Source of the DNA: Fulvivirga maritima
GTDB taxonomy: Bacteria > Bacteroidota > Bacteroidia > Cytophagales > Cyclobacteriaceae
Direction of reading: 5' to 3'
Assembly: GCF_021389955.1 (NCBI RefSeq)
Contig: NZ_CP089980.1
Span: forward strand, 3,095,001 to 3,159,000
Length of the DNA stretch: 64,000 nt
Part shown: piece by piece, positions 1 through 64,000 of the stretch
Position numbering within the stretch: the stretch's first letter is position 1
Layout of the letters: every line of letters begins with the position of its first letter
Notes under the pieces: model-generated
The model's database searches: none
Seen by the model: the letters and a program-made list of their open reading frames with translations, nothing else
What the model was told of the DNA's origin: nothing
Made by a program: the position numbers and the translations under genes

Positions 1-3000
1 GCTACTTCTTTAATGGGCTTCCAATAGATGTCATATGAGTGCGGGTCTCTTATTTGGTAGATAATGCTGTTACGATAAAATTTAAAGTATTTGCCTTCTA
101 ATTCATGTCCGTTGCTAATTAATACTACAGCAGGCTCTTTTTGTTCATCTTTATGCTTAATGTACATGGCTGCATAAATCACAGAGTCAGAAAAGAATTG
201 ATCAAAATGACGGTATCTGAGCATTTCTATGGCGATCTCATTAGGCTTGAGTGCTTGCTGAACATGATGCCATTCTATGGTTTTTTCTTCTATATTGGAA
301 CTGAAGAGCTCTGATTTCTGACTTAATTCTTTTTCTAGTTGATCTACTTCGCGTGATAAGATGATGGGATCTATTTCATTTTCCATCAGTTGTTCCGTAC
401 TCATGGAAAGGGCATCAGTAAGAAGTTCTTTCTTAGAAAGCCATGAATGATAAGCAGCTTTCAGTTCAGTGTCTGTGCTGTTCATAATGCGCTCACGAAT
501 TTTTAAAGAAGAGTTGAGTAGAATGGCTTTGGTGAGTAGCGCATTGTTATAAACTTCTCCTATTATTTCAGGACTTTGATCTTTTAAATTAAAAGCTAGC
601 GTGTTATAAAATTCAAAATCAGGCCTAATGGTATTCCAGTATTTGGCTTTCTCTCTTTCGCTCAATGCAGGGAAATAGGTTTTGATGAATTTTCTGTAAT
701 TAGCTAACGCTTCTTCTATGTATTTACGGCTGGCTTTAGTGTCGCCCTCCATAAAATATACTTTGCTGAGCTTAGAGAGTACTTTTACATACTCAGGATG
801 GCTGTTATTGAAGAATTTCTCATAGAGCTTTTTTGACTTGTTATAATTTTCCTCTGCCAAATTGTACTTACCCTGATAATAATAAACATCTCCTGTGAGG
901 GTATAAATGCTGGCTGCATTAATATTATTCCTTCTTCCTACTTTACTCTCCCAGATGTTTTGAGCAATAGCTAAGGCCTGGAAAGCTTCATTATATTTTT
1001 TCTGAGCAATATTTACTTTGGCTTGCTCTGTAATGATTTTGGCATATTGAGGATTTTGATTGCCCAGTTTGGCTTCAATAATGTGCTTACTTTCTTCAAT
1101 TAAGTCAGCCACTTCGCTAAGCTGGTCTCCGTCATAAAATTTGATAATAGCCAGTTGAGCCTGTAATTGCCCCACTTTTATATGCTTGTCTCCAAATTGA
1201 GTTTTTTCAATATCTATGGCCTCTTGTATTATCTCTTCGGCTTTTTCATAATCACCTATGCTGGTGTGCACTTCCGACAGAAGCATTAATGGAGCTGTGG
1301 TTTTCGATGACTTTGCTCCAAAAATTTTAACAGCTATGTCATAAGCTTTTTTAGCGGTAGTTTCTGCTTCCGGGTATTGTCCATTGATCAGTTCTAGCTG
1401 CCCTCGACTTACCAGGGGACCAATCAGTTTTCTGGATTGAGGGCCAAATCGGCTCTCGTATTTTGAAATAAGGCCAGTGAGCATATCTTCACTTTCAGAG
1501 TATTTGCCCAGCGTAATGTACAGATCTACCATTTTTTCGGTAGCGCGGAGGTCGTTGTAATTAGCTAATGCATCAACTTTCTTTTGCCATTTTTTAGATT
1601 CAGCAAGGATGCTTTCCGTTTCATCGAACAAACCAAAAATAGCTTGTAGCTCCGCTTGCGTTTCTAGCGCGCTGACATAACTTAGTGCATGTCTTTCGTC
1701 TTTTCGGTATTCTTCTAAAATGCTTAATGCCTTATTGATATTTGTTCCTGCCTCTTCATATTCGCCGATTTCAATATTAAGCATGGCTATTTTATTTAGC
1801 TCTTCTCCATAGGCAGGGTCATTATCCTGATATTTGCTTCTGGCTGCATCTTTAGCGGTTTCTAATGTTGCTTTAGCTTTTTGATACTGATCGGTGTCTT
1901 TATAAAGCAGCGCAATATGATTGAGTATGTTTATATAATCTTTATGCCAAGGGTTGATCTGTGGTTTTACAATCGAAAAAAAGCTTTCATTATATATGGC
2001 CTCAGCTTCTTTAATTTTACTGGTGTAATCCAGATAATAGTGGGCAAGCTCTAGTTTAGCTAAGTGATATTCAGGAGATTCTTTACCATAAAGCTCTTCT
2101 TTAATGTTAAGGATGTCTCTTAAGTTAGTTTCTGCGGCAGATAAATTTTCTTCTTGCAAGGCTAGCCGATATAGGAAATCCAGAATTTCGATGGTTTTCT
2201 GGTGGGTTTTAGGCAGACTCTTGGTGTTATTGATAATAGAGGCAGCTTTAATGGCCAGATTTTGGGTTCTGTCTTTAGCTAATTTTGCATCGAACTCTAT
2301 GGCCTCCAGGTTGATGTAGTGGAGGCTTTTCTTTTTGAAATTCTTCTTAATGGCTTTTTCATACTCTTTTTTCACACTTCTGTATTTGCCTCTGTCTCCA
2401 CTAATTTGATATTGTTTCAATAAAGCCTGATAAAGGTCAAAGGCCAGGAAATGAGAGGCTTCATGTTGCTTTTTAAGGTTGTTCAAGGTTTTGTCGAAGC
2501 GCGTTTCTTTGGGCATTTTAGCTTCAAGGCCATTTTCTATTAAAAAAACACCTAACAAATACTGGTTATATACATAATGAATGTCTGCCTTTCCTAGCTC
2601 AGAGCTTATCCATGATTCTGCTTTGAGAAAGGCGCTGTCTGCACTCAGGTAATTACCTTTTTTTCTGAAAGTATTTGCTTTTAGGGTGAGTAAAGAGGCG
2701 TAATGATGTAGCCTGTGCTGAACTTCTTCATCAGATAAACGACGGGTTTTTATTTTGCCATCTTCTACAAAGGTTTCTTTATTGATATTTGAACCATCAA
2801 AACCATTAATCATGGTGTTAAGTAACTCTAGCGATTCTTCGTAATACCCCTGACCTGTAAGTGTTTTGGCTTTGGTGAGATATATATTGTCTTTTAAATA
2901 GTCATTTTCTTGTTGCGCAAGTATTGCTTCAGCGGCTTGTATGTATTGCATGGACATAACATAATGACCGTATTGAACATAAATTTTGGCTATTTCTGTC

Positions 3001-3362
3001 AGGTTAGCAGCATGCTGTATACTTGATTTTTCATTCACCTCTTCACTCAATGCAATGGCTTTATTTAAGCTTTCCTCAAAGTCTGTAAGTACGCCCTGTG
3101 TGAGGTGATAGCGAGCTTCTCTAATGTGATATTGAACGATGTAGTCGTTTTGCTGTCCTAGCTTTTTAGAGACCTTCTTCTTGAATTTTGTTAAATGTTT
3201 TACTGCTTTAGAGTAATCTCCCTTATCATAAGCGTCGTCTGCCTTGCTCAGCGCACGGTCCCATTTTTGAGCGAAAGAATGAAGCGAGAGGCAAAAAAAT
3301 GATAAAAGTAAAATGACTTTTATGGTGCCGGCAAACTTAGTATGTGAGTTTTTTAATACCAT
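1..3362 (-). CDS. Secreted TPR-repeat protein with C-terminal CHAT domain (3' end outside window)
   Basis: The reading frame stays open from an ATG at 3362 to the left edge, giving about 1,120 residues without a stop. An N-terminal hydrophobic segment ending in LHSFAQ is a signal peptide cleaved near residue 31, so the protein is exported. The body is almost entirely helical pairs with TPR spacing. The last visible stretch (about residues 1040-1120, ending YDIYWKPIKEV) matches the segment that leads into CHAT caspase-like peptidase domains in Bacteroidota TPR-CHAT proteins. The His/Cys dyad would lie outside the window, so catalytic competence cannot be judged. The gene lies 119 bp downstream of mutB on the same strand. 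Substrate and role are unknown. The TPR part is certain; the CHAT assignment rests on the pre-domain sequence. Confidence 0.8.
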   Translation of the reverse strand, partial: MVLKNSHTKFAGTIKVILLLSFFCLSLHSFAQKWDRALSKADDAYDKGDYSKAVKHLTKFKKKVSKKLGQQNDYIVQYHIREARYHLTQGVLTDFEESLNKAIALSEEVNEKSSIQHAANLTEIAKIYVQYGHYVMSMQYIQAAEAILAQQENDYLKDNIYLTKAKTLTGQGYYEESLELLNTMINGFDGSNINKETFVEDGKIKTRRLSDEEVQHRLHHYASLLTLKANTFRKKGNYLSADSAFLKAESWISSELGKADIHYVYNQYLLGVFLIENGLEAKMPKETRFDKTLNNLKKQHEASHFLAFDLYQALLKQYQISGDRGKYRSVKKEYEKAIKKNFKKKSLHYINLEAIEFDAKLAKDRTQNLAIKAASIINNTKSLPKTHQKTIEILDFLYRLALQEENLSAAETNLRDILNIKEELYGKESPEYHLAKLELAHYYLDYTSKIKEAEAIYNESFFSIVKPQINPWHKDYINILNHIALLYKDTDQYQKAKATLETAKDAARSKYQDNDPAYGEELNKIAMLNIEIGEYEEAGTNINKALSILEEYRKDERHALSYVSALETQAELQAIFGLFDETESILAESKKWQKKVDALANYNDLRATEKMVDLYITLGKYSESEDMLTGLISKYESRFGPQSRKLIGPLVSRGQLELINGQYPEAETTAKKAYDIAVKIFGAKSSKTTAPLMLLSEVHTSIGDYEKAEEIIQEAIDIEKTQFGDKHIKVGQLQAQLAIIKFYDGDQLSEVADLIEESKHIIEAKLGNQNPQYAKIITEQAKVNIAQKKYNEAFQALAIAQNIWESKVGRRNNINAASIYTLTGDVYYYQGKYNLAEENYNKSKKLYEKFFNNSHPEYVKVLSKLSKVYFMEGDTKASRKYIEEALANYRKFIKTYFPALSEREKAKYWNTIRPDFEFYNTLAFNLKDQSPEIIGEVYNNALLTKAILLNSSLKIRERIMNSTDTELKAAYHSWLSKKELLTDALSMSTEQLMENEIDPIILSREVDQLEKELSQKSELFSSNIEEKTIEWHHVQQALKPNEIAIEMLRYRHFDQFFSDSVIYAAMYIKHKDEQKEPAVVLISNGHELEGKYFKFYRNSIIYQIRDPHSYDIYWKPIKEV

Positions 3363-3481
3363 TTGTCTAGCATTTGATTCAAGTTTCTGAAGTAAAGCCT
3401 ATTCCTTTTTTAGGTCTTCAGTAAATAAATACTAGTTAATAAAAATTTAGATATTATTCTAACATTTTGTGTGTTAGCACT

Positions 3482-5611
3482 TTATTCCTCTAAAAGCTGG
3501 GTCAGTATATCTTTAGCTGCGACTGCTATTATGGTTCCCGGGCCAAAAATGCCTGATACACCGGCCTGGTAAAGAAAATCATAATCCTTAGGAGGGATTA
3601 CTCCACCGGCTATTACCATAATATCATCTCTTCCTAATGCTTTCAGTGAATCAATAAGCTGAGGGATGAGTGTTTTATGGCTTGCTGCCAGACTGGAAGC
3701 ACCTATTACATGCACATCATTTTCAGCTGCCTGACGGGCTACTTCTTCAGGTGTTTGAAATAATGGGCCAATATCAACATCAAAACCCAGGTCAGCAAAG
3801 CTGGTAGCTATGACTTTGGCTCCTCGGTCATGCCCATCTTGTCCCATTTTGGCGACCATAATACGAGGTCTGCGGCCTTCGAGCTCAGCAAACTGGTCTG
3901 AAAGGGCTTTGGCTTCTTTGAAGTTTTTATCCATATGGGCTTCTTCTGAGTATACGCCTGAAATTGATTTGATGGTGGCTTTGTGTCTTCCAAAAACCTT
4001 TTCCATGGCCTCTGAAATTTCTCCTAATGACGCTCGTTCTCGGGCAGCTACTATGGCCGCCTCTAAAAGATTGCCACTGGTTTCTTTTGCAGCTATTTTA
4101 GTAAGTAGATCAAGGGCGTGGTTTACCTTATCAGTATCTCTATTTTTCTTTAGCTCCTCTAATCGTCTGAGCTGTTGTTCTCTTACCCGGGTATTATCTA
4201 CTTCTAAAATATCAAAATCGGGTTGTTCGTCAGTTCGGTATTTGTTTACACCTACTATAATGTCTTTGTTAGAGTCAATTCTTGCTTGTTTTCTAGCCGC
4301 AGCTTCCTCTATTCGCATTTTGGGCAAGCCGCTTTCTATAGCTTTAGCCATGCCACCCAGCTCTTCTACTTCCTCTATCAGCTCCCAGGCTTTAGCGGCC
4401 AGGTCAGTGGTAAGACTTTCTACATAATAAGAGCCACCCCAGGGGTCTACTACTTTAGTAATATTGGTCTCTTTCTGTAAATAAATCTGAGTATTTCTAG
4501 CTATTTGAGCAGAAAAATCAGTGGGTAGGGCAATAGCTTCGTCCAGAGCGTTAGTATGTAAAGATTGCGTGTGTCCGAGGGCCGCGGCCATGGCTTCGGT
4601 GCAGGTACGAACCACATTATTATAAGGATCTTGCTCTGTCAGACTCCAGCCAGAGGTTTGGCAATGTGTTCTCAGTGCTAATGATTTCGGGTTTTTAGGG
4701 TTAAACTGCTTTACTAGTTTGGCCCAGAGCATTCTTCCGGCTCTCATTTTGGCTATTTCCATAAAATGATTCATGCCTATGGCCCAGAAGAAGGATAGGC
4801 GAGGTGCGAAATCATCTATGTCCATGCCAGCTTTTATACCTGTTCTAATATACTCCAATCCATCGGCCAGGGTGTAGGCCAGCTCCAGGTCAGCAGTGGC
4901 TCCCGCCTCTTGCATATGATAGCCACTGATGCTGATAGAATTAAAGCGAGGCATATTTTTGGAAGTGTATTCAAAGATATCAGCAATGATTTTCATGGAA
5001 GGAGCCGGTGGGTATATATAGGTGTTCCTTACCATAAATTCTTTTAAAATGTCGTTTTGAATGGTGCCACTGAGTTGTTCAGGCTTCACTCCCTGCTCTT
5101 CTGCTGCAGCTATATAAAATGCCATGATGGGTATTACTGCGCCGTTCATGGTCATGGAAACGGACATTTTATCTAATGGAATCTCATCGAAGAGCACTTT
5201 CATGTCAAGGATGGAGTCAATAGCAACTCCAGCTTTGCCTACATCACCAGCCACTCGCGGGTGGTCAGAATCATAGCCTCGATGTGTAGCCAGGTCAAAG
5301 GCCACTGAAAGGCCTTTTTGTCCGGCAGCCAGGTTTCTTTTATAAAAGGCGTTTGATTCCTCCGCGGTAGAGAACCCAGCATACTGACGAATGGTCCACG
5401 GCCTGCCAGCATACATGGTGCTGTAGGGGCCTCTCAGGTAGGGCGGTAATCCTGCTGAGAAACTGGTGTGGTTCAGTTTCTTAAAATCCTTTTCAGTATA
5501 AGCAGGGTGTATATTGATTTTTTCAGCTGAGAGCCAAGGTTTCGCTGTGTCTGTTGGCTTAGGATCAGGCTGAAATTGATTGTAGTTTATCTTGCTGAAG
5601 TCTGGTTTCAT
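3482..5611 (-). CDS. mutB: Methylmalonyl-CoA mutase, large (catalytic) subunit
   Basis: This 709-residue protein interconverts (R)-methylmalonyl-CoA and succinyl-CoA using adenosylcobalamin. The N-terminal TIM barrel holds the CoA-binding region ([23 protein letters not shown]). The C-terminal B12-binding Rossmann domain carries the base-off motif GQDGHDRG, with the cobalt-ligating His near residue 594, and a later GASSLAASH loop. Length matches the usual 700-720 residues. It follows mutA after 11 bp and is surely cotranscribed with it. The route allows propionate and odd-chain or branched-chain degradation, or the reverse flow from succinate to propionyl units. A weak 6-bp-stem hairpin (3459-3477) follows the stop. 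Confidence 0.97.
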
Positions 5612-5622
5612 GAGGTAGTAGT

Positions 5623-6738
5623 TTAGATGACGTTCTGAAATTTTTTCCAGGCAACCTGGCTCATCTGGTCTATCATGTTTTCAAGGTAATAGGTGCCGGC
5701 CACAGGATCATTAGTAGTGTTTAAGTAGGCTTCTTCCTGTAAAATGGTGGAGGTATTTAGGGCTATTCTTTTTAATAGAGCGCTTTCAGGATCTGAAGGG
5801 GATAAAAGTAAGCCGTTGCATCCTCCAATAATAGCAGCCATAGCGGAGGTAGTAGTCTTTAACAGATTGCTTTGAGGTTCGTAGTTTTTCGTAATCCAGG
5901 GAGGAGAGGAGCCTAGCAAGTATAAGTCTTCCGGTAAAAAATGCTTGCATCCATAGGCCGAAGCTATTTGGTAGGTCAGCCTCCGTATGGTTTGAACTCT
6001 AGCTATTTCTTCAAAATATTTTGTCCCAAGCGGTATATTGAAAAACAGTTTTATGAAGACATTTTCAATGCTATCATATTTAATATTTTCAATAATCTCT
6101 ATAAGTTGAAGTAAGGCCTGTGCTATGGAGTCAGTATAAGTAAGCTGTGCATCAACTTTTATTTCTAAGGTATGCAGATTATTTAATGGATAGTCAGCTA
6201 GTTTATCAGCCTGTAGTCTTTTATTGTTATTAAGAATTATTCCTCTGATTTCCGAAGGATTGTATTTGTTTTTGTCTATAAATCTTACATAGTTATCCAG
6301 GTGCTTTTCAGCGTGTTCAGTAATGCTGAAGGATATGCTATATTTAGTAGCGTTTATACCTTCAAGTAGACACTCAAAGTCAACATCCTCAATGTTTTGA
6401 AGGTTAAATATTAGTCCCGTAGCTCCCTGATTAATAGCTTCTATGCCTTGCTTATTAGCCGCCTGGGTAGTACTGCTGTTTATGAGTTGGAAGTTGTCCC
6501 ATTTTCGGGCCGGAGCCTCGAGTTGGTTTGTCTTAAAAAGGCGATTGTCAAAATTGTTTTTTTTGAAGCTGATATCAGAAGAATCGTAGTAGGGAAGCAT
6601 AGTAAGGTCAGGTTCCGGATGCCAGGAGAATTTTGAGAAAACATCTTCACCTTTTAGCTGTTCCTTGGTTATATTAATCCATTCAACTTTAGAATGGGGT
6701 TCAAAATCTTTAAATAGCTCCTTATGTCGATTACTCAT
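5623..6738 (-). CDS. mutA: Methylmalonyl-CoA mutase, small subunit (short form)
   Basis: This 371-residue homologue of the mutase barrel domain is the structural partner of MutB. It aligns with the catalytic subunit in the barrel (for example [12 protein letters not shown] near the C-terminus, matching [12 protein letters not shown] of MutB). It ends directly after the barrel: the C-terminal cobalamin-binding domain and its DxHxxG motif are absent. Classical small subunits such as that of Propionibacterium are over 600 residues, so this is a trimmed form. The ATG at 6738 is abutted by one arm of an inverted repeat. It is first in the mutA-mutB operon and divergent from dnaA. Confidence 0.93.
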
Positions 6739-6818
6739 AATTTGGTATGTAAGGTTCCTTAGTAAAGTTAGCTGTTTTTAATTAACTTAACTCAGTATGT
6801 AGGTTAACATACCAAATT
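6739..6818. promoter_or_regulatory. Inverted repeat upstream of mutA (candidate operator)
   Basis: The 12-mer AATTTGGTATGT (6739-6750) recurs as its exact reverse complement at 6807-6818. A third half-site, AGTATGT (6794-6800), forms with the distal arm a nested dyad, GTATGT-N6-ACATAC. The proximal arm touches the mutA start codon, so protein binding or RNA pairing here could affect mutA expression. The spacing and repeated half-sites suggest a repressor or activator site. The regulator is not identifiable from the sequence. Confidence 0.45.
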
Positions 6819-7007
6819 GTAAAAAAATGTGTTATAATATATATAATATAATATACGGCTTTCGTAAGGAGATAAAATGAGAAGTGAAAATTCTTTCCAA
6901 ATAGACTGCAAGGTCTCTTTTAAGTTCGTGATTTTTTTCTCAATTTTGTTACCCTTTTCTCCAGCAGGAGAAATTTTGAACCATTCTACTTATTAGATAA
7001 ATAATAC

Positions 7008-8432
7008 ATGCACACAGATTGTGAAACAGTATGGGAAGATTGCCTGCGGGTGATCAAAGATAATGTGGCGGAGCAGAGTTTTAACACTTGGTTCAAGCCT
7101 ATATCTCCATTGAAGTGTTCCGATGATGTGCTTACAATACAGGTGCCTAGTCAGTTTTTTTATGAGTGGCTGGAAGAGCACTATGTGCATGTGTTAAAGA
7201 AGGCTATTACCTCAGTAATGGGGCCTAACGCCAGGCTGGAATATTCTGTGATAGTGGATAGGGGAAATAGCAAAAGCTCTCCTCTTTCAGTAAATCTGCC
7301 TAATAGGAATACTTCTAAAAACACTAACTTCAATGGCCATTCGCCAAAGGAAGATTATGTATCGCCTTTTCAACTAAAATCGGTAGATTCTCTATACCAG
7401 CAATCGCAATTAAATCCGAATAATACCTTTGATTCTTACATAGAAGGAGACTGCAACCGCCTGGCTCGATCAGCTGGGTTTGCGGTAGCTCAAAAGCCAG
7501 GGGTAACATCTTTTAACCCTTTAATGCTCTATGGTGGAGTAGGACTAGGGAAGACTCATTTGGTGCAAGCCATAGGTAATGAGATAAAGAATAACAGGAT
7601 GAATAGCTTTGTGCTGTATGTCTCATCTGAAAAATTCACCAATCAGTTTATAGATGCTCTTAAGAATAATAAAATTCAGGAGTTTCAGAACTACTATATG
7701 CAGGTGGATATTTTGATAATAGATGATGTTCAGTTCTTAGCTGGTAAGGAAAGAACACAAGAGATATTCTTCCATATTTTCAATCATTTGCACCAGGCGG
7801 GTAAGCAAATAGTTATGACTAGTGATTGCCCTCCGAGAGACCTTAAAGGGCTTCAGGAAAGACTTCTTAGTAGGTTTAAGTGGGGCTTAACTGCTGATTT
7901 ACAGCAACCTGATTATGAAACCAGGGTGGCTATCATACAGCGTAAAATGCAGTCTGATGGTATTTACATTCCTGATAATGTGGTGGAATACCTGGCTTAT
8001 AGCGTAGATACTAATATTCGTGAGCTGGAAGGGGTGCTTATTTCATTAATAGCGCATGCCTCTTTAAATAGAGTGGATATTGACCTTGAGCTTGCCAAGC
8101 AAACCCTTAAGAATATCGTTCATGATATTGAAACTGAAGTAGGCATAGACTACATTCAGAAAACGGTGAGTGAGTACTTTAAGGTAGATGTAGATTCCTT
8201 AAAAGATAAAATCAGGAAAAAGGAAATAGTTATTGCCAGACAGGTAGCTATGTATTTTTCTAAAGAATACACTAATCATTCGCTGAAATCAATTGGGTAT
8301 CATTTTGGAGGTCGTGACCATAGTACGGTGATTCACGCAGTACAGTCGGTTAATGATATGATGGATACCAATGCTACTTTCAAATCTCAGGTAGAAGAGC
8401 TTCGTAAAAAGCTCAAGATGCGCTCTGTTTAA
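7008..8432 (+). CDS. dnaA: Chromosomal replication initiator protein DnaA
   Basis: This 474-residue AAA+ initiator melts oriC by binding DnaA boxes. Domain I (residues 1-75, FNTWFKPISPL) is followed by a variable linker. Then come AAA+ Walker A GGVGLGKTH (about residues 174-182), Walker B LIIDDVQFL, sensor motifs, and the C-terminal DNA-binding signature GGRDHSTVIHAV. Length is typical. Its 3' end overlaps the convergent MocR gene by 20 bp. No clear TTATCCACA boxes were found in the 269 bp upstream, so the origin is not evident here. An AT-only tract lies at about 6832-6855. Confidence 0.98.
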   Translation: MHTDCETVWEDCLRVIKDNVAEQSFNTWFKPISPLKCSDDVLTIQVPSQFFYEWLEEHYVHVLKKAITSVMGPNARLEYSVIVDRGNSKSSPLSVNLPNRNTSKNTNFNGHSPKEDYVSPFQLKSVDSLYQQSQLNPNNTFDSYIEGDCNRLARSAGFAVAQKPGVTSFNPLMLYGGVGLGKTHLVQAIGNEIKNNRMNSFVLYVSSEKFTNQFIDALKNNKIQEFQNYYMQVDILIIDDVQFLAGKERTQEIFFHIFNHLHQAGKQIVMTSDCPPRDLKGLQERLLSRFKWGLTADLQQPDYETRVAIIQRKMQSDGIYIPDNVVEYLAYSVDTNIRELEGVLISLIAHASLNRVDIDLELAKQTLKNIVHDIETEVGIDYIQKTVSEYFKVDVDSLKDKIRKKEIVIARQVAMYFSKEYTNHSLKSIGYHFGGRDHSTVIHAVQSVNDMMDTNATFKSQVEELRKKLKMRSV

Positions 8433-9876
8433 TTATTTCGGATAACTTCGTTATGGCTGTTTCGGCTTCGTTATAGTTTAGAGAAGCAAAACCCAATCTC
8501 ATTGCATTGTATTTTATAATATGCTGCTTGTCTACATTTACAGATAGGCCATGATTATGAGCGCTGTTTAATGCTTGCTTCAGAGGAATTTCTTTGTTAA
8601 AAGTGGTCCAAATGGCCATGCCTCCTTCAGGAGTAGTGAAGTGAGTGTAATCACCTAAATGCAGCTTTAGTAGTTTACAGAAATGATCTCTCCGTCCTTT
8701 GTACTCTTTTACGGTCTTTTTTAAATGCCTGTTCAATTCACCAGAAATAATGCTTTCTGCTATTACTCTTTCTATTACCGGATCACCCTGACGGTCCACT
8801 ATTCTTCTTATTTTAGAAAGCTCATCAATAAATTCAGGGTGCGCAGTAATGTACCCGACCCTGATAGATGGAGCAAATATTTTGCTAAATGACCCAATGT
8901 ACGCCACATGAGCCTTATGGTTTAAGCTGGCTAGTGGTAATAAAGGACTGCTGCTGTAATGGAAATCATAATCGTAGTCATCTTCTATAACTGTGAAATT
9001 GTATTTTAAAGATAGTTCAAGGAGTTTGATTCTGCGGTGGTTAGAGAGCGTGACGGTAGTAGGGAAATGATGATGAGGAGTAATGTATACCAGTTTTACC
9101 TGATTCTTTTTGCAAAATGCTTCTAGTTCATCGGTATTAAGGCCTTCTTTATCTACTGTTATCCTGTGAATTTTAGCTCCGGTGTATTGAATGGTCCAGT
9201 CTGCAGCATCATAACTGGAGTCTCCTACTATCGCATAGTCCGAAGGCTTTAGGGTGGCGGAAGCTATGAGAAAGATTCCCATTTGGCTGCCCCGTGTGAT
9301 TAAAATATGGTCTGGGGTAATATTCATTCCTCGGGTCTCAGCCAGGTAGCGGGCAAGCTCTTTCCTTAAGGTTTCATCACCTTTAACGTCATTATATTTC
9401 AATAATAGCTTCCCGTATTTTGATTTACTAAAAGACTTACACTCTTTATATATCCAGTCGATCGGTGCTAATCTATGGTCTGGTGAGCCATCATTAATCT
9501 CAAGCGTATTTATTGCTTGTGGGGAATATGGTGGTATGAAATTGAAGTTATTATAAACAGGATTGCCGCTGGTGTCTTCAGTTGTATTTGTCTCCTGTAA
9601 TGGTTTTGGACTAATAATAGGTAAATTCTCACTTACAAAAGTGCCTTTAGATGGCATGCTATACAGCCAGCCTTGCGCGGTAAGTTCATCATAAGCCTGT
9701 ATAACCGTTTTTCTGTTGATTTCTAAAAGATCGGACATTCCTCGGCTGCCGGGTATTTTATGTCCTTTGGCTAGTTTCCCAGAAGAAATAAGCCTTATGA
9801 TATTATTGGCTATTTGCAAATAAATAGGAGAGCTGCTCGTTTCACTAATTGCTAATGTTGATTTCCACGGGAACAT
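8413..9876 (-). CDS. MocR-family transcriptional regulator (GntR wHTH fused to aminotransferase-like PLP domain)
   Basis: This 487-residue fusion protein has an N-terminal winged helix of GntR type (residues about 10-80, with NRKTVIQAYDELTAQGWL and the wing SKGTFVSE). A fold-type I aminotransferase-like domain follows, with the PLP Schiff-base lysine in YIGSFSKIFAPSIRVG near residue 332. MocR/PdxR proteins use PLP as an effector and commonly control vitamin B6 or amino-acid genes. It is divergent from a pyridoxamine-phosphate-oxidase-like gene 88 bp away, and a palindrome lies between them, so that neighbour is the likely target. It overlaps dnaA tail-to-tail by 20 bp. The exact regulon is inferred. 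Confidence 0.93.
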   Translation of the reverse strand: MFPWKSTLAISETSSSPIYLQIANNIIRLISSGKLAKGHKIPGSRGMSDLLEINRKTVIQAYDELTAQGWLYSMPSKGTFVSENLPIISPKPLQETNTTEDTSGNPVYNNFNFIPPYSPQAINTLEINDGSPDHRLAPIDWIYKECKSFSKSKYGKLLLKYNDVKGDETLRKELARYLAETRGMNITPDHILITRGSQMGIFLIASATLKPSDYAIVGDSSYDAADWTIQYTGAKIHRITVDKEGLNTDELEAFCKKNQVKLVYITPHHHFPTTVTLSNHRRIKLLELSLKYNFTVIEDDYDYDFHYSSSPLLPLASLNHKAHVAYIGSFSKIFAPSIRVGYITAHPEFIDELSKIRRIVDRQGDPVIERVIAESIISGELNRHLKKTVKEYKGRRDHFCKLLKLHLGDYTHFTTPEGGMAIWTTFNKEIPLKQALNSAHNHGLSVNVDKQHIIKYNAMRLGFASLNYNEAETAITKLSEIIKQSAS

Positions 9877-9922
9877 ACCGGACCATCTGTTAATTTGTAA
9901 TTGGCTCCTTAAGGTAGTCCAC

Positions 9923-9954
9923 TTTTTGGTTTATTTTGACAAATAATCCAAAAA
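9923..9954. promoter_or_regulatory. Palindrome between MocR regulator and FMN-binding protein gene
   Basis: Two 14-bp arms (TTTTTGGTTTATTT at 9923-9936 and AAATAATCCAAAAA at 9941-9954) are reverse complements with one mismatch and a 4-bp centre TGAC. The dyad sits 11-42 bp before the start at 9965, where promoter elements of that gene are expected. It is a good candidate operator for the divergent MocR protein. Binding is inferred from position and symmetry. Confidence 0.55.
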
Positions 9955-9964
9955 TTAATGAAAC

Positions 9965-10621
9965 ATGGAACAGTATAACATTACCAATCGAAACAAAGTA
10001 AAACGTGTGGCTAAAAGAGCTTCATATGATAAGGAGGCTGTTTATAAAGTGTTAGATGACAGTTTTTTATGTCATATTAGTTTTGTGGTGGCTGATCAGC
10101 CTTTTATTATTCCTACAATTTATGGCAGAAAAAGGAATACGCTATTTATTCATGGGGCTACTACCAGTAGAATGATAAAGACATTGCATGAAGGGGTAGA
10201 AATGAGTTTGGCAGTAACTCATTTAGATGGTATTGTTTTGGCGAGATCTGCTTTTCATCATTCCGCTAATTACCGTTCTGTCGTGGTGTTTGGAAGAGCG
10301 GTGCCTGTAGCTGATGAGGATAAGGAAGAAGCCTTATTTATAATTTCAGAACAGGTGATGCCTGGCAGATGGGAAGAAGTGAGAAAGCCGAATGCTAAGG
10401 AGTTAAAAGCTACTTCTGTTCTCGCTGTAGATATAGAGCAGGCATCAGTAAAGATAAGGCAAGGAGGTCCTGTTGATGATAAGGAAGATTATGAGTTAGA
10501 CGTATGGGCCGGATTGGTGCCTTTAACCTTAAAAAAATCAGAGCCTATAGGAGATGATTTTAGTCATAATATGAAAGTTTCTGGCTCCATAAGGAATTAT
10601 TTACAGAATGGTTTTGTATAA
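9965..10621 (+). CDS. Pyridoxamine 5'-phosphate oxidase-like FMN-binding split-barrel protein
   Basis: This 218-residue protein belongs to the flavin/nucleotide-binding split-barrel group (Pyridox_ox_2 type) rather than true PdxH. The core runs from CHISFVVADQPFIIPTIYGR through LFIHGATTSRM and SAFHHSANYRSVVVFG, the usual FMN-contacting strands of this family. A C-terminal extension includes WAGLVPL. Known relatives bind FMN, F420 or heme. Many sit beside MocR regulators, as here, suggesting a link to vitamin B6 metabolism or to detoxification. The catalytic reaction cannot be stated. A dyad operator lies just upstream. Confidence 0.85.
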   Translation: MEQYNITNRNKVKRVAKRASYDKEAVYKVLDDSFLCHISFVVADQPFIIPTIYGRKRNTLFIHGATTSRMIKTLHEGVEMSLAVTHLDGIVLARSAFHHSANYRSVVVFGRAVPVADEDKEEALFIISEQVMPGRWEEVRKPNAKELKATSVLAVDIEQASVKIRQGGPVDDKEDYELDVWAGLVPLTLKKSEPIGDDFSHNMKVSGSIRNYLQNGFV

Positions 10622-10857
10622 TGGGGCGTGCCGGTAAAATGAATACAGCGCTTAACATGAAAATCGAAAAAAAGTTTATGTAATAAGGTAAATTAATTAT
10701 AATTTTAAGTGATATGACTTGGAAGAGGCTAAACTTTATTTATTTGGATTTTTAAAAAATTAATGCGCAATAACCTGGCGAAAATCTAAAGAGTCCAATT
10801 ACCCATCTTATAATTCTCGTGTTGGGAGAGCCAACAAAATTTTTTAAATACACAAGA

Positions 10858-11961
10858 ATGAAAATTAAATTCAATGGCAGGAAGAGCCCTGCTTTTTATG
10901 CAGAAGTAAGAAAGGAAGTAGATGCTTATTTTAAAGACAATAATATAGGCAAACATGCTAACGGAGAAATGATAATGAAATCCGTGTTTTTTCTGGGCTC
11001 CCTGGTTTTAGTATATTTTATGATATTATTCGGAGGGTTTAATATGTGGGTAAATTTATTACTCGCAATTCTCATAGGTATGATCCAGGCTTTCATTGGT
11101 TTTAATGTAAGTCATGATGCTATTCATGGGGCATATTCTTCTAAAAGGAGTGTTAATCAGGTTTTGAGTATGAGTTTTAACCTAATAGGGGCAAACGCCT
11201 ATGTTTGGAAAATAACTCATAATCAGGTGCATCATACCTATACTAATATACCTGGGCATGATGAGGATTTGGATGTAGCTCCTGGTTTGGTGAGGCTTTC
11301 TCCTATGGAAAAAATGAAGCCAATGATGAGATATCAGCATTTATATGCTTTCTTTTTATATGGATTGGCTTCTCTGTCTTGGGTGTTTCGTAAGGATTAT
11401 ATGAAATTCTTTAAAAAGGAAATAGGTTGTACGGATAATACCAATCATCCACGTAAAGAGTATTTTAACTTATTCTTTTACAAAATTCTCTATTATACTC
11501 TTTTTATAGTAGTGCCTTTATTAGTTATGGATATTACGTGGTGGCAGTTTATCATAGGCTTTTTTATGATGCACTGGGCCGAAGGTCTTGTTTTAGGATT
11601 GGTCTTTCAGCTGGCGCACGTGGTAGAAGGTACTGACTTTCCTGAACCTGGAGAAGAAGGTCAGGTAGATGAGAGCTGGGCTATCCATCAAATGATGACA
11701 ACAGCAGACTTTTCAAGAGATAGCTGGACAGCCAAATTCTTTTGTGGAGGTTTGAATTTTCAGGTAGAACATCATTTGTTTCCTAATATTTGTCATGTAC
11801 ACTATCCTGAAATTTCTAAGATAGTGGAGCGAGTAGCTAAGAAACATAATGTTCCTTTTCATGAAAATAAAACCTTTAAAGGAGCATTAAACTCACACTA
11901 TAAAATGCTTAAGAAATTTGGTAGAGAAGAGTTTCACGCCCCTGTACCAGCAGCAGTATAA
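10858..11961 (+). CDS. Membrane fatty acid (acyl-CoA type) desaturase
   Basis: This di-iron integral membrane desaturase of about 367 residues introduces a double bond into acyl chains. The three histidine boxes are visible: HDAIHG (HxxxH), HNQVHHTYTN (HxxxHH) and QVEHHLFPN (QxxHH). The QVEHH form is typical of front-end/linoleoyl-CoA-type desaturases, though no cytochrome b5 domain is present. Hydrophobic segments flank boxes one and three. A longer frame opens at a GTG (10819), but the ATG at 10858 gives the normal start MKIKFNGRKSPAFY. It probably adjusts membrane fluidity. The 3' end overlaps a convergent gene by 28 bp. Regiospecificity is unknown. Confidence 0.92.
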   Translation: MKIKFNGRKSPAFYAEVRKEVDAYFKDNNIGKHANGEMIMKSVFFLGSLVLVYFMILFGGFNMWVNLLLAILIGMIQAFIGFNVSHDAIHGAYSSKRSVNQVLSMSFNLIGANAYVWKITHNQVHHTYTNIPGHDEDLDVAPGLVRLSPMEKMKPMMRYQHLYAFFLYGLASLSWVFRKDYMKFFKKEIGCTDNTNHPRKEYFNLFFYKILYYTLFIVVPLLVMDITWWQFIIGFFMMHWAEGLVLGLVFQLAHVVEGTDFPEPGEEGQVDESWAIHQMMTTADFSRDSWTAKFFCGGLNFQVEHHLFPNICHVHYPEISKIVERVAKKHNVPFHENKTFKGALNSHYKMLKKFGREEFHAPVPAAV

Positions 11962-12269
11962 GTATAGTCTGACAATAATTCCTGGGTGATGTCTGTTCCT
12001 CCTTTCAAATTAATATATAATGATTTGATGGTGTAAAGAGGCCCCCAGGGTAATCCCCACCAGCCAAGAAGCACAGATAGGCAAATAAAGCTGATGCTGT
12101 GCTTGGTTGTTGATTCTCCTGCTTTTATAAAATAAATGTCACTATTGTTCTTGAAGGTGAGTATTATTATGGAGATGCAATATTGAAATTTCACAAACTT
12201 GGCTCCATTCTGAAGTTCATGATGAATTTCGTCGGCAGTAAGGCTGTCAATATTTTTTATTATAGGCAT
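11934..12269 (-). CDS. Small conserved membrane protein, function unknown
   Basis: This 111-residue protein has a soluble N-terminus, a central strand-rich part (FVKFQYCISIIILTF, SDIYFIKAGES) and a hydrophobic segment ending in LLGWWGLPWGPLYTI, followed by NLKGGTDIT. The Trp/Gly/Pro-rich GWWGLPWGP motif is distinctive, and my recollection is of similar small Bacteroidota proteins with no assigned function. It overlaps the desaturase 3' end by 28 bp tail-to-tail. I cannot assign a role. Coding status is supported by the composed membrane motif and an ATG start at 12269. Confidence 0.65.
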   Translation of the reverse strand: MPIIKNIDSLTADEIHHELQNGAKFVKFQYCISIIILTFKNNSDIYFIKAGESTTKHSISFICLSVLLGWWGLPWGPLYTIKSLYINLKGGTDITQELLSDYTYTAAGTGA

Positions 12270-12637
12270 TAGGTGATTGTTTAGGTATTCCTACTCTTAT
12301 GGCTTTTCGGTACGCCCCGTTTTTCTGGTTACTGGTCTCCGTAGTTTAATAATGCTAATTTACTAAGGAGTCACCTGCATTAATGATAGTCTCAATTAAG
12401 GAGATGTAACTTTTACCAGGTCTTTACTGCATTTTCAATATGTCAGCGAGTATATTTATGCTGAGTAGTACCTGTATACTCACCTGTCAATATTGGTCAA
12501 TAAAATTGAAAAAGGTAATTTTGCGAATACTGATTTGATGATTTTATCTGTTTATGAACCATTTGGCGGCTTTTAAGATAAAATCGATATTACAAAGGAG
12601 TAGTATAGAAGACGAGGTTGATTAAAAGATAATAACA
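12270..12637. other. 368-bp intergenic region before the HAD-like gene
   Basis: No plausible gene was seen on either strand. The left part is the upstream region of the small membrane protein and shows no recognisable promoter. The right part holds the promoter at 12493-12523 and an untranslated leader of roughly 105 bp before the ATG at 12638. No RNA gene or riboswitch fold was recognised. Confidence 0.5.
12493..12523 (+). promoter_or_regulatory. Bacteroidota-type promoter for HAD/PRPP-like operon
   Basis: TTG at 12493-12495, a 20-bp spacer and TAATTTTG at 12516-12523 match the Bacteroidota primary sigma consensus TTG-N19-21-TAnnTTTG. Transcription would start near 12530, leaving a leader of about 108 nt before 12638. 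Confidence 0.6.
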
Positions 12638-13075
12638 ATGATTACCAAAGCAATAAAAAAGGCATTTGTGCATGCAGAGAGAAAAGGATGGGATAGAACA
12701 TACTGGGCCTTTGACATTCATGATACCATCATTAAACCTAACTGGTCAACCAAAGAGATTCCAACTGAATTTTATCCTCTGGCTAAAGAAACATTACAAA
12801 TTATTACCAAAAGGAAGGATGTAGTAAGTATCCTATATACCTGTTCACATCCGCATGAGTTAAAAAATTACCTCCGTTTCTTTGAGGAGAATAATATTTT
12901 TTTTGATTATGTAAATGAAAACCCTGAAGTGAGGAGTGAGAACTATGGCTATTATGAAAATAAGCCGTATTTCAATGTTTTATTTGAAGATAAGGCAGGT
13001 TTTGATCCGCTTGAAGATTGGGAAGAAGTGATGGCTTTAATGACATCTGATAGCTTAAATACTAGTAGTAACTAA
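12638..13075 (+). CDS. HAD-superfamily phosphatase-like protein
   Basis: This is a small 145-residue protein with HAD-fold signatures. Motif I is WAFDIHDTIIKPN, a hydrophobic strand with the nucleophile Asp followed by a turn. The second Asp of the canonical DxDxT is shifted: DIHDT puts His at +2 and Asp at +3. Motif II is probably LYTCSHP (a Thr or Ser ends strand 2). The acidic motif IV is NVLFEDKAGFDP. The protein is minimal, with no cap domain. It lies 42 bp before the PRPP-synthetase-like gene, probably in one transcript, so a nucleotide or sugar-phosphate substrate is plausible. The substrate is unknown, and the altered motif I could reduce or change activity. Confidence 0.72.
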   Translation: MITKAIKKAFVHAERKGWDRTYWAFDIHDTIIKPNWSTKEIPTEFYPLAKETLQIITKRKDVVSILYTCSHPHELKNYLRFFEENNIFFDYVNENPEVRSENYGYYENKPYFNVLFEDKAGFDPLEDWEEVMALMTSDSLNTSSN

Positions 13076-13117
13076 ATATATAATGAAGCCTCATTTTGGG
13101 CTTACAATACCATTTAC

Positions 13118-14029
13118 ATGAAAAAAATATTATTCCACACTACTGACTATGACTATTTAGCTCAGCAGGTTCTATTATCTAATAAGCTTGAAGCAGGAGA
13201 GGTGGAGGTGAGAAAGTTTTCTGACGGCGAGCGCTATCAGAGGATTCTCACAGAAGTGGAAGATAGGAATATCATACTATTAGGAGGTACTATTAATGAT
13301 GAAGCCACCCTGGAGATTTATGATCTGGCTTCTACCATCGTGAGTTTAGGAGCGAATTCATTACGTTTGGTGGTTCCATATTTTGGTTACTCTACCATGG
13401 AGAGAAGGGTGAGAGAGGGAGAAGTAGTAGCCGCTAAAACCAGAGCCAAACTGTTAAGTAACATTCCTAACAGCTATAAGGGAAACCGTATATTTCTGTT
13501 TGATTTACATACAGAAGGAATACCACACTATTTTGAAAGTAACATCAGGGCAGTACATATTTATTGCAAATCTATTGTGCATGATGCAGCCAGGGAATAC
13601 GGAGGAGATAACTTTGTTATGGCTAGTACTGATGCCGGTAGGGCAAAATGGGTGGAGTCTTTAGCCAATGATCTGGGCGTAAATGCAGCTTTTGTTTTGA
13701 AAAGAAGATTGGAGGGAGATCAGACAGAGATTAGTGCTGTTAATGCAGATGTTCATGGTAAAACGGTAATTATCTATGATGATATGATCCGATCAGGAGG
13801 TAGCATTGTCAATGCTGCGAAGGTATACCATGAGGCTGGTGCTGAAAAAATTTATGTGATAACCACTCACGGTTTGTTTATTAAGAATGGTTTTGAGAGG
13901 TTGAAAAACTGTGGGCTTATAGAAAAAGTGATCACGTGTGATACTCACCCTAATGTAATGAAAATAGAAGATGATTTTCTGGAAGTGAGGAGCGTATCTG
14001 ATTTAGTAAATGAGATAGCGATGCACTAA
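13118..14029 (+). CDS. Divergent ribose-phosphate pyrophosphokinase-like protein (second PRPP synthetase paralogue)
   Basis: This 303-residue protein has the two phosphoribosyltransferase-type domains of Prs. The PRPP/ribose-5-phosphate loop is VIIYDDMIRSGGS (canonical VMIDDLIDTGGT), the metal/catalytic motif is FDLHTEGIPHYF (canonical CDLHADQIQGFF), and the catalytic flexible-loop basic residues are in LKRRLEGD. The ATP-binding segment GYARQDRK of true Prs is replaced by GYSTMERRV, so nucleotide binding may differ. The bona fide Prs is at 55341-56273, which makes this an accessory paralogue. It is paired with a HAD-like gene. It may make PRPP for a special pathway or use a different pyrophosphate acceptor, such as a nucleotide ribose. 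A strong terminator follows. Confidence 0.82.
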   Translation: MKKILFHTTDYDYLAQQVLLSNKLEAGEVEVRKFSDGERYQRILTEVEDRNIILLGGTINDEATLEIYDLASTIVSLGANSLRLVVPYFGYSTMERRVREGEVVAAKTRAKLLSNIPNSYKGNRIFLFDLHTEGIPHYFESNIRAVHIYCKSIVHDAAREYGGDNFVMASTDAGRAKWVESLANDLGVNAAFVLKRRLEGDQTEISAVNADVHGKTVIIYDDMIRSGGSIVNAAKVYHEAGAEKIYVITTHGLFIKNGFERLKNCGLIEKVITCDTHPNVMKIEDDFLEVRSVSDLVNEIAMH

Positions 14030-14046
14030 CCAAGACTTTAAAAGTG

Positions 14047-14084
14047 AAAAAGGCCTTTAAGAATAGTTTCTTAAAGGCCTTTTT
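14047..14084. terminator. Bidirectional rho-independent terminator
   Basis: A perfect 17-bp stem (AAAAAGGCCTTTAAGAA at 14047-14063 against 14068-14084) surrounds a 4-nt loop TAGT, with U-runs on both strands. It lies between the convergent PRPP-like and GH43 genes and can serve both. Confidence 0.92.
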
Positions 14085-14092
14085 TATGCTTG

Positions 14093-15925
14093 TTATTCAG
14101 TTTCTAAAATTGGGCTTTTCTCAGATACGCCGTTTTCACTAAAGGCTTCTACCTGATAATAATATTTTTGATCTATGTTTAACGCTCTTAGTTCATAGGC
14201 ATTTTTTTCATAAATCATTACAGAGTTATTTAATCTGTCTTTGCTTATTCCCCAGTACACCACATAGCCTATGGCTGAGTCAGAAGGCTCCCAGGTTAAA
14301 TCGGTATTTCTTCTATCTTCCTGTCTGTTAGCTTTGAAATTTGCGGGAGTAACAGGTACAGCCTCATGGCCCTTTCCAAACACTCTGAAGTCTGATATGG
14401 CTAGGTACTGATGAGGAATATGTATATTGTTATAACGAACATAACGAGCTTCTACGGGCTCTTCTAGCTCTATATAAGCATGGGGCTGATCTCTTTCATT
14501 TTTGCTATAGTCAATCATGGTACTCCAGTTTTTGCCATCAGTAGAGTAGTCAATGGTAAATTGATATTTCAAAGTATCAGGCCTTCCGAAAATGTTAGAG
14601 TTGAAATCCTGAAAGTTCAGCTGTACAGCGTTGACCGTCATCTCTTTTTCTAAATCTACCTGAAGGTAGAGCGAGTCACTGCTATTGGCGGCTACCCAGT
14701 AAGTACGTATGTTTTCATCTGTAACCATAGCAGCAGAGTAATCAGGCTCTTCTTGCTCAAGCATAAAGCCGGTGTCACTCTCATCTACCACTTTGCGTTC
14801 TACTCCGCTTATGGTAGAGTTGCTAGTGGCAGGCTTTTTATAAGTCAATAACATCCAGCCTGTAAAACGATTTTTGTTGTCCTCTAACTCTACATGGGGT
14901 AGGTAATGAGGGTAATCTCCATAGGCAGTGTTTACATACATTTGTTCGCCTTCAAAACCTGCTGGGAACATACCTATTCTTCTTTCAAACTTATAGTTTA
15001 CAGAAATGGGCATGCTGGCGAAGTGCCAGTAATGACCTTGATTATCTTTAACGGTGCTACCATGACCAGCGCCGGTAAGGAAGCCTCCTGGTTTGTATGA
15101 AATAGGGTTATATGGAGCATATTCAAATGGTCCTAGCGGATTATCACTAGTATAAACACCATCAGCGTAAACGTTCCACTGGGTGCCAGGGGCACTGTAT
15201 TCCAGATAATATTTTCCGTTGTGCTTGCTCATCCACGGGCCTTCAAGATAAGGATCTATGTCTGATTTATGATCCTGTCCAAAGCGCTCCCAGCCGTGCT
15301 CATCAGGGTGAAGTTTAAAAAGATCTTGTTGCTCTCCTTTAGGTACAAAATGGTTATTTGGATCTAACTCTACCACTCTTAAAGGATAAAGGTTAGATGA
15401 TTCTTCGTATAAATACACTTTGCCATCATCATCTACAAACAAGTCAGGATCTTGAATTGAAATAGGAATTACACTGTATGTAGTTTGCCAGTTGCCTAAT
15501 TCAGGGTTGTTGGTTTTAATAACGGCTCCATGGCCTGAAGGGTCTCCCAATACAATAATTTCATCATTAAGAACGGCAGCGGCCGGAGCGTTGCTACCAT
15601 TAAAATACCAGCTTTGTGGTTTTATAAACTTCCAATTGCTCATGTCATCAGATACCCAATAACCATGAGAACGGGTCACAAACATATAATACTTTCCTTT
15701 GTAATTAATCACCGCCGGGTCAGCTCCTGATCGGTAAGAAACGCCTCTATATGCATAGTGAGACATGTAGCTGTAATCTATGTCTACAGGATTACAATAC
15801 GTGTCAAACTCAGTAGTTTTGGTTTGTTTTTCGGGTACAGATGACTCCTTTTCTTTAGATGTGCAGCTGGCCATTATTATGAATAAAATGAACAGCATGC
15901 CCATATTGCTACGCCTTATTTTCAT
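14093..15925 (-). CDS. Lipoprotein glycoside hydrolase family 43 with F5/8-type C and fibronectin III domains
   Basis: This 610-residue secreted enzyme begins with a lipoprotein signal peptide whose lipobox IMASC sets Cys21 as the lipid anchor. Residues about 40-340 form the five-bladed GH43 propeller. The likely catalytic base is Asp69 in SGADPAVI, the pKa modulator Asp159/161 in IQDPDLF, and the general acid Glu228 in YLEGPW. An F5/8 C (discoidin, carbohydrate-binding) module spans about 385-515, ending DFRVFGKG. A fibronectin III module occupies 520-610. GH43 enzymes act on arabinan, xylan or galactan side chains; the exact glycan is not determinable. No SusCD pair lies nearby, so this is not part of a polysaccharide utilization locus within the window. 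Confidence 0.9.
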   Translation of the reverse strand: MKIRRSNMGMLFILFIIMASCTSKEKESSVPEKQTKTTEFDTYCNPVDIDYSYMSHYAYRGVSYRSGADPAVINYKGKYYMFVTRSHGYWVSDDMSNWKFIKPQSWYFNGSNAPAAAVLNDEIIVLGDPSGHGAVIKTNNPELGNWQTTYSVIPISIQDPDLFVDDDGKVYLYEESSNLYPLRVVELDPNNHFVPKGEQQDLFKLHPDEHGWERFGQDHKSDIDPYLEGPWMSKHNGKYYLEYSAPGTQWNVYADGVYTSDNPLGPFEYAPYNPISYKPGGFLTGAGHGSTVKDNQGHYWHFASMPISVNYKFERRIGMFPAGFEGEQMYVNTAYGDYPHYLPHVELEDNKNRFTGWMLLTYKKPATSNSTISGVERKVVDESDTGFMLEQEEPDYSAAMVTDENIRTYWVAANSSDSLYLQVDLEKEMTVNAVQLNFQDFNSNIFGRPDTLKYQFTIDYSTDGKNWSTMIDYSKNERDQPHAYIELEEPVEARYVRYNNIHIPHQYLAISDFRVFGKGHEAVPVTPANFKANRQEDRRNTDLTWEPSDSAIGYVVYWGISKDRLNNSVMIYEKNAYELRALNIDQKYYYQVEAFSENGVSEKSPILETE

Positions 15926-15965
15926 TGCTCATCTACGTTTTTAGTTATGCCTGCAAATAAAGGAC

Positions 15966-15993
15966 AAAAAAAAGCCATCTGGTTAAGATGGCT
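15966..15993 (-). terminator. Terminator downstream of mscS
   Basis: On the minus strand AGCCATCT and AGATGGCT form an 8-bp stem with a 5-nt loop, followed by eight U residues. It lies 24 bp beyond the mscS stop. Confidence 0.85.
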
Positions 15994-16016
15994 GATTTTT
16001 AATCGTATGATGTATG

Positions 16017-16835
16017 TCACTTTTCGTTGTAGATGTGAACATCGCGCTGAGGGAATGGAATAGAGATTCCGTTTTTGTCAAATTCTAACTTTACATTTTC
16101 CTGAAAGTCCCAGTAGACATCCCAATAATCGGCACGGTTTACCCAGGGTCTCACATTGAAGTTTACAGAGCTATCTCCCAGGCTGGCTACTGTTACAGAA
16201 GGAGCAGGATCTTCCAATACTCGCTCATCTGACTTTACCATGTTTTGAAGTATCTCTTTGGCCTTTTTAATATCGTCATCATAGCCTATACCGAAAACCA
16301 AATCCACTCTTCGGGTATCATTGGCTGAGTAATTTTTGATAGAATTGTTAGATAATTGCCCGTTAGGAACGGTGATTCTTACGTTATCAGGGGTAGCGAG
16401 TATGGTATGGAAAATCTGAATTTCTTTCACCGTACCGGCTACACTTCCTCCATCAATATAATCACCTACTCTAAAAGGTTTTAGGGTAAGAATGATAACA
16501 CCGCCAGCAAAATTTTGTAGAGTGCCTTGCAACGCTAAGCCTACAGCCAAACCTGCAGCACCAATAATTGCTACAAATGAGGTCATCTCTATACCTAAAG
16601 TGGCCAATACGCTTAATATCAATAATATTAAGAGTATGTTATGAAAAAGACTTTTGAGAAAAGGCTTCAGAGATGCGTCAAAATTTCGGCTGTCCATAAA
16701 CTTGTAAAAAGTTCTGGATAAGAATTTTACTACCTGCAATCCTATTATGAGGATTACAGCAGCTTTGATAATCATTAGGCCTAGCTCTACCCCTCTAGTA
16801 GCGAGAAAGGTTTTGGCCTGCTCTAGGTATTCCAT
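16017..16835 (-). CDS. mscS: Small-conductance mechanosensitive channel, MscS family
   Basis: This 272-residue inner-membrane channel opens under membrane tension to release solutes on hypo-osmotic shock. Three transmembrane helices occupy about residues 15-120. The pore helix TM3 shows the Gly/Ala-rich signature GAAGLAVGLALQGTLQNFAGG, followed by the beta domain (FRVGDYIDGGSVAGTV) and the C-terminal alpha/beta cage (residues 180-265). Length matches the minimal E. coli MscS type. It lies 39 bp downstream of murA on the same strand and has its own terminator. Confidence 0.95.
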   Translation of the reverse strand: MEYLEQAKTFLATRGVELGLMIIKAAVILIIGLQVVKFLSRTFYKFMDSRNFDASLKPFLKSLFHNILLILLILSVLATLGIEMTSFVAIIGAAGLAVGLALQGTLQNFAGGVIILTLKPFRVGDYIDGGSVAGTVKEIQIFHTILATPDNVRITVPNGQLSNNSIKNYSANDTRRVDLVFGIGYDDDIKKAKEILQNMVKSDERVLEDPAPSVTVASLGDSSVNFNVRPWVNRADYWDVYWDFQENVKLEFDKNGISIPFPQRDVHIYNEK

Positions 16836-16874
16836 TTTATTGAGGTTTATTTATTTTATTGAAACGTCTTCTCA

Positions 16875-18188
16875 TCAGAGTTGTTCAATCCTTTGAATAT
16901 CAGCCCCTAATAAATTTAATCTCTCATCTATATTTTGATATCCTCTATCTATCTGCTCTACATTTGATATTACACTTTCACCTTCAGCTGATAAAGCGGC
17001 AATAAGTAATGATACTCCGGCTCTTATATCAGGTGATGACATTTTAATGCCACGTAAAGGCTGTTTTCTGTCCAAGCCTATAACAGTAGCTCTGTGAGGA
17101 TCACACAAAATAATCTGTGCTCCCATGTCTATTAGCTTATCTACAAAGAATAAACGACTTTCAAACATCTTTTGATGTACCAGCACGGTGCCTTTTGCCT
17201 GTATGGCTGTTACTAACACAATGCTGAGTAGGTCAGGAGTAAAGCCTGGCCATGGTGCATCAGCTACAGTCATGATAGAACCATCAATAAAAGTATCTAT
17301 CTCGTAGCGCTTTTGTTCCGGAATTATAATGTCATCATCTTTAATGATCATATTAACTCCCAACCTTTTAAACACATCAGGTATAAGTCCTAAGTGCTCT
17401 ACGCCGGCATTTTTAATGGTAATTTCTGATTGTGTCATAGCAGCCAGGCCAATAAAACTGCCTATTTCAATCATATCAGGAAGTAAGGTATGCTCAGTAC
17501 CACCTAGTTGATCCACCCCCTCAATGGTCAGTAGGTTTGAGCCTATTCCCTGAATTTTAGCTCCCATACGATTGAGCATTTTACATAGCTGTTGTATGTA
17601 AGGCTCGCAGGCAGCATTATAAATAGTAGTTTTGCCTTTAGCCAGTACAGCTGCCATAAGTACGTTAGCTGTTCCGGTTACTGAGGCCTCATCTAAGAGC
17701 ATGTAAGCTCCATGCAGGTTAGAAGCATCGATAGTATAAAAACTGTCTTTAGAAGAGTAGTTAAACTTAGCTCCCAGCTTTATAAAGCCTAGAAAGTGAG
17801 TATCTAATCTTCTTCTGCCTATTTTATCACCTCCGGGCTTAGGTATTTTGGCTTTGCCATAGCGAGCCAAAAGAGGTCCCAGGATCATGATAGATCCTCT
17901 TAAAGAAGCGGCTTTGTTTTTATATTGATCTGACTCTAGAAAATCTACATTTAAATTTTTAGCTGTAATTCGGTATGATTCGGAATCCAGCTTTTCTACG
18001 CTGGCACCTAAATCGCCTACCAGCTCTATAAGTTTGTTTACATCCCTGATGTTAGGGATCTTGTGTAAAGTAACGGGTTCCTCTGTAAGTAGAGTGGCCG
18101 CTATAATTTGGAGAGCTTCGTTTTTGGCTCCCTGTGGTATTATTTCTCCTTTGAGGGTGTTGCCTCCCTGAATCTTGAAAGAACTCAT
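16875..18188 (-). CDS. murA: UDP-N-acetylglucosamine 1-carboxyvinyltransferase (MurA) with Asp at the fosfomycin-target position
   Basis: This 437-residue enzyme transfers enolpyruvate from PEP to UDP-GlcNAc in the first committed step of peptidoglycan synthesis. N-terminal Lys in GAKNEA (PEP binding) and the EPT-fold repeats are present. In the mobile active-site loop, E. coli has P-G-G-C-T-I-G-A-R with Cys115. Here the loop reads P-G-G-D-K-I-G-R-R, putting Asp121 in that place. Cys-to-Asp MurA enzymes (Mycobacterium, Chlamydia) are active but insensitive to fosfomycin, so intrinsic resistance is predicted. The start codon overlaps the DUF4290 stop (TAATG), suggesting translational coupling. 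Confidence 0.97.
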   Translation of the reverse strand: MSSFKIQGGNTLKGEIIPQGAKNEALQIIAATLLTEEPVTLHKIPNIRDVNKLIELVGDLGASVEKLDSESYRITAKNLNVDFLESDQYKNKAASLRGSIMILGPLLARYGKAKIPKPGGDKIGRRRLDTHFLGFIKLGAKFNYSSKDSFYTIDASNLHGAYMLLDEASVTGTANVLMAAVLAKGKTTIYNAACEPYIQQLCKMLNRMGAKIQGIGSNLLTIEGVDQLGGTEHTLLPDMIEIGSFIGLAAMTQSEITIKNAGVEHLGLIPDVFKRLGVNMIIKDDDIIIPEQKRYEIDTFIDGSIMTVADAPWPGFTPDLLSIVLVTAIQAKGTVLVHQKMFESRLFFVDKLIDMGAQIILCDPHRATVIGLDRKQPLRGIKMSSPDIRAGVSLLIAALSAEGESVISNVEQIDRGYQNIDERLNLLGADIQRIEQL

Positions 18189-18826
18189 TAATTTTTTCTT
18201 CTCCTTCTGTTGTTTGATTTGCGGTTATCATTTTTTGAAGACCTTTGGTTGTTGGTCTTGCGCTTGTTTTTATAAAGCCTTTCAAACAGATTGTCTTCCT
18301 TTACTTTCTCTAAGTCGATGTCTAGCTTACCCTTAGAAATGCTCTTCATATTCTCAAGAATAATAGCATCATCGATTACCTCATTGTTCCAGCTGCTGTA
18401 GAAGCTCTTCATCAGTTTGCCTATATAAATGATAGCCTCTTCTTTTTCCTGAGGGTCCTCTTTATCAATCGCCTGGTTAATTAAAAGCTCTATGTTTCTA
18501 CCATAGTGTTTATATTTAACATTATAGTAAACATAGTCCAGTCTCTTGGGCTTTTTATTGATTACTGATTGCTCAGGAGGAGGGAAAGGTCCGTCTATCT
18601 CCAAATCAAAATCAGCCATGATGTAAAGGTCATCCCAAAGCTTCTGGTTGGTTTCAATAGTTTCTTTAACAGAAGGAGTCACTTGTCTCATCAGCTCTAT
18701 TAGTGTAGCTGCCTTTTGAGAGCGCTCTTCTTTGTCTTCTATTGTTTTAATATACTTTACCAGCTTTTGTACATTCCTGCCGTATTCTCTAAGTATCAAA
18801 GCAGGTTGGCTTGTGTTATATTCCAT
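18188..18826 (-). CDS. DUF4290 domain-containing protein
   Basis: This 212-residue protein is characteristic of Bacteroidota. The helical N-terminal domain (LREYGRNVQKLVKYI, later YKHYGRNIELLINQAI) shows an internal YGRN repeat. The C-terminal 30 residues are a low-complexity basic tail (Lys, Arg, Asn) that might bind nucleic acid. It lies between uvrD (21 bp upstream) and murA (1-nt stop/start overlap) on one strand. The conserved neighbourhood with murA hints at a cell-envelope or growth role, but the function is unknown. Confidence 0.88.
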   Translation of the reverse strand: MEYNTSQPALILREYGRNVQKLVKYIKTIEDKEERSQKAATLIELMRQVTPSVKETIETNQKLWDDLYIMADFDLEIDGPFPPPEQSVINKKPKRLDYVYYNVKYKHYGRNIELLINQAIDKEDPQEKEEAIIYIGKLMKSFYSSWNNEVIDDAIILENMKSISKGKLDIDLEKVKEDNLFERLYKNKRKTNNQRSSKNDNRKSNNRRRRKN

Positions 18827-18847
18827 TAATTATAAGGGGATTAATCT

Positions 18848-21112
18848 CTAATTTGAGTGTATTCTTAATTTAGCAAAACTAAGTAATAAAGTTTTTTCTC
18901 CAAAGTCGTCAAAATGCACCTTGGCTTTGCGATTAGCGCCACTTTCGTCCATTTCCATCACTTTACCGTAGCCAAATTTAGGATGTTCTACCTTCATGCC
19001 TGCTTTTAGGGTGGAGGTATCACTTGGTTTAAAGTCCATCGGTGCTTTATAGTTAGACTTTCTGGTTACGGGCTGTGAAGATGTGGTTCTTTTTATACCG
19101 CTAACAAAGCTTTTGGCAAAATCTCCATTACCTTCAGAAGAAGGTCTTGATTCTACCTTAGTATGCCGTTTGCTTACTTTTATAAACGAAGGATCTATTT
19201 CATCAATAAATCGGCTAGGTTCACAGTTTTTTAATCTACCGAAACGATAGCGTGACAGAGCATATGACAAGTAGAGTTTGTGCTCAGCTCTTGTAATTGC
19301 CACATAGAAAAGACGTCTTTCTTCTTCCAGATCTGCTCTACTACTCAGCATCATTTGCGACGGGAAAAGATCCTCTTCCATACCTACAATATACACATTT
19401 TTAAACTCAAGTCCTTTGGCCATGTGTATAGTCATCATGGTGACTTTGTCATCGTCATCATCCTTGTCATTATCCACTCCGGTGATTAGCGCTATTTCTT
19501 GTAAGAAAGAGCCTAGTGATTTGTCTTCCTTTTCAGGATCATCAACAAATTCCTTTACCGCGTTGAGAAGTTCTTGAACGTTTTCATACCGGCTAAGTCC
19601 TTCTACCGTTTTATCTTCATAAAGTGCTTTAAGTATGCCAGATCCTTTGGCTATAAGATTGGCCGCTTCAAACGCATCTTTGTTTTCAATATCTATTTTG
19701 AAACGCTTAATTAAGCTAACAAAATCAATTACGGCATTAGCAACTCTGCCCGGAATGTATGAACTAATGTTAGTGAGAACATCCCAAAGACCAATGTTGT
19801 TTTCATTGGCCGCTACAATTATTTTGTCAAGGCTGGAATCACCAATACCACGCTTAGGGTAATTGATTATCCGTCTTAAAGACTGTTCGTCATTATGGTT
19901 AATAGAATACCTCAGATAAGCCATTAAGTCTTTGATCTCCTTTCTCTGGTAGAAAGAAAGACCACCCACTATTTTGTACTTAATGTTCATCCTTCTTAGG
20001 GCTTCTTCCATAGCACGTGACTGACTATTGGTTCTATAAAGGATAGCAAAATCACTATTTTTAAGATGATTTTGCATTTTCTCTTCGAAAATAGATGAGG
20101 CTACCAGCTTTCCTTCTTCGTTATCTGAAGTGGCTCGTAGTAGTTCTATTAGAGTACCTAAATCATTATCAGTCCAGACATTTTTCTTGAGCTGAGCGCG
20201 GTTTTTACTAATAATAGAGTTGGCCGCGTTTACTATGTTTTTAGTAGAACGATAGTTTTGTTCCAGCTTTATAACCCTTAAGTCAGGGTAATCTTTTTCA
20301 AAATTGAGTATGTTTTGAATATCAGCACCACGGAAGGCGTAGATACTTTGTGCATCATCACCCACCACACAAATGTTTTGACGTACGGCAGAGAGCTTTT
20401 TGGTAATGAGATACTGAGATATGTTAGTATCCTGAAACTCATCGACCATAACATAATGAAAGCGTTGCTGATATTTATTAAGCACATCCAGATGCTCTTT
20501 AAAAAGCACGTTGGTGTTAAACAGCAGGTCATCAAAGTCCATGGCTCCAGCTTTAAAGCAGCGCTCAGAGTAGGTTTTATATATTCTACCCAGCTCAGGC
20601 TTCATATTGCTTTCGTCGTCAGCTCGGTAAATTGGGTTTTTGATGTATTCTCTCCATGATATAAGGCGGTTTTTAGCTCCAGAAATACGGTTAAGTACCA
20701 CATTAGGCTTATATACCTTATCATCAAGGTTCATTTCTTTTACTATTGATTTGATGAGCTGTTTGGCATCATCAGCATCATAGATAGTGAAGTTGCTAGG
20801 GTAGCCAAGCTTATCGGCCTCAGACCTGAGTATACGCGCAAATACAGAGTGGAAAGTACCCATCCATAGGTTACGGGCATCAGTGCCTACTACCTTCTCT
20901 ATACGGTCGCGCATTTCTTTGGCGGCCTTGTTTGTAAATGTAAGTGATAATATATTAAAAGGATCAACTCCTTTTTTTTCCATCAGGTAAGCAATACGGT
21001 AAGTTAGTACTCTTGTTTTTCCCGAACCCGCACCCGCGATAATCATGGTAGGACCTTCTGTGTTTACCACGCCTTCATATTGAGGCTCGTTGAGGCTTTT
21101 TAAATAATCCAT
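18848..21112 (-). CDS. uvrD: UvrD/PcrA-type ATP-dependent DNA helicase
   Basis: This 754-residue superfamily 1A 3'-5' helicase acts in nucleotide excision and mismatch repair and in removing RecA or stalled polymerase. Motifs in order are I AGAGSGKTRVLTYR (residues 26-39), Ia LSLTFTNKAAKEM, II VDEFQDTN, III GDDAQSIYAFRGAD, IV QNYRSTKNIV, V TIHMAKGLEF and VI FYVAITRAEHKLY. The C-terminal linker and a small Tudor-like domain (GMKVEHPKFGYGKVMEMD) are as in PcrA. A good -7 element TAATTTTG (21152-21159, minus strand) lies about 40 bp before the ATG. It is the first gene of the uvrD-DUF4290-murA unit. Confidence 0.97.
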   Translation of the reverse strand: MDYLKSLNEPQYEGVVNTEGPTMIIAGAGSGKTRVLTYRIAYLMEKKGVDPFNILSLTFTNKAAKEMRDRIEKVVGTDARNLWMGTFHSVFARILRSEADKLGYPSNFTIYDADDAKQLIKSIVKEMNLDDKVYKPNVVLNRISGAKNRLISWREYIKNPIYRADDESNMKPELGRIYKTYSERCFKAGAMDFDDLLFNTNVLFKEHLDVLNKYQQRFHYVMVDEFQDTNISQYLITKKLSAVRQNICVVGDDAQSIYAFRGADIQNILNFEKDYPDLRVIKLEQNYRSTKNIVNAANSIISKNRAQLKKNVWTDNDLGTLIELLRATSDNEEGKLVASSIFEEKMQNHLKNSDFAILYRTNSQSRAMEEALRRMNIKYKIVGGLSFYQRKEIKDLMAYLRYSINHNDEQSLRRIINYPKRGIGDSSLDKIIVAANENNIGLWDVLTNISSYIPGRVANAVIDFVSLIKRFKIDIENKDAFEAANLIAKGSGILKALYEDKTVEGLSRYENVQELLNAVKEFVDDPEKEDKSLGSFLQEIALITGVDNDKDDDDDKVTMMTIHMAKGLEFKNVYIVGMEEDLFPSQMMLSSRADLEEERRLFYVAITRAEHKLYLSYALSRYRFGRLKNCEPSRFIDEIDPSFIKVSKRHTKVESRPSSEGNGDFAKSFVSGIKRTTSSQPVTRKSNYKAPMDFKPSDTSTLKAGMKVEHPKFGYGKVMEMDESGANRKAKVHFDDFGEKTLLLSFAKLRIHSN

Positions 21113-21151
21113 TCTCGAACTTTAATCCTTCCTGTTTAGATTTCCAACATC

Positions 21152-21159
21152 CAAAATTA
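21152..21159 (-). promoter_or_regulatory. Probable -7 promoter element of uvrD-DUF4290-murA
   Basis: TAATTTTG on the minus strand matches TAnnTTTG and lies about 40 bp upstream of the uvrD ATG. No TTG was found at the expected -33 position, so support is partial. Confidence 0.35.
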
Positions 21160-21334
21160 ATTGAATATAATGAGAATTTTAGAAGGAACAGCGATTAATG
21201 AGAAATTAATGTCAGAAGCAAGGGAGATCAAAGGAATATTAATATTTAAAGTGAAATATGTAATTAAATTATCTGAAATGATCTTTTTGTCTTTAATCCC
21301 TGTTTAGCAATTTTGATCAGTATAAATTTGTGAT

Positions 21335-21901
21335 ATGATAGAGCTGGATAATGTCATTTTATCAGATGACGTAAAGGAAAAATTCTTTGTTTGTAATATA
21401 GACAAGTGTAAAGGAGCTTGCTGCGTGGAGGGAGACCTGGGTGCTCCGCTAGAAGAAAGTGAACTTCAGATTTTGGATGATATCTATGAAGAGGTGAAGC
21501 CTTATCTTTCTGAGGAAGGTAAAAAGGCCATATCGGAACAAGGGAGATATATTTTAGACGATGATGATGATTTTTCTACACCTACCATAGATGGTAAAGA
21601 GTGTGCTTATGCTGTGTATGATGAAAAAGGAATTTTGAAATGCGGTATAGAGCAAGCTCAGCTAGAAGGAAAGATATCCTATAAAAAGCCGATAAGCTGC
21701 CATTTATACCCGGTTAGAATAACTAAATATGATGAGTTTGACGCACTGAATTATGATAGGTGGGATATTTGTGATGATGCCTGCACATTAGGATCTGAGT
21801 TACAGGTGCCCATTTATAAATTTGTGAAGGATGCACTCATCAGGAAGTATGGCGAAGTATGGTATGATAAGCTTGTGAAAACCATAGAGGAGGAGGGGTA
21901 A
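21335..21901 (+). CDS. DUF3109 family cysteine-rich protein
   Basis: This 188-residue protein is common in Bacteroidota. Cysteines occur in [15 protein letters not shown] near the N-terminus, in GKECAY and LKCGI, in SCHLYPVRI and in WDICDDAC. Such clustered Cys (with one His) resembles the YkgJ-type zinc/iron-chelating domain, so metal binding is likely. A short poly-Asp run (residues about 74-78) precedes [11 protein letters not shown]. The sequence TAAATTTG just before the start resembles a -7 element but is too close to the ATG unless the transcript is nearly leaderless. The biochemical function is unknown. Confidence 0.87.
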
Positions 21902-21932
21902 TTATAATTGCCCTTTGGGAGGTTCTGGCTTT

Positions 21933-22584
21933 TTATGGCATATTAAAGGGCACGTAAAAGGCCAGACGAAACTCCAATATGTTATCATTGCCACCATCAC
22001 CTAATTCAGAAATGTTATCTATGTAATTGGTCATGGTATTTAATAGGCCTGCCTGAAAACCCACCCCCCATTCGTTAGGAAGGAAATAGATAGCCCCAAC
22101 CGATGTAGGAAGCATCAAAGTTAAATTGCTATAGGTCTCGTCACTATTTCGGGTATTGCTTTGATCTGAAAGGTTATTACCATCTTCATCTTTAGGGTTA
22201 AACCGAAATAACCCGATACCCTGGCTTATATAAACGATTACTTGCTCTTTTTTGATGATGTTATAATGAAGGTCATAGTTAATAAAGAGGTAGCTAGTTT
22301 TGAAGTATCTGTTCGGAGTGGCTTCCAGATTGTCATTGAGTCTAAACTGACTGTTTTCTCCTCTTACACTGCCTATTCCTAAGTTAAAATTACCATTGAA
22401 CTTCCTGTTTTTATTAAGCTGCAAGCCTATGTGAAAGAGCGCTCCATACTGATCATACTGGCTTAGGTCTCCATTATAAGCACTCATAGAAAGACCGGCA
22501 TGTAACCAAGGCGTTTTTAGCTCTTGAGCCCATACTGTGTGAATGGTTAAAACGGAAAAAAAGAAGTATTATAGTAAAACGCAT
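21933..22584 (-). pseudogene. Outer-membrane beta-barrel protein with frameshift in signal peptide
   Basis: The body (ATG at 22487 to stop 21933, 184 residues) reads as alternating amphipathic strands (LFHIGLQLN, FNGNFNLGIG, YLFINYDLHY, FRLAFYVPF) typical of small outer-membrane barrels. The same frame continues upstream as TVWAQELKTPWLHAGLS, a signal-peptide cleavage region with mature N-terminus, but then meets a stop. An ATG at 22584 starts MRFTIILLF in another frame. Deleting one base from the seven-A run at 22556-22562 joins the two into a perfect signal peptide. So the gene is broken by a single-base homopolymer insertion, or it is phase-variable, or the sequence has an error. The function of the family is unknown. 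Confidence 0.8.
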
Positions 22585-22625
22585 ATCTTTCTAGTCTAAG
22601 TTAAAGGTATTGCGAAAATTCAGCT

Positions 22626-22664
22626 AAAAAAATAAAAGCCCTGACAATTACTTACCAGGGCTTT
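22626..22664 (-). terminator. Terminator of the DUF177-to-accC operon
   Basis: Minus-strand arms (AAAGCCCTG and CAGGGCTTT, 9 bp) with a 12-nt loop are followed by a U-rich tail (TTTTATTTTTTT type). It lies about 20 bp after the accC stop. Confidence 0.85.
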
Positions 22665-22685
22665 AGAATATAGTAAAATAAACTT

Positions 22686-24029
22686 TTATATATCAGAGAA
22701 ATCGAATGTTTCCAAGAATTTAGTAGTGAATTTACCACTTTGGAAACCTTCATCATCCATTAATTTCAGATGGAAAGGAATGGTAGTTTTAATACCTTCA
22801 ATTACAAATTCGCTCAATGCTCTCTTCATTCTGGTCATCACTTCTTCTCTTGATTGGCCACTTACAATAAGCTTAGCTATCATAGAGTCATAGTTAGGAG
22901 GGATGGTATAGCCTGCATACACATGACTATCTACTCTCACACCATGACCACCAGGCATATGTAGGTTAGTGATTTTTCCAGGAGAAGGTCTGAAACCGTT
23001 TCTAGGGTCTTCAGCATTAATCCTACACTCCATAGAGTAAAGATTAGGGAAGTAGTTTTTACCTGAAATTTCCACTCCGGCAGCTACTTTTATTTGTTCT
23101 TTAATAAGATCAAAGTCAGTAACCTCTTCCGTAATAGGGTGTTCTACCTGAATACGAGTGTTCATTTCCATGAAATAAAAATCTCCATTCTTATCTACCA
23201 GGAATTCTACTGTACCGGCACCTTCATATTTAATGGCCTCAGCTCCTTTAATGGCAGCCTTACCCATTTTCTCTCTAAGCTTTTGACTTACTACAGGAGA
23301 AGGTGTTTCTTCTACTAGTTTCTGGTGTCTTCTTTGTATAGAGCAATCTCTTTCTGATAAGTGACATACTCTTCCGTTTTTATCACCAACCACTTGTATT
23401 TCTATATGGCGCGGCTCTTCCACAAATTTTTCCAGATACAAACCATCGTTACCAAAGGCAGCTCCGGCTTCTTGTCTGGCATCATCCCAGGCTTTTTTAA
23501 ATTCACTTGGGTTGTTTACTATACGCATACCTCTACCACCACCACCGGCAGTAGCTTTTAGTATTACGGGATACTTTATTTTTTCAGCTATCTTGAGCCC
23601 TTCCTCCATATTCTTAAGGAGGCCGTCAGATCCAGGGATGGTAGGTACTCCGGCTTTTTTCATAGTATCTTTAGCCGTAGCTTTATCTCCCATCTGGTTG
23701 ATCATTTCGGGGGAAGCTCCAATAAACTTAATATTATATTCCCTGCATACAGCGCTAAATTCTGCATTCTCAGAAAGAAATCCGTAACCAGGGTGTATGG
23801 CATCGGCATTAGTAATTTCTGCCGCTGCTATGAGGTTGGGTATATTCAGGTATGATTCACTGCTGGGAGCTTTTCCTATGCAGACTGCCTCATCAGCAAA
23901 CCTAACATGAAGACTATCCTTATCAGCTAAGGAATAAACAGCCACGGTTTTGATATTCATTTCGCGGCAGGTTCTGATAATCCTTAGTGCTATTTCTCCT
24001 CTATTAGCAATTAATATTTTTTTAAACAC
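22686..24029 (-). CDS. accC: Acetyl-CoA carboxylase, biotin carboxylase subunit
   Basis: This 447-residue ATP-grasp enzyme carboxylates the biotin on AccB for malonyl-CoA synthesis. It starts [16 protein letters not shown] from a GTG codon. The preATP-grasp domain spans residues 1-110. The ATP-binding glycine loop is [12 protein letters not shown], catalytic residues appear in [14 protein letters not shown] and [11 protein letters not shown], and the C-terminal domain ends near residue 445. Length matches E. coli AccC (449). It is last in the operon, 68 bp after accB, with a stable hairpin in the gap. AccA/AccD are not in the window. Confidence 0.98.
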
Positions 24030-24066
24030 GTTCGTTGATTTTAGTGCTAAATATCTTATTAAAACG

Positions 24067-24088
24067 AATCCCGAAATAATTCGGGATT
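24067..24088. other. Intra-operon hairpin between accB and accC
   Basis: AATCCCGAA (24067-24075) and TTCGGGATT (24080-24088) form a perfect 9-bp stem with loop ATAA. On the coding (minus) strand it is followed only by a short CGTTTT, so it is at best a partial terminator. It could be an RNA-processing or stability element setting the accB:accC ratio. Confidence 0.5.
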
Positions 24089-24097
24089 AAATTCTAT

Positions 24098-24580
24098 TTA
24101 AGAAGGATCTACCAGGAACAAGACCTGATCAAATTCTACAGGTGAAGCATTTTCTACCATTACTTTTACAATAGTACCTGATACTTCAGATTCTATTTCG
24201 TTGAAAAGCTTCATGGCTTCTATAATACATACCGGCTGTCCTTGTTCAATCTTGTCGCCAACAGCTACAAATGGAGGAGAATCAGGGTTAGCTGATCTGT
24301 AGAAAGTACCTATCATTGGTGACTTCACTTCTACGTAGTTATTTGAAGGTTCCTGGGGCTTAGGTGATTCAGAAGCTTCAGTAGTAGGAGCAGTAGGAGC
24401 CTGAGTAGGTACAGAAACAGCTGGAGTCTGGCTTACCACTGGTGCACTTTCTACAAACTTAGTTTGTACTTCGGCATCGCGTTTTACAGAAAGCTTCAGC
24501 TCTTCCGTTTCAATGTTTACTTCATTGAGTCCTGATTTCGAGATGAAATCTATTAGGTCTCTTATCTCTTTAGTTTTCAT
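24098..24580 (-). CDS. accB: Acetyl-CoA carboxylase, biotin carboxyl carrier protein
   Basis: This 160-residue carrier has a short N-terminal helical region (1-40), a flexible Pro/Ala/Thr-rich linker (45-80), and the C-terminal biotinyl domain with the biotinylation motif EAMKLFNE (Lys124). It shuttles CO2 between AccC and the carboxyltransferase. It sits 26 bp after efp and before accC. The biotin it needs may be supplied by BioB, encoded at 45289 in this window. Confidence 0.97.
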   Translation of the reverse strand: MKTKEIRDLIDFISKSGLNEVNIETEELKLSVKRDAEVQTKFVESAPVVSQTPAVSVPTQAPTAPTTEASESPKPQEPSNNYVEVKSPMIGTFYRSANPDSPPFVAVGDKIEQGQPVCIIEAMKLFNEIESEVSGTIVKVMVENASPVEFDQVLFLVDPS

Positions 24581-24606
24581 TTAAGAAACAATTTTAATTT
24601 AAAACC

Positions 24607-25173
24607 TTATTCTTTTACTCGCTCAGAGTACGAATTAGTACGAGTATCAATTTTTATTTTGTCACCTTCATTTATAAACAAAGGAACCTGAATCTCAGCG
24701 CCTGTTTCCAGGGTGGCTGGTTTGGAAGCATTAGTTGCTGTATCTCCTTTGATGCCAGGCTCAGTGTAAGTGATGGTTAACTCTACAAAAGCGGGTAACT
24801 CTGACCCAATTATTTTCTCTTCTTCAGCGTGAAACAGCACATCTATTTCCTGGCCATCTTTTAATAAACCAGGGTTCTCCATCAAATGTTCTTCAACCAC
24901 TACCTGCTCAAAGGTGGTGCTATCCATAAAATGATAGCCTAAATCATCTTTGTATATAAACTGGTGAGGTCTTCTTTCTATCCTCGCTGTAGTAATTTTA
25001 TGACCTGCTGAAAAGGTGTTTTCTACCACTTTTCCGGTGGTAAGACTCTTTAATTTGGTTCTTACAAAAGCAGGACCTTTACCTGGTTTTACGTGTTGAA
25101 ATTCAACGATGGTATAAAGGTCGTTGTTATACTCTAAGCATAAACCATTTTTAAAGTCGGCCGTTGTTGCCAT
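24607..25173 (-). CDS. efp: Translation elongation factor P
   Basis: This 188-residue factor relieves ribosome stalling at polyproline. It has the three-barrel KOW/OB architecture. The modifiable tip loop reads HVKPGKGPAFVR with Lys32, the position lysylated or otherwise modified in other bacteria. No EpmA/EpmB modification genes lie nearby. The C-terminal motif TRTNSYSERVKE is close to the usual efp ending. It lies 48 bp after fabH and 26 bp before accB in the fatty-acid operon, a placement common in Bacteroidota. Confidence 0.98.
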   Translation of the reverse strand: MATTADFKNGLCLEYNNDLYTIVEFQHVKPGKGPAFVRTKLKSLTTGKVVENTFSAGHKITTARIERRPHQFIYKDDLGYHFMDSTTFEQVVVEEHLMENPGLLKDGQEIDVLFHAEEEKIIGSELPAFVELTITYTEPGIKGDTATNASKPATLETGAEIQVPLFINEGDKIKIDTRTNSYSERVKE

Positions 25174-25221
25174 AAATTAAATATTTTAAGTCAAATTAAT
25201 GAATAAAAATTAATATCTAAA

Positions 25222-26220
25222 CTATTTTGGATCGTAAGCCCACTTTAAATAGATAGAACCCCAGGTAAATCCACCACCAAAAGCGGCTAAAACCAGGTTA
25301 TCACCTTTTTTAAGTTGAGACTCATAATCCCATAATAATAATGGAATAGTACCACCTGTAGTATTACCATATTTTTGGATGTTCATCATCACTTTGTCTT
25401 CGGTAATACCCATACGGTTGGCCGTAGCATCTATAATACGCTTGTTAGCTTGGTGAGCTACCAGCCAGTCTACCTCTTCAGATGTGAGGTTATTTCTTTC
25501 CATTATTTTGGCAGCATAGTCAGCCATGTTGGTTACTGCAAATTTAAATACAGTAGCACCATCCTGCCTTACATAGTGTTCTTCAGCATTTACTGTATCT
25601 ACAGTAGTAGGGTAGCGGCTTCCGCCAGCTTTCATATTAAGAAATTCTACTCCCGCTCCATCAGTTTTATGGATTGCATCTATAACACCATTGCCTTCTT
25701 CATTAGGCTCAAGCATAACAGCACCAGCACCATCACCAAAGATGATACAAGTAGTACGGTCTTTATAATCTATGATAGAAGACATTTTGTCTCCACCTAC
25801 TACAATTACTTTTTTGTAATGCCCGCTTTCTATAAACTGAGCCGCAGTAGTAAGGGCATAAATAAAGCCCGAACAAGCCGCACCAATGTCATAACTAAAT
25901 GCATTGACAGCGCCTACTTCTGCAGAAATAATGTTAGCAGTGGCAGGGAACACCATGTCAGGTGTTACAGTAGCACAGATAAGAAGCTCTACGTCTTCTG
26001 GGTTTGTGCCTGTTTTTTCAAGAAGTCCTTTTACGGCAGCGGCTCCCATTACTGAGGTACCTTTACCTTCACCTTTAAGGATTCTTCTTTCTTTTATACC
26101 AGTACGGGTGGTAATCCATTCATCACTAGTATCAACCATTGTTTCAAGCTCCTGGTTCGTGAGAATGTAATCGGGTACGTAACCATGAACTCCCGTAATA
26201 GCGGCTTTAATGTTAGCCAT
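25222..26220 (-). CDS. fabH: 3-oxoacyl-ACP synthase III
   Basis: This 332-residue thiolase-fold enzyme condenses acetyl-CoA (or a branched starter) with malonyl-ACP to begin fatty acid synthesis. The catalytic triad is visible: Cys116 in GAACSGF, His in [10 protein letters not shown] and Asn in [12 protein letters not shown]-terminal features include [14 protein letters not shown]. Length is standard. It is 14 bp downstream of plsX in the order plsX-fabH, as in many bacteria. Branched-chain starter preference is plausible for this phylum but cannot be read directly. Confidence 0.97.
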
Positions 26221-26234
26221 AATTTCAAATATAT

Positions 26235-27176
26235 TTAATCTCCTAAGTGGTCCTTAATTTTCAAATGAATGTTGGTCTCCGCCATTTTTATAGCGAGAAG
26301 GGTCATGTTTTTTATCGCTTCAGCGCTGGATACTCCATGTCCTATCACTACGTTGCCGTTAATACCTAAGATAGGGCTACCGCCTATGGCTTCATAGTTG
26401 AACCTGTCAAAATACTCATCAGTGATATCTCGTTTATGAAGCAGGTCAAAGAAAGTTTCAGCCATTTTCAAAATAACATTACCGGTAAAGCCATCACAGA
26501 CTATTACATCGGCCTTGTCATTGAAAAGGTCTCGACCTTCAATATTGCCAATAAAATTAAATCTTTTGCTGAGTTTAAACAGTTGGTATGCTGCCTGGGT
26601 AAGGAGGGTTCCTTTTTGCTCTTCTTCTCCTAAGTTCATAAGACCAACTTTAGGATCATCGATTTCCAGTACATGCTTGGCGTATAGAGAACCTATTTCA
26701 CCAAATTGATATAAAACATCAGGCTTGCAATCGGCATTGGCACCAACATCCATGATTACGCCAAAACCACCTGATTCTTTTGGTACAAATCCGGCTATTC
26801 CGGGTCTAATAATCCCTTCAATAGCTTTTATTGTAAACATAGCACCTACGTGCATGGCACCGGTGTTACCTGCACTACAAAAGGCATTTACTGCGCCTGA
26901 TTTGAGCAATCCGTAACCGACAGGAATGCTGGCAGTAGGTTTTTGAGAGAGTGCCTTGGTAGGGTGCTCACCCATTTCTATCACCTCATCAGCATGAAAA
27001 ACTTCTATGCTGGGGCTAGTAACATCGTATTCTTTCAGCTTAGCTTTTAGTAAGTCTTCTTGGCCTACTAATACGATCTTAATATCGTCCGAAATCTCTT
27101 GTGAGGCTAACTTTGCTCCTAATACAGTACAGTCAGGAGCAAAGTCGCCACCCATTGCATCTAATGCAATCTTCAC
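26235..27176 (-). CDS. plsX: Phosphate acyltransferase PlsX
   Basis: PlsX makes acyl-phosphate from acyl-ACP for PlsY, an entry to phospholipid synthesis. The hallmark N-terminus [13 protein letters not shown] and internal motifs [20 protein letters not shown] and [12 protein letters not shown] are present, with about 313 residues. The frame opens at a TTG (27182), but the GTG at 27176 gives the canonical [11 protein letters not shown] start and is preferred, leaving 11 bp after rpmF. The rpmF-plsX-fabH order is widely conserved. PlsY is not in the window. Confidence 0.96.
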
Positions 27177-27187
27177 AAGCAATGCGA

Positions 27188-27379
27188 TTAAGCCAGAACT
27201 TCTTTCTCCATTACCACTTTACCTTTGTAGTAAAGTTTTCCTTCGTGCCAAAAAGCACGGTGAGGCAAATGGAATTCACCCGTAGTAGGGCATACTGCCA
27301 GGTGCTTAGCTTCGGCTTTATAATGAGTCCTTCTCTTGTCTCTTCTCGTTTTTGACGTCTTTCTTTTAGGATGAGCCAT
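27188..27379 (-). CDS. rpmF: 50S ribosomal protein L32
   Basis: This 63-residue protein of the large ribosomal subunit has the N-terminal [17 protein letters not shown], a rich basic tail. The zinc ribbon of the C+ form is mostly lost. Only one Cys (Cys30, [15 protein letters not shown]) remains where four Cys would bind zinc, so this is a zinc-independent C- form. It lies between the DUF177 gene and plsX in the usual order. Confidence 0.97.
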
Positions 27380-27406
27380 TTCTAAATTTATTTAATTACT
27401 ATATTC

Positions 27407-27934
27407 TTATTTCAATTTTTTTAATTTCTGCCATCTAGGATCAATCTCTTCGTTTTGATCGTCGTCAGCATCAGGCAAAGTTTCTGATGTATATATTATG
27501 TCATCAGACTCTTCTTCTTCATTATACCTGGGGTGCAGCTTTTTCATAGGTACTGAGATCATAATGAACTCATATATGAACTGCGCCAGGTTTACCCGCT
27601 GTCTGTCTCTGGGGATGATCATGATTTCTTCACTGATCTCTTCTTCCTCATCGCCAAACTTTAATATTATCTCATTATCTGTATTGATGGGGTAATCAAA
27701 TAAGTCAAGACTTCGATCACATTCCAACTCTACAGTTACTTCAATATGGGTATTCAGTTTAATGAAAGTCTCTGTTTTTTCCATCAGAACTTTCACCTCG
27801 CCGTTTCCTTTTTCTATTAAGCTTTCAGGAAAAGCGTCGAAGAACTTGTTACCAATTTGAAACTGGTAATTATGATCGCCACTTTTAAGCTTAAAAACAT
27901 CTATATTGAAATTATCTAGCTCGCTTCTAGCCAT
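27407..27934 (-). CDS. DUF177 (YceD-like) protein
   Basis: This protein of about 175 residues sits directly before rpmF, as YceD/DUF177 proteins do across bacteria, where they are linked to 23S rRNA or L32 function. The core LNTHIEVTVELECDRSLDLF is the family's conserved strand-Cys region. An acidic C-terminal part follows. The open frame begins at TTG (27943), but the ATG at 27934 (MARSELDNF) is better: it fits a leader of about 13 nt after the -7 element at 27954-27961. It is first in the seven-gene operon ending at accC. Confidence 0.9.
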   Translation of the reverse strand: MARSELDNFNIDVFKLKSGDHNYQFQIGNKFFDAFPESLIEKGNGEVKVLMEKTETFIKLNTHIEVTVELECDRSLDLFDYPINTDNEIILKFGDEEEEISEEIMIIPRDRQRVNLAQFIYEFIMISVPMKKLHPRYNEEEESDDIIYTSETLPDADDDQNEEIDPRWQKLKKLK

Positions 27935-27953
27935 TCTCACCAATTTAAGGATG

Positions 27954-27961
27954 CAAATGTA
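27954..27961 (-). promoter_or_regulatory. Probable -7 promoter element of the DUF177-rpmF-plsX-fabH-efp-accBC operon
   Basis: TACATTTG on the minus strand fits TAnnTTTG. Transcription would begin a few bases downstream, giving a very short leader to the ATG at 27934. No clear TTG is seen at -33. Confidence 0.4.
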
Positions 27962-28033
27962 GAAGATATTTCTGATTAGAAAAAGAACTAAAAAGTTTTT
28001 CTAACGGAGAGTGAGGGTTAAGGTTGCAATTGG

Positions 28034-28420
28034 TTAGGTAAATCGTTCAAAAATAATAGGTCTTATTTCTTCTTTTGAATAATTATTAATCTCATCTTTT
28101 AAAAATTGAACGACATCTTTTTTAAAGTCTAATTTAATGGCTATGTCTATGCAGAAGATGATTTCGCTGTCAAATATCTTCTCATCTATAACCATAAGCT
28201 CTATACAGCTATAGAGATATTCAAATCTTTGATTAGCAGAAAGGGCTCCAAAGGTGCCTATGGGCTCTGGGTTGAGTATGAGTTCTTCCACACTTTCTTC
28301 AGGAAAATTTTTAAGCTTGGCTATTTTATATATTAATTCTCTTTCTTCAGAATCGAAGTTTCTGTCAGCCTCTGCCAGTTGTATTAATATATTTAGTTGT
28401 TTCCTGGTTACTATGTCCAT
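28034..28420 (-). CDS. TerB-like helical protein
   Basis: This all-alpha protein of 128 residues has features of the TerB/DjlA N-terminal-like family: an early acidic metal-site helix (LAEADRNFDSEERELIYKIA) and a second copy of the pattern (MVIDEKIFDSEIIFCID). In TerB these acidic DxxxxxxE helices bind metal ions and associate with membranes or stress complexes. No other ter genes are near. It lies between pdxA (101 bp) and the DUF177 operon on the same strand. The function is unknown; family placement is by fold pattern only. Confidence 0.65.
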   Translation of the reverse strand: MDIVTRKQLNILIQLAEADRNFDSEERELIYKIAKLKNFPEESVEELILNPEPIGTFGALSANQRFEYLYSCIELMVIDEKIFDSEIIFCIDIAIKLDFKKDVVQFLKDEINNYSKEEIRPIIFERFT

Positions 28421-28521
28421 TCTGTAATAGGGATGTGAATAATTTAGGTTGGGTTTAAAATTAATCTTTTTATATGAATTAACATAAGTCGTTCATGAAT
28501 AGTTATAAACATGCTAATACT

Positions 28522-29574
28522 TCAATTATTGGCTGAGCCGGTTTCGGAGTATTCTTTATCTTTATTATGGTTAACATAAATATCTTTAGCCATATAGATG
28601 GCTTGTAGCATAGAAGACTCGCTGGCGGTGTTTTTTCCGGCTATGTCATAGGCAGTGCCATGATCTGGAGAGGTTCTGATAATAGGTAAACCAGCAGTGA
28701 AATTAACGCCATTTTCAAAAGCTAATGTTTTGAAAGGAATTAATCCCTGATCATGATACATGGCTAATACCGCATCGAACTTGGTATAATCATTTTTACC
28801 AAAAAAGCCATCAGCCGGGTAGGGGCCAAATACTAACTTGCCTTCATTTTTAAACTGGTTGATTACTGGCTTAATCACCTCATCATCTTCTTTACCTAAA
28901 AGGCCATTTTCACCAGCATGAGGGTTAAGACCCAGAAGCGCTATTTTTGGTTTTTGAATACCAAAATCATTTCTAAGAGAAGCTTCCATTATGCTGAGCT
29001 TCTCGGTGATAAGTTCTTTTGTAAGTTTTTTACTTACCTCTTTTATTGGTAAGTGGCCGGTAACAACTCCTACTTTAAGGTTATCAGTAGCCATAAACAT
29101 AAGACTTTCCTTAGCTCCGAATTTTTCAGTAAGGTATTCTGTGTGGCCGGCAAACTTAAATTTATCGTTCTGTATGTTGTTTTTATTTATCGGAGCAGTA
29201 ACTATGGCGTCTATAAAACCTTGTTTTAAATGTTGGGTAGCCTTCTCTAAAGCCAGAAAAGAGGATTTGCCTCCACCTTCGGTCACTTCACCAGTGTTGA
29301 TTTCAATCATTTCATTCCAACAGTTGACTACATTAACCTTGCGGTTTTGAAATTTGCCATCATCTTTTACCTGGGTGAAGTTGAAATCTTCATACTTTAA
29401 AGTTTTTCTATAATATGAAAGCACTTTAGATGATCCGTAAATAACCGGGGTCAGATAATTGAGTAAGCGGTTATCTCTGAGGGATTTAATGATTACTTCC
29501 GGGCCTATGCCATTGATGTCACCTATGGTAATTCCTATTCTTGGTTTATCCTGATGTTTTGAATGATTGCTCAT
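28522..29574 (-). CDS. pdxA: 4-hydroxythreonine-4-phosphate dehydrogenase
   Basis: This 350-residue NAD-dependent enzyme oxidises and decarboxylates 4-phosphohydroxy-threonine for pyridoxal phosphate synthesis by the DXP-dependent route. Its start MSNHSKHQDKPRIGITIGDINGIGPEVI carries the family's GDxxGIGPE motif. Metal-binding histidines are in AGHTEYL, MYHDQGLIPFK and RTSPDHGTAYDIAG. Length is slightly above the usual 330. It is divergent from rsmA with 101 bp between, where a 10-bp palindrome CAGAATTCTG sits at 29616-29625. The classical pairing of pdxA and ksgA is kept, but in divergent orientation. Confidence 0.96.
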   Translation of the reverse strand: MSNHSKHQDKPRIGITIGDINGIGPEVIIKSLRDNRLLNYLTPVIYGSSKVLSYYRKTLKYEDFNFTQVKDDGKFQNRKVNVVNCWNEMIEINTGEVTEGGGKSSFLALEKATQHLKQGFIDAIVTAPINKNNIQNDKFKFAGHTEYLTEKFGAKESLMFMATDNLKVGVVTGHLPIKEVSKKLTKELITEKLSIMEASLRNDFGIQKPKIALLGLNPHAGENGLLGKEDDEVIKPVINQFKNEGKLVFGPYPADGFFGKNDYTKFDAVLAMYHDQGLIPFKTLAFENGVNFTAGLPIIRTSPDHGTAYDIAGKNTASESSMLQAIYMAKDIYVNHNKDKEYSETGSANN

Positions 29575-29675
29575 TATTTTTTATATATCTTTAGCCGCCA
29601 CCTGGGTACAGAAGGCAGAATTCTGTTTATTAAAGGTGTACGCAATTTAAATTTTTTTCTTTTCATTGAAAAAAC

Positions 29676-30461
29676 ATGGTTAAACCTAAAAAACATCTTG
29701 GTCAGCATTTTCTTAAGGATACGGACATTGCGCATGATATAGTGAAGGCTGTAAAGAAGCAGCAAAAAGGAATGAAAATATTAGAAATTGGGCCAGGAAC
29801 AGGTGTTTTGACTCAGTTTTTAGTTAAAGAATACCCAGATGACTTAGTGCTTATAGATCTGGATAAGGAGTCTATTAATTATTTGGAAAAGCATTATAGC
29901 GAGATCAAAGAAAATATCATCTATGGTGATTTTCTTAGGCTTGATCTTAGTGAACGACTGGGAGAAAAGTATGTTATAATAGGAAACTTTCCTTATAACA
30001 TTTCTTCGCAAATATTCTTTAAGGTATTAGAAGACAAAGAAAAAGTGGTAGAAGTAGTGGGTATGCTGCAAAAGGAAGTAGCTGAGCGATTGGCTTCACC
30101 TCCGGGAAATAAAAATTACGGTATACTGAGTGTATTGCTTCAGGCTTTTTATGATATAGAATATTTATTTACAGTGGGTAGAGAGGTTTTTGATCCGCCT
30201 CCAAAAGTGCAGTCTGGTGTAATAAGGCTGGTCAGAAATGAGCGACAAACACTGGATTGTGATGAGGATCTTTTTAAAAGAGTAGTAAAACAAGGCTTTC
30301 AAAACCGCAGGAAAACCTTGCGGAACGCCTTAAAACCTCTAAATTTGACCGATGAAGTAAAGCAGCTTCCTGTACTGAATAAACGCGCTGAAGAACTTTC
30401 TGTTAAAGAGTTTGAGGAATTGACTAATACCGTGGCTAGTGGAAGAATTAATGAAGTTTGA
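29676..30461 (+). CDS. rsmA: 16S rRNA (adenine1518/1519-N6) dimethyltransferase
   Basis: This 261-residue methyltransferase (KsgA) dimethylates two adenines in helix 45 of 16S rRNA, a late ribosome-maturation step. N-terminal KKHLGQHFLKD and SAM-binding motif I LEIGPGTGVLT (residues about 35-46) are present, with motif IV NFPYNISSQIFF. The C-terminal helical domain carries FQNRRKTLRNAL. Its 3' end overlaps mgtE by 11 nt, so the two are translated from one message. Confidence 0.97.
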   Translation: MVKPKKHLGQHFLKDTDIAHDIVKAVKKQQKGMKILEIGPGTGVLTQFLVKEYPDDLVLIDLDKESINYLEKHYSEIKENIIYGDFLRLDLSERLGEKYVIIGNFPYNISSQIFFKVLEDKEKVVEVVGMLQKEVAERLASPPGNKNYGILSVLLQAFYDIEYLFTVGREVFDPPPKVQSGVIRLVRNERQTLDCDEDLFKRVVKQGFQNRRKTLRNALKPLNLTDEVKQLPVLNKRAEELSVKEFEELTNTVASGRINEV

Positions 30462-31797
30462 GTTAACTAATGAGTTTCGAGAGCGCTTTGCACAGGCTGT
30501 GGAAGAGCGTGATGAGGCTTTTATAATTGCTTCTTTAGAAGGGGAGATGCCTGCTGACATCTCCACTCTGTTACATGAGTTTGAAACAGAAGATTCTAAA
30601 TATGTTATTGACTTACTCCCTTCTGAGGTAAGAGCAGATATTATCAATGATCTTGATGAAGATATCAGGAGCCGCTTTCTTAAGGCTTTTGAACCCACAG
30701 AAATTACCGAAATAGTTAATCACCTTGACTCTGATGATGCAGTTGATATTTTAAATGAGCTGCCCATTAAAGAGCGTGAAGAGGTAATTGCCTTTATAGA
30801 TAATCAGGAGAAAGAAGCTAATATTCTTGATCTGCTTAGGTATGATGAGGATGTGGCCGGTGGGCTAATGGCTAAAGAGCTTATTAAGGCTAATGTAAAC
30901 TGGAGCGTGGTGCAATGTATTGAAGAAATTCGTCGCCAGGCTGAAAATGTGCAAAAGCTCTATTCAGTATACGTAGTAGATGATAATGATAAGTTATTAG
31001 GTCGGGTTTCTCTAAAGAAAATTATTCTGGCAGAGGATAATATGCATATCGCGGATATTTATGATCCTGGTGTTACTTCTGTAGAAACTTATATGTCAGA
31101 AGAAGAGGTGGCTCAAGTGATGCGGAAGTATGATTTAGATGCCGTGCCAGTAGTAAATATGCAAGGCAAGTTGTTAGGTAGAATCACCATAGATGATGTG
31201 GTGGATGTAATTACCGAGCTGGCAGATGAAGAAAGGCAGATGATGTCTGGTATTTCTGAAGACGTAGAAGAGGCTGATAGCATCTGGATGCTGACCCGAG
31301 CACGTTTACCATGGCTTATAGTAGGGGTTATGGGAGGTTTCATTAGTGCTCGCCTTATAGGTGTGTTTGAAGAGGAGCTGACCCGGATTACGGCCATTGC
31401 TTTTTTTATACCACTAATTCAGGCTACTGGAGGTAATGTGGGTATTCAGTCATCATCCATAGTGCTTCAAAGTTTGGCTAACCCCTCAGCATTCAATGAC
31501 AGTATGCAAAAGAGGCTTTTTAAAGTGTTTATAATTGCCGCTTTAAACGGAGCCGTGCTTTCTACATTAGTATATGGAGGTAATCTTCTTACCGGCGGAG
31601 CAGTTAGCCTGGCTCTGGTAGTATCTATCGCTTTATTTTGTGTGGTGCTTATAGCTTCATTAATAGGAACTATTACACCACTTATTTTACACAAATTTGG
31701 CTTTAATCCCGCACTGGCATCAGGTCCATTTATTACTACGACCAATGACCTCATGGGGCTAGCCATTTATTTTTATACTGTACATCTTTTATTATGA
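30451..31797 (+). CDS. mgtE: Magnesium transporter MgtE
   Basis: This Mg2+ channel of about 448 residues has three parts. The N-domain is a helical superhelix (1-130, with SDDAVDILNELP), followed by two CBS domains (about 135-255, including YVVDDNDKLLGRVSL and DLDAVPVVNMQGKLLGRI). Five transmembrane helices occupy about 280-448, with the pore motif GGNVGIQSSSIVLQSLA and the C-terminal TNDLMGLAIYF. The frame opens at GTG 30439, but the ATG at 30451 is chosen. Its stop overlaps the next start (ATGA). Confidence 0.96.
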   Translation: MKFELTNEFRERFAQAVEERDEAFIIASLEGEMPADISTLLHEFETEDSKYVIDLLPSEVRADIINDLDEDIRSRFLKAFEPTEITEIVNHLDSDDAVDILNELPIKEREEVIAFIDNQEKEANILDLLRYDEDVAGGLMAKELIKANVNWSVVQCIEEIRRQAENVQKLYSVYVVDDNDKLLGRVSLKKIILAEDNMHIADIYDPGVTSVETYMSEEEVAQVMRKYDLDAVPVVNMQGKLLGRITIDDVVDVITELADEERQMMSGISEDVEEADSIWMLTRARLPWLIVGVMGGFISARLIGVFEEELTRITAIAFFIPLIQATGGNVGIQSSSIVLQSLANPSAFNDSMQKRLFKVFIIAALNGAVLSTLVYGGNLLTGGAVSLALVVSIALFCVVLIASLIGTITPLILHKFGFNPALASGPFITTTNDLMGLAIYFYTVHLLL

Positions 31798-32732
31798 ATT
31801 GTCTAATTGTAGATTATATGCATGATAGTCTTCAGCAGTCATTGCTGGATATTGGCGTGCAACCAGATTATCAGCCCACCATCAAGAGAGAGAGGATTTT
31901 AGAAATCATTTCTGAATATGAAGGCCTTATTATAAGGAGCAAAACCCGAGTAGATGAGGAGATTGTAAGCAAAGCTTCTAAGCTAGTGTTTATTGGTAGA
32001 GCGGGTGCAGGTATTGATAACCTGGATGAGGAGGCGATAGAAAAACGAAATATTACAATATTTAATGCACCAGAAGGTAATAGAAATGCGCTGGGCGAGC
32101 ATACGCTTGGTTTATTGCTTTCTGTAATGAATAATATAGCCCGATCAGATAAAGAAGTGAGAGATCACATCTGGGATAGAGAGGGAAATCGTGGTTATGA
32201 GATTGAAGGTAAAACGGTAGCCCTGCTTGGTTATGGTCATATGGGAGGTTCATTTGCGAAAAAAGTGAAAGGAATGGATACCCGGGTAATTGCTTATGAC
32301 AAGTATAAGGAAGGTTACTCTGATGGAATAGTGGAAGAGGTGTCTATGGAAGAGGTGTATAATGAAGCCGATGTATTTAGTATACATGTGCCTTTAACTG
32401 CCGAAACTAAAGCATTGGTAGATTATGATTACTTAAGTAAGTTTAAGAAACAAATATACTTATTGAATACCTCGAGGGGAGAGGTGGTGCCTTTGGATGG
32501 TGTGTGTAAACACCTTGAAGAGGGAAAAATTATAGGAGCTGGGTTAGATGTGCTTGAGAATGAAAAACTTAAAACTCTAAACGAAAAGCAGAAGAAATCA
32601 TTTGAATATTTAACTAATTCGAATAAAACAGTACTTACTCCTCATATTGCAGGTTGGTCATTTGAGTCATATGAGAGGATTAATGAAGTATTAGTTGATA
32701 AAATAAATGGCTTTTTAAGTGAAAGAAAATAA
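31794..32732 (+). CDS. D-isomer-specific 2-hydroxyacid dehydrogenase
   Basis: This 312-residue NAD-dependent dehydrogenase is of the D-3-phosphoglycerate/hydroxypyruvate/lactate type. The substrate domain (1-95 and 285-312) is followed by a Rossmann domain with GYGHMGGSFAKK (about 144-155) and the basic/acidic pocket YDKYKEG. Catalytic residues lie in LNTSRGEVV (Arg), DVLENE (Glu) and TPHIAGWS (His). It lacks the C-terminal ACT domain of long SerA. It is translationally coupled to mgtE by a 4-nt overlap. The exact substrate cannot be assigned. Confidence 0.93.
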   Translation: MNCLIVDYMHDSLQQSLLDIGVQPDYQPTIKRERILEIISEYEGLIIRSKTRVDEEIVSKASKLVFIGRAGAGIDNLDEEAIEKRNITIFNAPEGNRNALGEHTLGLLLSVMNNIARSDKEVRDHIWDREGNRGYEIEGKTVALLGYGHMGGSFAKKVKGMDTRVIAYDKYKEGYSDGIVEEVSMEEVYNEADVFSIHVPLTAETKALVDYDYLSKFKKQIYLLNTSRGEVVPLDGVCKHLEEGKIIGAGLDVLENEKLKTLNEKQKKSFEYLTNSNKTVLTPHIAGWSFESYERINEVLVDKINGFLSERK

Positions 32733-32857
32733 GAGATATTACATGTTGTAATTCAAATTATTATTGAATATCATTTATTTTTTGCTCGCTTTTTTGCTAA
32801 TATAGTCTTGTTCGCATAGTTGATAGTTAGTTTTAATTTTTTGGTATAAAGCGCCCG

Positions 32858-33700
32858 ATGTTGCTTAAAAATCGTAATAAAAAGTTTATAGAATATGTAA
32901 ATTCAATTGTTGAGAAACCACTTCTCACCTCAGCACTGGTGTTAGTGGTTTTGACAATAATTGTCTTAGGGTTGAGTATGTCGTACTATTTGTCTGAGTT
33001 TCATGACTTTTTCGGACAGGTACTGGCGGAAGCACACGGCATGCTCTTCGATATTGCAGTCATAGGTATGCTTATTTTCTGGCTTAATAAAAATGGAGAG
33101 ATCCGTCAGCGAATAAGGACTTATAGAGATGAGATAGATGACTTCCGTTTATGGGAATCGGAAGAGGCTGCTTTTAGAACTGTGGGTAACATAAAAAGGC
33201 TTAATAGACATAATATACACGAAATTAACCTAGTTAACTGCCATTTGGCTCGCACTAACCTTAACTATGTAAACCTCTCAGGATCTAACCTTAACTCAGC
33301 TGATATTTCAAATGCATTCTTAATAGAGACTAACTTGGAAAACACCAGGCTGAACCAAACTAACCTGGAGAATTCGAACCTTAATCAGGCCTCTTTAAAG
33401 GGAGCATATGCCAGTGGTGCTAATTTTAAGGATGCTTATTTAATAAAAGCTCAACTGGAAAATGCCTTCCTTATAAAAACTAATTTTAAAAATGCGTTTT
33501 TGATGGAAGCTAATCTAAGAAATTGCTATCTTACAGGGGCTAATTTCGAAAATGCGAGTCTTTATAAGGCTGATCTAAGAGGCGCCAAAGGGCTTACCAT
33601 AGAGCAGCTCACTCAGGCCAAAACGTTGTACCTCGCACAGTTTGATGATGAAATTTTGAGTCAAATAAGAACGAATATGCCAGAATTGGTAGGCAAGTAG
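32858..33700 (+). CDS. Membrane-anchored pentapeptide-repeat protein
   Basis: This 280-residue protein has two N-terminal transmembrane helices (about residues 22-45 and 60-80), a short charged coiled-coil-like linker and then a right-handed quadrilateral beta-helix. The helix comprises about 20 pentapeptide repeats of A(N/D)LxN type (TNLNYVNLSG, TNLENTRLNQ, ANFKDAYLIK). Duplicate blocks such as ENAFLIKTNFKNAFLMEANL suggest recent internal expansion. Some pentapeptide proteins mimic DNA and shield gyrase. This one is tethered to the membrane, so another role is likely. A membrane-associated scaffold is an inference. Confidence 0.88.
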   Translation: MLLKNRNKKFIEYVNSIVEKPLLTSALVLVVLTIIVLGLSMSYYLSEFHDFFGQVLAEAHGMLFDIAVIGMLIFWLNKNGEIRQRIRTYRDEIDDFRLWESEEAAFRTVGNIKRLNRHNIHEINLVNCHLARTNLNYVNLSGSNLNSADISNAFLIETNLENTRLNQTNLENSNLNQASLKGAYASGANFKDAYLIKAQLENAFLIKTNFKNAFLMEANLRNCYLTGANFENASLYKADLRGAKGLTIEQLTQAKTLYLAQFDDEILSQIRTNMPELVGK

Positions 33701-33715
33701 TTTTATACTCATATT

Positions 33716-33745
33716 TTGAACATCAACAAGGAAATACTAACTTTG
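33716..33745 (+). promoter_or_regulatory. Bacteroidota-type promoter of greA
   Basis: TTG at 33716-33718, a 19-bp spacer and TAACTTTG at 33738-33745 match TTG-N19-TAnnTTTG exactly. The predicted start is near 33752, about 85 nt before the greA ATG at 33837. Confidence 0.65.
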
Positions 33746-33836
33746 TAGTACAAACAATACGACAATAATTAAATCAAACGGTTTCACACCAGAGGCCGTT
33801 ATTTGTTTTTTATAGAGATTATAAAATTGAAAAAAT

Positions 33837-34310
33837 ATGGGACAGGTTGCATACTATACTAAAGAAGGTTTAGATAAGTTAAAAACCGAACTTAATGACC
33901 TAAAGACAAAAGGTAGGTCTGATATAGCCAAACAAATTGCTGAAGCAAGAGATAAAGGAGACTTAAGTGAGAATGCGGAATATGATGCAGCTAAGGATGC
34001 TCAAGGGCACTTAGAGGCTAAAATAGCTCAGTTAGAAGAGGTGGTTGGAAATGCCAGAGTAATTGATGAAAGTAGTATTGATACTTCTAAAGTTTCTATT
34101 CTTTCGAAAGTGAAAATAAAGAATAAGAAAAACGGAGCTGTATTTACTTATTCATTGGTTTCTGAAGAGGAAGCAGATCTAAAAGCTAGTAAAATATCTG
34201 TGCAATCTCCCATAGGAAAAGGTTTGCTGGGTAAGAAAGAGGGTGATACCGCTCAGATACAAACTCCTGGCGGTGAAATCGAATTTGAAATCGTAGAAAT
34301 CGGAATCTAA
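33837..34310 (+). CDS. greA: Transcription elongation factor GreA
   Basis: This 157-residue factor rescues backtracked RNA polymerase by stimulating transcript cleavage. The N-terminal coiled coil ends with the acidic tip region DKGDLSENAEYDAAKDAQ, whose Asp/Glu residues reach into the polymerase secondary channel. The C-terminal FKBP-like domain includes SPIGKGLLGKKEGD. The stop codon overlaps the start of the HIT gene (TAATG). Confidence 0.97.
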   Translation: MGQVAYYTKEGLDKLKTELNDLKTKGRSDIAKQIAEARDKGDLSENAEYDAAKDAQGHLEAKIAQLEEVVGNARVIDESSIDTSKVSILSKVKIKNKKNGAVFTYSLVSEEEADLKASKISVQSPIGKGLLGKKEGDTAQIQTPGGEIEFEIVEIGI

Positions 34311-34705
34311 TGGCTTCTATATTCACTAAAATAATAAATAGAGAGATCCCTGGTCATATTGTGGCTGAGGATGATAACTTCATTTCTTTTTTAGATATCA
34401 GTCCCTTAGTGCAGGGACACTGTCTGGTAGTGCCTAAGAAGGAAGTAGATTACATCTTTGATCTTGATGACGAAACACTCTCTGGCCTTAATATCTTTGC
34501 TAAAAGAGTGGCTAAGGCGGTAGAAAAGGTGGTTCCTTGCTTAAGAATAGGAGTAGCAGTTATAGGAGTAGAAGTGCCTCACACGCATATTCACCTGGTG
34601 CCGTTAAATGCAGTAGGCGATATTAATTTTGCTAAACCAAAGCTGAGCCCTTCACAAGAGGAATTGACTCAGATGGCTGAAAAAATTAAAGCGGCTTTCG
34701 AATAA
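34310..34705 (+). CDS. HIT-family nucleotide-binding hydrolase
   Basis: This 131-residue Hint/HinT-like protein has N-terminal FTKIINREIPGHIV, typical of the family, and a catalytic histidine triad HTHIHLVP (HxHxHxx). HIT proteins of this branch hydrolyse AMP-lysine or other nucleoside phosphoramidates. It is translationally coupled to greA. Its stop codon abuts the stop of convergent gpsA with no gap. Confidence 0.95.
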   Translation: MASIFTKIINREIPGHIVAEDDNFISFLDISPLVQGHCLVVPKKEVDYIFDLDDETLSGLNIFAKRVAKAVEKVVPCLRIGVAVIGVEVPHTHIHLVPLNAVGDINFAKPKLSPSQEELTQMAEKIKAAFE

Positions 34706-35761
34706 TTAGATAAAATCAATATCTACGTTATATGGATATCTCATAAGCATTTGAAGTGCTTTATCTACAGTGAGATCTCCAAAAAGAACATCATACAGAG
34801 CCTCCGTAATGGGGGCTCTTTTGTTTGCAGATTCTACCATTTTTTTAGCTATTCTAACGGTATTTACCCCTTCTGCTACCTCTTCCATAGTAGCTATGAT
34901 TTGATCCAGAGATTCTCCTTGTGCAAGTCGGTAGCCCACAGTGTAGTTTCTACTTAAAGTACTATTGCAGGTCGCTACCAAATCACCAATTCCGGCTACG
35001 CCAAGAAAAGCATGTACATCACCTCCCATTATTTTGCCTAAATGGATCATTTCTACCATTCCCCGGCTAATAAGCAGACCCTTGGCATTTTCGCCTAGTC
35101 CCAAGCCACTAAGAGCACCAGAAGCAATGGCTATTATGTTTTTAAGAACACCAGCCAGTTCTATGCCTATCAAGTCATTGTTTCCATAAACTTGAAAGCG
35201 GTCATTTCTCAGTAATCTCTCACCTTCTTTTATCACCTCTCCATAATGGCTCGCTACCACTGTGGCCGCCGGCTGTGCTTTGGCCATTTCTTTAGCCAGG
35301 TTGGGGCCTGCAAGACAACCCACCCTAATCACCACGCTTTCGTCCATGATTACTTCGCTCATGGTTTTTATATTTTCTCTGTTAAGTTCTTTTACAGAGT
35401 CTATGGTTTCTCCTTTAGGCAGGGAAATATCAAGGCCTTTGGTACCATGAATAAGAATGTGGTACGGATGCAAGTAGGGTGAGAGCTGCTGCATCATAGT
35501 ACGAAAAGCCGAAGATGGAACAATAGGGAAGATAACATCACAAACACTGGCCAGGTAGCTTAGATCTCCTGTAGCAGTAATGTTAGTGTGAAGCTTTTGC
35601 CCTCGGTTCTCCTTTTGTTCGGCAATTTTTTTAATGGTCTCACTGTCTCTGGCGTATAAAAGTACTTCGCTTTTTTCTGCAAGAATGTTAGCTATGGCAG
35701 AACCAAAGCTGCCAGCTCCAATTACACCTACAGGTTTTTTAGATATATTCTTCGAGGCCAT
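34706..35761 (-). CDS. gpsA: Glycerol-3-phosphate dehydrogenase [NAD(P)+]
   Basis: GpsA reduces dihydroxyacetone phosphate to sn-glycerol-3-phosphate for phospholipids. The Rossmann motif GVIGAGSFGSAIAN lies at the N-terminus. Other motifs are HGTKGLD, the active-site GPNLAKEMA, the catalytic Lys in ELAGVLKNIIAIASG, and GDLVATCNSTLSRNYTVG. The open frame extends to 35869, but that N-terminal stretch is the antisense-free tail of the upstream gene and lacks family sequence. The ATG at 35761 gives a normal length of about 351. It overlaps the PlsB-like gene by 23 bp, so G3P production and acylation are coupled. Confidence 0.95.
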   Translation of the reverse strand: MASKNISKKPVGVIGAGSFGSAIANILAEKSEVLLYARDSETIKKIAEQKENRGQKLHTNITATGDLSYLASVCDVIFPIVPSSAFRTMMQQLSPYLHPYHILIHGTKGLDISLPKGETIDSVKELNRENIKTMSEVIMDESVVIRVGCLAGPNLAKEMAKAQPAATVVASHYGEVIKEGERLLRNDRFQVYGNNDLIGIELAGVLKNIIAIASGALSGLGLGENAKGLLISRGMVEMIHLGKIMGGDVHAFLGVAGIGDLVATCNSTLSRNYTVGYRLAQGESLDQIIATMEEVAEGVNTVRIAKKMVESANKRAPITEALYDVLFGDLTVDKALQMLMRYPYNVDIDFI

Positions 35762-37424
35762 AGCCATCAGTTCGGTTGTGATAATAATATAAAGTTGCCA
35801 TATCCTGAGTGATAATATCGCCTTTTTTGTTAAACATAAGAGGCCTTTTGGTATGATACATACCCACATTGCTGATGCCTAACTTTATAACTTCATCTAT
35901 GTCATTTTTTAAATGGGGAGCAATATTAACCATTTTCTTTTTCTTGAGCTTATAGACTTCATCTCTTAATCGCCCAAAACACTCCTTAAACTCATTATAA
36001 TCTATGATAAGATCCTCTTCAGGTAAGCGGAGCACATCATAGAGGTCCAGCTTTTTGTATTTCTTTTTCCACATCTCAAATGCAACGAAGGCTACCAAAT
36101 GACTGGCAAATACCCTGTTGTTACGGTGGAATTCCTGAACAATGATTTTGCTTAAACGACGTGTGTATTCATCTTCACGCTGCTTGTCAATATTCACCTC
36201 TCCTTGGTATGTGAAATAATCGCGAGTGTCAATAAATCGGCCATGCTGATCTATACTTCTGCCTTGGTTATCTACATAATTTCCTAAAAGATCCATGCCT
36301 TTTCCGATGGACACAGAGATGTCTGACCCTTTGGTAAAGAACTTAAGCATAAACTTAAGCATCTTGTAAGAAGTGGAATATTCATCGTTTTCTACGTAAT
36401 ATTTCTCGCCACCGAGTCGCTTTAAGTGCTCATGAATAAGGGCTGGAGCCTCAAGTACGAAGTTATAATTGATAGTAACCGGCACTATAAATATCTTTCT
36501 GCCGCTATTATCAGGGTGTTTCATGAAAGAATTCCGTTGAGCCTCCATGGCTGTGCTCAGTAGCCCCAGCTTGAGGTGGTTCTCTATCTGTCCTGATCTG
36601 GAGCGCGTGCCTCCTGGGAAGAAAAGGCTATGTGCCCCTTCTTGTAAAGCCAGGTTAGAATACATCTTCAATGTTTCCAGATAGATAAAATTCTTCTTTC
36701 TTCTATCTACTTTATAAGCGCCAAGGCTATTCATAAAGTATGCAAATATTTTTATGTTGAAGAGGTTTAATCCAGCTCCATAAATGAATGCAGGTAAACC
36801 AAGTACATGAATAACCCAACCTATCAGTACAGAGTCAAGATTACTGAAGTGAGTGGGAACCATAACCACTGTGCCTATTTTGGCTAGCTTCCTTAATTGC
36901 TTGGCTTTGCCAGTGATCTGTATTTTATCCCTAAGCGTATATTGATTTCTAAAAAAAGCACCGAACCTTTTAACACGAGTAGCATTAAGCAAGCGAGCGA
37001 AACCGAATTTTATGATCTCACGAGCTAGTTTATATCTGCTTTTTTTGAAGTTTCCGGCTATTTCTTGAGCATATCGCCTAATGATTCTTCTTAAAATTTC
37101 CTCTTCCTCTGCTCTGGATTCTGACTTACCAGCCAGATCTAGTAGGTCGTTTTTTACTTTTTCCCAAAATTTATATTCATCAGGAGGATCTACTCTCCAT
37201 GGGTTTTGCTTTATTCTAAGTTTTTCGCGGTGAAGGGTTGTCTCTAGTTCTTCACGCAGTTCTTGCGTGCCAGGGTTTTCTTCCGTAACTCTTTTTAGAG
37301 TTTCTTCTACCGTACGCTCTATAAACTCTTTTCTTCTTTTATTTAATTGAACTACAGGCCAGTGCTTTGTGCCTGGAAGAATGGGTTTGTAGGATTTATT
37401 TTTAGACTTGCCTTTAGGCTTCAT
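35739..37424 (-). CDS. PlsB-like glycerol-3-phosphate/lysophosphatidate acyltransferase
   Basis: This 561-residue protein of the PlsC/PlsB acyltransferase superfamily has four motifs: I HFSNLDS (HX4D, near residue 191), II GAYKVDRR, III FFPGGTRSRSG (near residue 271) and IV VPVTINY. In motif III the usual Glu of FPEGTRS is replaced by Gly, resembling the EGGRSRTG frame of PlsB. A long, basic N-terminal region precedes the domain and a helical C-terminal region follows. Acyl donor and acceptor are inferred: the overlap with gpsA, which makes G3P, favours glycerol-3-phosphate as acceptor. The organism also has plsX, so two entry routes to phosphatidate may coexist. Confidence 0.83.
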   Translation of the reverse strand: MKPKGKSKNKSYKPILPGTKHWPVVQLNKRRKEFIERTVEETLKRVTEENPGTQELREELETTLHREKLRIKQNPWRVDPPDEYKFWEKVKNDLLDLAGKSESRAEEEEILRRIIRRYAQEIAGNFKKSRYKLAREIIKFGFARLLNATRVKRFGAFFRNQYTLRDKIQITGKAKQLRKLAKIGTVVMVPTHFSNLDSVLIGWVIHVLGLPAFIYGAGLNLFNIKIFAYFMNSLGAYKVDRRKKNFIYLETLKMYSNLALQEGAHSLFFPGGTRSRSGQIENHLKLGLLSTAMEAQRNSFMKHPDNSGRKIFIVPVTINYNFVLEAPALIHEHLKRLGGEKYYVENDEYSTSYKMLKFMLKFFTKGSDISVSIGKGMDLLGNYVDNQGRSIDQHGRFIDTRDYFTYQGEVNIDKQREDEYTRRLSKIIVQEFHRNNRVFASHLVAFVAFEMWKKKYKKLDLYDVLRLPEEDLIIDYNEFKECFGRLRDEVYKLKKKKMVNIAPHLKNDIDEVIKLGISNVGMYHTKRPLMFNKKGDIITQDMATLYYYHNRTDGYGLEEYI

Positions 37425-37473
37425 TAGAAAGATTTTGTGAACCTCAAATATACAGGAAACTACAAAATAGAGG

Positions 37474-38154
37474 CTATACCTCTTTTATATATTCCAAAGG
37501 AATCTTGTGATGAATAACAGGTATGAGCTCTTCATTGTTAGCTGCATTGCGAAATGATACCTGAGCCCTGCCACTAGGAAAGGAAAGTACTACTTCATCA
37601 TGCCTCATGTTTACTTGTTTCATTTGATAGTTAAAATACAACCTTATTGGTTTATCTGGTATAAATTCCCCGATTTTTTGTGCTTGTTGCCATAGCTGTT
37701 TTGGATATATAAAATAGTAGAAATCAAGCGCTTCTTTATTTCTTTGATATACTCTCACGTAAGAAGAGAAGCTTTTCAGGTGTACTGTAGACGAGGGGAT
37801 AAAGAAGTCATAGTTTTTTATGGCAGTATGTACCGTAAATACATTGGTTCCCTGTATTCCATAATAAATAAGAATAACGCCAATAAAAGCTAATGAAAAC
37901 AATAACCAGATATTGAAATAATGATGAAAAAGAGCATGTAGGCTTAAGGGAGTTAAAATGCCCCCAATCACCAGAGGTAATAATATTAATCGGTGCCCAA
38001 AAGAGGTGTCCTGCACGCTTTCTAGAGGGAACGGACTTAATATGCCTTTTTCTTTAACAAAGAGGTGTTTTTTTGAGAGGAAGCAAGCATTTTTGAGATC
38101 ATTTGTCTTTCGTAGATAACAAAAAGCAATTACAGGCTCATCACCAATGTGCAT
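37474..38154 (-). CDS. Membrane protein of unknown function
   Basis: This 226-residue protein has an N-terminal soluble stretch (MHIGDEPVIAFCYLR, KKHLFVKEKGILSPFPLESV) resembling a small PH-like/YdbT strand pattern. Two adjacent transmembrane helices (about residues 55-100) follow, and a C-terminal beta-rich domain has FYYFIYPKQLWQQAQKIGEF and LSFPSGRAQVSFR. I do not recognise the family. It starts 3 bp after the stop of an 80-residue unknown protein and is in line with the PlsB-like and gpsA genes (49-bp gap), so a membrane-lipid link is possible but unproven. Confidence 0.6.
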   Translation of the reverse strand: MHIGDEPVIAFCYLRKTNDLKNACFLSKKHLFVKEKGILSPFPLESVQDTSFGHRLILLPLVIGGILTPLSLHALFHHYFNIWLLFSLAFIGVILIYYGIQGTNVFTVHTAIKNYDFFIPSSTVHLKSFSSYVRVYQRNKEALDFYYFIYPKQLWQQAQKIGEFIPDKPIRLYFNYQMKQVNMRHDEVVLSFPSGRAQVSFRNAANNEELIPVIHHKIPLEYIKEV

Positions 38155-38157
38155 AAT

Positions 38158-38400
38158 TTACAGTACTTTGCTGATAGCTTTAGAAAAGACCTGAAACATA
38201 TTTCTGAAGTTTTTTAATACGTCTTGTACAAACTCTTCACTTACTATTTCCTTAAGATCATCTTCTCCTGTAATGTCAAGTTCATTGATCTTAAAAGACT
38301 GTTCCATACTGCCTTGCTCTATTTTTATGATGTACTTTCCATTCCAATGAAATAAAGTAATCTTACAATCTTTATGGGGAATTTCTCCTACTACTCTCAT
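38158..38400 (-). CDS. Small conserved protein of unknown function
   Basis: This 80-residue, mostly soluble protein has an N-terminal beta-hairpin region (ITLFHWNGKYIIKIEQGSMEQSFKI) and a C-terminal helix (VQDVLKNFRNMFQVFSKAI). No catalytic motif is visible. The ATG at 38400 and tight 3-bp junction with the following membrane-protein gene support coding. It probably heads a unit with the next gene. Confidence 0.6.
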   Translation of the reverse strand: MRVVGEIPHKDCKITLFHWNGKYIIKIEQGSMEQSFKINELDITGEDDLKEIVSEEFVQDVLKNFRNMFQVFSKAISKVL

Positions 38401-38561
38401 CTGTTTCTTCTTTTTCTTACTACAAGTATAGTTAATAATGGCTTATTAGACCGATACGATTTATTTTTAAAATAAGCTATACCCAAATTAAATTCTAAAA
38501 TTTCTGTAACTTATTCCTTAAATTTAATGTTCAATATAACCAGAATCATTTCATTGTTTTT

Positions 38562-41420
38562 GTGAGTAGCTACATTAAGAATATAATAAGATTTACGGCT
38601 TTTTCATTCCTGTCATTATTTGTGGCATTTGCTAACGAAGTGCAGGCTACCCACCTGAGGGCCGGAGAAATAATTGTTAGAAGAATTTCCTGTGATGCTA
38701 ATAGATACGAGATCACTATAATAGTGTATACTGATACCGGCTCAGATGTTAGATTTGGAGAAGGATTATTGGACTTTGGTGATGGTAGCGATCCTATTCA
38801 GCTTCCGCAAATAGATAATACTTCAAGGGGTGATTTAGGGCAAGAGGTAGGAACTGCCAGCTTTACCACGGTTCACTCATATTCTTCAGCAGGAAGATAT
38901 AAAATAGGTTACGTTGAGGCAAATAGAAATGAAGGGGTACTTAATATTAACAACTCTGTTAATACCACCTTTTATGTAGAGACAGAGATTTTTATTGATC
39001 CTTTTGTGGGATGTAATAATTCTCCGGTCTTACTTATCCCACCAATTGATAGGGCTTGTCCTGGTGTTGCATTTTACCATAACCCTGGTGCTTATGATCC
39101 TGATGGTGATAGCCTTTCTTATGAATTAGTTACCCCTAAAATGAATTTAGGTACTGATGTTAATGGTTATGAGCATCCAAATGATCAGCAGTTTTATAAT
39201 AGTTATGCTGATGCTAACGAAAATATGGATGGACCACCGGATTTCGAAATAGATCCGATAACTGGTGATTTAACCTGGGATTCTCCTGGAGCCATTGGGG
39301 AATATAATATTGCCTTTGTGGTCAGAGAATGGAGATTTCTAGCCGGCGAGTGGGTGCCTATGGGCTTTGTAACCCGAGATATGCAAATTATAGTAGAAGA
39401 TTGTGAGAATGAAAGACCGGAGCTTATCATTCCAGAAGATATATGTGTGGAAGCTGGTGAGTCAGTAGAAGAGGCTATAATTGGCACTGATCCTGATGGT
39501 GATCAGGTAAAAATAGAGGCAGCTTCTGTTGTTTTTGACAGAGGAGCTACTTTAGAGCCAGATTCCGTTTTTAGAAATTCTCCCCTAACTGCGGATTTTA
39601 CATGGCAAACCTCTTGTGAAGATATCAATCTTAATCCTTATCAAGTAACTTTTAAAGTATCAGATAATCCTCCTGAAGGCCCTTCATTGGTGAGTTTTGC
39701 TACTTGGAATATTACGGTGGTCGGTCCAGCACCTGAACTGGTCGCCGCTAATCAGGAGAACCAAAGTATAGTTTTAGATTGGGATGAATACACCTGTCAG
39801 AATGCTGATCAGATACAGATTTGGCGAAGGGTAGATAGTAATCCATACGAACCGGATGACTGTGAAACAGGTATAAGAGAAGAGGCAGGGTATCAGCTGT
39901 TAACAGAGGTTGATCCTATGTCAGTTACATACAGAGATAATGATCTTTCTCCAGGAGCTAAGTATTGTTATAGATTAGTGGCTACTTTCCCAAGTCCTTA
40001 TGGGGGGGAGAGTATTGTTTCCAATGAAATTTGCTCAGAACCTACGTTAGCCACCGAGCCAGTTATTACCAGAGTAAGTGTAGACGTAACTGACGAAGTA
40101 GCAGGTGAAATTACAGTTGAATGGAGAGAGCCATTTGATTTAGGATCCCTGACTGCGCCTCTTAATTATAGAATATATAGGTCTGAAGGTCAAACAGGTA
40201 GTGCCAATCGAATAATGGTAGAAGATAATATAGTGGTGACTAGTACAGATCCTGTGTTAACAACCTACGTAGATACTGGTCTTAATACCACAGATCTTTC
40301 TTATAATTATGAAGTAGTACTCATGGATGGGGCGGATGAGATCCCCTCAGAAGGTACAGCTACTAAGGCTTCAAGTGTAAGGCTTACACCCGTACCTGAG
40401 CTAAAAAGGATAAGGCTGGAATGGGAAGCTGTGGTACCATGGTCTAATACCATTGTGGATCCACCGGAAGATAGTAGGCACCTAATTTTTAGAGGAGAAG
40501 AAGGAGCTACCGAAGATGAGTTAGTGCTGATTGATGAAGTAGATGTGACTCAGTATGGATACGTGTATGTTGATTCTGGCCAATTTGATAATACGGAGCT
40601 TAGAGATGATATAATGTACTGCTATCGTATTATGACAAAAGGTACTTATGGTAATCCTGATATTTATTCACCTTTGTTAAATTACTCGCAGATTGTATGT
40701 GCACAGCCAAGTGATACAGTACCTCCTTGCCAGCCCGTAGTTACTATTTCACAACCTGATTGTGAAAGTAATTCTTGTGGTTTTACTGAATTTGAGAATG
40801 AATTATCTTGGGAAGTTGGCTTTGAAGGAGAGTGTGAAAGTAATGATGTGTCTTACTATGAAGTGTATTATGCAGAGAGCACTGAATCCGAATTTGAATT
40901 ATTAACAACTGTAGAAACTACCTCTTTTACTCATAGAAATCTTGATTCTTATAAAGGTTGTTATAGGGTTAGGGCAGTAGATCGATCTGGTAATATCAGT
41001 GAATTTAGTGAGTCATTTTGTATTGATAACTGTCCTCATTATGAGTTACCTAATTTACTTACCCCAAATAATGATAACTGTAATGATGTGTTTAGTGCTT
41101 ACGGGCAAGAAGGTAGCATGCAAGATGAAAATGGCAATGTGATATCACAATGTGGTGAAGTATTGGATCCTACTAAATGCGCCAGATTCGTTAAGTCAGT
41201 AGATTTTACTGTATTTAACAGATGGGGTAAAGAAGTATATCGCTATGAAGGAAATGCTGGCTCTGAAAATGGTATTTATATCAACTGGGATGGTAGAGAT
41301 GAGTCTGGAGCAAACTTATCTTCAGGAGTATATTATTACCTGGCTGATGTGACTTTTGATGTAGTAGACCCATCTAATGCTAAACAACAGATGAAAGGAT
41401 GGATACACATAATGAGATAA
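38562..41420 (+). CDS. T9SS type B cargo protein with gliding-motility C-terminal domain (CHU_C-like)
   Basis: This large exported protein (952 residues) starts from a GTG codon. Its signal peptide runs to about residue 29 (LFVAFANEVQA). The first domain has repeated DPDGDSLSYELV / DPDGDQVKIEA blocks (cadherin/Ig-like, calcium-type Asp runs), followed by three or four fibronectin III-like units with paired Cys. The end (LPNLLTPNNDNCNDVFSAYG ... FNRWGKEVYRYEG ... WDGRDESGANLSSGVYYYLADV) is the type B sorting signal recognised by the type IX secretion system. It is a surface protein with a likely adhesive role. Its 3' end overlaps the DCC gene by 22 bp. Confidence 0.94.
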   Translation: MSSYIKNIIRFTAFSFLSLFVAFANEVQATHLRAGEIIVRRISCDANRYEITIIVYTDTGSDVRFGEGLLDFGDGSDPIQLPQIDNTSRGDLGQEVGTASFTTVHSYSSAGRYKIGYVEANRNEGVLNINNSVNTTFYVETEIFIDPFVGCNNSPVLLIPPIDRACPGVAFYHNPGAYDPDGDSLSYELVTPKMNLGTDVNGYEHPNDQQFYNSYADANENMDGPPDFEIDPITGDLTWDSPGAIGEYNIAFVVREWRFLAGEWVPMGFVTRDMQIIVEDCENERPELIIPEDICVEAGESVEEAIIGTDPDGDQVKIEAASVVFDRGATLEPDSVFRNSPLTADFTWQTSCEDINLNPYQVTFKVSDNPPEGPSLVSFATWNITVVGPAPELVAANQENQSIVLDWDEYTCQNADQIQIWRRVDSNPYEPDDCETGIREEAGYQLLTEVDPMSVTYRDNDLSPGAKYCYRLVATFPSPYGGESIVSNEICSEPTLATEPVITRVSVDVTDEVAGEITVEWREPFDLGSLTAPLNYRIYRSEGQTGSANRIMVEDNIVVTSTDPVLTTYVDTGLNTTDLSYNYEVVLMDGADEIPSEGTATKASSVRLTPVPELKRIRLEWEAVVPWSNTIVDPPEDSRHLIFRGEEGATEDELVLIDEVDVTQYGYVYVDSGQFDNTELRDDIMYCYRIMTKGTYGNPDIYSPLLNYSQIVCAQPSDTVPPCQPVVTISQPDCESNSCGFTEFENELSWEVGFEGECESNDVSYYEVYYAESTESEFELLTTVETTSFTHRNLDSYKGCYRVRAVDRSGNISEFSESFCIDNCPHYELPNLLTPNNDNCNDVFSAYGQEGSMQDENGNVISQCGEVLDPTKCARFVKSVDFTVFNRWGKEVYRYEGNAGSENGIYINWDGRDESGANLSSGVYYYLADVTFDVVDPSNAKQQMKGWIHIMR

Positions 41421-41836
41421 TAGAGCCAAATAAGGAGGATATAGTATTCTTTGACGGAGTATGCAATCTGTGCAACGGTTTTGTTAACTACATTATAGAT
41501 AGAGATACAGAAAAGCAGTATGTATTCGCCTCTTTACAATCTGATCAGTCTCAAAAATTACTTAAAAACTATGATTTCGATCCATCAAGGTTGAGTTCTG
41601 TGGCTTTATTAAAAAGTGATGGAGAATTATTAGTGAAGAGTGATGCAGCTCTGAAAATACTTACCAGCTTGGGAGGTAAGCTAAAGCTGTTGTCTGTTTT
41701 TTATGTCTTCCCTTCTTTTTTGAGAGACTTTTTTTATGACATTATAGCCCGCTATCGCTATAAATGGTTTGGCAGAAAAGACCAGTGTAGAATACCTACT
41801 CCAGAGTTAAAGCAACGTTTTTTAGATGCTTATTAA
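41399..41836 (+). CDS. DCC-family thiol-disulfide oxidoreductase-like protein (DUF393)
   Basis: This 145-residue thioredoxin-fold protein has the defining DxxCxxC motif in VFFDGVCNLCNGFVNYII near residue 22. A central ASLQSDQSQKLL and the C-terminal RYKWFGRKDQCRIPTPELKQRF are typical of the family. The two Cys could act as a redox pair. The physiological partner is unknown. The start overlaps the T9SS cargo gene by 22 bp, so it may be cotranscribed with it. Confidence 0.92.
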   Translation: MDTHNEIIEPNKEDIVFFDGVCNLCNGFVNYIIDRDTEKQYVFASLQSDQSQKLLKNYDFDPSRLSSVALLKSDGELLVKSDAALKILTSLGGKLKLLSVFYVFPSFLRDFFYDIIARYRYKWFGRKDQCRIPTPELKQRFLDAY

Positions 41837-41913
41837 AAATCTTCTATTTTTGCCTTCTAATTATTGACTTGTAAGGTCGAAAATCTATTTTAAACACAAC
41901 CATTAATTATAAT

Positions 41914-42789
41914 ATGAAGGCATTTGTATTCCCAGGACAGGGAGCTCAGTTTACAGGAATGGGTAAAGAGTTGTATGAAAACAATGAGCAGGCCAAAGGC
42001 ATGTTTGAAACTGCTAATGATATTCTTGGGTTTAAAATCACTGATATAATGTTTGAAGGATCAGCAGATGATTTGAAGCAAACCAATGTGACACAACCTG
42101 CTGTTTTTATTCATTCTGTAGTATTAGCTTCTCAGGCAGAAAATTTCTCTCCTGATATGGTGGCTGGTCACTCGCTGGGAGAATTCTCTGCGTTGGTAGC
42201 CAATAAAACACTTACTTTCGAAGATGGACTCAAGCTGGTTTCTCAGCGTGCTCAGGCTATGCAAAAAGCATGTAAGAAAAACCCTTCTACTATGGCCGCT
42301 GTGCTTGGCTTAGAAGATGCGGCTGTAGAAGAAGTATGTGCTGCTATAGACGGTGTAGTAGTAGCAGCTAATTATAACTGCCCAGGTCAGCTTGTAATTT
42401 CTGGTTCTAACGAGGCAGTAGCAGAGGCTTGTGTTAAGCTTAAAGAGGCTGGCGCAAAAAGAGCATTGCCTTTAGCTGTAGGAGGTGCTTTCCACTCACC
42501 ATTGATGGAGTCTGCGCAAGTGGAGCTGGAGGCTGCTATAAAAGAGACTACCTTCTCAACTCCTATTTGTCCTGTATATCAGAACGTGAATGCTCAGCCA
42601 GCATCTGATATTGAAGTGATAAAAACAAATTTAATAGCACAGCTTACGGCTCCTGTAAAATGGACTCAGTCTGTACAGCAAATGGTAACTGATGGGGCTA
42701 CGGAATTCGTAGAATGCGGTCCTGGAAAAGTATTACAAGGGCTAGTGAAAAAAATAGCTTCTGGTGTAGAGGTTAGCGGTGTTAGCTAA
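41914..42789 (+). CDS. fabD: Malonyl-CoA:ACP transacylase
   Basis: This 291-residue enzyme loads malonyl groups on ACP. N-terminal FPGQGAQFTGMG, nucleophile Ser87 in GHSLGEFSAL, a second motif GGAFHSPLM carrying the catalytic His, and the C-terminal FVECGPGKVLQGLVKK are all canonical. A -7-like TATTTTTG (41845-41852) lies about 62 bp upstream with only a TTA at -33, so a promoter here is plausible. It overlaps convergent folK by 4 bp at the 3' end. Confidence 0.97.
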   Translation: MKAFVFPGQGAQFTGMGKELYENNEQAKGMFETANDILGFKITDIMFEGSADDLKQTNVTQPAVFIHSVVLASQAENFSPDMVAGHSLGEFSALVANKTLTFEDGLKLVSQRAQAMQKACKKNPSTMAAVLGLEDAAVEEVCAAIDGVVVAANYNCPGQLVISGSNEAVAEACVKLKEAGAKRALPLAVGGAFHSPLMESAQVELEAAIKETTFSTPICPVYQNVNAQPASDIEVIKTNLIAQLTAPVKWTQSVQQMVTDGATEFVECGPGKVLQGLVKKIASGVEVSGVS

Positions 42790-43271
42790 TCAATTCTTTT
42801 TACATCTAAAGAATCACTACATTTAATAAGTAGCTCCTGATTACTGACCTTTAAAACAGGGTGAATGTAGTTGGGAGCTATTTCTACTAAAGGCTCTAGA
42901 GTAAATTTGCGGTCTGGTATTCCCGGATGAGGAACGCTTAAGTTTTCATCATTAATTACCGCGTCATGATAATAAAGAATATCAATATCAATGACTCTGC
43001 TGCCCCATTTCTCCAATCGTACTCTACCAAGATCAGTTTCTATTTTCTGAATCTGGCTCAAAATATCAGCCGCAGATAGTGTAGATTTAACCTCTACTAC
43101 CTGATTGTAAAATGAAGGTTGATCTTCCTTGCCCCACGCGGCAGTTTCGTATAGCGCAGACGCTTTGATAATGGTGCCTATTTCATGTGATATCAGCTTT
43201 CTAGCCTGCTCTAACATGTTTTTCTTATCACCTAAATTTGAACCTAAGAGTAAATATATTCCTTCCATCAT
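42786..43271 (-). CDS. folK: 2-amino-4-hydroxy-6-hydroxymethyldihydropteridine diphosphokinase
   Basis: This folate-pathway kinase pyrophosphorylates the pterin before dihydropteroate synthase. The N-terminal GIYLLLGSNLGDKKNML is the ATP/pterin start motif. Further motifs are YETAAWG, FYNQVVEV, LGRVRLEKWGSRVIDIDILY and the C-terminal VPHPGIPDRKFTLEPLVEI. The open frame begins with a TTG (43283), but the ATG at 43271 (a second follows at 43268) is preferred and gives about 161 residues. It overlaps fabD by 4 bp tail-to-tail. Confidence 0.96.
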   Translation of the reverse strand: MMEGIYLLLGSNLGDKKNMLEQARKLISHEIGTIIKASALYETAAWGKEDQPSFYNQVVEVKSTLSAADILSQIQKIETDLGRVRLEKWGSRVIDIDILYYHDAVINDENLSVPHPGIPDRKFTLEPLVEIAPNYIHPVLKVSNQELLIKCSDSLDVKRID

Positions 43272-43455
43272 AAATCTGCTCAAAAATAGAAATCTGCCAC
43301 TATTTATGTATTGTTTAGTTCCTATTTTTGTTAGATTATAAGGTAGAATGACCGTTCCTCTAAGGATGGAGTGGCTCCTCTAACGAATAGTTTATATTTG
43401 ATATTGAGCCAGTGGCGGGAGCTGCTACTACTAAACTTTTAAATAATAGATATTA

Positions 43456-45207
43456 ATGAAATTCTTAAGAAACTTTCTAGCCTCATTTTTAGCGCTGGTG
43501 ATCTTCAGTGTACTGGGTACATTGGTTTTTGTAGGCGTTATTTCGGTTATGTCAGCAGAAGAGACGGTTAAGGTCTCATCAAAAAGTATTCTACATCTTA
43601 AGTTGAATAAGCCTATTTCAGAGGTGGAGTTTGAAAACCCTTTTGGGGAAGTGGGATTTGTGGCCAGTTCGGCTAGCTCAATGGGGCTGGTACAGCTGAA
43701 AGAGGTAATAGCTGATGCTAAAACCAATGAGAATATAGAAGGTATATTTTTAGAAACGCCCATGTTAAATGCGGGTACTGCCACTATAGAAGAAATTAGG
43801 TTAGCTCTGGAAGACTTCAAAACTTCAGGCAAATTTGTGGTGGCATATAACGAATACTATACAGAAGGTGCTTATTACCTTTCTTCAGTGGCTGATAAAA
43901 TATATATGCACCCTGAGGGAGATTTAGAATTTAATGGGTTATCTGCCAATGTTACTTTCTTGAAGGGCTTATTTGATAAGTTGAAAGTGGAACCTCAAAT
44001 TTTTAGAGTAGGGCAATTTAAAAGTGCTGTTGAACCTCTCATGCGAACTGATATGAGTGAGGAGAACAGGCTTCAGCTTACTTCTATGTTAAATAGTGTA
44101 AACAATCATTTAATAGCTAATGTAGCAAATAGCAGAGGCTTGTCAGAAGCTGATGTAAAACAGATGTCAGATGAAATGCTCGCCAGGCAACCTGAAGATG
44201 CCGTGAAATATGGGCTTTTGGATAGCCTCACTTATTATGATGGGGTAATTTCCTTTTTGAAGAAAAAAATAGGCATTGATGCTGATAAGGACCTTTCGCT
44301 AGTGAAATATGAGAAGTATAAAAAGAGTTTTAGTAATTATAAAAGCTCTGATAATGAAGTGGCAGTAATCGTTGCTTCTGGTGAAATTGTGTCAGGAGAA
44401 GGAGATATCAATAATATTGGCTCAAACGCATTTGTTAAAGAAATAAGAAAGGCTCGCGAGGATGATGAGATAAAAGCGGTGGTGCTAAGAATAAATTCTC
44501 CGGGAGGTAGCTTCGTTGCTTCTGATATCATGTGGAGAGAGATTAAATTGACCAGTGAGATGAAGCCTGTTATTGCTTCTATGTCTGATGTAGCGGCTTC
44601 AGGAGGTTATTATATGAGTATGGCTTGCGATACTATTGTAGCTCAGCCTAACACCATAACTGGTTCCATCGGTATTTTTGGAGTGATCTTTAATTTTAAG
44701 GATTTTCTAAATGAAAAATTAGGAATTACTAATGAAGAGGTTAACACCGGAAAATATTCTGGAATGATGACTGTAACCAGACCATTAACCGAAGAGGAAA
44801 GTTCGATAGTACAAGAAGATATCAATAAGGGATATGAAACTTTTGTCACCAAGGCTGCTCAAGGAAGAGGTATGAGTGTTGAGGCTATTAAAGCGGTGGC
44901 CTCCGGCCGTGTGTGGACTGGAGAGCAAGCGAAAACCAATGGCTTGGTCGATGTTCTAGGTGATTTTGATGATGCCATAGAAATAGCGGCTAATGCTGCA
45001 GGGGTTCAGGATGATTACAAAATTAGATATTACCCTAAACAAAGATCTATTTTTGAGGAGTTCTTTAAGGAGCTTGAAGGAGATACTAAATCGGAGGCTA
45101 TAAAGGCTGAACTGGGAGAGTTATATCCTTATTTTGAAATGCTCAAAAAAACTGAGAACTTGAAAGGGGTTCAGGCCAGATTACCATATGAATTGAATCT
45201 AAATTAG
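43456..45207 (+). CDS. sppA: Signal peptide peptidase SppA, long (67 kDa) type
   Basis: This 583-residue membrane-bound serine protease degrades leftover signal peptides. An N-terminal transmembrane helix (8-33) precedes two tandem S49 domains. The N-terminal domain supplies the general-base Lys in RVGQFKSAVEPL (about residue 190). The C-terminal domain has the nucleophile Ser in DVAASGGYYMSMACD (about 381). NSPGGS and GSIGIFGV complete the active site. Length matches E. coli SppA. It is preceded by a 172-bp region with a TATTTTTG element (43323-43330). Confidence 0.96.
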   Translation: MKFLRNFLASFLALVIFSVLGTLVFVGVISVMSAEETVKVSSKSILHLKLNKPISEVEFENPFGEVGFVASSASSMGLVQLKEVIADAKTNENIEGIFLETPMLNAGTATIEEIRLALEDFKTSGKFVVAYNEYYTEGAYYLSSVADKIYMHPEGDLEFNGLSANVTFLKGLFDKLKVEPQIFRVGQFKSAVEPLMRTDMSEENRLQLTSMLNSVNNHLIANVANSRGLSEADVKQMSDEMLARQPEDAVKYGLLDSLTYYDGVISFLKKKIGIDADKDLSLVKYEKYKKSFSNYKSSDNEVAVIVASGEIVSGEGDINNIGSNAFVKEIRKAREDDEIKAVVLRINSPGGSFVASDIMWREIKLTSEMKPVIASMSDVAASGGYYMSMACDTIVAQPNTITGSIGIFGVIFNFKDFLNEKLGITNEEVNTGKYSGMMTVTRPLTEEESSIVQEDINKGYETFVTKAAQGRGMSVEAIKAVASGRVWTGEQAKTNGLVDVLGDFDDAIEIAANAAGVQDDYKIRYYPKQRSIFEEFFKELEGDTKSEAIKAELGELYPYFEMLKKTENLKGVQARLPYELNLN

Positions 45208-45288
45208 TATTCTGATCAAAATTATTAGATAAAGCTAAAGGCCTTTTAATTCTTATGTGCTTACTTTGAGTCTTTAAACTACTACCAA

Positions 45289-46284
45289 ATGACTGAAATA
45301 CGTAACGATTGGACTAGAGAAGAAATTAGTGAAATATATCATTCACCACTGTTAGACTTGATTTATCGTGGAGCTACGGTTCATAGAGAGTATCATGATA
45401 CGGGTGAAGTTCAGGTGTGTACATTGCTTTCTGTGAAGACAGGGGGCTGTCCTGAAGATTGTGCCTATTGTCCTCAGGCTGCGCGTTATCAAACTGATGT
45501 GAAAGTGCATAAGTTGTTGCCTACAGAAGAGGTGTTGCAGAAGGCAAAAGAGGCTAAGGATGCTGGTAGTACCAGATTTTGTATGGGTGCTGCCTGGAGA
45601 GAGGTGAGAGATAATAAAGACTTCGACCGCGTACTTGATATGGTGAAAGGGGTTAATGCTATGGATATGGAGGTTTGCTGTACTTTGGGTATGCTTACTG
45701 AAGATCAGGCTATGAAGCTTAAAGATGCAGGTCTTTATGCCTATAACCATAACCTGGATACTAGTGAAGAGCATTATGAAGAAATAATCTCAACTCGTAG
45801 TTATGATGAGAGATTAGAAACCATAGATAACGTTAGAAAAGCCAAAATATCAGTTTGCTCTGGCGGAATTATAGGAATGGGAGAGGGAGATAAAGATAGA
45901 ATAGGTATGTTACTTACCTTGGCTACTCTGGAGGAACACCCTGAATCTGTTCCTGTAAATGCTTTGGTGCCTGTTGAAGGTACACCTTTGGCTGAGCAAG
46001 CTAGAGTATCTGTTTGGGAGATGATCAGAATGATAGCAACTGCCAGGATTATTATGCCTAAGGCTATGGTGAGATTATCTGCAGGTAGAGTGAAGATGAA
46101 TATGGAAGAGCAGGCTTTATGCTTTATGGCAGGAGCTAACTCTATCTTCGCAGGAGATAAATTATTAACTACACCTAATAATGATGTAGTAGTGGACGAA
46201 GAGATGTTTCAGGTTTTAAACTTAAAGCCTAGAAAAGCCCATAAAGGCGAAGCTACCGTGAAGTTTGAGAAAATACCAGGTTAA
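45289..46284 (+). CDS. bioB: Biotin synthase
   Basis: This 331-residue radical SAM enzyme inserts sulfur into dethiobiotin. The 4Fe-4S cluster motif [10 protein letters not shown] gives Cys54, Cys58 and Cys61. The 2Fe-2S ligands are in [18 protein letters not shown] and [10 protein letters not shown], with Arg in VRLSAGRV. Other bio genes are absent from the window. The product would be needed to biotinylate AccB. The gene ends at a bidirectional terminator shared with typA. Confidence 0.97.
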
Positions 46285-46309
46285 GTTTATTGACCACCAA
46301 AATATTAAA

Positions 46310-46344
46310 CATTAAAAAAGCCCGCAATTCGGGCTTTTTTAATG
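46310..46344. terminator. Bidirectional terminator between bioB and typA
   Basis: CATTAAAAAAGCCCG (46310-46324) pairs perfectly with 46330-46344 around loop CAATT. GC-rich core and U-runs on both strands serve the convergent bioB and typA genes. Confidence 0.95.
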
Positions 46345-46369
46345 TTTATATCGAAAGATAAAGAAAGGA

Positions 46370-48175
46370 TTAATTTTCTTTATTACTCATTTTCTTTCTA
46401 TCACTCTCGTTAAGATAAATCTTTCTCATTCTCATTGATTTAGGAGTAACTTCAAGATATTCATCTTTTTGAATGTATTCTAAAGCTTCTTCTAAAGAGA
46501 ATTTTTTAGCGGGAGCAATTTTTGCGTTGCTGTCAGATCCTGAAGCTCTCATGTTAGTAAGCTTTTTACCTTTCTGTATGTTTACAACAAGGTCATTGTC
46601 TCTTGAGTGCTCACCAATTACTTGGCCCATGTATAGATCTTCACCCGGATCTACGAAGAAAATACCTCTGTCCTGAAGCTTATCAATTGAGTAAGCAGTA
46701 GAAGGACCTGATTCCATAGAAATTAAAGATCCATTGATTCTACCAGGGATCTCACCTTTATAAGGAGCATATTCTTTGAACCTGTGAGTCATGATAGCTT
46801 CTCCAGCAGTAGCTGTTAAGATGTTATTTCTTAAGCCTATGATTCCTCTTGCAGGGATGTCAAACTCAAGGTGTTGTAAGTCACCCTTAGGTTCCATGAT
46901 CTTCATTTCACCTTTTTTAGCGCTAACTAGCTCTATCACTTTTCCAGATGTTTCTTGAGGTACATCTACTACTAAGTGCTCTATAGGTTCATGTTTTACG
47001 CCATCTATTTCTTTAATTAAAACCTGAGGCTGACCTACTTGTAATTCGTAGCCTTCTCTTCTCATTGTTTCAATTAATACAGATAAGTGAAGAATACCTC
47101 TTCCAAATACATTAAATCTGTCTTCTGAAGTAGTGTCTTCTATTCTTAAAGCTAAGTTCTTCTCAGTTTCTTTGTATAAACGATCGCGAAGGTGTCTTGA
47201 AGTCACAAACTTACCTTCTTTACCGAAGAATGGAGAGTTGTTAATAGTAAATAACATACTCATGGTAGGCTCGTCAATAGCAATACGAGGAAGAGGTTGA
47301 GGATTTTCCAGGCTGGTTACTGTATCTCCTAATTCAAAATCTTCAATACCTACTAAAGCACATATTTCACCTGAAGAGGCCTCTGGCACACGCTTTTTGC
47401 CTAATCCTTCAAAAATATGAACCTCTCTAACTTTTTGTCTTTTTACACTACCATCGGCTTTAGTTAAACCTACTGTGTCACCTTCTTTTACAATACCTTG
47501 GTTAATACGACCAATGGCTATTCTTCCTACATAAGATGAGAAGTCAAGTGAAGTAACCTGCATTTGTAGTACACCTTCGTTTTGCGGTGCTGGTGGTATA
47601 AATTCCACTATAGCATCTAAAAGAGGTATAATGTTGTCAGTAGGCTGATTCCAGTCTGTGTTCATCCATCCTTGTTTAGATGAACCATACAAAGTAGGGA
47701 AATCTAGCTGCTCTTCTGTAGCGTCCAGGTTAAACATCAGGTCAAAAACCTGCTCATGAACCTCGTCAGGACGACAGTTTTCTTTATCCACCTTATTTAC
47801 AACCACTATTGGTTTAAGACCTAATGAAAGGGCTTTACCTAGTACGAAGCGTGTTTGTGGCATAGGGCCTTCAAATGCATCAACCAATAGTATTACACCA
47901 TCGGCCATTTTTAAAACCCTTTCTACTTCTCCTCCAAAATCGGCGTGACCAGGAGTGTCTATGATGTTAATCTTTACATCATTGTATCGAACGGAAACGT
48001 TCTTAGACACGATAGTAATGCCTCTTTCTTTTTCTAAGTCCTCGTTATCAAGAATAAGGTCGTCTGACTCTTCATTTTCTCTTAATATTTTTGAGGCATG
48101 GATAATTTTGTCAACCAAGGTAGTTTTACCGTGGTCAACGTGAGCTATAATAGCTACATTTCTAATATTTTGCAT
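46370..48175 (-). CDS. typA: Ribosome-associated GTPase TypA/BipA
   Basis: This 601-residue translational GTPase assists 50S assembly and stress adaptation. G1 [14 protein letters not shown], the switch region ERGITI, G3 [11 protein letters not shown] and G4 NKVDKE are present. Domain II and two EF-G-like alpha/beta domains precede the C-terminal TypA-specific domain ([20 protein letters not shown]). Length matches the family. A -7-like TAGCTTTG occurs on the minus strand at 48193-48200, about 20 bp upstream of the start. Confidence 0.97.
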
Positions 48176-48192
48176 AGACTGAAATTGAGCTG

Positions 48193-48594
48193 CAAAGCTA
48201 ATAATTTAAAAGCAAACAAATGTTATCGAAATTCAATTTTACAAGCCATACATTTATTTGTGTAAATAAGTTTCATGTTTTTGAAGCAAAAGACTATTTA
48301 CGAGGTGTGACAAGAAAATCAAAGATTTGTTTAATTGATTATAAGAAAACTTACTATTGTTACAAAGTGGGTGTGTACTATAAATAACTAAGAGTATATA
48401 ATTAAGTATATACTCGTAGCTTTTACAAGGTAACCTTATGTCGTGGAGAAAATTTTACTTCCCTCGATCTGATCTTTTTTATGATTGTGTTTTCATAACC
48501 AGTTGTTATTCAGTTTTTTTCAAGAATAAGTCTTTTGTTGAAATGATGAACAATAAGCCTTGTGCGCGCTATTCAGGCTTATGTTAGGTTTTTG
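48193..48594. other. Intergenic region between typA and the small-peptide array
   Basis: No gene-like frame was recognised in about 400 bp. It begins with the probable typA -7 element (48193-48200, minus strand). It then holds a perfect 9-bp AT-rich inverted repeat (48392-48415). It ends with an 8-bp stem, ATAAGCCT (48553-48560) against AGGCTTAT (48575-48582), about 13 bp beyond the last peptide stop; that stem may end the peptide transcript although no long U-run follows. Confidence 0.4.
48392..48415. repeat. Perfect 9-bp AT-rich inverted repeat
   Basis: GAGTATATA (48392-48400) and TATATACTC (48407-48415) are reverse complements around ATTAAG. It lies in the otherwise featureless gap between typA and the small-peptide genes and could be a protein-binding dyad or a weak RNA hairpin. 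Confidence 0.45.
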
Positions 48595-48765
48595 TTAAAA
48601 TTGCCCCTGATCTTCCATGGTAAACCCACTCATGGGCTTGGCTAAGGTGTGTTTCTGGCTCTTCTGTTTCGTGTTTTTAGATATATTTTCCCTTTTTACC
48701 GTGATGAAAGAGAAGCTGGCTATGATTGCTAGTGCGAGGGTCGTTATTATAAGTTTAGTTTTCAT
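48595..48765 (-). CDS. Small exported peptide 1 (divergent member of array)
   Basis: This 56-residue frame starts MKTKLIITTLALAIIASFSF, a signal peptide or N-terminal anchor with no lipobox Cys, and continues with a very basic middle (KRENISKNTKQKSQKH) and the ending SGFTMEDQGQF. It shares no long identity with the other four peptides. It does share their upstream sequence immediately before the ATG, orientation, size class, Lys start and terminal Phe. It is the distal gene, 45 bp after peptide 2. Too short for automated calling, it is supported by the array context. Function unknown. Confidence 0.6.
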   Translation of the reverse strand: MKTKLIITTLALAIIASFSFITVKRENISKNTKQKSQKHTLAKPMSGFTMEDQGQF

Positions 48766-48810
48766 GTTCGAGTTCAGTTTATAAGGTTGTGAGTAAGTTG
48801 AGTTCAGTAA

Positions 48811-48957
48811 TCAAAATCCACCAGTTTCGGAGATAGCAGATCCGTCTCCGGATACGTGTCTGGCTTCAGTTTGAGGAGTCACTTCTTCTTCATTGCAAGA
48901 AGAGAATATTGAAGCTACAGGAATGGCTAATAGAGTGATTAAGATTAATTTTTTCAT
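48811..48957 (-). CDS. Small surface lipopeptide 2 of tandem array
   Basis: This 48-residue frame has a lipoprotein signal peptide (MKKLILITLLAIPVASIFSS) with lipobox Cys21. Acidic residues NEEE directly follow the Cys, like the lipoprotein export signal that sends Bacteroidota lipoproteins to the cell surface. The mature part is 28 residues and ends RHVSGDGSAISETGGF. It differs from copies 3 and 4 by one residue (Ile17 for Met) and uses a TGA stop. The ATG is preceded by the conserved array spacer. Function unknown. Confidence 0.75.
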   Translation of the reverse strand: MKKLILITLLAIPVASIFSSCNEEEVTPQTEARHVSGDGSAISETGGF

Positions 48958-48994
48958 GTTCGAGTTCAGTTTATAAGTAAGTTGAGTTTAGTAA

Positions 48995-49141
48995 TTAAAA
49001 TCCACCAGTTTCGGAGATGGCAGATCCGTCTCCGGATACGTGTCTTGCTTCAGTTTGAGGAGTCACTTCTTCTTCATTGCAAGAAGAGAACATTGAAGCT
49101 ACAGGAATGGCTAATAGAGTGATTAAGATTAATTTTTTCAT
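48995..49141 (-). CDS. Small surface lipopeptide 3 of tandem array
   Basis: This 48-residue lipopeptide precursor has the same plan as copy 2, with lipobox MFSSC (Cys21) and acidic NEEE after the Cys. The C-terminus is ARHVSGDGSAISETGGF and the stop TAA. Its protein is identical to copy 4 and nearly all nucleotide differences are silent, pointing to very recent duplication. It starts exactly 184 bp from copies 2 and 4. Confidence 0.75.
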   Translation of the reverse strand: MKKLILITLLAIPVASMFSSCNEEEVTPQTEARHVSGDGSAISETGGF

Positions 49142-49178
49142 GTTCGAGTTCAGTTTATAAGTAAGTTGAGTTTAGTAA

Positions 49179-49325
49179 TTAAAATCCACCAGTTTCGGAG
49201 ATGGCAGATCCGTCTCCGGATACGTGTCTTGCTTCAGTTTGAGGAGTCACTTCTTCTTCGTTGCAAGAAGAGAACATTGAAGCTACAGGAATGGCTAATA
49301 GAGTGATTAAGATTAATTTTTTCAT
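49179..49325 (-). CDS. Small surface lipopeptide 4 of tandem array
   Basis: This 48-residue copy is identical in protein to copy 3, with a silent change in the Asn codon after the lipid Cys (AAC for AAT). The lipobox Cys21, acidic +2 to +4 positions and C-terminal SGDGSAISETGGF are intact. The neighbours on both sides are 37-bp spacers of the same sequence. Confidence 0.75.
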   Translation of the reverse strand: MKKLILITLLAIPVASMFSSCNEEEVTPQTEARHVSGDGSAISETGGF

Positions 49326-49362
49326 GTTCGAGTTCAGTTTATAAGTAAGTTGAGTTCAGTAA

Positions 49363-49509
49363 TTAAAATCCACCAGTTTCGGAGATAGCAGATCCGTCTC
49401 CGGATTCGTGTCTGGACAGGCTTGTTGGTTTTACCTCCTCTTCGGAGCAGGCATAAGTGATAATTGATAATAAAATCAGTGTTAAAATTGTAAATAGTTT
49501 GCTTTTCAT
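49363..49509 (-). CDS. Small surface lipopeptide 5 of tandem array (promoter-proximal, diverged signal peptide)
   Basis: This 48-residue precursor is the first in transcription order. The signal peptide is different (MKSKLFTILTLILLSIITYA, lipobox Cys21, then SEEE), and the middle reads VKPTSLSRHE. From there the end SGDGSAISETGGF is identical to copies 2-4, including at the nucleotide level through the stop codon and downstream spacer. The intact lipobox and acidic export-like signal despite changed sequence indicate selection for a surface lipopeptide. It is divergent from the histidine kinase across 205 bp. Confidence 0.75.
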   Translation of the reverse strand: MKSKLFTILTLILLSIITYACSEEEVKPTSLSRHESGDGSAISETGGF

Positions 49510-49714
49510 ATTATAATTGATTTTAGATTTAGACTTCTTTTGATTTTTGTTTTAATTTATTGCTGTCACTATTTAAAAGCCTTATTTATGGGTAAAATAT
49601 TACATGTATAATTACTTATCCTTACTTGGTTGATGTTTGTTTTAGTGTGAAGGAGAGACAAAAATGATAGAATGAATTGCTAAAAAATAATCAACTGTTA
49701 ACTAAAACTTACTT

Positions 49715-51796
49715 GTGTGTTTCTTGAATAAGTTATTTATAAAAACCCTTGTCTTAATTTTTGCTTTTTTCTGCAGTTCAGTAGTTTATGGGGAGAGTGA
49801 TGTTGATTCTTTGAAGACGCAATTGAAAAAAGTCAATTATAAGAGTAAAGCAGAAGTTGCTAGGCAACTTTTTGTAGCCTATAGAAATATAGATCTTGAT
49901 TCTGCTTTGATTTATGCTCGGGTGTCGAGTGAATATGCATCATATGTAGGCGATAGTTTGACAATTTCTCGAGCGGAATTTTGTATTGGGTGGGTTTATG
50001 AGCGTAAAGGATATTATCAGGATGCTGTTCAGCACTATCATAAGTCTTTGCAAATAGCTAATGAAAATGGCTTTGATGATCGCAAAAAGTACATTTTAAA
50101 CAATCTCGGTAATGCTAATTACTTCTTTGGTAACTATGATGATGCTCTTAGGTATCATTTAGAATCACTTAAGCTTAGAGAACGTGAAGGGAATTTGGTA
50201 GAAGTGGCTATTTCTTGTAATAACATCGGTCTGGTTTATTATAAGATTAGAGATTTTGATAAGGCGATTAATTTTTTTGATCGTGCTTTGAAGATAAAGA
50301 AGGAGATAGGTGATGATACAGATTTGGAAAGTATCCTTATCAATTTAGGTTTATGTTATTCTGAGTTAAATAGATATAAAGAGGCCTTAGAGTTTTTTGA
50401 TAGGATTTTGGCTCTTTGTGAGGTAGGTTGTGAAGATCGGATGAAAATAGAAGCCTACAATGGAGCAGGAATAGCGTATTATTCGTTAGGAGAGATTAAG
50501 AAGGCTAAGATGTATTTTGAGGCTTCAAATAAATTGGCTATTGATGATGATTTTCAAATGTATCATGTCATTAATGATCACTTCTTAGCTAAAGTTCTTT
50601 TAGCGGAGCAAAATACTGAAGGGGCTATATCTTACTTGATGAAAAGTTTAAGAGGGGCAGAGAATTTAAGATATAGGACATGGATAAGAGATAATTATCA
50701 ATTGTTAGCAGAAATAAATGCTTTGCGTAAAAAGTATGAAGAAGCCTACTATTATCAAAGGAGATATGATTCATTAAATAGTCAGGTGTTAAATGAAGAA
50801 GTAATCCAAAATCTGGCTAAGATTCAGATTGAATATCAGGAGCGTGAGAATATGGAGACTATTAGTATGCAGCAGTCTCAAATATCACGAAGAACTACCT
50901 TGCTACTGCTTTCGGGCATTATTATTTTTCTGGCGTTGGTTATCCTGGTTATTCTGTATAGAAATAATTTCCATAGGCGTAAGGTGAATGAAAAATTGTC
51001 TGAGGCTAATGAAACTATTGAAAGGCAAAATCATGAGCTGACAGATATAAATGTGAAGCTGGAAGAAAAGGTGCGAGACAGAACTAAAGAGTTAAAAGAT
51101 TCTAATGCGGCACTTTTAAAGTCTAACCATGAGCTGGATAATTTTATCTATAAAACTTCTCATGATATAAGGGGGCCGCTGGCAACTTTACAAGGTATTT
51201 GTAATGTGGCTTTAATTGATATAAAAGATGCAAAGGCGGTTGATTATTTTAAGAAGCTCGGTAGTACAGCTAAAAAACTCAATGAGATTCTTTCCAAACT
51301 GTTGATTATAAATCAGATCAACAATTCATTAATTACAGAAGAAAGGGTTGATTTTAATGACCTGATCGAAAATGTAATAGTTAAACAGAAGAAGAATCAA
51401 TCGGGCAAGAAGGTTAAAATAAGCAAAGAGATAGATGATCATCTTTACTTTAAAAGTGATGTAGAATTGCTTAAGATAATTTTAAATAACCTCATAGGTA
51501 ATGCCTTTAAGTTCTATAATACCTCCAGTCGGGTAGATTCATTTGTACATATTACTGTGAAGAAGTTAAAGGCCGACGATGTAGAAATACGAGTGATTGA
51601 TAATGGAATAGGTATTGAGGATAAGGCTTCTATTAAAATTTTTGAGATTTTCTCTAAAGCTTCAGAAATGGGAGATTCAGCGGGCTTAGGGCTCTATCTG
51701 GTAAAATTGGCTGTAGAAAAATTAGAAGGTGATATTTCTTTAAAAAGAACAGAAGAAGGATTTACTTGCTTTACCGTCAGATTTTCGAATTCTTAA
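49715..51796 (+). CDS. TPR-domain sensor histidine kinase (periplasmic TPRs, no receiver domain)
   Basis: This 693-residue sensor has a signal peptide (1-26, ending SSVVYG), then about seven tetratricopeptide repeats (40-370; for example NNLGNANYFFGNYDDALRYH). One transmembrane helix follows (about 393-413, LLLLSGIIIFLALVILVILY), then a coiled coil and the kinase core. The phosphoacceptor is His483 in KTSHDIRGPL, the N-box NNLIGNAFKFY is near 591, and the G-boxes are DNGIGIE and GLGLYLVK. The TPRs are therefore predicted to be periplasmic and to bind a peptide or protein ligand. No ATG fits; the GTG at 49715 is the likely start, with TTG at 49724 as alternative. No response regulator gene lies nearby. 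Confidence 0.93.
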   Translation: MCFLNKLFIKTLVLIFAFFCSSVVYGESDVDSLKTQLKKVNYKSKAEVARQLFVAYRNIDLDSALIYARVSSEYASYVGDSLTISRAEFCIGWVYERKGYYQDAVQHYHKSLQIANENGFDDRKKYILNNLGNANYFFGNYDDALRYHLESLKLREREGNLVEVAISCNNIGLVYYKIRDFDKAINFFDRALKIKKEIGDDTDLESILINLGLCYSELNRYKEALEFFDRILALCEVGCEDRMKIEAYNGAGIAYYSLGEIKKAKMYFEASNKLAIDDDFQMYHVINDHFLAKVLLAEQNTEGAISYLMKSLRGAENLRYRTWIRDNYQLLAEINALRKKYEEAYYYQRRYDSLNSQVLNEEVIQNLAKIQIEYQERENMETISMQQSQISRRTTLLLLSGIIIFLALVILVILYRNNFHRRKVNEKLSEANETIERQNHELTDINVKLEEKVRDRTKELKDSNAALLKSNHELDNFIYKTSHDIRGPLATLQGICNVALIDIKDAKAVDYFKKLGSTAKKLNEILSKLLIINQINNSLITEERVDFNDLIENVIVKQKKNQSGKKVKISKEIDDHLYFKSDVELLKIILNNLIGNAFKFYNTSSRVDSFVHITVKKLKADDVEIRVIDNGIGIEDKASIKIFEIFSKASEMGDSAGLGLYLVKLAVEKLEGDISLKRTEEGFTCFTVRFSNS

Positions 51797-51881
51797 GATT
51801 TTGATTTTCCATATATCAAAATAGAATGCGGATGTTTCCGCCTCTTTCCTGCTTGTTAGTTAATAAACAGCTAAGAAATTT

Positions 51882-51889
51882 TATCTTTG
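51882..51889 (+). promoter_or_regulatory. Probable -7 promoter element of metG
   Basis: TATCTTTG matches TAnnTTTG and lies 18 bp before the metG start. The -33 position carries TTA rather than TTG, so the call is moderate. Confidence 0.4.
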
Positions 51890-51907
51890 CAGCATTAATT
51901 CTGATAA

Positions 51908-54001
51908 ATGATGCAAGATACTGATACGAACTTTAAAAGACATACTATTACCGCCGCATTACCTTATGCTAATGGCCCTGTACATATTGGGCATTTGGCA
52001 GGGGTGTACGTACCGGCTGATATTTATGTAAGATACCTGAAAAGTAAAAAGGAAGATGTAGTTTTTGTCTGCGGATCTGATGAGCATGGTGTTGCTATTA
52101 CTTTAAGAGCAAAAAAAGAAGGAGTAACGCCAAAAGAGGTTGTAGATAAATACCATACCCTGATTAAAGATTCCTTTGAGCAATTTGGGATCGACTTTGA
52201 TATTTACTCCAGAACATCATCCGAAGTGCATAAGCAGACTTCAATGGATATGTTTAAAAAGCTCTATGACATGGGAGTGTTTGAGGAGCAAACTTCTAAG
52301 CAATACTATGATGAAAAGAGTAAGCTGTTTTTGGCTGATCGATATATCATAGGTACTTGCCCTAAATGTGGATACGATCAGGCCTATGGAGATCAGTGCG
52401 AAAAGTGTGGATCATCTCTAAGTCCTGCAGAATTAATTAATCCTAAGTCAGCTTTAAGTGGAGATGAACCTGTGCTTAAAGAAACCAAGCACTGGTATTT
52501 TCCTATGGATAAGTACGAGCCTTGGTTGAAGGAGTGGATACTGGAAGATCATAAAGAGTGGAAGACTAATGTGTATGGCCAGTGTAAGTCATGGTTAGAT
52601 GGTGGTTTAGCGCCCAGGGCGATGACCAGAGATCTGGACTGGGGAGTGCCTGTGCCTGTAGAAGGAGCTGAAGGCAAGGTGCTATACGTTTGGTTTGATG
52701 CACCTATCGGCTATATTTCTGCTACTAAAGAGTGGGCTGAGCAAAATGGTAAAAACTGGGAGCCATATTGGAAGGATAAAGACTCAAGATTACTTCACTT
52801 TATTGGTAAGGATAATATTGTGTTTCACTGTATCATCTTCCCAAGCATATTGCATGTAGATGGTGATTATATATTGCCAGATAATGTTCCTGCTAATGAG
52901 TTCTTAAATCTTGAAGGAAATAAAATTAGTACATCTAAAAACTGGGCGGTTTGGCTGCATGAGTTTTTAGAAGATTTGCCTGGTAAAGAAGATGTACTTA
53001 GGTATGTGTTATGTGCTAATGCTCCTGAAACAAAGGATAATGACTTTACCTGGAAAGACTTCCAGACTCGTAATAACAGTGAGCTGGTAGCTATATTCGG
53101 CAATTTTATTAATAGAGCAGTAGTGCTTACTAATAAGTATTATGAAGGCGAAATTCCTGAAAAAGGAGAGTTGTTTGATATAGACAAGGAAACCATTGAG
53201 AAGGTAAAGGCTGCTCCTCAGAAAATAGCTAATGCGCTAGATGCATTTAAATTTAGAGAAGCAATGTCTGAGTTTATAGATTTAGCCAGAACAGGAAATA
53301 AATACCTGGCTGATACTGAACCTTGGAAGTTGATAAAGACCAACCCTAACAGAGTGAAGACCATTATGAATATAGGTCTTCAGATCGCCGCTAATCTGGC
53401 GATTGTAGGGGAGCCGTTCTTACCTAAAACTATCAATAAATTAAATGGCATTTTAAACTTTTCAGGAAAGCTGTGGGCCGATGCCGGATCTGTTGATTTG
53501 CTGCCTGATGGTCATAAAATAGGAGAGGCTGAATTATTGTTTGAGAAAATTGAAGATGACGTAGTGCAAAAGCAGATGGATAAACTAGAGGCAACTAAAA
53601 AAACTAATGAGCAGGAAGTAAAAGCTGCTGTAGCTAAAGAACAAGAGGCTGCTCCGGCAGAATCTAATGTAAAGGCTGAGATCAATTTTGATGACTTTAT
53701 GAAAATTGATATCAGAGTAGGGACTATTCTTGAAGCTGAAAAAATGCCAAAATCTAAAAAGCTATTGAAGATGTTGGTAGATACAGGGATTGACAAGAGG
53801 ACCATTTTAAGTGGTATTGCTGAGCATTATTCACCCGAAGAGGTGATAGGTCAGCAGGTGTCTGTTTTAGTGAATTTGGCCCCTAGAAAAATGATGGGAG
53901 TAGAATCTCAGGGAATGATATTGATGGCTGAAGATACTGATGGTACATTAAGATTTGTGCAGCCTTCAGAAAAGGTGAATCCTGGATCAGGAATAAGTTA
54001 A
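51908..54001 (+). CDS. metG: Methionyl-tRNA synthetase
   Basis: This 697-residue class I synthetase charges tRNA-Met. The HIGH motif is in [13 protein letters not shown] and KMSKS appears as KISTSK in [13 protein letters not shown] four-Cys zinc knuckle ([18 protein letters not shown], residues about 155-172) is in the connective peptide. An anticodon-binding helical domain follows, then an Ala/Glu/Lys linker and a C-terminal tRNA-binding EMAPII/Trbp111-like domain ([20 protein letters not shown], residues 597-697). Two ATGs (51908, 51911) are possible starts. A good terminator follows. Confidence 0.98.
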
Positions 54002-54027
54002 TAATTATAAGCTGAAAATATAATAGA

Positions 54028-54058
54028 GGGTGTTTGGTATTACTAAACACCCTTTTTT
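54028..54058 (+). terminator. Terminator of metG
   Basis: GGGTGTTT (54028-54035) pairs with AAACACCC (54045-54052), followed by six U residues on the plus strand. It sits directly before the convergent pth gene. Confidence 0.9.
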
Positions 54059-54059
54059 A

Positions 54060-54620
54060 TTAATCATTAAATTCATTCATGGTTCTTGTTGCTCCAATGG
54101 TGCAAAAGGAGAGGGTCATATCAATAGCTTTATCCATAATAAAAGGCAGCTCTTCAAATTCCTTTTTTGTGAATGGACTTAGTACATAATCTATTTGCTG
54201 ACCTTTAGCATAGTTATCACCAATTCCCATCTTTAGACGAGAGTAGTTGTTGCCTCCGGTAAGCTGTTCAATATTTTTAAGCCCATTATGTCCTGCTGCT
54301 GATCCCTTCATGCGCAGACGCAGGTTGCCAAAAGGAATAGCAATATCATCTACTAATACTAATAGGTTCTCTTTGGGTATTTTAAGCTCTTTAAGCCAAT
54401 AGTTAACAGCTTTACCACTCAGGTTCATATAGGTGGTAGGCTTTATTAGGTGTATCTGCCTCGACTTATACTTAAATTCTGCTTTCTCAGCCAGACGCTC
54501 ATTGTTAAATTTAAAGCCATGCACGTCAGCCATTCTGTCTAGTGTAAGAAAACCGATGTTATGTCTGGTTAGCTCATACTCTGCGCCAATGTTTCCTAAA
54601 CCTGCTATTAAGTACTTCAT
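54060..54620 (-). CDS. pth: Peptidyl-tRNA hydrolase
   Basis: This 186-residue enzyme cleaves peptidyl-tRNA released by stalled ribosomes. The N-terminal YLIAGLGNIGAEYELTRHNIGF carries catalytic His20. Also visible are the substrate-groove Asn in PTTYMNLSG, the Asp in LVDDIAIPFG, and GSAAGHNGLKNI. The C-terminus is standard. It follows rplY on the same strand, an arrangement often seen in bacteria (rplY-pth). Confidence 0.97.
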   Translation of the reverse strand: MKYLIAGLGNIGAEYELTRHNIGFLTLDRMADVHGFKFNNERLAEKAEFKYKSRQIHLIKPTTYMNLSGKAVNYWLKELKIPKENLLVLVDDIAIPFGNLRLRMKGSAAGHNGLKNIEQLTGGNNYSRLKMGIGDNYAKGQQIDYVLSPFTKKEFEELPFIMDKAIDMTLSFCTIGATRTMNEFND

Positions 54621-54655
54621 GCTTTTTTAAAATAATAAGGAGGGGGTTAAACTAA

Positions 54656-54684
54656 AAAATCCTGCCCATAGAGAGCAGGATTTT
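54656..54684 (-). terminator. Terminator of rplY
   Basis: AAAATCCTGC (54656-54665) pairs with GCAGGATTTT (54675-54684) around a 9-nt loop, with a U-run on the minus strand. It lies between rplY and pth, so pth probably has some independent transcription or readthrough. Confidence 0.85.
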
Positions 54685-54705
54685 CTTAAATGAATTTTGT
54701 TAGAC

Positions 54706-55305
54706 TTATTCAGTCTCTTCTGCTTCAGTTTCTTCTGCTTCAGCAGTTTGCTTACCTCTAAGTGCTCTTGGTATTTCTACTACAGCTACAGAAGCGATTT
54801 TAGTATCAAGGATTTCGAAGTTATCTTCTGCGATCTCTTGTACTTTTATAGCTTTTCCGAAGTCTAAGCCGCTAAGATCTACAGTGATATGCTCAGGCAT
54901 ATGCTTAGGAAGCGACTGAATTCTTAAGTGTCTTCTTTTCTTAATAAGAGTACCCCCTTTGGCTACACCTGGAGATTCTCCTTCGAAATGAACAGGAATA
55001 TCCATTTTAATGGTTTTTCCTTCGAAGATTTGCAAGAAGTCAACATGAAGAATTACTTCACTTACTGGGTGAAACTGGATATCTTGTAAGATAGCCTGAT
55101 ACTCATCTCCCTCAATGTTCAAATGCACAAAGTGTGCTTCATCTGTGTACACTAATTCTCTGAAAAGAATCATTGGTGCATAAAAGTGTATCTGCTCATC
55201 ACCACCATAAATTACGCAAGGAACATTTCCTTCTGCGCGCAACTTCTTGGAATCTGATTTGCCGAGATTTGCTCTTTTATACCCTATAACCTCAACTGTT
55301 TTCAT
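54706..55305 (-). CDS. rplY: 50S ribosomal protein L25 (Ctc form)
   Basis: This 199-residue long-form L25/Ctc protein binds 5S rRNA. The N-terminal domain has GYKRANLGKSDSKKLRAEGNVPCVIYGG and the second beta domain LQIFEGKTIKMDIPVHFEGES. The extreme C-terminus is a short acidic run (TAEAEETEAEETE), common in Bacteroidota versions. It lies 35 bp after prs and is probably cotranscribed with it. Confidence 0.97.
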   Translation of the reverse strand: MKTVEVIGYKRANLGKSDSKKLRAEGNVPCVIYGGDEQIHFYAPMILFRELVYTDEAHFVHLNIEGDEYQAILQDIQFHPVSEVILHVDFLQIFEGKTIKMDIPVHFEGESPGVAKGGTLIKKRRHLRIQSLPKHMPEHITVDLSGLDFGKAIKVQEIAEDNFEILDTKIASVAVVEIPRALRGKQTAEAEETEAEETE

Positions 55306-55340
55306 TGTAATTATAATTTATATGTGAGTAAATAAAATTC

Positions 55341-56273
55341 TTAAGAACGGATGAATAATGAGCTGATAGACTCATGATCATGTATTTTTCTGATTGCTTT
55401 AGCAAAAAGGTCAGATACACTGAGTACTTTTATTTTAGAGCAATCTTGTTTCAGAGGCAGGGTGTCTGTAGTTACCAGCTCTTCCAGCTCTGAGTTTTCT
55501 ATGTTTTCGTAGGCTTTGCCAGATAGTATCGGGTGAGTGGCTACTGCTCTTACAGATTTAGCTCCTTTGTCTTTTAAAAGAGCGGCTGCTTTGCATATAG
55601 TGCCTCCGGTATCTATTAGGTCATCTATCATTACTACGTCTTTGCCTTCTACGTCTCCAATAAGTCTCATAGATGCTACTTCGTTGGCTTTTTCACGGTA
55701 CTTATCACAAACTACCATTTCAGCTCTAAAGAACTTAGCGAAGCTTCTGGTTCTTTTTACACCACCTACATCAGGAGAAGCAAAAATGATATCTTCCAAT
55801 TTCAGAGATCTGATGTAAGGAATAAATATTGAAGTACCATCTAAGTGATCTAAAGGAATATCAAAAAATCCCTGGATCTGATCAGCATGAAGGTCACAAG
55901 TCATAATTCTGTCTGCGCCTGCGGCTGATAATAAGTTAGCCATGAGCTTGGCTGCTATAGCTACTCTTGGTTTATCTTTTCTGTCCTGACGTGCATAACC
56001 GAAATAAGGAACCACTACAGTTACATACTTAGCGCTAGCTCTTTTAGCAGCATCGATAAGTAAAAGTAATTCCAAAAAGTTATCAGCAGGGGGAAAAGTT
56101 GATTGTATCAAAAAGACATCACTTCCTCTTACAGATTCAGTAAAGAAAGGAGACATTTCACCGTCACTAAATTTCTGAAGCGTGACTTCTCCTAAAGGCT
56201 TACCGTATGACTGAGCAATTTTTTCAGCCAAGTATTGAGTTGATTTTCCGGAGAAGATCTTTACTGATGACAT
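55341..56273 (-). CDS. prs: Ribose-phosphate pyrophosphokinase (canonical)
   Basis: This 310-residue housekeeping enzyme makes PRPP from ribose-5-phosphate and ATP for purine, pyrimidine, NAD, His and Trp synthesis. The canonical motifs are all present: ATP loop YFGYARQDRKDKPR, metal motif DLHADQIQGFF, flexible loop CDKYREKANEV (catalytic Lys/Arg) and PRPP loop VMIDDLIDTGGT. The contrast with the divergent paralogue at 13118-14029 is clear. It is followed by rplY. Confidence 0.98.
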   Translation of the reverse strand: MSSVKIFSGKSTQYLAEKIAQSYGKPLGEVTLQKFSDGEMSPFFTESVRGSDVFLIQSTFPPADNFLELLLLIDAAKRASAKYVTVVVPYFGYARQDRKDKPRVAIAAKLMANLLSAAGADRIMTCDLHADQIQGFFDIPLDHLDGTSIFIPYIRSLKLEDIIFASPDVGGVKRTRSFAKFFRAEMVVCDKYREKANEVASMRLIGDVEGKDVVMIDDLIDTGGTICKAAALLKDKGAKSVRAVATHPILSGKAYENIENSELEELVTTDTLPLKQDCSKIKVLSVSDLFAKAIRKIHDHESISSLFIRS

Positions 56274-56299
56274 CTTTTTAAGTTTGGCATTTTTAAAAC

Positions 56300-56327
56300 A
56301 AAAAAGGCGGACTATATAATGTCCGCC
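56300..56327 (-). terminator. Terminator of tRNA-Gln
   Basis: GGCGGAC (56306-56312) pairs with GTCCGCC (56321-56327) around an 8-nt loop, followed on the minus strand by a run of six U residues. It is 5 bp beyond the tRNA 3' end and separates the tRNA from prs. Confidence 0.92.
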
Positions 56328-56331
56328 TGAG

Positions 56332-56404
56332 TTGCCCGACTAGGGCTCGAACCTAGACTCTTCTGAACCAAAATCAGACGTGTTGCCAGTTACACCATCG
56401 GGCA
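56332..56404 (-). tRNA. tRNA-Gln (anticodon TTG)
   Basis: A 73-nt cloverleaf lies on the minus strand: acceptor stem TGCCCGA/TCGGGCA with discriminator A, D arm GGTGTAACTGGCAAC, anticodon stem TCTGA/TCAGA with loop TTTTGGT (anticodon TTG, reading CAA/CAG), and T arm with GGTTCGAGCCC. CCA is not encoded. It has its own terminator. Confidence 0.96.
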
Positions 56405-56490
56405 ATCTTGTTTCCCTCATTTTTGGGATGGCAAAAGTAGTATTAATTTTTAAAAATGAAAACTTCCGGGTAGAAATTTTTAAAAATATT

Positions 56491-57072
56491 TTACGGAGTC
56501 TGAGAAAGTATCTTTTTCTGCTCTTCCATGAAGCCGTCTGCGAAGAACTGATACTTGTTTAGAATGGATTTTACGGCGTTATTGACGTCTCTAATGTCAG
56601 AAAAGTTTACACGGCCATAGTAGTCTGTAGCATAGCCTTGCCAGATAGAAGCTTTTTGTTTTCTGTCAAAAATCTGAATAAGCAGGGTGCCTTCTTTCAT
56701 ACCAATCTTTAATCGGTTGTATTCAAGGTCACGATTTTGCTTGGTCATCCAGTCTTCTATTTTAGGTTGGTTGTAACCTCTGAAGTTCAGGCTGTCTACA
56801 AACACCCTGAAAGATAGTAGTAAATCGGGCTTGTTGTCCTTTCTTTTATAGCCAAGAAATTTCATGTGAGATTCTATCGCCCTCTTGATTACCTCGCCGT
56901 TAGAGGCTAGTTCCTGGTTCTCTGCCTGCAGCAAGAAGTCATAACTACTGTATTTGTCAAAACGACCTTTGTAGCTGTAGTCATATTCTACAGGTAGTTC
57001 ACGATAAGAGAAGCACGATACTAATATTAGAGATAGTATTCCGATGGATAGGAAGTGAGAGCGTGATTTCAT
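56491..57072 (-). CDS. DUF4136 domain lipoprotein
   Basis: This 193-residue protein has a lipoprotein signal peptide (LSLILVSC, Cys20). The domain starts VEYDYSYKGRFDKYSSYDFL, has the paired pattern IKRAIESHMKFLGYKRKDNKPDLLL, and ends with IWQGYATDYYG and AVKSILNKY. This is the DUF4136 layout (a small alpha/beta domain found in envelope lipoproteins). Role unknown. Its promoter region overlaps the hairpins that follow purL. Confidence 0.9.
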   Translation of the reverse strand: MKSRSHFLSIGILSLILVSCFSYRELPVEYDYSYKGRFDKYSSYDFLLQAENQELASNGEVIKRAIESHMKFLGYKRKDNKPDLLLSFRVFVDSLNFRGYNQPKIEDWMTKQNRDLEYNRLKIGMKEGTLLIQIFDRKQKASIWQGYATDYYGRVNFSDIRDVNNAVKSILNKYQFFADGFMEEQKKILSQTP

Positions 57073-57084
57073 ACTTAATGAGGT

Positions 57085-57151
57085 TTAAAACAGAGCCTAT
57101 ATAAATATAATATAATAGGCCCTGTTTTAATAACATTTAATCTGAAATGTT
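57085..57151 (-). terminator. Two consecutive hairpins downstream of purL
   Basis: Left arm TTAAAACAGAGCCTAT (57085-57100) pairs with ATAGGCCCTGTTTTAA (57115-57130), a 16-bp stem with one G-U/mismatch position and an AT-only loop. Next to it AACATTT (57132-57138) pairs with AAATGTT (57145-57151). Reading from purL on the minus strand these would end the transcript. Confidence 0.7.
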
Positions 57152-57177
57152 TAATGAAATCCGCTATTTGCGAGTAG

Positions 57178-60100
57178 TTACTTATGTGTTTCTAACCATG
57201 CCTTAGCGTTCGTAAATGCCTCTATCCATGGTGATACTTCATCTTGTCTGCCTTCAGGGTAATATGCCCAGTTGTGAGGGTATATAGAACGCTCCAAATG
57301 AGGCATTATAGCGAGGTGTCTGCCATCTTTAGAGCAAACAGCAGCTGTACTATGATCTGAGTCGTTAGGGTTGCCAGGATACGCCTTATAAGCGTATTTA
57401 GCTACTATGTTATAAGCGGACTCAGCCTCTGGTAATACAAACTTACCTTCACCATGTGCTACCCATACGCCCAGCTTGCTGCCGCCCAGGGAGCTAAACA
57501 TTACACTTTCGTTTTCTGGTATATCAACAGATATAAAGCTCGATTCAAACTTCTCTGAACTGTTATGATGCATGGTAGGGTGATTCTTAATCTCAGGGAA
57601 TAAGAGGCCTAATTCCATCATTAACTGACAACCGTTACATACGCCTAAGCTGAGTGTATCTTTTCTGCTATAGAAATTATCAAGGGCTTGTTTCGCCTTT
57701 TCGTTATAAAGGAATGCTCCAGCCCACCCTTTGGCTGATCCTAGTACATCAGAGTTAGAGAAGCCACCTACAAATACTATGAGATTTACATCAGAAAGAT
57801 CATCTCTACCACTGATCAGGTCAGTCATGTGAACATCTTTCACATCAAAGCCTGCCATGTGCATCATCCAAGCCATTTCACGGTCACCATTCACTCCTTT
57901 TTCTCTAATGATAGCCGCTTTATAGCCTGTCTCTTCTTTTCTATTTAAATCAATGCCATATTGATCTAGCTTGCCAGTGAAATGTGCCGGAAACTGATAA
58001 GAAAGAGGTTGCTTTTTGTAGTTTTCAAAACGAGCCTGAGCTAAGTCAGCACCTGATTGCTTTTTATCTAACAGATAAGAGGTTTTAAACCATACGTCTC
58101 TTAGTTCTTTTACATCAAGATCTAAAGCTGTATCGTTATGGTTGATGGTAACACGCCCGCTGTTATTAGTTGTACCTATAACATAAGCGTTGATGTCTAC
58201 CTTTTTGAAATCATTAACAATGCTATCATCAGCTACCTGAATAAGTACTCCTGGTTGTTCACTAAAAAGTACTTTTAAAGTATCCGCTTCAGGAATATCG
58301 TTTAGAGATATTTCAAGGCCTGAATTTTCTGTAGGGAAGCACATTTCAAGCAGCGCTGTGATCATACCTCCGGCAGAAATATCATGACCTGCCAATATTT
58401 TATTTTCCAGCACCAATAGCTGAATTTCAGCAAAGGCCTTTTTGAAATAAAAAGCATCTTTTATAGTAGGAGCAGTGCTGCCTAGCTTGTTAAGTACCTG
58501 AGCAAAGCTACTGCCACCCAGCTTGTAATCATCATCAGAAAAATCTATGTATATGATGTGAGAGTTAGCTTCTGGCTTAAGGTTAGGAGATACTACCTGA
58601 TTGATGTTGCTTACTTCGCCTACGGAGCTGATTATAACCGTTCCTGGAGAATAAACTACATCGCCATCAGGGTATTTTTGGGTCATAGAAAGTGAATCTT
58701 TACCCGTAGGGATGTTGATGTCCAATTCCTGAGCAAATTCACTTACAGCTTTCACGGCATTGTATAATCTGCTGTTTTCGCCTTCTACTTTGGCTGGCCA
58801 CATCCAGTTGGCACTTAAAGAAACTCCTTTAAGTCCATGAGTAAGTGGAGCCCAAACTAAGTTAGTGAGTGCTTCAGCTATTGAAAGCTTGGAGCCTGCA
58901 TCAGGATCTATAAGAGCGGAAACAGGAGCATGGCCAATAGAAGTGGCTATTCCTTTAGTCCCTTTATAGTCTAGTGCCATTACGCCCAGGTTGTTAAGAG
59001 GAAGCTGTACAGGCCCACAAGTCTGTTGTTTCGCTACCTTTCCTGAAACACATCGGTCCACTTTGTTAGTTAACCAGTCTTTACAAGCTACACCTTCCAG
59101 TTGTAATACTGATTCTAAATATTCTTTGATTTGCTCTGAGCTATAAGTTAACTCAGCATAGTTGCTGGCTTTATCTTCATCTTCCAATATAGTTTTTGGA
59201 GATGAGCCGAACATATGAGACAGATCCCAATCTATAGGATTCTTGCCTGTCTTTTTATTTTCAAACTTAAAATGATCATCACCGGTAGCGTGGCCTACAG
59301 CATACATAGGAGAGCGCTCTCTGTCGGCTACTTTTTTAAGGTAATCAAGGTCTTTACTTTTCATTACCAAGCCCATTCTTTCCTGAGATTCGTTACCTAC
59401 TATCTCTTTATCAGAAAGTGTAGGATCACCCACAGGCAGCTTGTTTACATCTATGGTTCCACCGGTTTCTTCTACCAGCTCAGAGAGGCAGTTTAGGTGG
59501 CCACCAGCACCATGATCATGAATAGAGATGATAGGGTTCTCATCGCTTTCTACCATAGCTCTGATAGTATTCATCACCCTTTTTTGCATTTCAGGGTTAG
59601 AGCGCTGTATGGCATTAAGCTCTATAGAGTTGCCAAATTCTCCGGTAGCTACTGAAGAAACGGCTCCACCACCCATACCAATACGGTAGTTGTCCCCTCC
59701 AAGTATTACTATTTCGTCTCCTTTTTCTGGGGATGCTTTTAAGCTGTCATGCTTCTTGCCAAACCCAATTCCACCGGCCAGCATGATCACTTTATCAAAT
59801 CCGAATTTTTTGTCGTTCTCTTCGTGCTCAAAAGTGAGTAAGCTTCCGCAAATAAGAGGTTGACCAAACTTATTACCAAAATCACTGGCACCATCAGACG
59901 CTTTAATAAGGATGTCCATAGGCGTTTGGTACAACCATTTTCTAGGTTGTATGTTCTCTTCCCACTTTCTTCCTTCCTCTAGTCGGGAGTATGAAGTCAT
60001 ATATACAGCAGTTCCTGCTAATGGCAAGCTGCCTTTTCCTCCTGCTAGTCTATCTCTAATCTCTCCTCCAGATCCTGTGGCAGCACCGTTAAATGGTTCT

Positions 60101-60864
60101 ACTGTGGTAGGGAAGTTATGGGTTTCCGCTTTTAAGCTGATAACCGTATCTATTTCTTTAGTAGTGAAATAATCAGGCTTATCAGGTGTTTTGGGTGAAA
60201 ATTGTTCCGCTTTAGGGCCTTGAATAAAGGCTACATTATCCTTATAAGCAGAAACTATGTAATTCGGGTTTTTAGTAGATGTTTCTTTTATCATCTGGAA
60301 AAGGGATTTATCCATTTCTTTTCCGTTAATAATGAAAACACCATTAAATATTTTATGCCTGCAGTGCTCTGAGTTTACCTGAGAGAAGCCAAAAACTTCA
60401 CTATCGGTGAGCTTTCTGTCTAATTTTTTACTTACTCCTTCCAGATATTCTACTTCTTCTTCGCTAAGGGCCAGGCCTTCTTTTTTATTGAAAGTAGAGA
60501 TATCATCAATCTCTATTACCGGATCAGGACTTTTAGCAATAGTGAAAAGTTGCTGATCAAGGTTATGATAGAGAACTTCCAGCATAGGATCATATTCAGC
60601 TGATCGCTCTTCTACCTGAGTAAATTGCTCGATCCTTTTAATTCCTTCTATGCCCATATTCTGGGTGATCTCCACGGCATTCGTGCTCCATGGGGTAATC
60701 ATTTCTTTGCGAGGTCCTACAAAATAACCCTCTAACTGAGGTGCTTCTATAGTTTCTGCTTGCCCAAAAAGCCACTTTAGCTTGTTAATGTCTGCTTCCT
60801 GGAGCTGCTGTGAAAGGTCTACTGCGTAATACTGTTGACCTTGTGATCGGAAAAACTGGATCAT
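57178..60864 (-). CDS. purL: Phosphoribosylformylglycinamidine synthase, large single-chain form
   Basis: This 1,228-residue enzyme performs the fourth step of purine synthesis (FGAR to FGAM), using glutamine. The N-terminal PurS-like domain is followed by a linker and two FGAM-synthase repeats with ATP/phosphate loops (ETHNFPTTVEPFNGAATGSGG, HDHGAGGHLNCLSELVEETGG, HDISAGGMITALLEM). The C-terminal class I glutaminase has nucleophile Cys in LGVCNGCQLMMELG and His/Glu in PHLERSIYPHNW. The fused form is usual in Bacteroidota and Proteobacteria. A -7-like TACTTTTG lies upstream at 60902-60909. Confidence 0.98.
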   Translation of the reverse strand: MIQFFRSQGQQYYAVDLSQQLQEADINKLKWLFGQAETIEAPQLEGYFVGPRKEMITPWSTNAVEITQNMGIEGIKRIEQFTQVEERSAEYDPMLEVLYHNLDQQLFTIAKSPDPVIEIDDISTFNKKEGLALSEEEVEYLEGVSKKLDRKLTDSEVFGFSQVNSEHCRHKIFNGVFIINGKEMDKSLFQMIKETSTKNPNYIVSAYKDNVAFIQGPKAEQFSPKTPDKPDYFTTKEIDTVISLKAETHNFPTTVEPFNGAATGSGGEIRDRLAGGKGSLPLAGTAVYMTSYSRLEEGRKWEENIQPRKWLYQTPMDILIKASDGASDFGNKFGQPLICGSLLTFEHEENDKKFGFDKVIMLAGGIGFGKKHDSLKASPEKGDEIVILGGDNYRIGMGGGAVSSVATGEFGNSIELNAIQRSNPEMQKRVMNTIRAMVESDENPIISIHDHGAGGHLNCLSELVEETGGTIDVNKLPVGDPTLSDKEIVGNESQERMGLVMKSKDLDYLKKVADRERSPMYAVGHATGDDHFKFENKKTGKNPIDWDLSHMFGSSPKTILEDEDKASNYAELTYSSEQIKEYLESVLQLEGVACKDWLTNKVDRCVSGKVAKQQTCGPVQLPLNNLGVMALDYKGTKGIATSIGHAPVSALIDPDAGSKLSIAEALTNLVWAPLTHGLKGVSLSANWMWPAKVEGENSRLYNAVKAVSEFAQELDINIPTGKDSLSMTQKYPDGDVVYSPGTVIISSVGEVSNINQVVSPNLKPEANSHIIYIDFSDDDYKLGGSSFAQVLNKLGSTAPTIKDAFYFKKAFAEIQLLVLENKILAGHDISAGGMITALLEMCFPTENSGLEISLNDIPEADTLKVLFSEQPGVLIQVADDSIVNDFKKVDINAYVIGTTNNSGRVTINHNDTALDLDVKELRDVWFKTSYLLDKKQSGADLAQARFENYKKQPLSYQFPAHFTGKLDQYGIDLNRKEETGYKAAIIREKGVNGDREMAWMMHMAGFDVKDVHMTDLISGRDDLSDVNLIVFVGGFSNSDVLGSAKGWAGAFLYNEKAKQALDNFYSRKDTLSLGVCNGCQLMMELGLLFPEIKNHPTMHHNSSEKFESSFISVDIPENESVMFSSLGGSKLGVWVAHGEGKFVLPEAESAYNIVAKYAYKAYPGNPNDSDHSTAAVCSKDGRHLAIMPHLERSIYPHNWAYYPEGRQDEVSPWIEAFTNAKAWLETHK

Positions 60865-60901
60865 TAAAATTGAGGATTTGAATAGTTAATGTTTTTCACC
60901 G

Positions 60902-60909
60902 CAAAAGTA
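60902..60909 (-). promoter_or_regulatory. Probable -7 promoter element of purL
   Basis: TACTTTTG on the minus strand fits TAnnTTTG and lies about 38 bp before the purL ATG. No well-placed TTG is seen at -33. No PurR-like dyad was recognised. Confidence 0.35.
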
Positions 60910-61076
60910 GAAAAAAGAATTATATTATGCCTTAAGAATCAGGGCGTACCTGATGATGGGTCAAAATGCTCGCTAGCTTTAAAAATGGGATAAAACCATT
61001 TTACGATTGTTTTTTTGAAGAAAAATTAAACATTAAGGTGGCTATTATCCTTAAATAATAAAGCATAAATTATTTT

Positions 61077-61892
61077 ATGAGCAAAAATAAGGTTCTTATA
61101 AAGTATGGAGGCAACGCCATGCAAAGTGAAGACTTGAAGAATCAAATCGCCCAAAAAATCAAAATTTTACATGAATCTGGATTTGAGGTGCTTTTGATGC
61201 ATGGAGGAGGCCCGTTTATTAACAAAGCACTGGAGCTAGCCGGTATTGAGTCTGAGTTTTTTGATGGACAAAGGCATACTAGCGCCGAAGCATTGGTGCA
61301 TATTGAAAGAGCACTAAAAGGTGAAGTGAATAGCTCTCTGGTAGGTTTGCTTAACAAAACCGGACTGAAAGCTGTAGGTCTGAGCGGAAAAGACGGTATG
61401 CTGGCTATAGCTGAAAAAAGATGGCACGTGCCTTTATCGGGAGGTGAGAAGATAGACCTGGGGCAGGTAGGGGACGTAAAGAGCATGAATACTGATTTGC
61501 CACAGCGATTGCTCACTGCAGGTTATATTCCGGTAGTTACCTGTATCGCTTCTGATGATGAGGGGAATGACTATAATATTAATGCGGATATGTTTGCCGG
61601 CCATTTGGCTGCAGCCTTAGAGGTAGATGAATATGTGCTGCTTACTGATGTAGACGGCCTTTTTGAAAATTATCCTGACCCTGACTCCATTTTACATAGT
61701 GTAAAGCTTAGCGATATTGAAGCGATGTATGGAGATATTATTACCGGAGGTATGATCCCCAAGCTGGAGTCTTGCGAGATAGCCATGAAAAATGGTGCAG
61801 CCAGGGCTACCATCCTGAATGGTACTAAGCCAGAGCAGATCACAGATTATTTATTGCATAGAAAATCAATAGGTACAACAATACAGAAATGA
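61077..61892 (+). CDS. argB: N-acyl-glutamate kinase (acetylglutamate kinase)
   Basis: This 271-residue amino acid kinase phosphorylates N-acetylglutamate, the second step of arginine synthesis. N-terminal LIKYGGNAM and LMHGGGPFINKALE form the phosphate loops. Other motifs are GLSGKDGML, YNINADMFAGHLAAAL, LLTDVDGL and GGMIPKLESCEIAM. Some Bacteroidota use N-succinylated intermediates; the acyl group cannot be told from sequence reading alone. It heads the argB-argD-argC operon with an ATGA overlap into argD. Confidence 0.96.
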   Translation: MSKNKVLIKYGGNAMQSEDLKNQIAQKIKILHESGFEVLLMHGGGPFINKALELAGIESEFFDGQRHTSAEALVHIERALKGEVNSSLVGLLNKTGLKAVGLSGKDGMLAIAEKRWHVPLSGGEKIDLGQVGDVKSMNTDLPQRLLTAGYIPVVTCIASDDEGNDYNINADMFAGHLAAALEVDEYVLLTDVDGLFENYPDPDSILHSVKLSDIEAMYGDIITGGMIPKLESCEIAMKNGAARATILNGTKPEQITDYLLHRKSIGTTIQK

Positions 61893-63091
61893 TGAGTTAT
61901 ACTAATGAAGAATTATATCAGCAGGATAAAAATAATTATCTGCCTACATTCAAACGATTTCCCTTGGCCTTTGCAAAAGGTAAGGGGAGCAGACTGTGGG
62001 ATGTAGAAGGAAAAGAATATATTGATATGCTGGCGGGCATAGCAGTTTGTAATGTAGGGCATAGCCACCCTAAAGTGGTGGAGGCTGTGCAGAAACAAGC
62101 GGCAGAGCTTATGCATATTTCTAATTTCTTTGTGACCTTGCCACAGGTAGAGCTGAGCAAAAAGCTCAAAGAAATTAGTGGTCTTGATCATGTTTTCATA
62201 ACCAATAGTGGCGCTGAATCTGTAGAAGGTGCTATAAAAGTGGCTCGTAAATACGCACATAAGCATGGTCGGGGAGGAGAGGTGATTTCTATGACCAAAT
62301 CTTTTCACGGTCGTACGCTGGGTACTATCGCCACTGGCCAGGCTAAATATCAGCAAGGTTTTGAACCTATTCCCACAGGTTTTAAGCAAGTAGAATTTAA
62401 TAACCTTGAAGCTCTTAAGTCAACTATTAGCCAGGAAACGGCGGCTATTATTTTAGAGCCTGTGCAAGGTGAAGGAGGTATTAACCCTGTGGATAAGGAC
62501 TATTTGCAAGCGATAAGAGAAATCTGTACAGAAGAAAAAATTGCTTTGATTTTTGACGAAGTGCAATGTGGAATCGGTCGTACAGGGAAGTGGTTTGCGA
62601 AGGATCATTATGGAGTGCAGCCCGATGTTATGACACTGGCCAAAGGGCTTGGTGGAGGTTTCCCGATAGGAGCTTTTGTATGTGATTCAAAAATTAGTGA
62701 TGCTATTAATTATGGAGATCACGGTACCACTTTTGGAGGTAATCCATTAGCCTGTTCTTCAGCTTTAGCTACGTTATCAGTTATAGAAGAAGAGAATTTG
62801 TTAGATGCAGCCACTGAGAAGGGAGCATGGGTGAAAGCTGAATTTGAAAAAATGAAAGCTGAGCATGGTGAGATAAAATACATTCGTGGACTTGGACTTA
62901 TGATAGGTATTGAGTTATCTCAGCCAGCGGCTCCGGTGGTGAAACTGCTTTTAGAAAAAGGTATTATAGCTAATGCTACCGCTGATACGGTGCTAAGACT
63001 AGTGCCTTCTTTAAATATACCTGAAGAAGATTTGAAGCAAGTGGTGGAAGAAATAGAAAAGTGTTTAGCAGAAACCATGATAGAACAATGA
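61889..63091 (+). CDS. argD: Acetylornithine (or succinylornithine) aminotransferase
   Basis: This 400-residue class III PLP aminotransferase performs the fourth step of arginine synthesis. Motifs are GIAVCNVGHSHP, TNSGAESVEGAIK, SFHGRTLG, FDEVQCGIGRTGK and the PLP Lys in TLAKGLGGGFPIGA, then GDHGTTFGGNPLAC. Length is standard. It is translationally coupled on both sides (4-nt overlap with argB; ATGA overlap with argC). Confidence 0.96.
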   Translation: MMSYTNEELYQQDKNNYLPTFKRFPLAFAKGKGSRLWDVEGKEYIDMLAGIAVCNVGHSHPKVVEAVQKQAAELMHISNFFVTLPQVELSKKLKEISGLDHVFITNSGAESVEGAIKVARKYAHKHGRGGEVISMTKSFHGRTLGTIATGQAKYQQGFEPIPTGFKQVEFNNLEALKSTISQETAAIILEPVQGEGGINPVDKDYLQAIREICTEEKIALIFDEVQCGIGRTGKWFAKDHYGVQPDVMTLAKGLGGGFPIGAFVCDSKISDAINYGDHGTTFGGNPLACSSALATLSVIEEENLLDAATEKGAWVKAEFEKMKAEHGEIKYIRGLGLMIGIELSQPAAPVVKLLLEKGIIANATADTVLRLVPSLNIPEEDLKQVVEEIEKCLAETMIEQ

Positions 63092-64000
63092 GTAATACGC
63101 GAAAAAAAGTAGCAATTGTAGGAGCTTCTGGTTATACAGGTTCCGAACTCGCTCGTTTTTTACTGCATCACCCAGAGGTAGAAATTGCCATGATCACCTC
63201 TGAAACGCACGAAGGAAAGCCATTTTCTACTTTACATCCTCAGTTTACCGGGCAGCTTGATATGCCTTTGGTATCCGCACAAAGAGTAACTGATGAGCCT
63301 TTGGATGTTGTTTTTCTGGCATTGCCACACGGTGTTTCTATGAATTTTGTGATGCAATGGGCAGATAAATCATTTAAAATTATTGATCTCAGTGGAGACT
63401 TCAGGTTAAAAAACTCTGAAGTGTATGAGCACTGGTATAAGAAAGATCATAATTATGAAAAAGGATTTGATCATGCTGTATATGGATTGCCAGAGCTACA
63501 TAAAGATGATATAGTACAATCAGATTTGGTGGCTAATCCAGGCTGTTATCCTACTACTTCTACGCTAGGAGTAGCTCCATTGGTAGCCGAAAAACTGATA
63601 GATATAGAAGGCATTATAATAGATGCTAAATCAGGAATTACTGGAGCAGGTATAAAGCCTAGCCTTACCACCCACTTTTCTAATGTTAATGATAATTTCA
63701 AGGCCTATGGAGTAAAAAGTCATCGGCATACTATTGAAATAGAAGAGCAGCTAGGATTTCTTAATGAAGGAGAAGTGAAGGTTCAATTTACACCTCACCT
63801 GCTACCGCTAGATAGAGGAATACTGGCTACCAGCTATTCTACTCCACTAAACGACATGACCCAGGAAAAGCTGGACGATTTATACCAATCTTTTTATGAA
63901 GAAAAGCCATTTGTAAGGGTGAGAGAATCTTTACCTACTTTGAAAGACGTGAGAGGTAGTAATTACTGTGATGTGCACCCTGTGTGGGATGAACGTACTA
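63088..64000 (+). CDS. argC: N-acetyl-gamma-glutamyl-phosphate reductase (3' end outside window)
   Basis: The frame begins with the ATG at 63088, overlapping the argD stop, and remains open to the right edge (304 codons visible of about 320-345). NADP-binding GASGYTGSELARF is at the N-terminus. Catalytic Cys is in NPGCYPT (near residue 154), with the conserved His in SHRHTIEIEEQL and PLDRGILATSYS. It catalyses the third step of arginine synthesis. The C-terminus and any genes that follow are not visible. Confidence 0.96.
   Translation, partial: MSNTRKKVAIVGASGYTGSELARFLLHHPEVEIAMITSETHEGKPFSTLHPQFTGQLDMPLVSAQRVTDEPLDVVFLALPHGVSMNFVMQWADKSFKIIDLSGDFRLKNSEVYEHWYKKDHNYEKGFDHAVYGLPELHKDDIVQSDLVANPGCYPTTSTLGVAPLVAEKLIDIEGIIIDAKSGITGAGIKPSLTTHFSNVNDNFKAYGVKSHRHTIEIEEQLGFLNEGEVKVQFTPHLLPLDRGILATSYSTPLNDMTQEKLDDLYQSFYEEKPFVRVRESLPTLKDVRGSNYCDVHPVWDERT

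Follow-up and report, generated by a model that had tools for sequence, protein, structure and literature searches.

In the ComQXPA quorum-sensing system of Bacillus, as described in excerpts of PMC4008528, a peptide gene stands beside the gene of a histidine kinase with a variable N-terminal sensor and a conserved cytoplasmic half, and the system occurs in polymorphic types; there, ComQ attaches an isoprenyl group to ComX, and the sensor of ComP lies in the membrane with many helices. Receptors of the RRNPP type work inside the cell and belong to Firmicutes (PMC10075063 and PMC9765709, both in part). FimS of Porphyromonas gingivalis is a periplasmic TPR sensor histidine kinase whose signal is described as unknown and for which a polypeptide ligand has been suggested (in the portion of PMC11053733 available). 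The locus described here supplies candidate ligands for a TPR sensor kinase of Bacteroidota.

The locus lies in a window of 64,000 nucleotides of the Fulvivirga maritima genome (contig NZ_CP089980.1, positions 3,095,001 to 3,159,000), which is the whole stretch of DNA that was analysed. As in ComQXPA, the peptide and histidine kinase genes are neighbours in loci of the window type, and here too peptide and sensor are variable while the kinase half is conserved. Unlike ComQXPA, neither ComQ nor ComA lies beside it (the neighbours being sppA, bioB, bipA and metG), and the place of ComX and ComP is taken by a predicted lipoprotein with a second peptide and by a TPR ectodomain, in a Gram-negative organism. 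The locus would work like ComX/ComP, yet it is not a member of that system. With RRNPP (Rap-Phr) it shares a putative TPR peptide receptor and an adjacent propeptide (TM ~0.57-0.66 to the predicted model), whereas the TPRs would, going by the topology, lie outside the membrane and on a histidine kinase. A TPR sensor on a histidine kinase is also what it has in common with FimS, but the window kinase scores 106 bits against a cut-off of 600 for FimS (NF053520), and the available part of PMC11053733 mentions no peptide array for FimS. MgrB (47 aa) and MzrA, small membrane modulators of kinases, would be comparable as small proteins with an effect on such an enzyme, although the excerpts at hand do not mention an array or a polymorphic ligand-sensor cassette for these. 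A comparable system was not found among the papers listed in searches of the open-licence PMC literature.

On the minus strand, five frames of 56, 48, 48, 48 and 48 codons follow each other head-to-tail at 48595-49509, as an initial annotation of this DNA had claimed. Equally correct was its description of four of them as having a signal peptide, a Cys at position 21, an acidic run (EEE) directly after it and a common C-terminal tail, which is SGDGSAISETGGF. These are the copies of peptide A, predicted lipopeptides of 48 aa: copy 1 (48811-48957), copy 2 (48995-49141), copy 3 (49179-49325; protein identical to copy 2) and copy 4 (49363-49509). They repeat with a spacing of 184 bp, the 262-nt copies having 97% and 95% identity to the reference copy. 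The signal peptide of copy 4 is only 20-25% identical to those of the other copies, while its last ten residues, and with them the tail SGDGSAISETGGF, are unchanged. The fifth frame, peptide B (48595-48765, minus strand, 56 aa), begins with a hydrophobic stretch, lacks a lipobox and ends in the tail PMSGFTMEDQGQF; it does belong to the array, as first described, and is now seen as the member of a second conserved family (E 5e-17 on the B profile, the window sequence itself being among the profile's 29 rows). This family and the cassette polymorphism described below go beyond the initial annotation. An inverted repeat downstream of peptide B (48383-48424; 21 nt, 81% complementary, no spacer) is a possible terminator of the array.

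The end pattern of the A tail (ISETGGF followed by a stop, 1 mismatch allowed) occurs at 4 places in the 6.39-Mb genome, all of them in this array, and 0 times in the control. Searches of three peptides (A copies 2 and 4, and B) with Pfam and NCBIfam gave no model at cut-off. Among 136 distinct A peptides, 131 carry a pair of neighbouring acidic residues within positions +2 to +6 after the Cys, and the succession of a lipobox Cys and polar and acidic residues in A peptides is that of the Bacteroidota surface-export signal, which the acidic run resembles (as described in part of PMC5080379). Peptide A therefore probably faces outward from the cell; peptide B may be anchored or cleaved.

The array is separated from the kinase by a divergent intergenic region of 205 bp (49510-49714), exactly as first reported, in which promoter scans were uninformative (one gave 5 sites versus 5.3 expected, another 47 versus 35.5). 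The kinase itself (49715-51796, plus strand, 693 aa, GTG start) contains TPR, HisKA and HATPase_c domains according to Pfam, HisKA scoring 26.5 bits, just below its cut-off of 26.9. Its topology, read from the sequence, starts with a signal sequence, continues with the TPRs and a single membrane segment and ends with the kinase, by which the TPRs are predicted to be periplasmic. The TPR ectodomain (residues 27-392; 49793-50890) forms the variable half, followed by a transmembrane segment placed by eye (approximately residues 396-418; 50900-50968) and by the constant half with the HisKA and HATPase core (residues 466-690; 51110-51784), whose motif residues are invariant in the 19 sequences compared. 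From an alignment of the window and 70 of 78 kinase loci (omitting 5 short ectodomains and 3 loci that failed the length or X filter), AlphaFold2 predicts a TPR superhelix for the ectodomain (mean pLDDT 91.5) with about eight TPR helix pairs, so that the domain composition initially given for the kinase holds but the count of seven repeats does not. In a Foldseek search, the best matches of this model were LGN structures, mostly peptide-bound, with Rap and Rap-Phr lower. Asparagines 103, 144 and 184 of the ectodomain, which fall in three consecutive repeats, are invariant or almost invariant. Asparagines of that kind hold the peptide backbone in other TPR proteins. The cysteine pair C235/C239 of the ectodomain is invariant in 19 sequences; a disulfide is possible and would fit the periplasm. 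Beside the window kinase, no response regulator was found.

With peptide A as bait, 44 of the 295 genomes of the family were matched at E 0.01 or better. Arrays lying far from any TPR kinase had been named initially as evidence against a connection, and this is not the situation: a divergent TPR kinase adjoins the peptide in 28 of the 29 peptide-bait loci from other genomes (L009-L037), the match in the remaining one (L036) being the start of a 315-aa protein. The reverse search, in which the kinase was the bait and the contig scan was blind to the peptides, kept 78 loci from Fulvivirga, Ohtaekwangia, Chryseolinea, Dawidia, Chryseosolibacter, Parachryseolinea, Pseudochryseolinea, Chryseotalea and uncultured relatives. 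Of the 71 that have upstream sequence (i.e. where 300 bp or more of the locus precede the match), 68 carry A and 59 carry both A and B. In a separate scan of loci by score thresholds, the B-like frames visible in L258 and L195 are not counted. Loci without A are L241, where an A N-terminus lies within a longer open frame, L248, with only ~330 bp upstream, and L256, with a distant kinase. The B profile has a strong match (E 1e-7 or better) in 60 of the 295 genomes, as counted by eye. When the A profile was run on 341 genomes of the order, the strong full-length matches among those listed were confined to the family of the window, and the other listed matches were mostly N-termini of longer frames; related peptides occur also in L242, L243, L245 and L258, some of which are labelled Cytophagales or Bacteroidetes only.

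In most of 40 mapped loci the neighbours follow the order sppA, bioB, peptides, kinase, metG, and Fulvivirga has bipA as an additional gene among them; the order of sppA, bioB, kinase and metG (43456-54001 of the window) is kept across genera, SppA being a signal peptide peptidase. Genomes with two modules (L192, L194, L208, L252 and G284) have a separate A for each kinase and, where seen, a separate B, while in L191 the first module shows A only. Several loci differ in their layout. In L072, L074, L078, L079 and L081 (all Fulvivirga), a second TPR kinase stands between the window-type kinase and metG, and peptides of its own were not found there; in L258 (2784-3641, uncultured Cytophagales), A and B-like frames alternate in tandem (B-A-B-A), again with similar tails; and in L169 (G184) the kinase spans two overlapping frames, which points to either a disrupted gene or a misassembly.

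Copies within an array often have very different signal peptides and the same tail. For these comparisons, only complete frames with a Met start were used, peptides containing X were dropped and modules with identical peptide sets were merged, which left 94 modules with A and 81 with A and B. In 72 of 83 copy pairs (one pair being entered twice, as the G044 and L257 peptides are identical), the last ten codons hold 229 synonymous and 0 nonsynonymous differences, and all 78 nonsynonymous tail differences fall in the other 11 pairs, from five modules (G136, G084, G182, G163 and G177). Since tail changes between copies are mostly synonymous and seldom nonsynonymous, the frames of the array are, on this sequence evidence, real genes, and the tails of array copies are kept by selection on the peptide. 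Between modules whose signal peptides are 50-80% identical, the tails are on average 25% identical (175 pairs). Gene conversion was rejected as the chief explanation for the identity of tails, because synonymous sites in the tails differ; the window copies have just one synonymous tail difference among them, and recent duplication or conversion may be behind the identical tails of this particular array.

The tails of A and B from one genome also resemble each other, as in ERI/ERI (G065), KDDPGF/KDDTTF (G204) and SDRL/ETRL (L223), or in GPY/QAY of G156 versus GPF/QAF of G177. Permuting B within kinase clusters lowered the similarity of A and B tails in the 81 modules (p 0.00025 at both thresholds), and four control comparisons of other regions in the same modules were flat (p 0.15-0.96). 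An exception is G289, where the A tail (SPIKE) and the B tail (DSDQWK) are unlike. Co-variation with columns of the TPR groove was weak (p 0.48 for identity of the last 8 residues of A, and p 0.015 also for the signal-peptide control of B). Mantel tests of tail against ectodomain distance were significant, but so were those with signal-peptide distances, for which reason they were set aside as evidence for tail specificity. Both signals would arise if the block were exchanged in its entirety.

Among relatives, the peptides and the TPR ectodomain form a polymorphic cassette on a constant kinase half. G197 and G074 are identical in the kinase (225/225) and linker (73/73) and have SppA, BioB and MetG at 100%, 99% and 99% identity, while their ectodomains share 242 of 366 residues (66%), their A tails differ and their B tails differ at two of the last nine residues. 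At the DNA level, identity is 55-78% over ~2.1 kb covering B, A and the ectodomain, 86% in the comparison interval at the cassette edge and mostly 93-99% outside. These two kinases, with identical catalytic halves and different sensor heads and peptides, provide a natural control. A similar drop in identity was seen for G152/G065 and L252/L194, a weaker one for G163/G136, and for G223/G287 the downstream edge alone is visible. Pairs of the same type (G163/G182 and G156/G177) have no drop, G243/G275 dips only beside the array, and in G152/G287 the pattern is reversed, the cassette being more similar than most of the flanking DNA. As several of the genomes are metagenomic (one genome per species was sampled, many from metagenomes, G197, G152, G065 and G223 among them), a chimeric contig is possible for single pairs. 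The pair of the window and F. sediminis shows the break too and consists of a one-contig genome and a named strain: the kinase is identical at 199 of 225 residues, the linker at 63 of 73 and MetG at 97%, compared to 137 of 366 for the ectodomain, with the edge of the break near residue 360 (the F. sediminis contig ends in the array, so that the comparison excludes the far edge and B).

In the ectodomain tree G152 and G287 are joined at 100/100, whereas the kinase tree joins G152 with G065 (95/92.6) and G223 with G287 (94/94, not starred). AU tests on pairs that had been noticed before testing rejected G152 with G065 (p 6e-50) and G223 with G287 (p 2e-4) for the ectodomain, and G152 with G287 (p 1.4e-4) for the kinase. 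The tails of G152 and G287 are GVQGDxGKN with GGFVTEDKF, while in G065, G194, G122 and G223 both A and B end in E-R/K-I/V; G210 is an exception, as its ectodomain falls with those of G152 and G287 but its tails are different. The two trees conflict, and the tails mostly follow the ectodomain. In a wider set of 109 pairs with a kinase identity of at least 75%, which are not independent of each other, 78 have an ectodomain identity at least 20 points lower, with tail identities of 0.32 (A) and 0.30 (B) versus 0.75 and 0.92 in the other 31. Tail identity correlates with that of the ectodomain (rho 0.54 for A and 0.79 for B) more than with that of the kinase (0.18 and 0.23). Signal peptides track the ectodomain too (rho 0.60), which is expected if the block moves as one. 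For the 25 pairs with a kinase identity of at least 85%, ectodomain identity is bimodal, being either 44-67% or 77-98%.

Because ligand and sensor change together on a constant kinase and types are shared across lineages, the locus is best read as a polymorphic ligand-receptor recognition system resembling ComX/ComP, with the tails as ligands of the TPR domain of the kinase, a reading that is held with somewhat better than even confidence. The tails of A or B, or fragments of them, would bind the periplasmic TPR superhelix and set the activity of the kinase. Tails and ectodomain would then match each other in specificity and be passed on, or exchanged, together as a cassette, in which the variable sensor reads the self or kin type while the transmembrane segment and kinase half stay constant, and the match of tail to groove would be the target of selection. 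With A facing outward and the receptor in the periplasm, either a released fragment or B could serve as the periplasmic ligand. Physical binding, lipidation, surface export, the periplasmic place of the TPRs, release of a fragment, the dosage by copy number suggested in the initial annotation, the direction of the effect and action between cells are what we infer here, and neighbouring genes may be exchanged as a unit even when they have no functional connection. The ligand-receptor and self- or kin-sensing function proposed in the initial annotation nevertheless gains from the selection on tails, the A-B tail resemblance and the cassette polymorphism. If the signal passes between cells, it would be an independent, Gram-negative form of polymorphic peptide recognition of the ComX/ComP kind. 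The wider claim, i.e. that Bacteroidota possess a Gram-negative peptide self-recognition based on outer-membrane lipopeptides and a non-lipidated peptide, whose related tails are specific to the lineage, and on a swappable periplasmic TPR reader attached to a constant histidine kinase, with types that travel between lineages as a single cassette and a diversity kept by selection, is tentative and falls a little short of an even chance.

A peptide that faces outward and a receptor in the periplasm would be reconciled if the kinase were a cell-autonomous sensor of the envelope, with A as a sentinel lipoprotein that leaves the periplasm while surface export works and whose tail engages the TPR kinase when it fails, B with its similar tail being a tethered competitor or set point. 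NlpE-CpxA and RcsF are envelope sensors that work in this way. Such a role agrees with the resemblance of the acidic run in 131 of 136 A peptides to the surface export signal (PMC5080379, in part), but it leaves unexplained why peptides and ectodomain should diverge jointly while the kinase stays constant, and why types are shared across lineages; sensing of surface stress, which the initial annotation had also considered, is likewise a poor explanation of the polymorphism, and the sentinel role is considered unlikely, if worth keeping in mind. More improbable still is a feedback within one cell, with the kinase controlling A and B, which in turn inhibit or tune it. In size and kinase linkage they do resemble MgrB (47 aa, an inhibitor of PhoQ, according to parts of PMC2789325 and PMC8404706), and the polymorphism could stem from recombination together with the drift of two closely linked partners, joint drift being possible for adjacent genes. 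However, drift does not readily split ectodomain identities into two groups among pairs with equal kinase identity, and it poorly fits types that are shared across lineages.

The peptides might also be no ligands at all but antimicrobials, precursors of RiPPs or a decoration of the surface that happens to be encoded beside the kinase, which would agree with signal peptides tracking the ectodomain just as tails do. A chryseobasin-related RiPP model gave a sub-threshold match as well (15.4 bits versus a cut-off of 40), and a RiPP origin was set aside on this NCBIfam score, which is far below the cut-off. The conserved named neighbours are sppA, bioB, bipA and metG (modifying enzymes being judged from these alone), and the resemblance of A and B tails would be left unexplained; this possibility is considered very remote compared to the recognition of tails by the TPR domain.

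The genome of F. maritima contains 57 matches to the window kinase at E 1e-10. In 29 other kinase loci of this genome, many of which are cut inside the kinase so that the upstream part is not always covered, the best scores were 8.1 bits on the A profile and 13.8 on the B profile, where complete peptides score at least 33 (A) and 21 (B). A lipopeptide of 63 aa with the motif CNEESVNP and another tail, scoring 29.8 bits on the A profile, was found elsewhere in the same genome (L292, 696-3560; C1 5424695-5427559). It lies 71 bp upstream of a TPR kinase of the HisKA_2 type on the same strand, which is followed by a LytTR response regulator, and this is perhaps a second pair of a lipopeptide and a TPR kinase.
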